Shown: piece after piece, positions 1 through 40,878 of the stretch | Numbering within the stretch: position 1 is the first letter of the stretch | Layout of the letters: each line of letters starts with the position of its first letter | NCBI GenBank assembly: GCA_003249935.1 | Contig: QKHT01000124.1 | Coordinates: 1 to 40,878 of the forward strand | Source of the DNA: Bacteroidota bacterium | GTDB lineage: Bacteria; Bacteroidota; Bacteroidia; Bacteroidales; UBA5342 | DNA length: 40,878 bases | Direction of reading: 5' to 3' | Made by a program: the position numbers and the translations under genes | Notes under the pieces: model-generated | Told to the model about the DNA's origin: nothing | The model's input: the letters and a program-made list of their open reading frames with translations, nothing else | The model's database searches: none

Positions 1-570
<570 letters not shown>

Positions 571-662
571 CTAATTATTGTTTCAATGTACTTAATATCT
601 TGTTTGTTAGCTGTGTTTTTTGGTTGAACCGCTACTACAGCCACCGTACGTTTTTGCCGTTT

Positions 663-698
663 TTGGCTCAACCTTGAGCATTGGCTCAACCTTGAGCA
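663..698. repeat. Two tandem 18-base repeats, each a hairpin
   Basis: TTGGCTCAACCTTGAGCA occurs twice back to back (663-680 and 681-698). Each copy contains the palindrome GCTCAA-CC-TTGAGC. The pair lies just past the stop of the nucleoside-gate gene, in the 206-base gap before the ABC-F gene, so it could act as a weak terminator or a protein-binding site. There is no U-run, so a standard terminator is not well supported. Confidence 0.6.
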
Positions 699-716
699 TT
701 ATGGTTCAGACAAAAA

Positions 717-1637
717 CTAAAGCCGGCCTGCCCGCCACATCAGTACGGCGCGATATAGCCAAACCACTATAAAAGAGAGTAGTAGTCGTGGTGCTGTAAT
801 CCAGATTACCGGCACACCAATGGCAACAAAAAGCAGGGTGTCTTCGAGCAGTGAGTGGGTAATCGCAATATGGTGGTTAAGAATGTCGGCTTCTTGTCGC
901 GAAATGCGTTTTTCTTCGACATATTGAATCATTATGGCCGAACCCCAACTAAGGCCTATTACATTGGCTATAATCCACATAAATGCGGCTTGAACCGGCA
1001 ACCCAAACATCTGTAATATTGGCGATACCAATGTCGAAAGCCATTTGGTAAAGCCATATTCGTCCATTAATTGCTGCAAAATATTGAGCCCGGTTACAAT
1101 GAGTGCTACTTTGAGAATCAACCACAAGGTCGCTTTTAACCAAATGATTAATGTACTTAAAAACGGTACCGACGGCAGGTTAATTGCATTTAATGCATGT
1201 GTTTCGGTTTCGTTAGGTAAAATAAAATTGAGCAAAAATGCGGCGACAAATGCCATGGTTAACCTTAAAACAACCATCCAAATGCCATTCGATCCGGTTT
1301 TTTTCTGAACCGCTGACTCAATAATGAGGTTGTGGGCAATAAGAACCATGATCGCCAAAATCGTGTTTTCGCGCCCGGAGAACCCAATAGATTCCATTAC
1401 CGCAATAGCTGAGTAAATATTAAGTAAAAATCCGGTAATTAATGCAACGGCGGCTTCGCCTCGTAACCCAACCATACGAACCATTGGGTCGGCAAATTGC
1501 GATAGCCATCCAATAACGCCCAGTGCATTAAGAACAAACACTGCAAACGATACCGGTATCATTAGCGATAATAACCACCAAATGGTTTTTACCGATGGCT
1601 TATATGCTTTTTTAATTGTGTCGAACAGCCGTTTCAA
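717..1637 (-). CDS. Nucleoside recognition (Gate) domain membrane protein
   Basis: About 306 residues, very hydrophobic, with two halves that each resemble the Gate/nucleoside-recognition domain found in spore maturation proteins SpmA/SpmB and nucleoside transporters (for example MIPVSFAVFVLNALGVIGW and the later WIIANVIGLSWGSAIM). Several membrane helices are evident. The substrate is unknown. No ATG lies near the expected N-terminus. I chose the TTG at 1637, which gives MKRLFDTIKKAYKPSVK and follows a perfect TATCTTTG element at 1664-1671. A TTG at 1715 would add 26 residues but would place the promoter element inside the gene. The family call is fairly sure; the start is uncertain. Confidence 0.75.
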   Translation of the reverse strand: MKRLFDTIKKAYKPSVKTIWWLLSLMIPVSFAVFVLNALGVIGWLSQFADPMVRMVGLRGEAAVALITGFLLNIYSAIAVMESIGFSGRENTILAIMVLIAHNLIIESAVQKKTGSNGIWMVVLRLTMAFVAAFLLNFILPNETETHALNAINLPSVPFLSTLIIWLKATLWLILKVALIVTGLNILQQLMDEYGFTKWLSTLVSPILQMFGLPVQAAFMWIIANVIGLSWGSAIMIQYVEEKRISRQEADILNHHIAITHSLLEDTLLFVAIGVPVIWITAPRLLLSFIVVWLYRAVLMWRAGRL

Positions 1638-2011
1638 TGCTTTGATTTTTATAATCGCAGGCACAAAGATAAACACGCTGCAATAGCTTTGCGCATTTTG
1701 AAGAGCTTTTTTCAAAGTAAAAGGGTCGACTTGGAGCTATTTCGTGGCATTTAGATGGCTGACCTTGATTTGATGTGGATATACCGTGTTGAGTTGTTGT
1801 AAACTGGTTACAAAAGGGTAAATTTTTGTGATTCCATTTTCTATGAAGTTAAGATATGTAATAGTTCGTTGAACTATTGTAATACATTGATTTTAAGAAC
1901 ATTACATAATGGTGTGAATATTTGTAAAACACTGTATGTGAGCCTCTTAAATTTTGTCGAATGTCGAACGATCTATTGGACATAATGATTTGATTTGTAC
2001 GCTTTTGTCGG
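1638..2011. other. Gene-free stretch with a -7 element and one copy of a dispersed repeat
   Basis: The AT-rich gap between the nucleoside-gate and DUF4294 genes holds the TAnnTTTG element at 1664-1671 (minus strand). It also holds copy A of the ~115-base dispersed repeat at 1859-1974. A perfect palindrome with 8-base arms (AATAGTTC-GTT-GAACTATT) is at 1860-1878. I see no convincing reading frame. Confidence 0.6.
1859..1974 (-). repeat. Dispersed intergenic repeat, copy A
   Basis: Read on the minus strand, this stretch aligns over its whole length with 12196-12310 on the plus strand. Identity by eye is roughly 70 percent, with conserved blocks TTCGAC, GGCTCA and TAAAATCAATGT. One end carries the palindrome AATAGTTC-GTT-GAACTATT. 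Neither copy encodes a plausible protein. Opposite orientations relative to flanking genes suggest a MITE-like element or a non-coding RNA family. Confidence 0.65.
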
Positions 2012-2617
2012 CTAAAGTTGCCCGTGATCGATAAGGATGATAATCTGTTCAATAAACCGGTCTTCATTTTCGGGCGAGTATTCACTTTTGAGGCTTGCAC
2101 CAAACATGCGTGCCATTGTTTGCCAGAAGAATGCCGAAAATGTGCCGCGATACGTTTTAACTAAATCGTACGAAGTGTTTTTGCATTCGCGGTCAATCAA
2201 TTTCATGAGCAAACGGCCTTGAGAAAAGGTAAGCCTCCGGAGTGGTTTTTCGAATTTGTTAAACAGTTGCTTTTCAGTATCCTTTAAAAAGGCTTTTCGT
2301 TTACGTTCTGAAGTAATAAATTTTAGTGTGTCGTTTACCCGGTTCAACTCCCATGCGGCTGCGCGGGCAAAAGGCAAAGTCGCTTTAACATCCCGAACAA
2401 GTTTGTAATATTCCATAAGCTCGCGATCGTTTTTAAATTGAGGTTGTGGAATAACAACAATTTCGGGCAGAATTTTAAAAAGTATTGAATCGAGTCCATA
2501 CTGATGAAACGGGATGTAACGCATGGTATCGGCAGTGGCAAAAGGCCGCCCGAAAACTGATGCACTGCCGGCTAACAGCAGCCAAACCAATATAGTCCGA
2601 AAATTTGTTTTCAACAA
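2012..2617 (-). CDS. DUF4294 domain-containing exported protein
   Basis: 201 residues with an N-terminal signal sequence (FRTILVWLLLAGSASVFG). The remainder matches the Bacteroidota-specific DUF4294 pattern, especially LTFSQGRLLMKLIDRE followed by TSYDLVKTYRGTFSAFFWQ and MARMFG. The domain has no established function; most members are predicted periplasmic proteins. The start is a TTG at 2617, just downstream of a perfect TAGCTTTG promoter element at 2632-2639, so a non-ATG start with a very short leader is likely. An alternative is the adjacent TTG at 2614. The gene stands alone, separated from dsbD by a terminator. Confidence 0.85.
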   Translation of the reverse strand: MLKTNFRTILVWLLLAGSASVFGRPFATADTMRYIPFHQYGLDSILFKILPEIVVIPQPQFKNDRELMEYYKLVRDVKATLPFARAAAWELNRVNDTLKFITSERKRKAFLKDTEKQLFNKFEKPLRRLTFSQGRLLMKLIDRECKNTSYDLVKTYRGTFSAFFWQTMARMFGASLKSEYSPENEDRFIEQIIILIDHGQL

Positions 2618-2653
2618 TGCGTATTTTTGTGCAAAGCTAATTCAAAATGGCAT

Positions 2654-2699
2654 AAAAAAGGCCGTTTCTATCTATAAAAACCTACAGAAACGGCCTTTT
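2654..2699 (-). terminator. Rho-independent terminator of dsbD
   Basis: An inverted repeat with arms AGAAACGGCCTTTT and AAAAGGCCGTTTCT lies 18 bases past the dsbD stop, followed by a T-tract on the minus strand. The stem is flanked by A and T runs, so it could also work weakly on the other strand. Confidence 0.85.
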
Positions 2700-2716
2700 G
2701 TTGTGTTTTATCCAAA

Positions 2717-4798
2717 CTATTTTGTCATCTTCTTTTTGCCGGCATCTAAAAATGATACAAACTCGTCGATGTTGAGGTTATAAGCACGTGGTGCTTCGAG
2801 CAACTCACCATCGGGCGAGAGTAAAACGTAGTAAGGTTGCGAATTTACCTGAAATTTCGAAATCTGAAAATCGGCATATTTCTGTCCAATCGTCTTTTTT
2901 TGTTTTCCATCGACTTTACTTGTTATCCATTCATTTTCAGGTAGTTTTGTTTTATCGTCCACATATAGTGCCACCACTACATAATCTTCGCGCAACCGTT
3001 TTAATACTTGTGGGTCGCTCCATACACGCGATTCCATTTCGCGGCAGTTTACACAACCATGACCGGTGAAGTCGATAAATACCGGTTTGTTTTTTTCTTT
3101 GGCACAAGCCAGGGCTTGTTCATAATCGAAATATCCCTTCAACCCCAATGGCAGATGCAGGTTTTCGCTGTATTTTGGTTTGCTGCATATTTCGTTACTT
3201 TGGTCACTTAGCATAGCTCCATTCGGGGCGTTTTCCTGAATAATACGGTTCAGATCAAAATCCTGCGAAGTAGCCGGAGGTAAATAACCGGACAAGGCTT
3301 TCAGCGGTGCACCAAACATACCCGGTATCATATACATAACAAACGAGAATGTTGTAATTGCTAAAAATAATCTGAAAACTCCAATATGTTTTACTTCACT
3401 ATCGTGCGAAAATTTGAGTTTGCCAAGCAGATAAAAACCCAGCAAAGCAAACACAACGATCCAAATGGCCAGATATATTTCGCGGTCGAGAATACCCCAG
3501 TGATAAGTTTGATCGGCAATACTCAGGAATTTGAGTCCAAGTGCTACTTCGATAAAACCAAGAACCACTTTCACACTGTTGAGCCATCCGCCCGATTTAG
3601 GCATTTTGTTCATTAGCTGCGGAAATAGCGCAAAAACTGTAAACGGTAAGGCAAAGGCGAGCGAAAACCCGAGCATGCCTACAATAGGCGTAATTATTTC
3701 GCCACCCGCCGAGGCAACCAAAATCATGCCCACAATAGGCCCGGTACACGAAAACGACACCAAAACCAGAGTAAATGCCATGAAAAAGATACCCGAAAAG
3801 CCGCCTTTGTCTTCATTGGCCGTCGATTTGTTTACTAACCAACCGGGCATGGTCATTTCGAATGCACCAAAGAACGAGGCCGCAAACACCATAAATACTA
3901 CAAAGAACAACACATTCGGAATCCAGTGTGTACTTAAGAAATTGGCAAAATTTGCGCCAAAAGTTACTGCAAAAAAGGTACCTACCAGGGTGTAAATTCC
4001 AATAATCGAACCGCCATAAAACAACGCATTAATACGTCCTTTAACTATGCTTTTCGAGCCCTTTATAAAGTAGCTCACCGTCATCGGAATCATTGGAAAT
4101 ACACACGGTGTAAAAATGGCCGCCAAACCACTCAAAAACGCTACCCAAAAAAATCCACCCAATGAACGCGGTGTTTTATCTTTGGCCGATTTAATTTCGT
4201 CGGCTTTTGGCTGAACCGGTTTCTCTGTATCCGAATTTGCCACGGCAACAATCGTTTCTTTTACCGTGTCTGTGGTTGGCAGCGGTGTGCTTATTTTTTC
4301 TGGTTGAACCGCGACTACCTCGGCCGAAGGTTTATAACTAAAGGCAAAATCTTCTTCGGAAGGCGGCAAGCAACGCTGATCGTCGCATGTCATAAATTCC
4401 ACAACCCCTTTTATCGAAGCATTTGTTGCATCTGTTATTTCAAATTGTTGCGAAAATGTAACCCCCGATTCAAAATATTCGAGGTTCATGGCAAACGATT
4501 CGTCGTAAACCGATTTTGGCGTTTTATTGGTTTTAATTGAACCAAGCTTTTTTACACCTTTTGTTTCGTTAAAGGTAAATGAAGTGGGTACCGGGCCGTT
4601 TTCAGGGATTCGATTACTATATAAGTGCCATCCATCGTCGATAGTAGCCTTAAAACTTACAGTCACCTTGTCGCCATTTTTTACCGTTACCTTATCTGTG
4701 CTGAATTTCCATTTTACGGGGGTAACAACCTGAGCGAACAGTGCAGTCGAAACCATTAAAAATGCCATTAAAAGCAATGGCAAAGCTGTTTTTTTCAT
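2717..4798 (-). CDS. dsbD: Thiol:disulfide interchange protein DsbD
   Basis: 693 residues in the usual DsbD order. A signal peptide (MKKTALPLLLMAFLMVSTALF) is followed by an N-terminal immunoglobulin-like domain with a cysteine pair (CDDQRC). Next is a multi-helix membrane domain with the two conserved cysteines in FTPCVFPMIP and SFSCTGPIVG. A C-terminal thioredoxin domain carries Cys-Val-Asn-Cys at residues 582-585. The protein moves electrons from cytoplasmic thioredoxin across the inner membrane to periplasmic thiol reductases. All three cysteine pairs are present, so it should be functional. A low-complexity Lys/Glu-rich linker precedes the membrane domain. It is transcribed alone, divergently from the 4948 lipoprotein gene. 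Confidence 0.95.
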   Translation of the reverse strand: MKKTALPLLLMAFLMVSTALFAQVVTPVKWKFSTDKVTVKNGDKVTVSFKATIDDGWHLYSNRIPENGPVPTSFTFNETKGVKKLGSIKTNKTPKSVYDESFAMNLEYFESGVTFSQQFEITDATNASIKGVVEFMTCDDQRCLPPSEEDFAFSYKPSAEVVAVQPEKISTPLPTTDTVKETIVAVANSDTEKPVQPKADEIKSAKDKTPRSLGGFFWVAFLSGLAAIFTPCVFPMIPMTVSYFIKGSKSIVKGRINALFYGGSIIGIYTLVGTFFAVTFGANFANFLSTHWIPNVLFFVVFMVFAASFFGAFEMTMPGWLVNKSTANEDKGGFSGIFFMAFTLVLVSFSCTGPIVGMILVASAGGEIITPIVGMLGFSLAFALPFTVFALFPQLMNKMPKSGGWLNSVKVVLGFIEVALGLKFLSIADQTYHWGILDREIYLAIWIVVFALLGFYLLGKLKFSHDSEVKHIGVFRLFLAITTFSFVMYMIPGMFGAPLKALSGYLPPATSQDFDLNRIIQENAPNGAMLSDQSNEICSKPKYSENLHLPLGLKGYFDYEQALACAKEKNKPVFIDFTGHGCVNCREMESRVWSDPQVLKRLREDYVVVALYVDDKTKLPENEWITSKVDGKQKKTIGQKYADFQISKFQVNSQPYYVLLSPDGELLEAPRAYNLNIDEFVSFLDAGKKKMTK

Positions 4799-4922
4799 TT
4801 TATATTGTATTATGCGTTGCGAAAATAAATTTCAATTCTAAAGAAACACTCAAATATATAAAAAGGTGTATGTGTAAAGTGTTAAATATTCCGAATAATG
4901 CCCGAATGAGTGTGTATACAGC

Positions 4923-4930
4923 TATTTTTG
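4923..4930 (+). promoter_or_regulatory. Promoter -7 element (TATTTTTG) of the 4948 lipoprotein gene
   Basis: Perfect TAnnTTTG, 17 bases upstream of the ATG at 4948. No matching TTG is seen at -33. Confidence 0.5.
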
Positions 4931-4947
4931 TTTAAAATTCTGTAAAA

Positions 4948-5796
4948 ATGAGTCTACAAAAAGTTGCAGTATTAGTTTTTGCGTTTGCATCTTTGTTTAT
5001 ATCCGGATGCAATTCAGGCAAAAAAGGCAATGCCGAAGCCCGGTTGAAAGAAGCCGTTTCGAGCTGGGAATTGAAAGATTATAACCGGGCAAAACTGCTC
5101 ATTGATTCTATCGAAACCACCTGGCCCGACCAGATTTCGGTAATTGCCGAAGGAAAAAAACTGCTTACCCGCATCGAACTGGCCGAACAACTTAAAAGTT
5201 ATGCTTATTTCGATAGTCTTCTTACGCTCCGTCAAGAGGAGTATCAGGCTCTGCTTAAAAACTTTACAATCGAGGAGCCCGAGTTTGCAGGCAAACCTAA
5301 AGCGTTGGTTTATAAACATCTTGTGGTCGAAAAGTCGTATACGCGGGCATATCTCAAAGCCAATTTGTACGAAAATGGCGAGTTTTACCTCGTTTCGCGT
5401 TACACCGGCACTGTACCTTTGCATCATACCGCAGTAACTGTTACTTCGGCCGATGGTTCGGCCACCACCCTGACTGTGCCGGAAAATAGCGCCGACAACT
5501 ACCATTTTTCAGATGGGGGACAAATATGGGAAACGGTGAGTTATCGCAATAATTCGGATAATGGTGTGGCACAGTTTATTCTTACACACAAAAATGAACC
5601 ATTAAAGGTGAGCCTGGTGTCAAAAGGAAATTATGGCATTCTGTTTTCCGAGGCCGATAAAACGGCTATTATCGAAAGCTTTCGTATTGCACAAATTATT
5701 CGTACGCTTAACGAAATTAATACCAATATGGCCAATGCCTACAAACGCAGTGAAGCGCTTAAAAGAACCATCGAAAGCTATAATCAGTCGAAATAG
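4948..5796 (+). CDS. Lipoprotein of unknown function
   Basis: 282 residues. The N-terminus is a lipoprotein signal ending in the lipobox FISGC, so the mature protein starts at Cys21. Residues 25-110 look helical and charged, with a possible TPR-like repeat (LKEAVSSWELKDYNRAKLL). The middle is beta-rich (YENGEFYLVSRYTG), and the C-terminal 60 residues are again helical (IRTLNEINTNMANAYKRSEAL). I do not recognise a named family. A -7 element precedes the ATG. It is divergent from dsbD and stops 80 bases before the tRNA gene. Outer-membrane or periplasmic location is inferred from the lipobox. Confidence 0.8.
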   Translation: MSLQKVAVLVFAFASLFISGCNSGKKGNAEARLKEAVSSWELKDYNRAKLLIDSIETTWPDQISVIAEGKKLLTRIELAEQLKSYAYFDSLLTLRQEEYQALLKNFTIEEPEFAGKPKALVYKHLVVEKSYTRAYLKANLYENGEFYLVSRYTGTVPLHHTAVTVTSADGSATTLTVPENSADNYHFSDGGQIWETVSYRNNSDNGVAQFILTHKNEPLKVSLVSKGNYGILFSEADKTAIIESFRIAQIIRTLNEINTNMANAYKRSEALKRTIESYNQSK

Positions 5797-5827
5797 CAGC
5801 TTTTTTAGGTGAAAGCGCAGACAACTA

Positions 5828-5859
5828 TTTGGAGTCATACAATCAAAATACTATATTTG
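5828..5859 (+). promoter_or_regulatory. Promoter of tRNA-Arg
   Basis: TTTG (5828-5831), 20 bases, then TATATTTG (5852-5859): a full match to the Bacteroidota -33/-7 promoter, ending 17 bases before the tRNA. Confidence 0.85.
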
Positions 5860-5876
5860 CACCGCTTTTAAGCAAT

Positions 5877-5950
5877 GGTCTGGTAGCTCAGCTGGATAGA
5901 GCAACAGCCTTCTAAGCTGTGGGTCGCGCGTTCGAATCGCGCCCGGATCA
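5877..5950 (+). tRNA. tRNA-Arg, anticodon TCT
   Basis: The cloverleaf folds completely. The acceptor stem GGTCTGG pairs with CCGGATC (two G-U pairs). The D stem is GCTC/GAGC, the anticodon stem ACAGC/GCTGT has loop CTTCTAA, and the T stem is GCGCG/CGCGC around TTCGAAT. The discriminator base is A and the CCA end is not encoded. The TCT anticodon reads AGA and AGG arginine codons. It has its own promoter and terminator, so it forms a single-gene transcription unit. Confidence 0.97.
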
Positions 5951-5951
5951 C

Positions 5952-5988
5952 AAAAACGCTGTAACATCATTTGTTATAGCGTTTTTTT
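5952..5988 (+). terminator. Terminator of tRNA-Arg
   Basis: AAAAACGCTGTAACA pairs with TGTTATAGCGTTTTT and is followed by a T-run, starting two bases after the tRNA. The A/T flanks make it usable for the convergent ruvC gene as well. Confidence 0.9.
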
Positions 5989-5995
5989 GTTGAAC

Positions 5996-6553
5996 CTATT
6001 TTGCCCGCTTGGGATTTTGGTTTATAAAGTCCTTCCAACTTTTAAAAGTTTTACTTTCGGGTGTGGTATGGCGTGTTTGAAAGTAATGACACAACGCAGC
6101 AGCCAGTCCGTCGGTGGCATCGAGTTTTTGTGGTAAGTCCGTTAAGTTAAGGTATTTGGTGAGCATAAATGCCACCTGTTCTTTCGATGCCGAACCACTT
6201 CCGGTAATAGACATTTTAATTTTCAAAGGAGCGTATTCGGTAATTGGCAAATTTGCAGCTAAACCGGCTGCAATTGCTGTACCCTGAGCCCGCCCCAGTT
6301 TAAGCATACTTTGTACATTTTTTCCAAAAAAAGGGGCTTCAATAGCCATCTCGTCCGGTTTGTATTGGGTTATCAAGCCGGCTACACGATCGTAAATTTG
6401 TTTTAGCCGAGTAAAGTGGTCGTCAAATTTTTTTAACTCCAGTATGCCCAATATCACACATTTTGGTTCATTATTCACCACTTCAATAATGCCATATCCC
6501 ATTACAGTGGTGCCCGGGTCAATACCTAATATTGTTCTGTTTTTAGGTGTCAA
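5996..6553 (-). CDS. ruvC: Holliday junction resolvase RuvC
   Basis: 185 residues. RuvC cuts four-way junctions in recombinational repair with RuvA and RuvB. The four acidic catalytic residues are visible: Asp12 (LGIDPGT), Glu72 (AIEAPFF), and Asp145 and Asp148 ([14 protein letters not shown]). Length is normal for the family, with a basic C-terminal tail. The start is a TTG whose last two bases overlap the TGA of the upstream DUF4286 gene (TTGA), which implies translational coupling. ruvA and ruvB are not in the window. Confidence 0.96.
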
Positions 6554-6858
6554 AGTGGTATCTCTTTTAAAATGGTTACAAAATGCAGCAATGGCTCCGG
6601 ATAATCCTTTTGCATTTTACTTATGGCCTGTTCTATGGTTTTAGTGGTTAGATTTTGTGCCGTTTGCGGACTTTCGGCCAGAAATTGCAAACAGTACGAT
6701 GCGCCTTCGGGGTCGGTTTGCGTTAAAACCCTCTGAAAACGGTATCCTGATATTTTTTCGGTACCGGTACATGCCGGAATAAATAGATGCAGTATTAATT
6801 CTCGCCACTTTTCGTAATGGTTGTGTGGTACCTGAAATGTAATATTAACGATAAACAT
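6550..6858 (-). CDS. DUF4286 family protein
   Basis: 102 residues from the ATG at 6858 ([13 protein letters not shown]). A longer in-frame extension to 6948 exists but begins with sequence unlike the family, and DUF4286 proteins typically start with this beta strand. The sequence fits the small ferredoxin-like alpha/beta fold expected of DUF4286, with the characteristic strand YCLQFLAES and a C-terminal [11 protein letters not shown]. Function is unknown. It overlaps ruvC by the TTGA junction, so the two are surely co-transcribed. In other Bacteroidota I recall DUF4286 genes also lying next to ruvC, but cannot confirm that here. Confidence 0.85.
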
Positions 6859-6957
6859 CTGTTGTTTTTGTTTTATGTGGTGCGAAGATAACCAAAAAAA
6901 CTCATGTGGCCTGTTGCTTCTTCTATGCCATTGGCGTAATGAGACCAAACTATTTTA

Positions 6958-6965
6958 TATTTTTG
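6958..6965 (+). promoter_or_regulatory. Promoter -7 element (TATTTTTG) of pabB
   Basis: Perfect TAnnTTTG. Transcription would begin near 6972, so the ATG at 6970 would be excluded. This is one reason for choosing the start at 7003. Confidence 0.5.
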
Positions 6966-7002
6966 CGTCATGAATCATGCTTTTTGCCAGTCAATAGACA
7001 AA

Positions 7003-7941
7003 ATGAACGGGTTTGGTTCGATCCATGAACCATTTTTGGTATTAGTCGATTTCGAATGCGAAAAACCAATTGTTTTTTCACTGTCGTCCATCAATGCCGA
7101 ATGGCTCAGATATAACTTTCGTGGGGTTACAAATTTTGTGGCCGAACCACTTTCGAAAAGTTTGGTCTTCGAAAAACAACCGGTATCTTTTCAAAGGTAT
7201 CAAACCGGATTTGATGCGGTTAAACGCGAGCTGAATTATGGCAATACTTTTCTGCTCAATCTTACATTTCCAACACCAATTCGTTGCAATTTGTCGTTGC
7301 AGGAGATGCATCAAATTGGAAGTGCGCCGTACCGACTTTGGTACAAAGACGAGTTTGTGGTTTTTTCGCCCGAATGTTTTGTGCGAATTCGCGATAATAT
7401 TATTTCTACGTTTCCAATGAAAGGTACCGCCGAGTGGGCCGAAGACGAAAAAGATAGCATGCTGGTTCACAGCCAAAAAGAAATGGCCGAACATGCTACG
7501 GTAGTCGATTTATTGCGTAACGATTTAAGCCTTGTGGCATCGAATGTTGTGGTGAAAAAATTCAGATATGCCGAAAAAATTGAAACAAGCCAGAGTGCAC
7601 TCATGCAAATAAGTTCCGAAATTTCAGGCGATTTAAAACCGAATTGGCATGCAAATATCGGATCAATTATCGCAAAAATGTTGCCGGCCGGGTCTGTATC
7701 GGGTGCACCAAAACCTCAAACATGCGATATTATCCGAAAAACAGAAGGCCATAAACGTGGTTGGTATACCGGCATTATGGGATTATACGATGGCCAATCG
7801 TTCGATAGTGCTGTGATGATACGATACATCGAACAATGCAATAATCAATTACAGTTCCGTAGCGGTGGAGGTATTACCCACCTGAGCAATGCCACCGATG
7901 AATATAACGAAATGATTACTAAAGTGTATTTGCCCGGATAG
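7003..7941 (+). CDS. pabB: Aminodeoxychorismate synthase component I
   Basis: 312 residues from the ATG at 7003 (MNGFGSIHEPFLVLVDF). This matches the usual short Bacteroidota PabB N-terminus better than the ATG at 6970. The chorismate-binding fold is recognised by PMKGT in the middle, DLLRNDLS, the signature PAGSVSGAPKP and GWYTGIMG. With a glutamine amidotransferase partner it makes 4-amino-4-deoxychorismate for folate. A general TrpE homologue is excluded mainly by length and the missing N-terminal domain. The 3' end overlaps the convergent glycosyltransferase gene by 23 bases. No pabA or pabC lies adjacent. Confidence 0.9.
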   Translation: MNGFGSIHEPFLVLVDFECEKPIVFSLSSINAEWLRYNFRGVTNFVAEPLSKSLVFEKQPVSFQRYQTGFDAVKRELNYGNTFLLNLTFPTPIRCNLSLQEMHQIGSAPYRLWYKDEFVVFSPECFVRIRDNIISTFPMKGTAEWAEDEKDSMLVHSQKEMAEHATVVDLLRNDLSLVASNVVVKKFRYAEKIETSQSALMQISSEISGDLKPNWHANIGSIIAKMLPAGSVSGAPKPQTCDIIRKTEGHKRGWYTGIMGLYDGQSFDSAVMIRYIEQCNNQLQFRSGGGITHLSNATDEYNEMITKVYLPG

Positions 7942-9088
7942 TGTCGGCTTCAGCACAAAAACCACGGTAATTACTCGATGGACTTCCGGCACAAAAACTC
8001 AGGTCATTGTCGCAAAAAAAGTAGTAATGCCTTGCCTTTGCAAATTTTTCCATGGTCTTTATTTTAAGCGATCCGGGCAATTGGCTGTCGAAAATTATGG
8101 CCGAACCGGATTTAAGCGTCGCAATTGCCTCAATAGGTATGCTTTGGGGTACTGGTAATGAACCAAAAGCCGGGGCCTTTCGTAAGTTTGTTGAAACAAA
8201 ATAGCATGTGTTAAAAACCGGCAGTGTAGTCGTATCGCTCTTGATGAGTGTTTGAAGAGAAAATATTGCACGCAGACGAATCCCTGTTTTAAGAAAGAAC
8301 ATCGCCACGCGTTGCGTCGGAAAATGTTTTTCCGAAAATATTTCCATGGCACGATAAAAGTCTCTAAGGTACTTTATTGTTTTTTTTGAAGTGCTTTCGC
8401 CTTTAAAATGTATGGCTGTTGTCGTTGGTTCATACCATATTTTGTATCCCGATTTAAGTATTCTGTAAGACAAGTCAATATCTTCGCCATACATAAAAAA
8501 TGTTTCGTCCAAAAGTCCCGATTTTTGTAATGCTTCTTTCCGAATCATCATAAAAGCACCAACCAGAATTTCGATTTCTGTCGGGATATTTTTGCTTAAA
8601 TGGCCAAGATAATAGCGTGCAAGTGATTTCGACTCCGGGAATAGGGCCGTGAGCCCGCTGGCTTTGCAAAACGCAGTAAATGGTGTTGGCAGGCCTCGTT
8701 TCGACTCTTGCAGATACCTTCCACTTCCGTCGCAAAGTTTTACACCACATGCGCCAATGGCATTATTATTTTGCATACGATTCAAGACCAATTGCAACGT
8801 ATCTTCCGACAGTATTACATCCGGGTTCAGCAATAGGCAATACTCGCCTTGTGCCATACGTAGAGCCATATTGTTGGCAACAGCGTAGCCGCTGTTTTTT
8901 TTGTTAAAAATAAAATTGTACGAGGTAAATCTCAATAGTGTTTTATTCCAAATTGGTATTGTGGAATTGTTGTCAACAATAAAAACCTCATTAGATAGGC
9001 CCGAAAGTGCATGTTCTACACTTTCGAGGCACAAATGTAAAAATGCCGGTGTGTTATAATTCACTATAACAATCGAAATAACCGGCAT
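7919..9088 (-). CDS. Family 2 glycosyltransferase (GT-A fold, WbbL-like)
   Basis: 389 residues. Residues 1-240 are a GT2 domain: opening strand ISIVIVNYNT, the nucleotide-binding VDNNS, NKKNSGYAVANN, a DxD-like NPD at 88-90, and the acceptor-site block FFMYGEDIDLSYR near 200-210. This resembles rhamnosyltransferase-type enzymes that build surface polysaccharides from nucleotide sugars at the inner membrane. The C-terminal ~120 residues (after about 270) are not typical; a serine/glycine-rich stretch reads like an extra small domain. The sugar specificity cannot be told. It is followed upstream at 4 bases by the HAD gene, so they probably share a transcript. Confidence 0.88.
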   Translation of the reverse strand: MPVISIVIVNYNTPAFLHLCLESVEHALSGLSNEVFIVDNNSTIPIWNKTLLRFTSYNFIFNKKNSGYAVANNMALRMAQGEYCLLLNPDVILSEDTLQLVLNRMQNNNAIGACGVKLCDGSGRYLQESKRGLPTPFTAFCKASGLTALFPESKSLARYYLGHLSKNIPTEIEILVGAFMMIRKEALQKSGLLDETFFMYGEDIDLSYRILKSGYKIWYEPTTTAIHFKGESTSKKTIKYLRDFYRAMEIFSEKHFPTQRVAMFFLKTGIRLRAIFSLQTLIKSDTTTLPVFNTCYFVSTNLRKAPAFGSLPVPQSIPIEAIATLKSGSAIIFDSQLPGSLKIKTMEKFAKARHYYFFCDNDLSFCAGSPSSNYRGFCAEADTIRANTL

Positions 9089-9092
9089 AAAA

Positions 9093-9530
9093 TTAGTGAA
9101 TTAGCTTTTTCTTACGATTGTATTCTATTTTTTCGCCAATACGCAGGAAAATATTCTTTTTTTGCGTGAATTTTTTTCTTGATTTTTCGGCATTTTTTGC
9201 CAGTTTCATATAAATTTCTCCCCAATCAGGCAGACCACCAAAGTTTCGATCGTCTATAAACAAATCGGCATTAATCTTTCTGCTCGAGTTTTCTATTTCG
9301 AAAACCTCTTCGGGATAGCTCCGGTTTATTGCATAAAATTCAAAACCGCGATCACGGCAAAATTGCACTGCCTCATCCAGCCTTTCACCAGCTCTGAATG
9401 TCCACATAATAATTAAATGCCCGTCTTTTTGAAGTGCTTTTAGCGTATCAATTGCAAAAGGAATTTCCTCTCCAATTTTCGGATACCTGTGCTTTACAAT
9501 AGTCCCATCAAAGTCAACTGCTATTACCAT
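9093..9530 (-). CDS. BT0820-like HAD-superfamily hydrolase
   Basis: 145 residues. The HAD nucleophile motif DFDGT is at residues 6-10 (Asp6, Asp8), with MWTFRAGERL as motif II region and ADLFIDDRNFGG as the acidic motif IV. There is no cap domain, which matches the small BT0820-type Bacteroidota proteins. The C-terminus is very basic (FTQKKNIFLRIGEKIEYNRKKK), which is longer than usual and could bind nucleic acid or lipopolysaccharide. The substrate is unknown. It lies directly upstream of the glycosyltransferase gene. Confidence 0.85.
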   Translation of the reverse strand: MVIAVDFDGTIVKHRYPKIGEEIPFAIDTLKALQKDGHLIIMWTFRAGERLDEAVQFCRDRGFEFYAINRSYPEEVFEIENSSRKINADLFIDDRNFGGLPDWGEIYMKLAKNAEKSRKKFTQKKNIFLRIGEKIEYNRKKKLIH

Positions 9531-9553
9531 AGTAATTATACCACGTTTATTAT

Positions 9554-9916
9554 TTATTCGTACTTAGTAATAATATGTGCAAATGTAGCAATTAAACTCG
9601 AAAATAAAACTGACTTTTCGGGAATGAGTGCCATGAAAATACAATTTATTAATGCCACAGCCAGCAAAACCTTAATCAGTAAATATTTTGCACTAATTGT
9701 TGTTTGCTCAATCCCTTTATTTTTTATTCCGGTGTACCAGGCAAATATGCCGGGCACTGATAAAAAAGTAGCAGCAAACAAAACCGCCTTGATATATTCG
9801 GTAAATTGTCCTTGTAAGATCAATGGTTTTGATACATGTAAAATAAGTGCCAATATAAAGGCAGCAGTATTGATGAAAATAAATTTTTTGTGTTGTTTTT
9901 TTAACGCTTCAATCAT
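9554..9916 (-). CDS. Small four-helix membrane protein of unknown function
   Basis: 120 residues, no recognised family. Four hydrophobic segments can be drawn: FIFINTAAFILALILHV, AVLFAATFLSVPGIFAWY, LLIKVLLAVALINCIFM and LFSSLIATFAHII. The first has a basic N-terminus (MIEALKKQHKK), suggesting an inside orientation. The ATG at 9916 lies six bases past the recR stop, so it is likely co-transcribed with recR. Inner-membrane location is inferred. Confidence 0.7.
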   Translation of the reverse strand: MIEALKKQHKKFIFINTAAFILALILHVSKPLILQGQFTEYIKAVLFAATFLSVPGIFAWYTGIKNKGIEQTTISAKYLLIKVLLAVALINCIFMALIPEKSVLFSSLIATFAHIITKYE

Positions 9917-9921
9917 GGATC

Positions 9922-10545
9922 TTATTGTTTTAGTGTTTCTATAAAAGGTCTGCGGGTTACAATCGACCGACCCAGAGTTATTTCGTCGGTATACTCAAGA
10001 TCGTCGCCAATGGAAACCCCTCGCGAGAGAGTGGTAATGTTTAACCCGTTTCGATTTAGTTTTTTGTAAAGATAAAAGTTTGTGGTGTCGCCTTCCATCG
10101 TTGTTGGAAGAGCCATAAGTATTTCTGTTATCTCACTGTTTTCGCAACGGGTTACGAGTGAACCGATATTTAAATCGGCCGGTCCAATGCCATCTAAAGG
10201 CGAAATAATCCCTCCTAAAACATGGTAAAGTCCAAAATATTGCTGAGTATTTTCAATAGCAATTACATCTCTTATATTTTCAACCACACAAATGCTGTTT
10301 TGCTTGCGTTTCTGATTACTGCAAATTGTGCATTTGTCCTCATCACTAATATTATGGCAAATGCTACAGTAATGAACCTCGTTTCTAAGCCTGGTGATGG
10401 CATGTGCGAATTGTTCTACTTTGTGTGAATCTTGTTTTAATAAGAATAGAACCAATCGTAAGGCCGTTTTTTTTCCTACGCCAGGTAGTTGAGAAAATGC
10501 TTCGATGGCATCGTTAAGTAATTGCGACGAAAATTGAATGTTCAT
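9922..10545 (-). CDS. recR: Recombination mediator protein RecR
   Basis: 207 residues, close to the usual 200. An N-terminal helix-hairpin-helix ([13 protein letters not shown]) is followed by a four-cysteine zinc finger (Cys60, Cys63, Cys72, Cys75) and a Toprim domain ([14 protein letters not shown] ... GIGPADL). The C-terminus is [23 protein letters not shown]. RecR works with RecO and RecF to load RecA at gaps. The start is the ATG at 10545. A near-consensus -7 element (TATACTTG) lies about 30 bases upstream on the minus strand. Confidence 0.96.
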
Positions 10546-10782
10546 TTAAACCCTGCTCACTTTTTGTTTTCGGTACAAGTATAACAAAACTAAAATTATT
10601 TTGCTCGCATAATATGAGTTATTTTTATTCGGTTGCTTGGGGGGCTTAATTTGTTCCGGTAGAAAATCCACTCGAAAATTAATTATAAGCGTATTGTATA
10701 CACTAATTGTATTTTGTATGCTGGTTGTAATGAGTTGATATTCAAATGCGTGTATTGTTATGTATTTTTAACACATGTATTG

Positions 10783-10813
10783 TTTGCCAATGTAAAAAAC
10801 TGTAGTATTTTTG
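10783..10813 (+). promoter_or_regulatory. Promoter of a predicted small RNA
   Basis: TTTG (10783-10786), 19 bases, then TATTTTTG (10806-10813), full Bacteroidota consensus, with no coding gene downstream on this strand. Confidence 0.7.
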
Positions 10814-10819
10814 TCTCAG

Positions 10820-10888
10820 AGGTTTTTTCATAGGTATTGGTAATTTGTTTCAGGTAAAAAGGATAGCTCTCCCGAGCTGTCCTTTTTC
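10820..10888 (+). ncRNA. Predicted small RNA of about 70 nucleotides
   Basis: The transcript is inferred from a consensus promoter ending at 10813 and a 14-base-pair terminator hairpin ending at 10887. The span has no start codon with a useful frame. The first ~35 bases are unstructured, U- and G-rich (GGTTTTTTCATAGGTATTGG), and could pair with targets. Read-through would extend it to the second terminator at 11054, giving about 235 nucleotides. I do not recognise a known RNA family; 6S or SRP RNA was considered, but the ends do not pair as they should. Confidence 0.45.
10856..10887 (+). terminator. Strong hairpin terminator
   Basis: AAAAAGGATAGCTC pairs with GAGCTGTCCTTTTT (14 pairs, one G-U) around a TCCC loop. 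A/T runs on both sides make it potentially bidirectional. Confidence 0.85.
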
Positions 10889-11026
10889 AATTTAAAGATT
10901 TTTGTTCTTGGATTAAACCATTTCCCAATTTTATCGTCTTACTCACATGCGCATTGGTACAGAATAGATTTTCTGAATTTAAAGCAATAGTTTTTTAGCA
11001 TATTTCATCTGACGGATTAGTAAAGG

Positions 11027-11054
11027 TTGCCCGGTTTTCCGGGCAATTTTTTTT
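11027..11054 (+). terminator. Second plus-strand terminator
   Basis: TTGCCCGG-TTTT-CCGGGCAA followed by eight T residues. The T-run is only on the plus-strand side, although both neighbouring genes are on the minus strand. Confidence 0.85.
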
Positions 11055-11132
11055 GCTTAATGTAATTTTTTGTGTTTGTTAGATTGCTGTAATTCAATTT
11101 GTTGGATAATTTATTTCGATAGTTTTTTGGAA

Positions 11133-12041
11133 TTATGCAATATCAGAGATCTGTTTTTTGCGCATTCTTTTGGTTTGAATAACAAGTACCGAACTTTTAT
11201 TAATTGTTACTTTTATCGGGCTTTCAAGCAGTACCGGTTCGCCATCAATATGAAATTCGCGGGATTCTGTTTCAATGATTGTTTCGCCATTACACATCAA
11301 AAAATTGATGTATTTATTGGGTTTAATCGATCCGCCAAACATCTTAATCAGGTATATAGGGTATAAATAGTGAGGAAAAGGTTTTACCATTAGTATTTCG
11401 TATCGACCATCATCGGGTTTTGCCATGGGGGCTACAATGGCATTATTCCCAAACTGCCTTGTATTGGCTATAGAAACCAAAATGTATTTATCGTTATATA
11501 TGTTTCCATTGGTTTTAATTGTTACTTCCAGTGCTTTAAAAGGCATAATGGCTTTGATTGCCGAAATAACATAGCTTCCAATACCGCGCCATGGCATTAG
11601 ATGAAAGGCATGGGCAATGTGGCTGTCGAGGCCAACACCACTCAGGTTTATCGATGTATAATTGTTGATTTTGATTGTATCAATGCGAATAACATTAAAT
11701 TTCCGAATGTCGTTGATAATCCATTGCAGGTTGAATTTAAATCCTAATTCACGGGCGAAACCATTTCCCGACCCTAATGGAAACACCGCCATTATTTTTT
11801 CAGTGTTTTCAATAGCTCGTGCCAGTTCGTTTACAGTACCATCGCCTCCTGCTGCAACAAAAACCTCATAATCATTAAACTTTTCTTTTACAATTTCGGT
11901 AAGGTGACCTGCATATTTTGTAAGTACATAATCTACCGATGGATAACTCATCATCAGTCCACGAATAAGCTGCGATGTAAGTTTGAATCCCGAATTAGGG
12001 TTAATAATAAAAAGTGTTCGAACTTTATTTTGTTCCGACAT
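11133..12041 (-). CDS. Diacylglycerol kinase-family lipid kinase (YegS/DagK type)
   Basis: 302 residues, the usual length. The ATP-binding GGDGT motif is at residues 65-69, with the glycine-rich PLGSGNGFARELG about 25 residues later. The N-terminal strand FIINPNSG and the C-terminal beta-sandwich with EFHIDGEPV are also typical. The family phosphorylates diacylglycerol or other lipid alcohols at the inner face of the inner membrane; in Bacteroidota sphingoid lipids are another possible substrate. The ATG at 12041 is standard. No obvious operon partner. Confidence 0.92.
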   Translation of the reverse strand: MSEQNKVRTLFIINPNSGFKLTSQLIRGLMMSYPSVDYVLTKYAGHLTEIVKEKFNDYEVFVAAGGDGTVNELARAIENTEKIMAVFPLGSGNGFARELGFKFNLQWIINDIRKFNVIRIDTIKINNYTSINLSGVGLDSHIAHAFHLMPWRGIGSYVISAIKAIMPFKALEVTIKTNGNIYNDKYILVSIANTRQFGNNAIVAPMAKPDDGRYEILMVKPFPHYLYPIYLIKMFGGSIKPNKYINFLMCNGETIIETESREFHIDGEPVLLESPIKVTINKSSVLVIQTKRMRKKQISDIA

Positions 12042-12195
12042 ATTTCAATAAAATTATTCACTAATGTGTAAAATCAGTTTGCGAATTTACCTCTTTTTTA
12101 GTCGGATTGATGTAAAATGAGGTGAAATGTTATAAGATAAGGTTAAAATGAAACTTCTTTCAGGTAGTTATTCCCACCATAGATGATAAGATTTT

Positions 12196-12310
12196 AGATG
12201 TTCGACGTTCGTTAAATTTTAAAAGGCTCATATATTGTAATTTTTAATCACTCATATTATTGTGTAATATTCGTAAAATCAATGTGTTATAGTGTATTAA
12301 CGAATTGTTG
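12196..12310 (+). repeat. Dispersed intergenic repeat, copy B
   Basis: This is the partner of the repeat at 1859-1974, here on the opposite strand. It fills most of the 296-base gap between the lipid kinase and GH43 genes; the rest of the gap is AT-rich with no visible feature. Near its ends are perfect 8-base inverted arms, TTCGTTAA (12208-12215) and TTAACGAA (12297-12304), compatible with terminal inverted repeats. Confidence 0.65.
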
Positions 12311-12337
12311 ATCAAATAATTAGAACCAAAGTATTGG

Positions 12338-13324
12338 TTACTTAAGGTATAGCATATCGTTTTTTTCGACCAGCTCGAAAAAATGGGCTCTTTCGTTTTC
12401 GCTATTGGGTTGATGCAGGGTAAGTATCAGTTTATCGTCGAAGGTTCTGAAAATCATACCATGACCACCATCCTGTTTAAAGAGGGGTTCTGCCATTTGT
12501 TCCCATGGACCGGCAAGTTTACCCGATTTTGAGCGGGCAATTCCCAGCGTATACTTACCCTTTCCAAAACTGGACCAAATCATTAATAGAGAACCGGATT
12601 TTGTTTTGTAAAAATAGTTGCCATCTGTTACAAAGCCATTGTATGGCATTCCCAAATCTCGCATATTTACTACCCATGGGGCCTCGGTGGCTCTAAACAG
12701 CCTGAATGGTTTGCCAATGGTTTGACTTAAATCCGGTGTTAACTGAATGGCTTCTATTGTACCTTCGTGTAATTGAACCCATTCATGGCAATAGATTAGA
12801 TAAGGAATATCGTTTTCTATCCATAATGTGCCGTCGAGTGTCATCAACCCATCGGGCGTATGCGGGCGGTTTGCAAATGGTACAAACGGGCCATCGGGTG
12901 TATCGGATACCAAAATTTGGGTACCCCGCAATGCAGGAATCATACGTGGTTGTTCGTCGGGTTTTTCAATTGGTAAAGTACCCTCTCCGGTAAACGTTGT
13001 AAAAAGATAGTACTTGTTATGGTATTTATGAACCTCGGGAGCCCAGATACTTTTGGTAGCCCAAAAATCGGGAGGGAACGAAAAAACTGTTTTTGGTCCC
13101 GACCAGTTTTCGAGATCGTTACTTTTATATGCCGCTATTTCGCGCCCCGATGCGCCTTGTTGCGATAGATACATATAGTAACATTTGTTGGTATTTTCGG
13201 CCAAAATAAACGGGTCGCGAATGGGTATATCAAGCGTTTTTTTACTGATAGCCGATTGACTGTTGAGTTGCAAGGCCGAAGCAAATAAAAAGAAAGCGAA
13301 GTAGTATGGTTTTAAAACGTTCAT
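12338..13324 (-). CDS. Secreted glycoside hydrolase family 43 enzyme
   Basis: 328 residues with a signal peptide (MNVLKPYYFAFFLFASALQ). The five-bladed propeller of GH43 is recognised by the catalytic base Asp37 (IRDPFIL), the pKa modulator Asp164 (LDGTLW) and the general acid Glu181 (YCHEWVQ). WAPEVHKYHNKYYLF is also typical. Family members release arabinose, xylose or galactose from plant polysaccharides. All catalytic residues are present, so it should be active outside the cytoplasm. No SusC/SusD pair or regulator is nearby, so it is not part of a visible polysaccharide utilisation locus. Specificity cannot be assigned. Confidence 0.9.
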   Translation of the reverse strand: MNVLKPYYFAFFLFASALQLNSQSAISKKTLDIPIRDPFILAENTNKCYYMYLSQQGASGREIAAYKSNDLENWSGPKTVFSFPPDFWATKSIWAPEVHKYHNKYYLFTTFTGEGTLPIEKPDEQPRMIPALRGTQILVSDTPDGPFVPFANRPHTPDGLMTLDGTLWIENDIPYLIYCHEWVQLHEGTIEAIQLTPDLSQTIGKPFRLFRATEAPWVVNMRDLGMPYNGFVTDGNYFYKTKSGSLLMIWSSFGKGKYTLGIARSKSGKLAGPWEQMAEPLFKQDGGHGMIFRTFDDKLILTLHQPNSENERAHFFELVEKNDMLYLK

Positions 13325-13352
13325 ATACGAATCTGTTTTTTTTATGTTTTAA

Positions 13353-13384
13353 CAAAGCTAAGACCTAAAATCGTGCATGCGCAA
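13353..13384 (-). promoter_or_regulatory. Promoter of the GH43 gene
   Basis: On the minus strand TTG (13382-13384), 21 bases, then TAGCTTTG (13353-13360), about 28 bases upstream of the ATG. It is a full Bacteroidota consensus. Confidence 0.75.
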
Positions 13385-13521
13385 TGAAATGGTTCGCAAA
13401 AGTGGCGAATTTATTCATTCGAATGTTCTGTAATGGTTTTAATCGCATAAAAATGAACCAATCGTTAGCCCGAAGTTCAAATGGTGTGTTGCGGTTCAAC
13501 CCAAAAAGAGATGTGTAGCGT

Positions 13522-14025
13522 TTATTTTGTAGAAACAGGTTCCTTTTTAAACGTGAAATGTTTTTGCGATAGATAACTGTAAACAATACAAACGCCGGTA
13601 GCAAACATTTTTGAGATAGTAGGGTAGAATTGCATGTGTTCTACTAATAGTTTAATTATAGAATAATTAATGAGAATATTTACGCCAACGGTAATCCCAT
13701 ATCGAAAAAGCTGAACCCTTCCCCTCAAAACCGATTCGGTAAAAGTGATATATTTTGCCAGTAAAAAACCGATAGGAAATGTTACTGAAAATGAAATAAG
13801 CATGGCTGCAATATGCGGGCTAATTGCAACAAAACCAAGTTCGACTACCTCTTTTTGCAGAATAAAGTTGTAACTTACAAAATAAATAAAGATGTCGAGT
13901 AACATATTTGCTCCACCTGTGGCTGCATATTTAAATGTTTCGTGGGGAATAAACCGTGCAAATGGCTTGTAAAACCAATCGACAATTATATTTATAATAT
14001 TTCGGATACGACGTAAGAGCTGCAT
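13522..14025 (-). CDS. GtrA family membrane protein
   Basis: 167 residues with four predicted membrane helices. The characteristic GtrA opening is ETFKYAATGGANMLLDIFIYF, and the C-terminal SYLSQKHFTFK matches the family ending. GtrA-like proteins are thought to move polyprenyl-linked sugars across the inner membrane for cell-surface glycosylation. The ATG at 14025 has a consensus promoter upstream. About 200 bases without features separate it from the GH43 gene. No glycosyltransferase partner is adjacent; the nearest one is at 7919. Confidence 0.9.
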   Translation of the reverse strand: MQLLRRIRNIINIIVDWFYKPFARFIPHETFKYAATGGANMLLDIFIYFVSYNFILQKEVVELGFVAISPHIAAMLISFSVTFPIGFLLAKYITFTESVLRGRVQLFRYGITVGVNILINYSIIKLLVEHMQFYPTISKMFATGVCIVYSYLSQKHFTFKKEPVSTK

Positions 14026-14045
14026 TGTTTGCTGTTGTTATGCGG

Positions 14046-14076
14046 CAAATATAGTTTTTAGGTTTTGTTTGTGCAA
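14046..14076 (-). promoter_or_regulatory. Promoter of the GtrA gene
   Basis: On the minus strand TTG (14074-14076), 20 bases, then TATATTTG (14046-14053), 20 bases upstream of the ATG. Confidence 0.8.
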
Positions 14077-14148
14077 TACACATGTGGTATACCGATGTGA
14101 ATCAAATTAAAGTTATTCAAACAGAGGTTTGTTTCATTGAACCGGAAA

Positions 14149-14196
14149 ATGTAACACAAATGTAATATATGTTTAATTTCATCGAAATAAGCAAGC
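14149..14196 (+). promoter_or_regulatory. Pho-box-like heptamers and -7 element upstream of the porin-pst locus
   Basis: ATGTAAC (14149-14155) and ATGTAAT (14160-14166) are separated by exactly four bases, and a weaker third unit GTTTAAT (14171-14177) keeps the same 11-base period. The geometry of seven-base units at 11-base spacing is that of PhoB sites in Proteobacteria. A near-consensus -7 element, CATCTTTG (14189-14196), follows 11 bases later. No TTG at -33 is seen, as expected for an activator-dependent promoter. The role is inferred from geometry and from the phosphate genes downstream. Confidence 0.6.
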
Positions 14197-14229
14197 TGCA
14201 TCTTTGCAGCACTTAAAACAACAAAAGAG

Positions 14230-15222
14230 ATGATTAGAACATTTTTATCATTATTTGCAGTTCTTGCATTCGCAGTGCAAGGTTATTCACAGGAGTCGTC
14301 AACAGAGTTTAAGGCTTCCGGGAAACCAACCATACGTATCTTTTCGAATTATCATACCACCAGTGCAGATGGTAACTCAATGAATCAGTTTGAGATTACA
14401 CGTGCGTATTTAGGTTATGAACACCAATTCAGTCCGAATTGGAGTGGGATTGTATTGTATGATGTCGCTAATCCGGGTGCCGGATCGCTACAAATGAGTG
14501 CATTTGTGAAACTGGCATCGTTAGAATATAAAAAAGATGATTTAAAGGTGGGATTTGGTTTAATTGAGACCAAGCATTTTAAAGCAGCAGAAGGTCAGTG
14601 GGGCTATCGTTATTTGTACAAATCGTTTCAGGACGAGTATAAGCTGAGCCCGAGTGCCGATTTGGGTGTGAGTGTCGATTACAAATTCAGTGATTTAATA
14701 TCCGGAGATTTTTCGATTAATAATGGCGAAGGATATAAGAATATTGAAGCCGACTCGGCATTTAAATATTGTTTGGGCTTAACCTTGTCGCCAATGAGTG
14801 GCTTGTGGATTAGAGGATATTACGATTATATGGATCAGAATTTCGATAATGCAAATACTGCACAACAGACAGCTTCGTTATCAGCTGGTTATAAAAGCGG
14901 TAAATTGTCGTTAGGTGCCGATTATAACTACCAATACAACCATGGTCGTAAAAGTGGTAAGGATTTGTATGGTACATCGGTTTATGGTACTTATATTGTG
15001 GGCAAGAAGTCGAATGTATTTGCACGGTACGACGATTTGGCTTCGAACAAGATGACCGGGGCAGCCGATAACTGGAATGTAAGTAAAGATGGACAACTTT
15101 ACATGATAGGTTTTGAATATTCGCCTGTTAAAGGTGTAAAAATAGCACCTAACTTTCAGTCGTTTGCAAAAAAGAGTGTAACCGCCAATTCGGTTTATGT
15201 TAATGTTGAAGTGAAATTTTAA
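14230..15222 (+). CDS. Outer-membrane porin, probably phosphate-starvation induced
   Basis: 330 residues with a signal peptide (MIRTFLSLFAVLAFAVQGYS), alternating amphipathic strands throughout (for example FEITRAYLGYEHQFSPNWSGIVLYD) and a C-terminal phenylalanine (VYVNVEVKF), all typical of an outer-membrane beta-barrel. It resembles phosphate-selective or general porins found beside pst genes. It is the first gene of the locus, behind the Pho-box-like heptamers, with pstS 29 bases downstream. The role in letting phosphate through the outer membrane is inferred from position; the anion selectivity cannot be judged from sequence alone. Confidence 0.8.
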   Translation: MIRTFLSLFAVLAFAVQGYSQESSTEFKASGKPTIRIFSNYHTTSADGNSMNQFEITRAYLGYEHQFSPNWSGIVLYDVANPGAGSLQMSAFVKLASLEYKKDDLKVGFGLIETKHFKAAEGQWGYRYLYKSFQDEYKLSPSADLGVSVDYKFSDLISGDFSINNGEGYKNIEADSAFKYCLGLTLSPMSGLWIRGYYDYMDQNFDNANTAQQTASLSAGYKSGKLSLGADYNYQYNHGRKSGKDLYGTSVYGTYIVGKKSNVFARYDDLASNKMTGAADNWNVSKDGQLYMIGFEYSPVKGVKIAPNFQSFAKKSVTANSVYVNVEVKF

Positions 15223-15251
15223 GAATAAAAACAATAGTAAAATTGAAAAAC

Positions 15252-16316
15252 ATGAAAAAGAGTTTGATAATAGTAGCCATTGCCGCGATTTTTGCTTCGT
15301 GCGGAAACGGTACAAAAAAACAGACCGGAACAGAAAAAAGCAGTGTGTCGCTTGCTGCGGCAGGAGCTACTTTTCCTCAGCCATTTTATAATCTTATATT
15401 CAAAAACTACAGCGAAAAAACGGGTGTTACGGTCGATTACGGCGGTGTAGGTTCAGGCGGTGGTATTCGCAGCCTTAAAGACCAGGTGATTGATTTTGGC
15501 GCTACGGACGCTTATCTTAGCGACGATCAGGCGAAAGAGATGCCGGCCGAAGTGGTTCATATCCCAACCTGTATTGGTGCCGTTGTTATCGCGTACAACC
15601 TGCCGGAAGTAGCAGAACTAAAACTTACCAATGCCAATCTCGAGGATATTTTCATGGGCGATATTAAAAAATGGAATGATCCGAAGATTGCGGCATCGAA
15701 CCCGGGAGTTAAACTTCCCGATCTCGCTGTAACAGTTGTGTATCGTTCAGATGGTAGTGGTACCACATTTATTTTTAGCGATTATATGACTAAAATCGGC
15801 AAACGTTGGGCCGAAAAAATTGGTACCGGAAAATCGCTTAACTGGCCGGCAGGTATTGGTGCAAAAGGTAACCCGGGTGTAGCCGGAACCATAAAACAAA
15901 CTGTTGGTGCAGTGGGCTATATTGGTTCGGAATATTCGTTTGCACAAAGCATTGCTACTGCAAAATTGCAGAATGCGGCCGGAAACTTTATCGAACCCAC
16001 CATCGAATCAATCAGTGCAGCGGCTAAAGGCGAAATCCCTGCTGATACACGCATTATGATTACCAATTCAACGGATGCGGATGCTTATCCGATAAGTGGT
16101 ATGACCTGGATCATTCTTTATAAAGAGCAAGCTTACAAAGGCCGTACAAAAGAACAAGCCGAAGCAACATTAAAACTTTTGGATTGGGTAATTGATACCG
16201 ATGCACAGTTAGTTGCCCCACAGGTTCATTATGCCCCACTACCTGCTTCAACGGTAGAGAAAGCAAAAGCTATTCTCCGCAGTGTGACTTATAATGGCGA
16301 GATAATTCTAAAATAA
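15252..16316 (+). CDS. pstS: Phosphate ABC transporter substrate-binding lipoprotein PstS
   Basis: 354 residues from the ATG at 15252. A TTG nine bases earlier would only add three residues. The lipobox IFASC places the lipid-modified Cys at residue 18. Phosphate-binding segments are visible: AGATFPQPFYN, GGVGSGGGI, DFGATDAYLS and YRSDGSGTTFIFSDYM. The protein captures phosphate in the periplasm for PstCAB. Upstream spacing to the porin is short, so they are co-transcribed. A stable hairpin follows it, which probably sets its level above that of the membrane genes. Confidence 0.96.
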   Translation: MKKSLIIVAIAAIFASCGNGTKKQTGTEKSSVSLAAAGATFPQPFYNLIFKNYSEKTGVTVDYGGVGSGGGIRSLKDQVIDFGATDAYLSDDQAKEMPAEVVHIPTCIGAVVIAYNLPEVAELKLTNANLEDIFMGDIKKWNDPKIAASNPGVKLPDLAVTVVYRSDGSGTTFIFSDYMTKIGKRWAEKIGTGKSLNWPAGIGAKGNPGVAGTIKQTVGAVGYIGSEYSFAQSIATAKLQNAAGNFIEPTIESISAAAKGEIPADTRIMITNSTDADAYPISGMTWIILYKEQAYKGRTKEQAEATLKLLDWVIDTDAQLVAPQVHYAPLPASTVEKAKAILRSVTYNGEIILK

Positions 16317-16331
16317 ATAAAAGTTAAATAT

Positions 16332-16365
16332 AAGTTTCGGCTGAACCGGGGTTCAACCGAAACTT
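16332..16365 (+). terminator. Hairpin between pstS and pstC (attenuator or mRNA stabiliser)
   Basis: Arms of 16 bases (16332-16347 and 16350-16365) pair with one mismatch: AAGTTTCGG with CCGAAACTT and TGAACC with GGTTCA. It is followed by a T-rich stretch. The right arm contains a GGTTCAACC nonamer. Such a hairpin inside the operon would allow more pstS than pstCAB product. Confidence 0.7.
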
Positions 16366-16396
16366 TTCTTTTATTTTTGACAAATAATTGATTTTG

Positions 16397-17248
16397 ATGA
16401 AAAGTGAAAAGCTAACGAAAGTCATACTGTTTTTGTCTTCACTTACAATATTACTGGTTGCTTCGGGCATGATTTACTCATTGGCCGGGGGATCGGTTTT
16501 GGCGTTTAAAACCTTTGGAATAAAATTTATTTACACCTCGGTATGGAATCCAACCGAGGGGAGTGAAAATTATGGCGCATTGGCGTTTATCGCAGGAACC
16601 ATTATTACATCGGTATTTGCACTATTGGTGTGTTTGCCTTTGGCCCTCTCCACCGCACTTTTTATTGGCGAATATTATCGCGATAAACCTGTTTCGCGAA
16701 TTGTGGGCACTATGGTCGACTTGCTGGCCGGTATTCCGTCCATTGTGTATGGTTTATGGGGCTTTTACGTACTTCGGCCATTGATTGTCGATTTAGGTTT
16801 GAGCCCACAAGGCTACGGTATCTTTACTTCGGGTATCGTGCTGGCCATAATGATAATACCATATGCCACCTCTATCAGTACCGAAATTATAAAAATGGTT
16901 CCGAACGATTTAAAGGAAGCCGCCTATTCGTTGGGGGCTACCCGCCTGGAAGTGATAACAAACGTACTGATACCCAATGCGCGTTCGGGTATTTTTGCGA
17001 GTTTTATTTTGGCATTTGGTCGTGCATTGGGCGAAACAATGGCTGTAACCATGCTTATTGGTAATGCCAATGTAGTGCCCGAATCGTTATTTGCTACCGG
17101 CAATACCATGGCCAGTGTTATAGCCAATCAGTTTGGAGAAGCCGATGGGCTGAAACTTAGTTCGCTAATAGCCATAGGTTTGTTGCTATTCATTATTACT
17201 GCATTGATTAATGCTGCTGGTAAGTTTATAATTAAACGCTTTTCGTAA
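16397..17248 (+). CDS. pstC: Phosphate ABC transporter permease PstC
   Basis: 283 residues from the ATG at 16397 (MKSEKLTKVILF), chosen over an upstream TTG at 16388. Six membrane helices. The permease coupling loop is seen as EIIKMVPNDLKEAAYSLGATRLEVI ahead of the helix with SGIFASFILAFGRALGETMAV. LLAGIPSIVYGLWGFYVLRP is the PstC signature. It pairs with PstA to form the inner-membrane channel and ends six bases before pstA. Confidence 0.95.
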   Translation: MKSEKLTKVILFLSSLTILLVASGMIYSLAGGSVLAFKTFGIKFIYTSVWNPTEGSENYGALAFIAGTIITSVFALLVCLPLALSTALFIGEYYRDKPVSRIVGTMVDLLAGIPSIVYGLWGFYVLRPLIVDLGLSPQGYGIFTSGIVLAIMIIPYATSISTEIIKMVPNDLKEAAYSLGATRLEVITNVLIPNARSGIFASFILAFGRALGETMAVTMLIGNANVVPESLFATGNTMASVIANQFGEADGLKLSSLIAIGLLLFIITALINAAGKFIIKRFS

Positions 17249-17254
17249 TTTAAG

Positions 17255-18130
17255 ATGACTGATATAATTAAAACCGGCAATATCCGTGCTGCAAAGAACA
17301 AAGCCTTTGCATGGATTGTAGCTATATTGTCGTTTATAACCATTTTTCCTATTGTACTTATTATTTCAAAGCTTATTATTAACGGGTACAAGCAGATAAA
17401 CCTTGCATTTTTTACGCAAGTTGGTCCCGATACCATGGAAGCCATGACTGCTGTTTCGGGCGGTCATGTAATTCCCGGTGGTATACTCAATGGCATTGCG
17501 GGTACGCTCTTAATGGTTTTACTTGCTTCTGTAATGGCAATTCCTTTGGGTGTTATAATCGGTGTATACCTTTACGAAAATACGACGAAGCGGTATGCCG
17601 CTGTGGTGCGTGATGTGTCGGACGTAATGCAGGGGGTTCCATCTATAGTTTTAGGATTAATTTCATATCTTTGGGTGGTTAAGCATGTTACGCATGGTTA
17701 TTCGGCTTTAGCGGGTGCATCGGCTCTGGGCATCATGATGTTGCCATTAATAATACGCTCAACAGAAGAGACGCTTAAAATGATTCCGGTATCGATAAAA
17801 GAAGCTGGATTTGCACTGGGGGTTCCGTACCATAAAATCATATTGCGGGTGCTAATTCCCACCGGATTCAGTGGCTTATCGACAGGAATATTGCTGGCAA
17901 TTTCGCGGGTAATAGGCGAAACGGCACCATTAATGCTTACGGCATTGGGGAGCAGGATGGTGAATTTAAATATAGAGCAACCAACGAGTGCCGTACCATT
18001 GCTGATTTGGGAATTTTATAACGACCCGAATATGGTGGATTTAATATGGAGTTCGTCGTTATTTTTGATGGGTTTTGTACTCACATTAAACATTATTTCA
18101 AAACGTATTGCTGCAAAAAGCAAAAAGTAA
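17255..18130 (+). CDS. pstA: Phosphate ABC transporter permease PstA
   Basis: 291 residues, six membrane helices. Family blocks are GGILNGIAGTLLMVLLASVMAIPLG, VMQGVPSIVLGL, and the coupling loop ETLKMIPVSIKEAGFALGVPYHKII followed by SRVIGETAPLMLTALGS. It follows pstC closely, and its stop at 18130 is one base before the pstB ATG at 18132. The order pstS-C-A-B-phoU is the standard one. Confidence 0.95.
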   Translation: MTDIIKTGNIRAAKNKAFAWIVAILSFITIFPIVLIISKLIINGYKQINLAFFTQVGPDTMEAMTAVSGGHVIPGGILNGIAGTLLMVLLASVMAIPLGVIIGVYLYENTTKRYAAVVRDVSDVMQGVPSIVLGLISYLWVVKHVTHGYSALAGASALGIMMLPLIIRSTEETLKMIPVSIKEAGFALGVPYHKIILRVLIPTGFSGLSTGILLAISRVIGETAPLMLTALGSRMVNLNIEQPTSAVPLLIWEFYNDPNMVDLIWSSSLFLMGFVLTLNIISKRIAAKSKK

Positions 18131-18131
18131 T

Positions 18132-18914
18132 ATGGATAAACCAATAGTAGACATTAAAGACCCGGTTTTACGGATAGAAAATCTTCATGTTTCGTACGAC
18201 GGGATTAAAAATTCGGTGACAGATGTTTCGGCATCGGTAAAAAAGCATGCCATTACAGCCATTATGGGGCCTTCGGGCTGTGGTAAAAGTACACTTTTAC
18301 GGGCAATTAATCGGATGCACGATTTGTATCCGCAAATAAAAACCACCGGTAAAATATTTCTTAACGGCGACGATATCAGTTCGATTTCGAACATTGTATT
18401 GCGGCGAAAAATTGGTATGGTATTTCAGCGGCCTAACCCATTTCCAACGATGAGCATTTACGACAACGTAATTGCAGGATATAAACTCAACGGGTTCAGC
18501 CTAAAAAAACATGAACGCGACGAAATAGTAGAAAAATCGCTAACGGATGTTTCGTTGTGGAACGAAGTGAAAGATGCATTGAACAAAAAAGGCACTTTTT
18601 TGTCGGGTGGACAGCAACAGCGGTTGTGTATTGCCCGAGCACTGGCTTTTCAGCCCGATGTTATTTTATTGGATGAACCAACTTCGGCACTCGACCCTAT
18701 TGCAACGGCAAAAATAGAGGATCTTCTACTGGAACTGAAAGATAAATATTCGATTGTTTTGGTAACGCATAATATGGCTCAGGCTGCACGTATTTCGAAC
18801 TTTTCGATGTTTATGTATTTGGGCGAATTGGTGGAGTATGGCCGTACGAAAGATATGTTTACCAAACCGGTAGATAAACGTACCGAAGAGTATTTGACAG
18901 GGAAATTTGGTTGA
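18132..18914 (+). CDS. pstB: Phosphate ABC transporter ATP-binding protein PstB
   Basis: 260 residues from the ATG at 18132; an earlier in-frame TTG inside pstA is unlikely to be used. Walker A is at residues 46-54 (GPSGCGKST), the ABC signature at 157-165 (LSGGQQQRL) and Walker B at about 177-183 (VILLDEPTSALDP). LLRAINRMHDLYP is the usual PstB-specific stretch. It powers phosphate import through PstCA. A clean, full-length copy. Confidence 0.97.
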   Translation: MDKPIVDIKDPVLRIENLHVSYDGIKNSVTDVSASVKKHAITAIMGPSGCGKSTLLRAINRMHDLYPQIKTTGKIFLNGDDISSISNIVLRRKIGMVFQRPNPFPTMSIYDNVIAGYKLNGFSLKKHERDEIVEKSLTDVSLWNEVKDALNKKGTFLSGGQQQRLCIARALAFQPDVILLDEPTSALDPIATAKIEDLLLELKDKYSIVLVTHNMAQAARISNFSMFMYLGELVEYGRTKDMFTKPVDKRTEEYLTGKFG

Positions 18915-18932
18915 TTAATATAAAATAAAGAT

Positions 18933-19628
18933 ATGAGTGTAAAAAAAGACCTGGCATTCGAAAAACTGATGCGCGACTTCGAAAAATTTTCGAATCTTAC
19001 GTTGCTACAGCTCGATTTGCTCGATAAAATGATAAGCGATTATGTGGCAAAAAAGCCTGTGGATGGCTTTAAATCGCAGATTGCCGAAAACGAAACAGTA
19101 CTCAATCAGCTTGAAGTAAAAGTGAGCGAACGAATTATGCGAATTATTTCGCTCTATAATCCCATGGCTTCGGATTTACGTAAACTTTTGGCCATATACC
19201 GAATGCTGATAGACCTTGAGCGGATTGGCGATTTGGTTACTGGTGTGGTGCGCGATATGCTGCGCATAAAAGATGTTGAAATATTTGTAAATGCATCGGA
19301 TGTTATCGACAATATGTTGGTAATGACCAAAGAGATGCTTATAAAAGCACTGTTATCTTTTACGCAAAACGATCGCGAATCGGCAATTTGGACCATTAAG
19401 AGCGATTCGGTTGTGGATGAGCTGAACCATAAACTCCTGCGCAAATCGGTAGCCAAAACCAATTTGACCGACGAACATCAGGAAATGATTATGAGTTTTT
19501 TAAAGCTTAAAAGCATTGTGTCTGATATTGAACGTATTGGCGACCATTCGACCAATATTGCAGAGGCCTCGATATACGCACTCGATGGTACCGACCTGCG
19601 ACACGTTGATTTGGATCTGGACGATTAA
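18933..19628 (+). CDS. phoU: Phosphate signalling protein PhoU
   Basis: 231 residues, all helical, with the two symmetrical PhoU metal-binding motifs at residues 96-100 and 200-204 (ERIGD in both). In other bacteria PhoU links the Pst transporter to the sensor kinase PhoR and keeps the regulon off when phosphate is plentiful. It lies 18 bases after pstB and 22 before the kinase, matching that role. Confidence 0.96.
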   Translation: MSVKKDLAFEKLMRDFEKFSNLTLLQLDLLDKMISDYVAKKPVDGFKSQIAENETVLNQLEVKVSERIMRIISLYNPMASDLRKLLAIYRMLIDLERIGDLVTGVVRDMLRIKDVEIFVNASDVIDNMLVMTKEMLIKALLSFTQNDRESAIWTIKSDSVVDELNHKLLRKSVAKTNLTDEHQEMIMSFLKLKSIVSDIERIGDHSTNIAEASIYALDGTDLRHVDLDLDD

Positions 19629-19650
19629 TAACGCAAAACTTAAAACAACA

Positions 19651-21420
19651 ATGGCATCAATTCTCGAACTACGAAGTTTTCGCAATAAACTCTTCTATTC
19701 TCTCCTTTCTGTATTTTCGATATTTATTCTTATCGTGCTGGCCTTTCAGTATCAGCGCGAAAAGGATTTTAAAAAGAAGGAACTCGAAACTTCGCTCAAC
19801 GACATCACCGAAATGACGCATCTGTTTATCGAACACAACCATACGCTCGATAGCAGTCGTATATTTTATCTCGATTCGCTACAGAATATTATTCCACGAA
19901 AAAATGTTCGTATAACCGTAATTATGGCCAACGGTGTGGTGCGATACGATAATCATGTTACCGAAGTCAATAAAATGGAGAATCACCGGCTTCGACCCGA
20001 AGTGCAGTTATCGGTAAGCGAACCTTTTGGCGAAAATGTGCGAAAATCGGCTACTACGGGCGAAGAGTATTACTATTTTGCAAAGTTTTATGGCACTTAC
20101 TTTGTTCGAACCGCGCTTGTTTACGATGTGGAAGTAACCACTTTTTTGCGCGCCGAGCGGGTATTTATTCTCTTTAGCCTCTTTTTGTTTGGCATCGTTT
20201 GGCTGCTGTTGGCATATGTAACCAATCGTTTGGGGGGAACCATTACTCAACTCAAGGATTTTGCTATAAGTGTAAATAATGGCGATGAGATGGCCGTAGA
20301 ATATCAATTTCCCGATGATGAACTTGGTGAAATATCCAATCGGGTAGTGGCCATTTACAAAGAAATGAAATTGGCCAAGGATAACCTTTCGAAAGAAAAG
20401 GAAAAACTGTTTAACCATTTGTTTGCCCTTAACGAAGGGGTGGCGTTTTTTGCTAAAGACAAAAGTCGCCTGCTAAACAACAACCATTTTATTCAGTTTT
20501 TAAATATTATTTCGGATGTGCCTACCATTTCGCCTGAACATATTTTCGATTTAGCAGATATGAAGCCGTTGGTAGAGTTTATTGATGCCAATTTAAGCGA
20601 TTTGTCAAAACCACTGGCCGCCATGCCGGCTTTCGAGATCAACATCAAAAAAAACAGCCGGTTTTTTGCTGTTAAATGCATTATTTTTCAGGATCGTAGC
20701 TTTGAAATATTGATTCTCGAAACCACGCAACTCGAAGAGCGTACTTTGCTTAAACAGCAAATGACTTCGAATATCGCTCACGAATTACGAACACCCGTGG
20801 CTTCTATTTCGGGCTATCTCGAAACGATATTGAGTAACGTGCTCGACGACAAAAAAAAGGACTACTTTATAGAAAGAGCGCATGCTCAGGCCCGACGGTT
20901 GGCCGAATTAATCGACGATATTTCGCTTATTACTAAAATAGAAGAGGCAAAAACCTACTTTGTAAAACAACCGGTAAATGTATATAAACTGGTGCACGAA
21001 GTGGTATCGAACCTTAGCAACCGTGTAGAAGAACGAAAATTGGAAGTCAATGTAGCTATTGATGAAACATCGGTTGTAAATGGTAATAAAACCTTGTTAT
21101 TCTCGGTATTTTACAACCTGCTCGACAATTCCATTAAGTATGCCAACCAAGGTTCAATTGTAAACATACAGCAGTATCATAGCGACGAAAATTGTGTGTA
21201 TTTTACTTTTTCGAACAATGGCGAAAGCATTCCCGAAGAGCATCTCTCGCGGATATTCGAACGGTTTTATCGTGTGGATACCGGTCGGTCGCGCAAAAAT
21301 GGCGGCACAGGCCTTGGCCTGGCGATTGTAAAAAATGCCATTCAACTGCACAACGGCGAAATTTCGGCCCGCAATCTCAAAGATGGTGGCGTGGAGTTTC
21401 TGTTTAGCATTCAAAAATAG
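19651..21420 (+). CDS. PhoR-like membrane sensor histidine kinase
   Basis: 589 residues from the ATG at 19651; a longer frame into phoU is not credible. The domain order is a first membrane helix (about 13-32), a ~130-residue periplasmic domain, a second helix (VFILFSLFLFGIVWLLLAYV), a linker resembling HAMP, a PAS-like region, HisKA with His377 (NIAHELRTPVA), and HATPase_c with NLLDNSIKYAN and GTGLGLAIV. Its place behind phoU and its layout fit PhoR. Unlike short PhoR proteins it has a sizeable extracytoplasmic domain. No response regulator gene is adjacent, so a phoB must lie elsewhere. Confidence 0.9.
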   Translation: MASILELRSFRNKLFYSLLSVFSIFILIVLAFQYQREKDFKKKELETSLNDITEMTHLFIEHNHTLDSSRIFYLDSLQNIIPRKNVRITVIMANGVVRYDNHVTEVNKMENHRLRPEVQLSVSEPFGENVRKSATTGEEYYYFAKFYGTYFVRTALVYDVEVTTFLRAERVFILFSLFLFGIVWLLLAYVTNRLGGTITQLKDFAISVNNGDEMAVEYQFPDDELGEISNRVVAIYKEMKLAKDNLSKEKEKLFNHLFALNEGVAFFAKDKSRLLNNNHFIQFLNIISDVPTISPEHIFDLADMKPLVEFIDANLSDLSKPLAAMPAFEINIKKNSRFFAVKCIIFQDRSFEILILETTQLEERTLLKQQMTSNIAHELRTPVASISGYLETILSNVLDDKKKDYFIERAHAQARRLAELIDDISLITKIEEAKTYFVKQPVNVYKLVHEVVSNLSNRVEERKLEVNVAIDETSVVNGNKTLLFSVFYNLLDNSIKYANQGSIVNIQQYHSDENCVYFTFSNNGESIPEEHLSRIFERFYRVDTGRSRKNGGTGLGLAIVKNAIQLHNGEISARNLKDGGVEFLFSIQK

Positions 21421-21446
21421 CGTTGCAATTATTGTAAGGGCAATTG

Positions 21447-21478
21447 AAAGTCCGGATACCGAAAGGCATCCGGACTTT
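21447..21478. terminator. Bidirectional terminator between the kinase and the M1 peptidase genes
   Basis: AAAGTCCGGAT pairs perfectly with ATCCGGACTTT around a short GAAA-containing loop, with a T-rich tract downstream. It lies between convergent genes and ends the pst-phoU-kinase transcript. Confidence 0.85.
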
Positions 21479-21519
21479 TGTGTTTTTATTGGGTTGAACC
21501 GGCGTTCACTCCATCTCAT

Positions 21520-23433
21520 TTACTCCCTATATATGCCAAACCTTTTTACCACCACGCCACGATTGTTTTTTAGTTGAACCAGATATTGACCTTTGTTGAG
21601 GTATGGCAATTGAACCGTTTGTTGTGCCGATGCAGCCATGACTTGTGTGTAAACAGCCCGGCCGTTTAATGTTGTAATGGAAAGTTTCGCCGGTTCAGCC
21701 AAATTGTATATTGTAATGGCGTGGGTTGTTGGGTTGAACCACAAATGCGGCATTAATCCGGTAGTTGGCACTGCCGTGGGTTCAACCGAAATTGCCCCGG
21801 CTAATACCAGCCGCAAGGGGTCGAACTGTATGGAGTCGATATTTGCAATGTTGTTTATGGTAAACGATTGGTTTTGAATCGTATGAGGCAGGTCGGTATC
21901 GGTAAAGACCCCATTGTACCAAATGCGTAAAGGTACTTTCATGGTAAAGAACCGTGTGGATGCGTCGCTGGCGTACTGGTTGAGTGTAACCGTATTGTTC
22001 CGATATGTGACGTAGAATTTCGGAAAGCCGCCGCCATAGAACCAATCGTCGAAAAAACGGTTCAGGCTATAACCACATGCGGTTTCCATGTGTGTTTTAA
22101 ACTGTTGTGCGGTGCTGTTGGTGTATTGAATCGACGGGTCGGAAATGTAGGCTTTTATACCGGCGAAAAAGGCCGCATCACCCAATTCGTGCCGTAGGGT
22201 GTGCAGAATCATGGCCCCTTTGTAGTAGGTGAGCGAACTGCTGAATATACGGCTTACCGAGGTGGTATCGGGGCAATAAACACTGCCTGATTCAGACAGA
22301 AAAGCCTGTTCTTGTGCAACTTTTTTAAACTGTGGCCAGGTTTGCGGTTCGAGGTTTTCGTAACAGAGGCCATCGGCATAGGTTGCAAATCCTTCGTTAA
22401 GCCATATTTCGTGCCACGAGGCGCAAGTAACCATATTACCGAACCACGAGTGGGCCAGTTCGTGGGCAATAAGATCTTTGCTGAACAACGATATAAAGGT
22501 AATGGTCTGGTGCTCCATGCCACCGCCCCATTCGAATTGAGCATGCCCATACTGCTCTCGGGCAAAAGGGTACGGGCCGAACAACAGCGTAAATACCTGC
22601 ATGGCATGTGTGGTATAAGGTGTGAGCGTTTTAATTGTTTCGAGTTCTTCGGGGTAAACATAATGTACCAAACGAAAGCTATCGGTGGGTGTGCTTTTGA
22701 AATACTCGTCGTAAATGGCGTAGTTGGTTACGGCCAAACCAACATTGTAATACACAATGGGGTAGATGTGCAAAAAGGTTGAGATGCGATGGTTATTTAT
22801 TATTGTATCGCTTATTTTTAGTCCGTTGGCTACGGCAGTGTATTGTTTTGGGTACGAAATGGTAATGGTGGTAGTGTCAACTTTGTCGTTGAGGTCCATT
22901 TTGGCCGGAAACCAGTATTGCGAGCCATAAGGTTCGCTAAGCGTAAAGCAGATGGGGATGGAATCGGACCCGTGTTTATCGCTGAAAAAGCCATCGGAAT
23001 TGTCGTTAGCAGGTGTTCCCTTGTAGGAGATTTCGACGCTAAGGTATTGGCTTATCTTAATGTCGGGAGGCAGATTGATGGTGAGCAGATTATTTGAATA
23101 GGTGTAACCTGTTGGTTGTTGGTTGCAACGTACCGATTGTATACTAAAAGTGTTGTACAGATTAAACGAAACAGCAGATAGATTACTGAGCTTTGTTACA
23201 ATATTATATGAGACCGTTCCGGTAATATATTGTTTGGCGGGGTCTATTTCGAATTGCATCGCTTGCGACACTATATTCCAGTTGGAGTAGTTTTGTTCGG
23301 CCAGCGTCGAGGATTTTGCAGCATATGGTCGGCCTGTTTTAAACTCGCTGAAAATAGTCTGGCTGCTTTGCGCCATATTCTTAATGCCAAACAATAATGC
23401 CATGCAAATAAGATGGGTTGTTACTCTGTTCAT
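21520..23433 (-). CDS. Secreted M1-family aminopeptidase with type IX secretion sorting domain
   Basis: 637 residues. After a signal peptide comes an N-terminal beta domain. The gluzincin catalytic core follows, with GGGMEHQ at 303-309 (the variant of GAMEN often seen in Bacteroidota), zinc motif HELAH at 324-328 and third ligand Glu347 (LNEGFA). The last ~75 residues ([17 protein letters not shown] ... [21 protein letters not shown]) match the type A Por sorting domain, so the enzyme is exported by T9SS and attached or released at the surface. The region between lacks the full ERAP-like C-terminal helical domain. A perfect TAATTTTG element lies upstream at 23451-23458. Confidence 0.92.
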
Positions 23434-23450
23434 AACAAATACATTTGGTT

Positions 23451-23458
23451 CAAAATTA
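23451..23458 (-). promoter_or_regulatory. Promoter -7 element (TAATTTTG) of the M1 peptidase gene
   Basis: Perfect TAnnTTTG on the minus strand, 17 bases upstream of the ATG. No matching -33 TTG is seen. Confidence 0.45.
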
Positions 23459-23687
23459 ACTAAAAAGTTGTGTGTAATAAATACCAGACTTCATTAACTG
23501 AAAATTAGAAAAATCAATACTTTATGCGTACATACATCAAATTGACCTTAAGATACAATTGATAAGTGAGAATGTTCCTTTTTTGTGTTGCGATAAAAAA
23601 AGTACTTTTCGCACCGGCAACAAGGCCGGGACCATAAATCGACACACGTTTATTTATTATTATAGGTATTATTTAAATTTATTTTTT

Positions 23688-25625
23688 ATGAAACATTTTT
23701 TGTCTCTTTTGGCTGGCGTGGCAATGAGTAGTTCGTTGTTTGCCACCACATTTTTAGTGCAACCCGGTGGCGCGGGTGCCGCTTGGCGTGCCGCAGCCGA
23801 TGGCGAAACATTGGTTGATTTAACAGGAACAACACTTAATGCATGGTACTCCGGGGCAACGCTTGTTGCCGGGGACAATGTTTGGATTTTAAAGGGCGAA
23901 TATTTGCTCGATGGAACTATTACGCCCAAAGGTGGCGAAAGTATTTATGGTGGTTTTGTCGGAACTGAAACCTCAGCATCGGCTCGTGTCGTGGGTGCAA
24001 AACCGTGGGAAATGACCAACGAAACTGTGTTAAAAGGTAATTCTACATTTCAGATAATGACTTCTTCGTTGCTTTCAACTGACCCTACACTTATTGATGG
24101 TGTAACCATAACCAAAGGTTTCGGAAAACCGGCAACAGGTGCTACCTTTAACTCATTTGCCGGTATTAAGGTTGGGCCTAAAACCACGTTGCAAAACAGC
24201 AAGATTACCGATAATACGATGGATGTAACGCTAGCCCCAACTGGCGCATCGGGTTGCGGGGTATTATTAACTTCGAATACCAGTGTGTTAAAAAATTCGC
24301 ATGTTTATGCTAACTCCAATTGGTGTGCAGTAGGGATGTCTGGTGGAGCTCAGATTATTGGTTGTACAGTCGAAAACAACAATACCCTTTTGGCTACGGC
24401 AGGTGTGGCCATGACCAATGGGGGGGCTGGCGGACCGGGTTCGTTAATTGAAGATTGTATCTTTAAAAACAATACAGGCATTAGCACCGGCGCATTAAAT
24501 TTTTACACCAATGCGACCAATACCACGGCTCACGAGGTAAAAAACTGTACATTCGAAGGTAATATCGTTACTGCTACCACTGGTAATCCGGTAGCCGGTA
24601 TCTCAATTGCTGAAGCCTTGGGGCAAAAGAATACTTATAAAATTACCGGATGTACCTTCAAAAACAATGTATCGAGTCCTGTTGCCTCTGCAAATGGTGG
24701 TGCTCTGTTACAAAAGAATGCATCATTAATAATTGACCGTTGTGTATTCGATGGCAATAGCCGTGGATGTGTAGTGCTTGGTGGTGGTGCCGGAACCAAA
24801 GCAACTATTAGTAACAGTGTGTTTAAAAACAATGTAGCTGTTAATGCCACAGGTGTCGATCAGAACTCTGCTGCTATCAATTCCAAAAATCCATTGGTGC
24901 TGAACAACTGTTTGTTTTATGGCAATAAAGGTGCAAACGTAATGACTATTGATGCCCCGGTAGATACAGTGACTATTGTAAACAACTGTACATTTGCCGC
25001 CAATACAAAAAATGATGGGATAACCGCAGTGGGAGTACTGGTAAATGTAAATCCAACCTTAACCACTTCGTTTAAAAACTGTATTGCTTACAATGCCACA
25101 TCAAAACCTTTTGGAACCCGTGCTGTATCTGTAAGTTATTGTGGATTTGAATCAACTGCCGATTTGTCGGTTTACAATACCGTGGGTGGGGGTAATATTC
25201 AAACCATTGATGCTACATCGTTTAAAGATGCCGCTGGATTGGATTTTAGTCTGTCCGAAACTTCTCCTGCCATAGATGCAGGTACTGTAATTGCTGCATG
25301 CAGTCCCGATTTAGCAGGTGTAGACCGTACAAATGGCGGATTGTTGTACGATATGGGTGCTTATGAGTATGCTTACAAATTGTATACAACTGTACCCAAA
25401 GCTACCGATAACTCAGAGATTAAGGTTAGCCGGATTTCTGCCAATAGTTTGGCGGTCTTTGCGCCAATTGGAAGCAATGTAATCATTTACAATGCCTTGG
25501 GCAGTGTTGTATTGAAAGCGAAAAACGTACCGGGTTCAACCATACTTTCTTCGGCAAACAATGGCATTTATCTTGTTGAAGTTACCAACGGATCGGCCCG
25601 AACAGTTAAAAAAGTTGTATTGTAA
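23688..25625 (+). CDS. Secreted right-handed beta-helix protein with type IX sorting domain
   Basis: 645 residues from the ATG at 23688 (MKHFLSLLAGVAMSSSLFA, a clear signal peptide); 43 residues of upstream open frame are unlikely to be translated. From about residue 60 to 540 there are repeated coils of the parallel beta-helix type, with recurring CTFKNN, CIFKNN, CVFDGNS and SVFKNNVA units, as in pectate-lyase-fold and polymorphic outer-membrane proteins. No lyase active site is recognisable. The final ~75 residues (SLAVFAPIGSNVIIYNALGSV ... NGIYLVEVTN) form a type A T9SS sorting domain. Likely a surface adhesin or polysaccharide-binding protein; the ligand is unknown. Confidence 0.88.
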   Translation: MKHFLSLLAGVAMSSSLFATTFLVQPGGAGAAWRAAADGETLVDLTGTTLNAWYSGATLVAGDNVWILKGEYLLDGTITPKGGESIYGGFVGTETSASARVVGAKPWEMTNETVLKGNSTFQIMTSSLLSTDPTLIDGVTITKGFGKPATGATFNSFAGIKVGPKTTLQNSKITDNTMDVTLAPTGASGCGVLLTSNTSVLKNSHVYANSNWCAVGMSGGAQIIGCTVENNNTLLATAGVAMTNGGAGGPGSLIEDCIFKNNTGISTGALNFYTNATNTTAHEVKNCTFEGNIVTATTGNPVAGISIAEALGQKNTYKITGCTFKNNVSSPVASANGGALLQKNASLIIDRCVFDGNSRGCVVLGGGAGTKATISNSVFKNNVAVNATGVDQNSAAINSKNPLVLNNCLFYGNKGANVMTIDAPVDTVTIVNNCTFAANTKNDGITAVGVLVNVNPTLTTSFKNCIAYNATSKPFGTRAVSVSYCGFESTADLSVYNTVGGGNIQTIDATSFKDAAGLDFSLSETSPAIDAGTVIAACSPDLAGVDRTNGGLLYDMGAYEYAYKLYTTVPKATDNSEIKVSRISANSLAVFAPIGSNVIIYNALGSVVLKAKNVPGSTILSSANNGIYLVEVTNGSARTVKKVVL

Positions 25626-25643
25626 TTGATTAGATAAAATATT

Positions 25644-25688
25644 TTCAGGGTTGTTAAAGGTGACTATTTCGCTATTGGCAGCCCTGAA
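25644..25688. terminator. Weak hairpin between convergent genes
   Basis: TTCAGGGTTG pairs with CAGCCCTGAA (one G-U) around a 31-base loop, between the beta-helix and GNAT genes. The large loop makes its function uncertain. Confidence 0.35.
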
Positions 25689-25738
25689 TTTATTGATTTA
25701 ATGCGTCGCACGTTGGTTCAGCCAAAATATAAAAAGGC

Positions 25739-26275
25739 CTAATCGGGAGCGATGCATTGTAAAACCTTGTCGTCGATAAAGCCATTTACACCCCGAATCC
25801 ACTCGCGCAAAGTACCCGCTTCGATAAAACCATGATCTTCGAAAAAATGAATACTTTTACCATTATCCACGCCAATATGTACGTACAATTGATGAATATG
25901 AAGGTAGTCAAATGCGTATTTTTTTAGTATTTCGAGCGATTCGGAGCCGTAACCTTTGTGTTGATATTCGTTAGTTATAAGTATACCAACTTCTGCACGA
26001 CTATGGTACGGGTCGAAATCGAAAATATCAATTGCGCCCACTGCACCCATATCCGCTTCGAGCGATTGAATAATAAACCGCACCTGTCGTACGTCGTAAA
26101 TGTCGCGACTACCATTTTTAATATATTCTTTAAGAATGTATTTCGAAAAGGGAGCGAGGGTGTTACTTACACGCCACACTTCGGGGTTGTTTTCCCAGCG
26201 GTATAGCAATTCAATGTCTTCGGGTTCTAAAGCCCGTAGTCTGACTGTATTTCCAACAAGTAAGTTATCTTTCAT
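25739..26275 (-). CDS. GNAT-family N-acetyltransferase
   Basis: 178 residues of the RimJ/RimL type. The opening VRLRALEPEDIELLYRWENNPEVW is typical. The acetyl-CoA loop is QHKGYGSE (Q-x-x-G-x-G), and the closing strand is HFFEDHGFIEAGTLREW. The acceptor (protein N-terminus or a small amine) cannot be told. It lies 16 bases past the aroK stop on the same strand, so it may be the last gene of the parE-parC-aroK transcript. Confidence 0.9.
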   Translation of the reverse strand: MKDNLLVGNTVRLRALEPEDIELLYRWENNPEVWRVSNTLAPFSKYILKEYIKNGSRDIYDVRQVRFIIQSLEADMGAVGAIDIFDFDPYHSRAEVGILITNEYQHKGYGSESLEILKKYAFDYLHIHQLYVHIGVDNGKSIHFFEDHGFIEAGTLREWIRGVNGFIDDKVLQCIAPD

Positions 26276-26291
26276 TCAATCTTGCATCAAG

Positions 26292-26804
26292 TTAATAGCC
26301 CATTCGTTTTGCGAACAGAGGTGCCGGTTCGGTAACCGGGTCGATATTAAGCTTTGCCCGTCTGTAAAATTCAGAACGTTTTTCGAGCATTTCGATGATA
26401 AAAGCCTGCAACTCCTCCGGTGTTTTGCCCGCAATGAGCGGGCGCGGATTTTTGGAATGAATTAATCTTTCGCGAATTACTTCCACCGAAGGATTTAACC
26501 AAACGGTAAGCCCCGAATGGTTCATTATGTCCATATTGTCGAAAAAACAAGGTGCCCCGCCACCGGTTGAGATAATGGTGTTTTCGAAATTGGAAACCTC
26601 TTCAAGTGCTTTTTTTTCTATGGTTCTGAACCCTTGTTCGCCATATTTCTGAAATAATTGTGGAATTGTGGCATGTTGTGATTCTTCGATAAACTTGTCG
26701 AGGTCTATGAGTTGCATGCCTGTTTCTGAAGCAAGTTTACGGCCGAAGTAGCTTTTTCCACAGCCCATAAAACCTATCAGATATATTCGCGATACTGTAT
26801 TCAT
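26292..26804 (-). CDS. aroK: Shikimate kinase
   Basis: 170 residues. Walker A is at 11-18 (GFMGCGKS), the shikimate-binding Asp34/Asp36 lie in LIDLDKFIE, with Arg60 (GFRTIE) and the glycine triplet at 81-83 (STGGGAP). NPRPLIAG carries the lid arginine. It phosphorylates shikimate in the route to chorismate, the substrate of PabB encoded at 7003. The ATG directly abuts the parC stop (TGAATG), so translation is probably coupled. Confidence 0.95.
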   Translation of the reverse strand: MNTVSRIYLIGFMGCGKSYFGRKLASETGMQLIDLDKFIEESQHATIPQLFQKYGEQGFRTIEKKALEEVSNFENTIISTGGGAPCFFDNMDIMNHSGLTVWLNPSVEVIRERLIHSKNPRPLIAGKTPEELQAFIIEMLEKRSEFYRRAKLNIDPVTEPAPLFAKRMGY

Positions 26805-29459
26805 TCAGAATAGTTTAAATTGGTTGTCGCTATCCATTTTTGGTGTGTCGTTTGGCATCTGTAAATCTGTTTCGTCGGGTTCGTCGGGTTTGTCTGTTTC
26901 CACAATTTCGTATGGTTCACCTTCAATTACATTGGCTACCTCGAACTGAGTAATGCGCTTTCCTTTGGCTTTCACCCCTTTTTCTGCGATAAATTCCTCC
27001 ACGTTTATTTCTATCGGAACGCGGTCGGCATCGCGACCGCCAAGGTTAACGATAAAGCGCGGGTAGGGGGTATCTGTAACGAGCAGTGTATACGAATTGG
27101 CGTGGTCGCCAATAAACGATTGCCGGTTTTTCGTTGTTTCGAATCGGAACCGTTTGATGTAGGGATAGCCTTGCTCTGCATCGAAAAGAGCCACGGTCCA
27201 CACTTTTTCCGGTTCGAATTTCTCGATTCGCCAAATATCGTCGCTGTAGTGATTTTCGAGATCGAAAGTTGTGAGATAATAATCGCCTTTTTTGGTTACG
27301 ACCAATATACGGTCCTCTCCTTCGAATTCGCCAAGATACTCGCCACGTTTTTCGGTGTTAAGTCTCAGAACGTCGTGGTCGAACCAAATATCGCGTCCAC
27401 CAAGGGTCGATACACCTTTCTCTTTAAGTGTTATTTTGTGTATATCGTTTTTGGTAAGCGTATTTCCTAATGAGTTACGTCCTTTAATCGCCATTTCGCT
27501 AAAGTCCATTTCGAAAACCAAACTACGTAACCGGGGTTTAGGTTTTAGTACAATCCGTAAAACTTCGGCTTCGCCGTTGGGGTTTGCCGAGAAGTACATG
27601 ACCCTTGAGTTGGCTGTGCCTTTGGTAAGGTTGTACTCCTTGTCCCTTGTAATACCAATTACGGGGAATCGTTTCATATAATAGTTTCCGGCGCGTCCAT
27701 CGCGATAAACCACATTGTATATGGTTCGTTTGTCGTTCTTTTTAAATATAGCAATATGTATAATGTCTTTGCCTACAAATTGTTTGTCCGATACTTTTGT
27801 AATCATATACCGGCCGTCTTTAAAAAAGAGAATCACATCGTCGATATCGGAACAGTTGGCAATAAATTCGTCCTTTTTAAGTGATGTGCCAATGAAACCC
27901 TCTTCGCGGTTTACGTACAATTTTTCGTTGGCCACTACTACTTTTGAAGCTTCAATATTTTCGAAACTTCTTATTTCGGTGCTTCGTGGGAACGCTGCGC
28001 CATATTTATTTTTTATATTTATAAACCAGTCGATGGTAAATGTTATAATATGTTCGATATGGTGGTTCACCAGTTTTATCTCTTCCTCAATGGCCAATAA
28101 TTGTTCTTTTGCTTTTTCGGCATTGAATTTAAGAATGCGGCCCATTTTTATTTCGAAGAGTTTTATAATATCCTCATCGGTAACATCACGAATCAATTTT
28201 GGTCGCCAGGGTTCAAGGCATTGGTAAATAAATGTTATGGCTTCCTGTCGGTTGCCGGCATTTTCGTAACCCGCCTGTTTGTAAATGCGTTCTTCGATAA
28301 ATATTTTTTCGAGCGAGAGCGATTGCCAGGCTTCTTCGAGTTCGCGTTTTCGGATTTCGAGTTCGGCCTTCAGCACCTCCACTGTGCGTTCGGTATTGTA
28401 TTTAAGTACGTCGCTTACGCCCAAAAATCGCGGTTCATTTTCGCGGATTACGCAACAGTTGGGCGAAATACTCATTTCGCAGTCGGTAAAAGCATAGAGT
28501 GCATCAATTGTTTTATCAGAAGATGTGCCCGGGATAAGATGAACCAGAATTTCGACCTTGTCGGCCGTATTGTCGTCTACTTTTTTTATTTTTATTTTAC
28601 CCTTATCATTGGCTTTTATAATGGTTTCGATAAGTGTACTGGTGTCCCGTCCAAAAGGTAGTTCATGAATGCAGAGTGTTTTATTGTCTATCTTCGATAT
28701 TTTGGCCCGAACCTTCACTGCTCCGCCCCGACGTCCGTCGTTATACCGCGATACATCCACGTAGCCTCCGGTTTGAAAGTCGGGAAATAGCGTAAACGGT
28801 TCACCCTTTAAATGTGCAATCGCGGCATCGACCACTTCGTTAAAGTTGTGTGGCAAAATTTTTGACGATAAACCTACGGCAATGCCTTCAACACCCTGTA
28901 CCAATAGTAACGAAAATTTTACCGGAAATGTAATGGGTTCTTTGTTTCTTCCGTCGTACGAAGGTTTCCATTGGGTTACCTTGGGGCTGTAAAGCACTTC
29001 GAGTGCCATTTTCGACAGTCGGGCTTCGATGTAACGGGGGGCTGCCGCCCCGTCGCCGGTAAAAATATTTCCCCAGTTACCCTGTGTGTCAATCAAAAAA
29101 CCTTTTTGGCCAAGCTGAACCAAGGCATCACCAATGGAGCGGTCGCCATGGGGGTGAAACTGCATGGTATGTCCGATAATATTCGCTACTTTATTGTATC
29201 GTCCGTCTTCGAGCCTTCGCATTGAATGCAAAATACGCCGCTGAACCGGTTTTAGTCCGTCGTCGATATGTGGTACCGCGCGCTCCAATATTACATACGA
29301 TGCATAGTCAAGAAACCATGCACGATACATGCCGGTAAGGTGTTCTTCTTTAAATTGCTCGGGATGATAGTTGCCATTTGAGGCTACACCTTCATCCATG
29401 CCATCTTCGATGTGCTCTGCATCGCTGTTGTTTATAATATCTTCGTCGTCGAAACTCAT
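26805..29459 (-). CDS. parC: DNA topoisomerase IV subunit A
   Basis: 884 residues. The active-site tyrosine is Tyr143 (AAAPRYIEARLS), preceded by the quinolone-region block HPHGDRSIGDALVQLGQ. The N-terminal ~40 residues are acidic and variable. The C-terminal half is a beta-propeller-like domain ending in an acidic tail (DKPDEPDETDLQMPND). Pairing with a parE-type B subunit 13 bases upstream identifies it as topoisomerase IV rather than gyrase A; the enzyme decatenates daughter chromosomes. The length agrees with Bacteroidota ParC. Confidence 0.93.
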   Translation of the reverse strand: MSFDDEDIINNSDAEHIEDGMDEGVASNGNYHPEQFKEEHLTGMYRAWFLDYASYVILERAVPHIDDGLKPVQRRILHSMRRLEDGRYNKVANIIGHTMQFHPHGDRSIGDALVQLGQKGFLIDTQGNWGNIFTGDGAAAPRYIEARLSKMALEVLYSPKVTQWKPSYDGRNKEPITFPVKFSLLLVQGVEGIAVGLSSKILPHNFNEVVDAAIAHLKGEPFTLFPDFQTGGYVDVSRYNDGRRGGAVKVRAKISKIDNKTLCIHELPFGRDTSTLIETIIKANDKGKIKIKKVDDNTADKVEILVHLIPGTSSDKTIDALYAFTDCEMSISPNCCVIRENEPRFLGVSDVLKYNTERTVEVLKAELEIRKRELEEAWQSLSLEKIFIEERIYKQAGYENAGNRQEAITFIYQCLEPWRPKLIRDVTDEDIIKLFEIKMGRILKFNAEKAKEQLLAIEEEIKLVNHHIEHIITFTIDWFINIKNKYGAAFPRSTEIRSFENIEASKVVVANEKLYVNREEGFIGTSLKKDEFIANCSDIDDVILFFKDGRYMITKVSDKQFVGKDIIHIAIFKKNDKRTIYNVVYRDGRAGNYYMKRFPVIGITRDKEYNLTKGTANSRVMYFSANPNGEAEVLRIVLKPKPRLRSLVFEMDFSEMAIKGRNSLGNTLTKNDIHKITLKEKGVSTLGGRDIWFDHDVLRLNTEKRGEYLGEFEGEDRILVVTKKGDYYLTTFDLENHYSDDIWRIEKFEPEKVWTVALFDAEQGYPYIKRFRFETTKNRQSFIGDHANSYTLLVTDTPYPRFIVNLGGRDADRVPIEINVEEFIAEKGVKAKGKRITQFEVANVIEGEPYEIVETDKPDEPDETDLQMPNDTPKMDSDNQFKLF

Positions 29460-29472
29460 GGTATACCTGTTC

Positions 29473-31314
29473 TTAATCTATTACGTCTTCTTCAATAATC
29501 AAATTGTCGATAATAAACACCTGCCTGCTTGGCGTATTTTTACCCATATAAAAATCGAGTAATTGGGGAACCTGATCTTCCTTTTTCATCATTACCGGGT
29601 CTAATCTGATGTCCTTGCCGATAAAGTTTTTAAACTCATCGGGCGAAATTTCACCCAAACCTTTAAATCGTGTAATTTCGGGGTTTGGCCCTAATGCTGC
29701 AATGGCCTCCTTGCGTTCGTCTTCGCTATAGCAGTAGCGCGATTCTTTTTTGTTCCGAACCCTGAACAGCGGTGTTTGAAGGATGTATACGTGACCTTTT
29801 CGCACCAATTCGGGGAAAAACTGGAGGAAAAAGGTGAGTAAAAGCAATCGGATGTGCATCCCATCGGTATCGGCATCGGTAGCCATTATTACTTTATTAT
29901 AACGTAACGTGTCTAATCCGTCCTCGATATTGAGTGCAGCTTGAAGCAGGTTAAACTCTTCGTTTTCGTAAACGATTTTTTTAGTTAATCCATAGCAGTT
30001 TAACGGTTTTCCCTTTAGGCTGAACACCGCTTGGGTATTTACATCGCGTGCTTTTGTAATTGAACCGCTGGCCGAGTCGCCCTCGGTAATAAATATCATC
30101 GATTCTTCGGCAAATTCCGATTTTTCGTCGGTAAGATGTACCCGGCAATCGCGGAGTTTTTTGTTGTGCAGGCTTACTTTTTTCGCTCTTTCTTTGGCGA
30201 TTTTTTTTACGCCTTCCATCGCTTTTCGCTCTTTTTCCGATTCTACAATCTTGCGTAAAAGCGATTCGGCTACTTCGCTGTTTTTATGGAGAAAATCGTC
30301 GAGTTCCTTCTTTAAAAAATCGATTACAAACTGACGTACAGTGGGGCCTTCGGGGCCAATATCGCGCGAACCAAGTTTGGTTTTGGTTTGCGATTCGAAA
30401 ACCGGCTCTTCAACCTTTATGCTAATGGCTGCGATAAGACCGTTTCGGATGTCGGTTACATCAAAACTTTTGTTGTAAAATTCACGAATTACTTTTACAA
30501 TGGCTTCTTTAAATGCAAGTTCGTGCGTTCCACCCTGTGTGGTATGTTGGCCATTGACAAAACTATAATACTCTTCGCCATACTGATTGCCATGTGTTAA
30601 GGCAACCTCAATGTCGGGCCCTTTCAAATGTATAATCTGATAGTTTATGCTCGACGAGATGTTATCGTTCAGTAAATCGACTAATCCGTTTTTCGAAAAA
30701 TAGCGGGTGCCATTCAGGTATATTGATAGACCGGTATTGAGATAGGTGTAATTCTTTATAAGGGTTTCAATGTGTTCGACCCGGTATTTAAAATCGCGAA
30801 ATAGTGATTCGTCGGGATCAAAGGAAACAAAGGTGCCATCTTTTTCGTCGGTATCGGTAATATCCGGATTTTCAATTACTTCGCCTCCCGAATATCTGAC
30901 TAATTTGGATTTTCCATCTCTGAATGCCTGTACTGTAAATGCCGAGGATAAGGCATTTACAGCTTTTATACCTACACCATTTAGTCCAACCGATTTTTTA
31001 AACGCCTTCGAGTCGTATTTGGCCCCGGTGTTCATTTGCGACGATGCAGCCTCCACTTTTCCCAGCGGAATACCCCGGCCATAGTCGCGAACGGTTACTT
31101 TTCCCTCCGGCGATAAAGTTATCCGTATTTCTTTTCCGTTACCCATCATAAATTCATCGATGGAGTTATCGAGCACCTCTTTCAACAGCACATAAATGCC
31201 GTCGTCATACGATTTTCCATCGCCTAATTTCCCGATATACATGCCCGGCCTCAACCTGATGTGTTCGTTCCATTTTAGTGTTCTGATGTTATCTTCTGAG
31301 TATTGTACCGACAT
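29473..31314 (-). CDS. parE: DNA topoisomerase IV subunit B
   Basis: 613 residues. The N-terminal GHKL ATPase domain shows [19 protein letters not shown] and [13 protein letters not shown]. The Toprim domain carries EGDSASGS and the metal-binding DADTDG. The shorter length and lack of a long insertion fit ParE rather than GyrB. It supplies ATP hydrolysis and strand passage for ParC. First gene of the operon with parC and aroK; the ATG at 31314 is followed upstream by a long AT-rich region. Confidence 0.93.
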
Positions 31315-31391
31315 TTTTTATTGTTTTAAACCCTCACAATAATTTAACTAATCTACAAAAGGACTAAAAAAAAAGCGTATTTCAAAATGGT

Positions 31392-31423
31392 TTGTTGATA
31401 CAATGTGAACATTGTATCAACAA
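31392..31423. promoter_or_regulatory. Perfect 14-base inverted repeat, possible operator upstream of parE
   Basis: TTGTTGATACAATG and CATTGTATCAACAA flank a four-base TGAA spacer, about 80 bases upstream of the parE ATG. There is no T-run on either side, so a terminator is unlikely. Confidence 0.5.
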
Positions 31424-31720
31424 TGCAATTGGCAGAAATAAGGTTGATTTGGGGTGTTTAATAAATGTATAGAAACATATAAAATAATTAAAATATCAAA
31501 TAGCAAGGGGGGTATTTAACGATTCGAAATTATAAGAAATTATTCAAAAATGAATTAAAATTATTCGAAACAAATCGTTAATAATTTATAAGTGTTTGAT
31601 TTTTAATACTGTTAAAAAATAGCGATGTTCATGTTCCTAAACACTTTTAGGGGGTAAATATTGTTGTGGTTGGTTTTGGTAGATTTGGACAATTGTGGGA
31701 GTATTTTGTATACTTTTTTA

Positions 31721-31750
31721 TTGTTCAAAAGAAAATAATGTTCAACTTTG
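31721..31750 (+). promoter_or_regulatory. Promoter of the small membrane peptide gene
   Basis: TTG (31721-31723), 19 bases, then CAACTTTG (31743-31750). The -7 element has one mismatch to TAnnTTTG; the ATG is 26 bases further on. Confidence 0.5.
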
Positions 31751-31776
31751 TAGCGGTAAAATAAAACTAACGGGTA

Positions 31777-31917
31777 ATGATTAAGGTTATTAAGAATTCT
31801 TTTGAGGCGATGGACAAAAAACGCCAATTGTTTTGGCTTACAGTCTTTGAGTACATTCTCATTGTGTTGTTAGCCGGAGCGTCATTGGGTTTCATCTATT
31901 TGTTAACAATGGCCTGA
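31777..31917 (+). CDS. Small single-pass membrane peptide (46 residues), function unknown
   Basis: The frame is ATG to TGA, starting MIKVIKNSFEAMDKKRQLFW. A basic N-terminal half is followed by a strong hydrophobic segment (VFEYILIVLLAGASLGFIYLL), so it would sit in the inner membrane with the N-terminus inside. It has a plausible promoter 26 bases upstream and a strong terminator 34 bases downstream, forming a self-contained unit. Amino-acid composition and clean ends support a real gene. I recognise no family; small membrane regulators or leader peptides are possible. Confidence 0.65.
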   Translation: MIKVIKNSFEAMDKKRQLFWLTVFEYILIVLLAGASLGFIYLLTMA

Positions 31918-31951
31918 TTTTTCAATCTATACCCACGCTTTTTTGGTATTA

Positions 31952-31986
31952 AAAAAGGCACTCTATATTATTTAGAGTGCCTTTTT
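31952..31986. terminator. Bidirectional terminator
   Basis: AAAAAGGCACTCTA pairs perfectly with TAGAGTGCCTTTTT around a seven-base loop, between the convergent small peptide gene and the DUF6242 gene. Confidence 0.9.
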
Positions 31987-32007
31987 CATTGGTTATTAAT
32001 CAATTTA

Positions 32008-33471
32008 CTAAAATTTGTTTAGCTTGCCACACCATACTTCATTAATATATTCTTTAGCATGCGTCGATTCGTTAATCGAATATCCGCCAATTACCCAAAT
32101 ACGTTTGCTTTTGTCAACAAGAACAATGCTGCCGGCTCTGGGCTTATAAATACCATCGGGGAAATTGTAGGCGTTATTGGATAATAGCTCCGGTGTATAA
32201 AAGTTATAACCTTCGTTCGACGAAATTAACATGGTATTTTCCGTTATATTGTCTGATTCTCCGCCAAAAATCAGTATCGAATTGTCGTAACTAATTGCAC
32301 TGCTGTTAATCAACGCGCTAAACCTGTTAAAGTACGGAATGACCGATTGGTTAATCTCTTTCCAATATGTTCCGTTTTCGCTGGCATAAATCGATAAATT
32401 GCTGTTGTCATTGGTTTCGCCCGATAGGTTAAATATTTTATTATTTAAAGTAAACATCGAACCAAAACGCTGCCCCATTCCTGCTGGTGTCTTAAAGTTC
32501 GTGTTAGTCCAGGTTGAACCGTCGAATGTATAAATGTTGTCTGAGGTGGTTTCGATGAGTTGATTACTGTAAAGTGCCTCAGCATCGGTAGTTGCATTGG
32601 CAAATACGCCGGTTCCACCCATAACAAATAATTTGTTATGGAATGCAATAACCTGCTTAAATATTGTGGTAAATGCAGGCGCACTGTTGTCTTTTGTCCA
32701 TTGTAAACCATCCGTACTTATCCACACTTCGGGGTGAGCCTCGTAATAGCCTGTCGTACTATTAAGTGCCATATACCCGGTGAGGTACAATTTGCCATTG
32801 TATTCGGTTATTGTGTGATATTTTCCCGCTGGCAAATTCGACGCTTCTTTCGAAAAAGTCTTTCCGTCGGTACTGGTATAAATGTTATTTGTTATGGTTG
32901 AACCATTTAATGAGGCATCGACCAAAAAGAGCTTGTTGTTTAGGGTAAATCCTTTAAGATACTCTGTTTGCGATGGGAGTATAACACCTGTTTTGTTTGT
33001 CCAAACAATTTCGTCGGGATTTTCGGTGTGGCATCTTACGGTTACAAGGTATTCGCGTTGTATGCCCGACGATGAGGTTACCCTGAAAAATATTGGATTT
33101 CCAAAATTAAGGTATGTCGCGTTGTTGGTAAATGGCAAGTATTTTGTATCGCCATTATCGTCTGTTTTACTATATTCGACAAATGAACCAAGAATCGAAA
33201 AGTTGGCTTTGATTGTGTCGGTATAAACCGAATATGGTAGCGTATCTGTAAGATTTATTATTGTTGAATTTGTTTCATTGGTATTCACGGTAAATACTAC
33301 CGACGAATACAAACCTGTTTTATTGGCCGGATCAACCAACGAAAAACTCAGAATTTCGGGTTTGTCGGTATTAACGGTTGTGTCCATACAACTATTAAAG
33401 AGTGTGCCCGCCAACACTGTCATTACCGATAATAAGATTTTAGTTTTATAATTCATGTTATATAATTTCAT
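32008..33471 (-). CDS. DUF6242-type lipoprotein with Kelch-like propeller
   Basis: 487 residues with a lipoprotein signal (lipobox LFNSC). An N-terminal beta domain (about 35-150) resembles DUF6242 and ends in TSSSGIQREYLVTV. The rest contains about six Kelch-like blades, each with a pattern like NGKLYLTGY, NKLFVMGGTG, NKIFNLSGE or SILIFGGESD followed by an aromatic-containing strand, which should close into a beta-propeller. Likely an outer-membrane surface lipoprotein; the ligand is unknown. The ATG at 33471 is used here; the ATG at 33456 (MNYKTKILL) gives an equally good signal peptide. Confidence 0.82.
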   Translation of the reverse strand: MKLYNMNYKTKILLSVMTVLAGTLFNSCMDTTVNTDKPEILSFSLVDPANKTGLYSSVVFTVNTNETNSTIINLTDTLPYSVYTDTIKANFSILGSFVEYSKTDDNGDTKYLPFTNNATYLNFGNPIFFRVTSSSGIQREYLVTVRCHTENPDEIVWTNKTGVILPSQTEYLKGFTLNNKLFLVDASLNGSTITNNIYTSTDGKTFSKEASNLPAGKYHTITEYNGKLYLTGYMALNSTTGYYEAHPEVWISTDGLQWTKDNSAPAFTTIFKQVIAFHNKLFVMGGTGVFANATTDAEALYSNQLIETTSDNIYTFDGSTWTNTNFKTPAGMGQRFGSMFTLNNKIFNLSGETNDNSNLSIYASENGTYWKEINQSVIPYFNRFSALINSSAISYDNSILIFGGESDNITENTMLISSNEGYNFYTPELLSNNAYNFPDGIYKPRAGSIVLVDKSKRIWVIGGYSINESTHAKEYINEVWCGKLNKF

Positions 33472-33766
33472 TTTTATGCCTAATCAATCGACTTTAATAT
33501 CAATTATTTTACGAATAAAATGTGCCACTTTTTGTTATGGTTCATAATATTTTTAAAACATGCAAACATAACAACAATTTTGCCGGAATAAAACTATAAT
33601 TGCACTTTGCAATCAATAAAATCATGGCTATTCACATTTTTTATCTTCCAATATGCAATAAAAACGTTCGTTTTTGTTATTTGGTTGAACCTGACTTTTT
33701 GTTTTTCGTTGTGTTCCATTATCTTCGCTATCTGGTAAAAACGAATAGATTTACTGAGATAACAAT

Positions 33767-36460
33767 ATGAAGCGATTTTTATACGCATTGTTTATTTTAT
33801 CGCTGATTTCAGCCGTAATATTCTGGACTAATCGTTTGGTGATGAAGTCGCAGAAGGTTAATACCGAAATTTTGTTGCCCGGATTGCCAAAAGGTGCTGT
33901 TGCAGTTGTTGTTGTGCCCCATCCCGATAAATTTTTATACCGTCTGCGAAAGATGGAAATTGCACCTCAATTTGTGAAGAACGAGTTGCTTAACCAAAAT
34001 CTTACGCAAACACTAATGTTGCTCGACTCTCTAAATGATAAAAACAGCCAGTTTAAAAAGGCATTTGCAGAGTGCGAAATATCTGTTTCAATGCATCATG
34101 CCGGCTTAGGTGGATACAAGCCGCTTATTGTTATAAGGTTTAATAAACAAAATAGTGCCGATGCATTTTACAATTGGTTCGCCCAACAACGGTGTAAAGC
34201 CATAACACCAAGGGAGCGGTTTTATAAAAACGTAAAACTGAATCTTACAGAGGAATTGCATAACTCCACTTGTTACAGCTACTATTTGTATAATACAGTT
34301 TTTGCATTAAGTTCGTCAGATTTATTACTCGAACGTTCGGCTGCGGCTTTAACCACCGGAATTGGTCTGGGACAGGACCGTGGATTTAATGATGTGTACA
34401 ATACAAGAGGTAAAAATGCATTGGCCAATCTGTTTTTAAATCCGCAACTTTTTCAGCGGATGATCGGTAAAGACCAAAAAGAACCATTAAGTTTCGATGT
34501 GTCGGGGTTTGCAGATTGGATGGGCCTCGATTTATATCTCGATGCCAGGCGTGTAATGCTTTCGGGGTTTATTTCCGGTACAAAAACGCAAAACTGGGGC
34601 TTTACATTATTAGGGCAAAAAAGCGACAAAACAGAATGGGGTAAGATTCTTCCTTCAAATGCAGCTTCTGTATCGGTATTAAATATCAGCGATTACAACA
34701 CGTATTTGGCTGCTATCCATTCTTTTCAGCCAAAATTTATTGATTGGCAACTATCTGCTGCGGAAACAATGGGTACTAATCCTGTTCGCTGGTTTCAGCA
34801 ATATTTTGCCGGTACAGCGGCCCTGGTAACATTTACCGGCAACGATTCGCACGCGCGTATTCTACTGCTGAAAACGATGTACGCCAAAGAAGCTGTTGAC
34901 GATTTACGCAAACTTGCCGGTGTAAAATCCATATCGGTTAACACCGTAGGCGGACGCATTCAATGTGCTACATTTATGATTCCCGATTTTTTTAAATTTA
35001 CATTGGGTGGTTGGACCTATGATTTTAGCCCACAGTTAGTTAGTACATATAACGGTTATTTGGTTTTTGCCGAAAATGAAACAGCCGTAAAATGTCTTCA
35101 CGAATATAGTCCCAACACAATGGCTCTTGCTGATTGTGCTGCATATTCATCGGTATGCGATCCAATTACCTACGAATCGGTATTTTATTCATGGGCAAAT
35201 TCGCAACGAATAAAGCAATTTTTGCAAAGCTTTGTTCCCGACGATATTCTTACTGCTTTTATTAGAAATAATGCGGCCTGGCCTTCGCTCGTAGGTGGTT
35301 CTTTTCAGTTGTCTCCCTCGGGCAAAGGCCTATTTGTAAATATCATACTGAAATGCGAAAAAAGTGAGTCGGATGAAGCCGCACCGGTGTGGCAAATGAC
35401 TTTCGAAAATGGAATTAAGCGGATTGCCGGTGGTTCCGAAAACAGACCCGAAACATCGTTACTAATGGTTCAGGATAGCAAAAATTGGCTGTACTTAATT
35501 TCGGGATCGGGATTAACCAAATGGAAACGATTGTTACCGGGATCAGTTTCTGGTCGTACGATATTTTTGCCTGAACCAGCTTCGGGAACCGAAATGGCTG
35601 TTTTTGCAACATCCGATCAACTTTTTGTCGTAGATGCAAATTCCGGCACCGATATAGCGGGGTTTCCGGTGGCAATAAAGCCTAAAATAACGGCAGGCAT
35701 TGGTTCAGCCGACTATAACAATGACAAAGATTATCGCTTTTTCGTGCCCTTATCCAATGGTACTATTGCGCTGTACGATGGTGCCGGAAAAGTGGTTTCG
35801 GGATGGAATTTTTCCGGTTTAAAGGATGATATAGTGGCCGATCCGAAGCATTTGCGCGTTGCCGATAAAGATTATATTGCAGTAATTATGCGGCATAGAG
35901 TAGCATTTTACGACCGAAAAGGTGCTGTAAGGGTTGTTCCGCAGCAAAAATTGCGTCCGGCAGTAGCTGGTACCTCGGTTTATGCAAGCAATAATACGCT
36001 TTTGGGTGAACCCGGTTTTCTGTATGCAAACGACCTTGGCGAAATATGTTTTGTGGGAATAGATGGGGCAGTATCGGCTATTTCGGTATTTAACCAAATT
36101 GGCTCAATTAAATCGTTTTATTATGCCGATGTAAACCACGATGGCGACAACGAGATGGTCGTATCGGGGCAGAATGAAATACGTATTTATTCGTCTGCCG
36201 GTAAGTTGTTGATAGCTAAAGTATTTGAAAATACGACCATCGAAAATCAGGTTTTTGTCGTTATGGATGAACCTGTCTTTTTGGTTTCGGAGAAAGATAA
36301 ACAAATTTTGCATCTGTTAAAACCGGATTGTGTAACGGAATTATTACCGCCCGTTAAGGGTGGATTGCCTGCCTGTATTTTGAATAATGGGAACAGTGTA
36401 TTTGTTGTATGTATGGCCGATGAAAAAAATATGCAATGTTTCTCACTTTCCATTAAATAA
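33767..36460 (+). CDS. Large membrane-anchored protein of unknown function with a repeat-containing C-terminal domain
   Basis: 897 residues. A single N-terminal membrane helix (MKRFLYALFILSLISAVIFW) should anchor a large periplasmic part. Residues 35-540 show a repeated layout of alpha/beta modules reminiscent of DUF3352 proteins (LPKGAVAVVVVPHPDKFLYRLR; later LPSNAASVSVLNISD). Residues 570-890 look like a beta-propeller with short blades, including a calcium-loop-like YADVNHDGDNEMVV and SADYNNDKDYRF (FG-GAP/VCBS style). I recognise no named family for the whole. It has a TATCTTCG element at 33720-33727, its own terminator, and a GGTTGAACC nonamer upstream. No enzyme motif is visible. Confidence 0.82.
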   Translation: MKRFLYALFILSLISAVIFWTNRLVMKSQKVNTEILLPGLPKGAVAVVVVPHPDKFLYRLRKMEIAPQFVKNELLNQNLTQTLMLLDSLNDKNSQFKKAFAECEISVSMHHAGLGGYKPLIVIRFNKQNSADAFYNWFAQQRCKAITPRERFYKNVKLNLTEELHNSTCYSYYLYNTVFALSSSDLLLERSAAALTTGIGLGQDRGFNDVYNTRGKNALANLFLNPQLFQRMIGKDQKEPLSFDVSGFADWMGLDLYLDARRVMLSGFISGTKTQNWGFTLLGQKSDKTEWGKILPSNAASVSVLNISDYNTYLAAIHSFQPKFIDWQLSAAETMGTNPVRWFQQYFAGTAALVTFTGNDSHARILLLKTMYAKEAVDDLRKLAGVKSISVNTVGGRIQCATFMIPDFFKFTLGGWTYDFSPQLVSTYNGYLVFAENETAVKCLHEYSPNTMALADCAAYSSVCDPITYESVFYSWANSQRIKQFLQSFVPDDILTAFIRNNAAWPSLVGGSFQLSPSGKGLFVNIILKCEKSESDEAAPVWQMTFENGIKRIAGGSENRPETSLLMVQDSKNWLYLISGSGLTKWKRLLPGSVSGRTIFLPEPASGTEMAVFATSDQLFVVDANSGTDIAGFPVAIKPKITAGIGSADYNNDKDYRFFVPLSNGTIALYDGAGKVVSGWNFSGLKDDIVADPKHLRVADKDYIAVIMRHRVAFYDRKGAVRVVPQQKLRPAVAGTSVYASNNTLLGEPGFLYANDLGEICFVGIDGAVSAISVFNQIGSIKSFYYADVNHDGDNEMVVSGQNEIRIYSSAGKLLIAKVFENTTIENQVFVVMDEPVFLVSEKDKQILHLLKPDCVTELLPPVKGGLPACILNNGNSVFVVCMADEKNMQCFSLSIK

Positions 36461-36492
36461 AAAACCACCTCACGTTTGGGTGAGATGGTTTT
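36461..36492. terminator. Terminator between convergent genes
   Basis: AAAACCACCTCAC pairs with GTGAGATGGTTTT (one mismatch), ending the 897-residue gene and, on the other strand, the DUF4382 gene. Confidence 0.85.
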
Positions 36493-36513
36493 CTTATAAC
36501 AAATCGTTAATCT

Positions 36514-37392
36514 TTATTGTGCAGTGAGTACAAAATTTCTGAAAATAAAATTCCCAACAACAATGGTTACTTCTTGCGATTGGGGTTCATAACCTTCTTT
36601 ATAGGCTGTGGCAGTGTATGTTCCGCCCGGAATACCCTGAAATCCGTATTCTCCGGGGAAGTGTTCAAAGCCCCAATCATCAGTAAAGTATTGGTTTAGC
36701 GACATGGTGGTTTCATCAATGCCATTGCCCGAAATATTAATATATGCATCGGGAATCAGATTGCCTTCCGTGTCAATTACTGCGCCGGCCATACTGCCCG
36801 CTGTGCTGTTGTTTGCAACATTTACAATTGGTTTAAAAATGTAGCTTCCGCCTGCTTTAACAAACGAATTGGATACATCGAGATCGATTGTTAAATCGGT
36901 TGACATATGTTCTCCCACAATAACAGAAGGCGAGAATTTCAATTTCATAATTCCACTTGGGACCTTGCAATCGTATTTAATACCATTTTTATAAACCCAG
37001 GCTCCGGTTACATTCACAATAGCTTCAGAATAGGAACCTTCGGGAATAACTAAAAAGGCAATGTCGCCCATAATACCCGTGTTCATATTTGTGAGGTTAA
37101 AGTACTCAAACTGATCCCAGATCAGTACATCTTTATCTTTGGCGGGTACGTTACCATCGCGTTTAAGATAAATAGTGGTGAGTGTACCAATAGCCGAATC
37201 TATTTCGCTCCCGAAATTTGATCCTTTGAATTTAAGATGAACCTTGGCACTCTTTTGGGCCAAAGTTGAAGATTTTGCAGAAATACCGGAAGACTTAACC
37301 TCGTTGGTCGATACAGGTGCTTCGCTACACGAAGTAGCCAAGAGTGCGAATGCACAGCCTGCCACAGTCATTAATTTTAAAATTGTTCTCAT
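36514..37392 (-). CDS. DUF4382 lipoprotein with carboxypeptidase-like regulatory domain
   Basis: 292 residues. The lipoprotein signal ends at LLATSC (Cys22). A low-complexity Ser/Lys linker precedes residues 50-195, which match the beta-sandwich DUF4382 (VHLKFKG, TTIYLKRDGNV, IPEGSYSEAIVNVTGAWVY). Residues 198-292 form a carboxypeptidase-regulatory-like Ig fold (MAGAVIDTEGNLIPDAYINISG ... GIPGGTYTATAYKEGYEPQSQEV). Both are non-catalytic binding folds, so this is probably a surface-exposed ligand-binding lipoprotein. A TAAATTTG element is upstream. Confidence 0.85.
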   Translation of the reverse strand: MRTILKLMTVAGCAFALLATSCSEAPVSTNEVKSSGISAKSSTLAQKSAKVHLKFKGSNFGSEIDSAIGTLTTIYLKRDGNVPAKDKDVLIWDQFEYFNLTNMNTGIMGDIAFLVIPEGSYSEAIVNVTGAWVYKNGIKYDCKVPSGIMKLKFSPSVIVGEHMSTDLTIDLDVSNSFVKAGGSYIFKPIVNVANNSTAGSMAGAVIDTEGNLIPDAYINISGNGIDETTMSLNQYFTDDWGFEHFPGEYGFQGIPGGTYTATAYKEGYEPQSQEVTIVVGNFIFRNFVLTAQ

Positions 37393-37415
37393 TCTTTAAA
37401 ATAATTTGGTTTGGG

Positions 37416-37423
37416 CAAATTTA
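37416..37423 (-). promoter_or_regulatory. Promoter -7 element (TAAATTTG) of the DUF4382 gene
   Basis: Perfect TAnnTTTG on the minus strand, 23 bases upstream of the ATG. No matching -33 TTG is seen. Confidence 0.45.
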
Positions 37424-37607
37424 ATAATTATTTCGAATTAAAAAACAAAAAATTAACATGTAAAATAATTTTGTTTCCAAGCATCTTAATATTGCCGCAA
37501 AAATGGTTGGTTTAATTGTTAATTCATTGGTTGCAAATACAAGTATGTAAATATTGTATTAATCCATTTTATTCTCTTTTTTAAATGTAATTGTTTCAAA
37601 AGGATGT

Positions 37608-37615
37608 TACATTTG
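37608..37615 (+). promoter_or_regulatory. Promoter -7 element (TACATTTG) of ridA
   Basis: Perfect TAnnTTTG, 24 bases upstream of the chosen ATG; it also argues against starts before 37620. No well-spaced -33 TTG. Confidence 0.45.
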
Positions 37616-37639
37616 TATTGTAATTTAAAATTCGGAAAA

Positions 37640-38014
37640 ATGAAAGCAGTTTCAACAAATAATGCACCAGCTGCGATTGGACCATATAGTCAGGCCATTG
37701 ATACCGGAGCTATGGTGTTCGTTTCGGGACAAATTCCTGTTAATCCAAAAACCGGCAATGTGGAGTCAGAAGATATAGAACCACAAGCAATTCAAGTGTT
37801 TGAAAATATTAAGGCTATACTTGCAGAAGCCGGTTTGTCTATGTGTAATGTGGCTAAAACCACCTGTTTATTGGCCGATATGGGTTTGTTTTCGAAATTT
37901 AATACAGTGTATGCCCAATATTTTACGGAACCTTATCCGGCACGAGCTACATTTGCCGTAAAAGGCTTGCCTAAAAATGTGTTGGTAGAGGTAGAGGTAG
38001 TGGCCGTAAGATAA
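37640..38014 (+). CDS. ridA: RidA family enamine/imine deaminase
   Basis: 124 residues from the ATG at 37640 (MKAVSTNNAPAAIGPYSQA). The family hallmarks are the N-terminal PAAIGPYSQ, VFVSGQIPVNP, the catalytic arginine in YPARATFAV and the closing LPKNVLVEVEVVA. RidA trimers hydrolyse reactive enamines such as 2-aminoacrylate made by PLP enzymes. Full length and intact. Five bases separate it from the transglutaminase-like gene, so they probably share a transcript. Confidence 0.95.
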   Translation: MKAVSTNNAPAAIGPYSQAIDTGAMVFVSGQIPVNPKTGNVESEDIEPQAIQVFENIKAILAEAGLSMCNVAKTTCLLADMGLFSKFNTVYAQYFTEPYPARATFAVKGLPKNVLVEVEVVAVR

Positions 38015-38019
38015 CGACG

Positions 38020-39156
38020 ATGGTTCAAACGATTTTTAAGAAGGTATTGCTTTGGGTAATACCTTTTGTGTTTGTTACGGTTGGTTATGCGGCCGATAAA
38101 TATGTTGTACCAGCGGACAAAGAGTCATCGTTGAAGGAAGTAGGGGCGTGGATAAACAGTCGCTTTGAGCTTGATACCGACAAAGTGCGATGCATTTATT
38201 ACTGGGTTGCACATCGTATCAACTACGATATGAAATCGGTTAAAATTAAAACCTATTATACCTCGGCCGACGAATTGGCGCAAAAGACATTTGTAACTAA
38301 AAAGGGGGTTTGTCAGGGGTTTTCTGAGGTTTTCAGGGTGCTTTGCGAATCTTCCGGAATAACTTGTGCCGTAATTGCCGGATATACCCGTTCGGGTACG
38401 CGTATCGAGCCGTATTCACACGCTTGGGTTGGTGTTAAAATTAATGATGTTTGGTTGGTCTGCGATCCTACATGGGCATCGGGTAGTGCCGTTGGCAATA
38501 AATATGTACGTCGTTTTACCTGGGACTATTGTTTGGTCGAACCGGCAGTGGCCATAAAAACGCACATGCCCTTCGACCCGATGTGGCAGTTCTGCCAACA
38601 TCCAATAACCCATAAAATGTTTGCTGAAAAGCGTTTTGTGAATAGTAACCCCAAAATATTTGCATTTAACGATACCATAAATATGGTACAGCACCTTGGT
38701 TCAACCGAAAAATACAGGAATCAAGTGGCCCGTATTACTCGGTATGGTTTGGTGAACCCGCTAATAAAAAGCCATGTGGCTAATCTGCAAGAGCTTACTA
38801 AAACGGTTTCGTATAATCAGTCCGTTTCGTCAGTAAATGAAGCGATTGATTTTTATAATCAGGGCATAAAGTCGTACAACAAGTACATATTGTTTAAAAA
38901 TAACCGGTTTAAACCCGAAATCAGCCCCAAAGCACTTGTGGCCATGGTCGATGATTTTGCAGGTAAATTTAGCAGAAGTGCAGCAATTTTTAATGCCACA
39001 GACGAATCGACAATTAAAGATCGCACAACCTATCATCAGGTTAAAAAATCGGTGCGCGAAATGATGTCGAAAGTGGCTGAGGAGCGCGATTTTGTGAACC
39101 GCTACCTGAAATCAGCTTCAGAGGCCAAGCCATCGGAACAGATGAAGAAAAAGTAA
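38020..39156 (+). CDS. Secreted transglutaminase-like cysteine protein
   Basis: 378 residues with a signal peptide (MVQTIFKKVLLWVIPFVFVTVGYA). The transglutaminase/papain-like triad is complete: Cys98 (GVCQGFSEVF), His134 (SHAWVGV) and Asp149 (DPTW). The helix before the Cys (ELAQKTFVTKK) is typical. This is a domain of the kyphoscoliosis-peptidase or transglutaminase core type, and members cut or cross-link proteins or peptidoglycan peptides. Residues 210-378 are a charged helical extension (coiled-coil-like) without a recognised domain. Target unknown. Coupled to ridA, which is an unusual partner. Confidence 0.87.
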   Translation: MVQTIFKKVLLWVIPFVFVTVGYAADKYVVPADKESSLKEVGAWINSRFELDTDKVRCIYYWVAHRINYDMKSVKIKTYYTSADELAQKTFVTKKGVCQGFSEVFRVLCESSGITCAVIAGYTRSGTRIEPYSHAWVGVKINDVWLVCDPTWASGSAVGNKYVRRFTWDYCLVEPAVAIKTHMPFDPMWQFCQHPITHKMFAEKRFVNSNPKIFAFNDTINMVQHLGSTEKYRNQVARITRYGLVNPLIKSHVANLQELTKTVSYNQSVSSVNEAIDFYNQGIKSYNKYILFKNNRFKPEISPKALVAMVDDFAGKFSRSAAIFNATDESTIKDRTTYHQVKKSVREMMSKVAEERDFVNRYLKSASEAKPSEQMKKK

Positions 39157-39435
39157 TTCCTCCGGCTAAAGCAGGAGGGAATACAATGCAGGCTCACTAA
39201 ATCAAAAACTAATTTATTGAATATGAATTGAATCGGGATTTAGCCCATTCTGACATGATATAGTAAACCCCTTTCCATTAATTGTTTTTTGGGGCTTTTG
39301 TGATTTGACAAAATGTCAACGCCATGCAGGCGCGGAATGGTATATACCAACCCCGTTTTGGCCGACACCATAGGGTGGTTGTTTTTTGGCCTTAACGATG
39401 CCGTTTTGGCCTGTTTCACCCCTTTTTCTTGGCCA

Positions 39436-39490
39436 TACCACGTTCGGAAAACTTCGAACGTGGTACGGCCATGGTACGGCTATGGTACGA
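39436..39490. repeat. 11-base-pair hairpin followed by three 11-base direct repeats
   Basis: TACCACGTTCG and CGAACGTGGTA flank an eight-base loop (39436-39465). The right arm runs into three tandem units, GTGGTACGGCC, ATGGTACGGCT and ATGGTACGAAG. The outer bases extend the symmetry with GGCC on both sides. Confidence 0.6.
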
Positions 39491-39671
39491 AGAAGGTCCG
39501 GTGTTGATGTATTAATGGGTTTTTTGCCGATTCCGATTGGTGTATCAGTATTGTTTTTGGCTTATTTTGAACCCTGTTTTTTGCATGAGGCCATTGTCAT
39601 TTTGTTATGAACCGTTCGAACCAAGGGTTTCATTTTGGAGCTTATTATGGGGTATGCGAACTTTGACTTGG

Positions 39672-39740
39672 ATTGATGGGATTGATGGGATTGATGGGAT
39701 TGATAAGATTGATGGGATTGATAAGATTGATAAGATTGAC
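39672..39740. repeat. 9-base minisatellite, about 7.5 units
   Basis: Units are ATTGATGGG or ATTGATAAG, in the order G,G,G,A,G,A,A from 39672, then a partial unit. The period stays in reading frame, which creates spurious open frames on both strands. Confidence 0.85.
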
Positions 39741-39760
39741 GCTTCACGCCACATCCCTCC

Positions 39761-39879
39761 GTAGGGATGCCTTCGGCACACATCCCCAACTGTGCCAGCC
39801 ACATTTTTCCCGTAGGGATGCCTTCGGCACACATCATGCGCAGCCACATCTCACCCGAAGTGATGCCTTCGGCACACAT
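39761..39879 (+). repeat. REP-like palindromes, left cluster (three copies)
   Basis: Copies at 39761-39785, 39812-39835 and 39857-39879 share ATGCCTTCGGCACACAT. The first two are preceded by GTAGG. The core folds as TGCC-TTC-GGCA, and in the first copy an outer GGGA/TCCC pair with a CACA bulge extends it. A GTAG tag next to a bulged palindrome is how REP elements of RAYT transposases are built. Confidence 0.7.
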
Positions 39880-40130
39880 TTCCCCATATTCATTATTTTA
39901 TATATGTTAAAAATGAAAGCAATTGTGAGATTTTTGAGTGCATTAAATAGCAGTAATAGAGTGATATAAAGAAATTATTAGTAATAATTGATAAAATATA
40001 TTTTAAAAAAGGTTTTGCATTATTTGCACAAATCGTTTTTTTTTTTTTTGATTTGCACTGTTGTCTTTTTACCCTCTGTGAGAAGGTTGGTAAAAGACCC
40101 AAGACTAAAATTTAAAGACTGTTTTTTTTT

Positions 40131-40511
40131 ATGGCACTAAGAATTAAATCTGTTGCGCGGATTAATCCGCAAAAGCCCACCGAGGCACCTAAGTATTATG
40201 CTATGGCGGCCCAACGCGACACGATGTCGTTGGACGATCTGGCGGTACAAATCTCCAAAATTTCAAGTATCAGTCGTGGCGATGTCTATTCGGTATTGCT
40301 TACACTGGTCGATACCATGCCCAAAGAACTGCTCGATGGCAAAGTGGTTCAACTTGGCAAGTTAGGTTCATTTGCCTTGAACGTTGATAGTAAACCGGTT
40401 GACACCCCCGAACAAGTTAATGGCGACATTATCGAAGGTGCTCACGTGGTATTCCGCCCCGGCACCGAAATGAAAGATGCGTTTAGCAAAGTGAAGGTGT
40501 ATATGGATTAG
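40131..40511 (+). CDS. HU-related DNA-binding protein (Bacteroidota HU_rel type)
   Basis: 126 residues. It follows the longer N-terminal pattern of the Bacteroidota HU-related family (MALRIKSVARINPQKPTEAPKYY) rather than classical HU. LDDLAVQISKISSISRGDVYSVLLTLVDTMPKEL is the helical dimer core, VQLGKLGSFALNV the beta-arm entry and VVFRPGTEMKDAF the C-terminal strand. Members are thought to bend or coat DNA, often near mobile or surface-polysaccharide loci. It is flanked on both sides by inverted REP-like clusters and preceded by T-runs. Confidence 0.88.
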   Translation: MALRIKSVARINPQKPTEAPKYYAMAAQRDTMSLDDLAVQISKISSISRGDVYSVLLTLVDTMPKELLDGKVVQLGKLGSFALNVDSKPVDTPEQVNGDIIEGAHVVFRPGTEMKDAFSKVKVYMD

Positions 40512-40514
40512 GAA

Positions 40515-40659
40515 ATGTGTGCCGAAGGCATCCCTTTGGGAGAGATGTGTGCCGAAGGCATCCCTGCGGGGGAGATGTGGAGATATGGGGATGTGGCTGC
40601 GCATGATGTGTGCCGAAGGCATCCCTTTGGGAGAAATGTGTGCCAGGCATCCCAAAGGA
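40515..40659 (-). repeat. REP-like palindromes, right cluster (four copies), inverted relative to the left cluster
   Basis: Copies at 40515-40540, 40545-40570, 40606-40631 and 40636-40659 carry ATGTGTGCCGAAGGCATCCC, the reverse complement of the left cluster. The last has lost three bases (GTGCCAGGCATCCC). A perfect 36-base inverted match joins 40590-40625 with 39815-39850. The cluster begins four bases after the HU-related stop codon. Confidence 0.75.
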
Positions 40660-40789
40660 TAGAAATAGATGGACTTGCGCATGATTGCCTTAAAGCAAAA
40701 ACATTTTTTTCTCGCATAATCCCAAAGCACCGGTCTTCTGTTTTCAGTCTCTGTTCTTACAATCAACACTGGTTTTTCCAAGGTAAAAA

Positions 40790-40878
40790 AGTTGCGCAAC
40801 TTGTATCGATGAGTTGCACAACCGGGCATCGGGAGTTGCACAACTCATCATCATTAGTTGGGCAACTTATCACCCTCA
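40790..40878. repeat. 22-base tandem array of AGTTGCRCAACT palindromes (four units, probably continuing)
   Basis: The palindromes begin at 40790 (AGTTGCGCAACT), 40812 (AGTTGCACAACC), 40834 (AGTTGCACAACT) and 40856 (AGTTGGGCAACT), exactly 22 bases apart. The ten-base spacers differ (for example TGTATCGATG and CATCATCATT). The final base of the window is an A at 40878, where a fifth unit would begin. Confidence 0.8.

Follow-up and report, generated by a model that had tools for sequence, protein, structure and literature searches.

The contig examined here comes from a Bacteroidota bacterium of the order Bacteroidales (GenBank assembly GCA_003249935.1, contig QKHT01000124.1) and was analysed over its whole stretch of 40,878 nucleotides, which we call the window; coordinates without a locus label refer to it. 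Short direct repeats lie there in front of a porin-pst operon, and the question that they raise is whether they form a Pho box of a kind proper to the Bacteroidota.

The tandem element and the operon behind it

The initial annotation had described three heptamers with an 11-base period, and these were confirmed (ATGTAAC at 14149-14155, ATGTAAT at 14160-14166 and GTTTAAT at 14171-14177). Read as units of six bases on the plus strand they are TGTAAC (14150-14155), which is in register with the consensus of 35 sites, and TGTAAT (14161-14166) and TTTAAT (14172-14177), which are placed both by the matrix and by the register of that consensus. A fourth unit that had been overlooked, CGAAAT (14183-14188, plus strand), keeps the 11-bp register, and the element is therefore a tandem direct repeat with units beginning at 14150, 14161, 14172 and 14183; TGAAAT or CGAAAT is the fourth unit in several phoB promoters too. 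The last unit is followed on the same strand by a gap of 10 nt (14189-14198) and by CATCTTTG (14199-14206) with CA behind it, as in the consensus TTTGCA. We name CATCTTTG a -7 element on the basis of TAnnTTTG, which we take to be the Bacteroidota -7 consensus. The third heptamer had been placed 11 bases before the -7 element; it in fact lies 21 nt from CATCTTTG, and the figure fits the fourth unit with its 10 nt. The absence of a -33 box was upheld because TTTG was looked for at 14176-14179 and ATTT is found there. Thus, with a 10-nt gap and no TTTG, the array has a fixed place upstream of the promoter element, where it replaces a -35/-33 box. The whole element is matched by the model R1 at 14151-14210 on the plus strand with 31.1 bits and E = 1e-6.

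Profile matches showed that the order porin, pstS, pstC, pstA, pstB, phoU had been read correctly and that a Bacteroidota-type PhoR kinase comes next, all on the plus strand. The first gene (14230-15222) encodes a porin-like outer-membrane protein with a weak Pfam Porin_4 match (E 0.024), and its orthologue at L045 matches Porin_O_P at 2.6e-6. It is followed by pstS (15243-16316; TIGR00975, 349.5 bits, cut-off 205), pstC (16388-17248; TIGR02138, 283.9 bits, cut-off 196.45), pstA (17255-18130; TIGR00974, 232.2 bits, cut-off 193.45), pstB (18108-18914; TIGR00972, 352.2 bits, cut-off 343.2) and phoU (18933-19628), which is above the cut-off of PF01895 and, with 120.2 bits, under the cut-off of 130.25 of TIGR02135. 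The phoR histidine kinase reading frame (19516-21420) matches NCBIfam NF053855 HisKinPhoRBctds over residues 54-634 with 628.5 bits (cut-off 500), and the gene probably begins behind phoU, near 19640-19675. Porin paralogues served for comparison, and many of them have no site, but L010, L016 and L020 carry one with no good pstS match shown behind it, and the paralogues are therefore not a clean negative set.

A common motif in the pst promoters of the order

PstS was searched for in 295 genomes of the order, and strong matches (E below 1e-60) were obtained at 54 places. The promoter set was made from 50 of these places in 51 rows, L095 repeating the place of L059, and consisted of 30 search loci, 20 further stretches and L024; second pst copies in genomes G248, G140 and G284 were excluded. 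Expectation maximization on the 51 promoters, with 60 random starts and no seeding with the expected motif, returned one block of 57 bases made up of four 11-bp units, 10 nt and TAnTTTTGCA. Its log-likelihood was 871, as compared with 124, 126 and 150 in three shuffled sets with 20 starts each. When each row was left out in turn, in runs that began from the all-row matrix and were then refined without the tested row, 45 of the 51 rows scored above 9.8 bits. The site is missing in six rows, or five of the 50 places (L051, L059, L084, L089, L093 and L095), and L043, which scores 9.9, fits only with an 11-nt gap. Reversed promoters reached at most 9.7 bits. Three of the 51 reverse complements reached 9.8 bits, namely L059 and L095, which are one place (10.6), and L058 (34.3), where there is possibly a real divergent site. 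The initial annotation had let its reading stand or fall with the motif being common to orthologous pst promoters, and in the order it is common to the 45 rows given above.

The period was counted with a loose unit word, YKWAAY, and compared with shuffles. In 50 pst promoters there were 65, 36 and 19 unit pairs at 11, 22 and 33 nt, against 1.9, 2.6 and 2.0 in shuffled sequence, and in 80 Bacteroidaceae phoB promoters there were 73, 63, 62 and 21 pairs at 11, 22, 33 and 44 nt, against 3.0, 1.7, 2.4 and 1.6. The distance from a unit to a TAnnTTTG-like element was 10 nt in 32 and 21 nt in 39 of the 50 pst promoters, and 10 nt in 58 of the 80 phoB promoters, where shuffles lead one to expect counts of 0.7-0.8. 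The conserved columns of the block are the letters of the unit word and TTTG, and the spacer columns hold little information.

The phoB gene and other OmpR-type regulators

The same genome has a PhoB orthologue, encoded on contig C46 at L003:1804-2493 (NF053854, 355.8 bits, cut-off 270). Its promoter has six units, at L003 positions 1501, 1512, 1523, 1534, 1545 and 1556, the one at 1545 being poor, and the last unit is 10 nt from the -7 element TAATATTG / TAATATTGCA. This promoter scores only modestly: the matrix gives it 11.8 bits and the model scan 13.3, and since 13.3 bits sits among 39 matches with E up to 10, the assignment rests on the layout and not on the score. The phoB leader, about 230 nt long (L003:1575-1803), has a better predicted fold than shuffled sequence (z -2.24). 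A terminator-like hairpin and its T run lie about 40 nt ahead of the start codon, where they may serve attenuation or belong to a small RNA.

In the order, 10 of 13 stand-alone phoB genes (L097-L109, 64-72% identical to the own PhoB) reach 10 bits, L102 scores 9.1 bits, and L103 and L104 fail. Among 16 further PhoB-like regulators (L110-L125, 52-62% identical to the own PhoB) one reaches 10 bits; a pstS is found within about 4 kb of at least seven of them, and we read these as being served by the pst promoter. The PhoB-like regulators of the order thus form two groups, one with 64-72% identity and mostly with a Pho box of its own, and one with 52-62% identity and mostly without. In the Bacteroidaceae, the matrix trained on pst promoters found at least 10 bits upstream of phoB in 76 of 80 loci (median 32), these being the best 80 of 509 loci and close relatives that are not independent, and at least 10 bits downstream of phoB in none of the 80. 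The four without a site among these best 80 of 509 are L172, L193, L198 and L222.

It could be argued that another OmpR-family regulator binds the array in front of the same genes and that PhoB is not the direct binder. Tandem repeats are commonly used by OmpR-family regulators, six regulators are above the PF00486 cut-off in this genome, and we know of no demonstration of direct binding at unit resolution. However, of the six genes phoB alone has an upstream site, the other five scoring -6.0 or lower, and the site marks phoB in nearly all of the best 80 Bacteroidaceae loci just described. In Bacteroides fragilis, moreover, pst depends on PhoB, which binds the pst promoter, as described in PMC3547664. 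We therefore consider another regulator of the family unlikely, and PhoB remains the preferred binder.

Agreement with the phoB deletion of Bacteroides fragilis

In B. fragilis YCH46, the work with a phoB deletion described in PMC3547664 found ppk (BF2645), ppx (BF2646), pstSCAB, the permease BF3715 and phosphatases to be PhoB-dependent and the second ppk (BF3714) to be PhoB-independent, with low phosphate raising expression. PhoB bound the pstC promoter in a gel shift with a 512-bp probe (Wakimoto 2013, PMC3547664); the words motif, consensus and binding site do not occur in the main text of that paper. We scanned B. fragilis S82 with the model and equated its genes with the YCH46 tags by annotation and gene order. 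With 150 of 3313 candidates scored there were 40 matches with E up to 10, of which the best 17 were inspected. The ten best lie, in order, before ppk, phoB, a small protein (L313), a DUF6769 protein, phosphoglycerate mutase, a DUF5690 protein, pstC, a PHO4 phosphate permease, a methyltransferase divergent from the DUF5690 gene, and a glycosyltransferase. Lower-ranked matches lie before a phosphoesterase (L248) and pstS (L249). The ppk with a site (32.1 bits) has ppx directly behind it; in the stretch examined for the second ppk, beside the permease, there is no site (-15.7), and the permease behind this ppk has a site of its own (24.5 bits). The sites thus agree with the PhoB-dependence of BF2645/BF2646 and BF3715 and with the independence of BF3714, and several phosphate-gene promoters (pst, phoB, ppk-ppx and the permease) have this type of site in common. 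The PhoB-dependent alkaline and acid phosphatases were not recognised among the matches identified in the best 17. The pstC promoter of S82 has six units in register, then 10 nt, then TTTCTTTGCA, which is the layout of the window promoter; PhoB binding and PhoB dependence have been demonstrated for pst of B. fragilis (PMC3547664).

Two other places in S82 were observed. At L313 (1096-6397) a strong site (32.1 bits) precedes genes for a 178-aa protein, a TonB receptor and a SusD-like lipoprotein, a set that resembles the systems for phosphate utilisation described for Flavobacterium in PMC8115612. On contig C4, the gap between the DUF5690 gene and the methyltransferase gene divergent from it (249167-249289; L241/L244) has Pho-box-like sites on each strand.

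These results also bear on the idea that no specific regulator is involved and that the repeats bend DNA as A/T tracts phased with the helix or serve RNA polymerase as an UP-like element. The spacers are indeed AT-rich and in phase with the helix. But the conservation lies in the unit word and TTTG and not in the spacers, and phosphate genes and phoB are marked by the element, which the second B. fragilis ppk and the other regulator genes lack, so that we regard this idea as very improbable by comparison with a Pho box.

Specificity in the window and in the genome

A matrix trained without the window promoter gave the window site 32.0 bits and the runner-up 10.7 among 81,644 positions on both strands, and a matrix retrained from random starts, again without this promoter, gave 32.5 and 11.5 bits. 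The second best match in the window (538-594, minus strand, 10.7 bits) precedes a minus-strand reading frame and is probably an ordinary -7 element only. For the genome scan we used a sequence-only model of 35 sites from which the own site was excluded. With 150 of 4437 first-look candidates scored, the window site is the top match in the 4.27-Mb genome (31.1 bits, E = 1e-6), the next match has 19.1 bits, and 39 matches have E up to 10. The initial annotation had put forward a search with TGTAAYN5TGTAAY, and this does find the pst and phoB promoters among its six genome matches, but the reversed pattern gives five; two heptamers alone are thus not specific. Another of the six, in C47, precedes a sigma-factor-like gene. 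That the array arose by chance, TGTAAY-like words being frequent in AT-rich DNA and an 11-base spacing turning up now and then, agrees with a two-unit pattern no commoner than its reversed control, but given the scores of the full element in window and genome, and its conservation in orthologous promoters and across families, which already refutes it, the probability is negligible.

Matches 2 to 12 of the genome scan could not be linked to phosphate genes, with the exception of a phosphoesterase. Among 20 of the 39 matches that were inspected, the layout looked good by eye at L128, L130, L131, L133 and L137, which we treat as leads only because their scores are near background. L128 (G000:C211:20912-20962) has three units, 10 nt and TACCTTTG, scores 18.4 bits and lies before a secreted-looking 214-aa protein that has no Pfam match; the others belong to an arginine deiminase (L130), a TonB receptor plug (L131), a phosphoesterase (L133) and a sulfatase-like protein (L137). 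The L133 site, at 13.9 bits and background level, lies ahead of a calcineurin-like phosphoesterase (L133:622-1530) that is followed by a PF13528 glycosyltransferase, and in B. fragilis a Pho-box-like site lies ahead of the same pair (L248:677-1480), the proteins being 38% identical. At 12 loci in the order the upstream stretch reached at least 9.4 bits in seven and the downstream control in two (19.6 and 15.9); the locus of this genome, L299, is among those scored without a site because the ORF start that was used is upstream of it. As a lead only, this pair possibly takes part in lipid remodelling in phosphate starvation.

Reach across the phylum

NF053854 at E up to 1e-75 found matches in five of 296 genomes across the phylum, and because this search was too strict for other orders, PstS was used as the phylum query instead. 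The resulting set was 28 new pst loci (L271-L298), one of which, L272, is of the same order and duplicates a locus already used, and 12 more places were left out. Within 1.5 kb upstream, 14 of the 28 loci reach 10 bits and the site is missing in the other 14; in the controls 10 bits was reached by one of 28 reversed sequences and by none of 28 reverse complements. The upstream G+C was 0.45 or higher in 10 of the 14 loci without a site and in five of the 14 with one. Several families have a CTTAAC-type array with an unchanged gap (for example, L281). The unit word thus shifts, and the period and the gap stay the same.

A probable Pho box of the Bacteroidota type

The proposal that this is a Bacteroidota-type Pho box is backed, beyond the order's pst promoters, by the stand-alone phoB genes (10 of 13), the Bacteroidaceae phoB genes (76 of the best 80) and the phylum-level pst promoters (14 of 28). 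The element is very probably such a Pho box, at which PhoB~P arranged head to tail replaces recognition of a -33 box. What the analysis shows is the layout, its conservation, its association with phosphate genes and phoB, and its agreement with the phoB-deletion results from B. fragilis; we infer that in this organism PhoB is the binder, with one protomer per unit, and that it activates the operon in response to phosphate. On phosphate starvation PhoR, encoded at the end of the operon, would phosphorylate PhoB, encoded on contig C46, and PhoB~P would bind the 11-bp units head to tail, with one DNA-binding domain per unit and, being bound in tandem, with a fixed rotational position relative to the -7 element. 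The last unit, at a fixed 10 nt from that element, would cover the place of the missing -33 box, and we therefore propose that PhoB acts as a class-II activator, which brings in RNA polymerase carrying the Bacteroidota primary sigma factor and so switches on porin-pstSCAB-phoU-phoR. Since the phoB promoter is of the same type, we also propose that the circuit is autoregulated.

In the Pho box of E. coli the last unit lies about 10 bp from the -10 element and replaces the -35 box. Here the gap of 10 nt matches that figure despite a different DNA word and a different promoter element. A further likeness is that the E. coli Pho box is made of tandem 11-nt units with about seven conserved and four less conserved bases (PMC4415409). 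In contrast, the units found here (TGTAAC/CTTAAC/TGAAAC) are not CTGTCAT, the -7 element is TAnnTTTG, and there are often four and up to six units. The consensus of the 35 sites is TGTAAC-like, the unit words TGTAAY, CTTAAC and TGAAAY are all unlike CTGTCAT, as the initial annotation had held for TGTAAY, and CGTCAC or CGTCAT units are only occasional (e.g., L050, L055 and L057). The cyanobacterial Pho box likewise has direct repeats of about 11 nt and an OmpR-type phosphate regulator, and its words and those of Bacillus are similar to the TTAAC-type units seen in deeper Bacteroidota. To our knowledge, the promoter context differs as well, in that neither PhoP boxes nor the cyanobacterial Pho box have a -7 TAnnTTTG at a 10-nt gap. 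In Bacillus and Streptomyces, too, phosphate regulators of the OmpR type bind direct repeats of about 11 nt, the PhoP boxes, and the Streptomyces consensus, GTTCACC, is unlike the Bacteroidota units (PMC4415409). The Pho box as a kind is thus known; in the open-licence PMC literature we found no definition of a Bacteroidota Pho box, neither the sequence variant nor the promoter grammar. It is likely that we are dealing with a Pho box common to much of the Bacteroidota and, within that literature, undescribed, with four to six units, a near-invariant 10 nt to TAnnTTTG and PhoB substituting for the -33 contact.

Among gut and environmental bacteria the Bacteroidota are a major group; most of their regulons are unmapped, and their activator-dependent promoters are poorly understood. 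If the proposal is true, the Bacteroidota Pho box would drive pst, phoB, polyphosphate metabolism and a phosphate permease, and also an uptake system of the TonB/SusD type and, with a possible role in lipid remodelling, a phosphoesterase-glycosyltransferase pair. The 57-base model of operator plus promoter would let phosphate regulons be predicted from sequence in many Bacteroidota, and it would make it possible to test cleanly how an activator stands in for the contact that the Bacteroidota sigma factor makes at -33.
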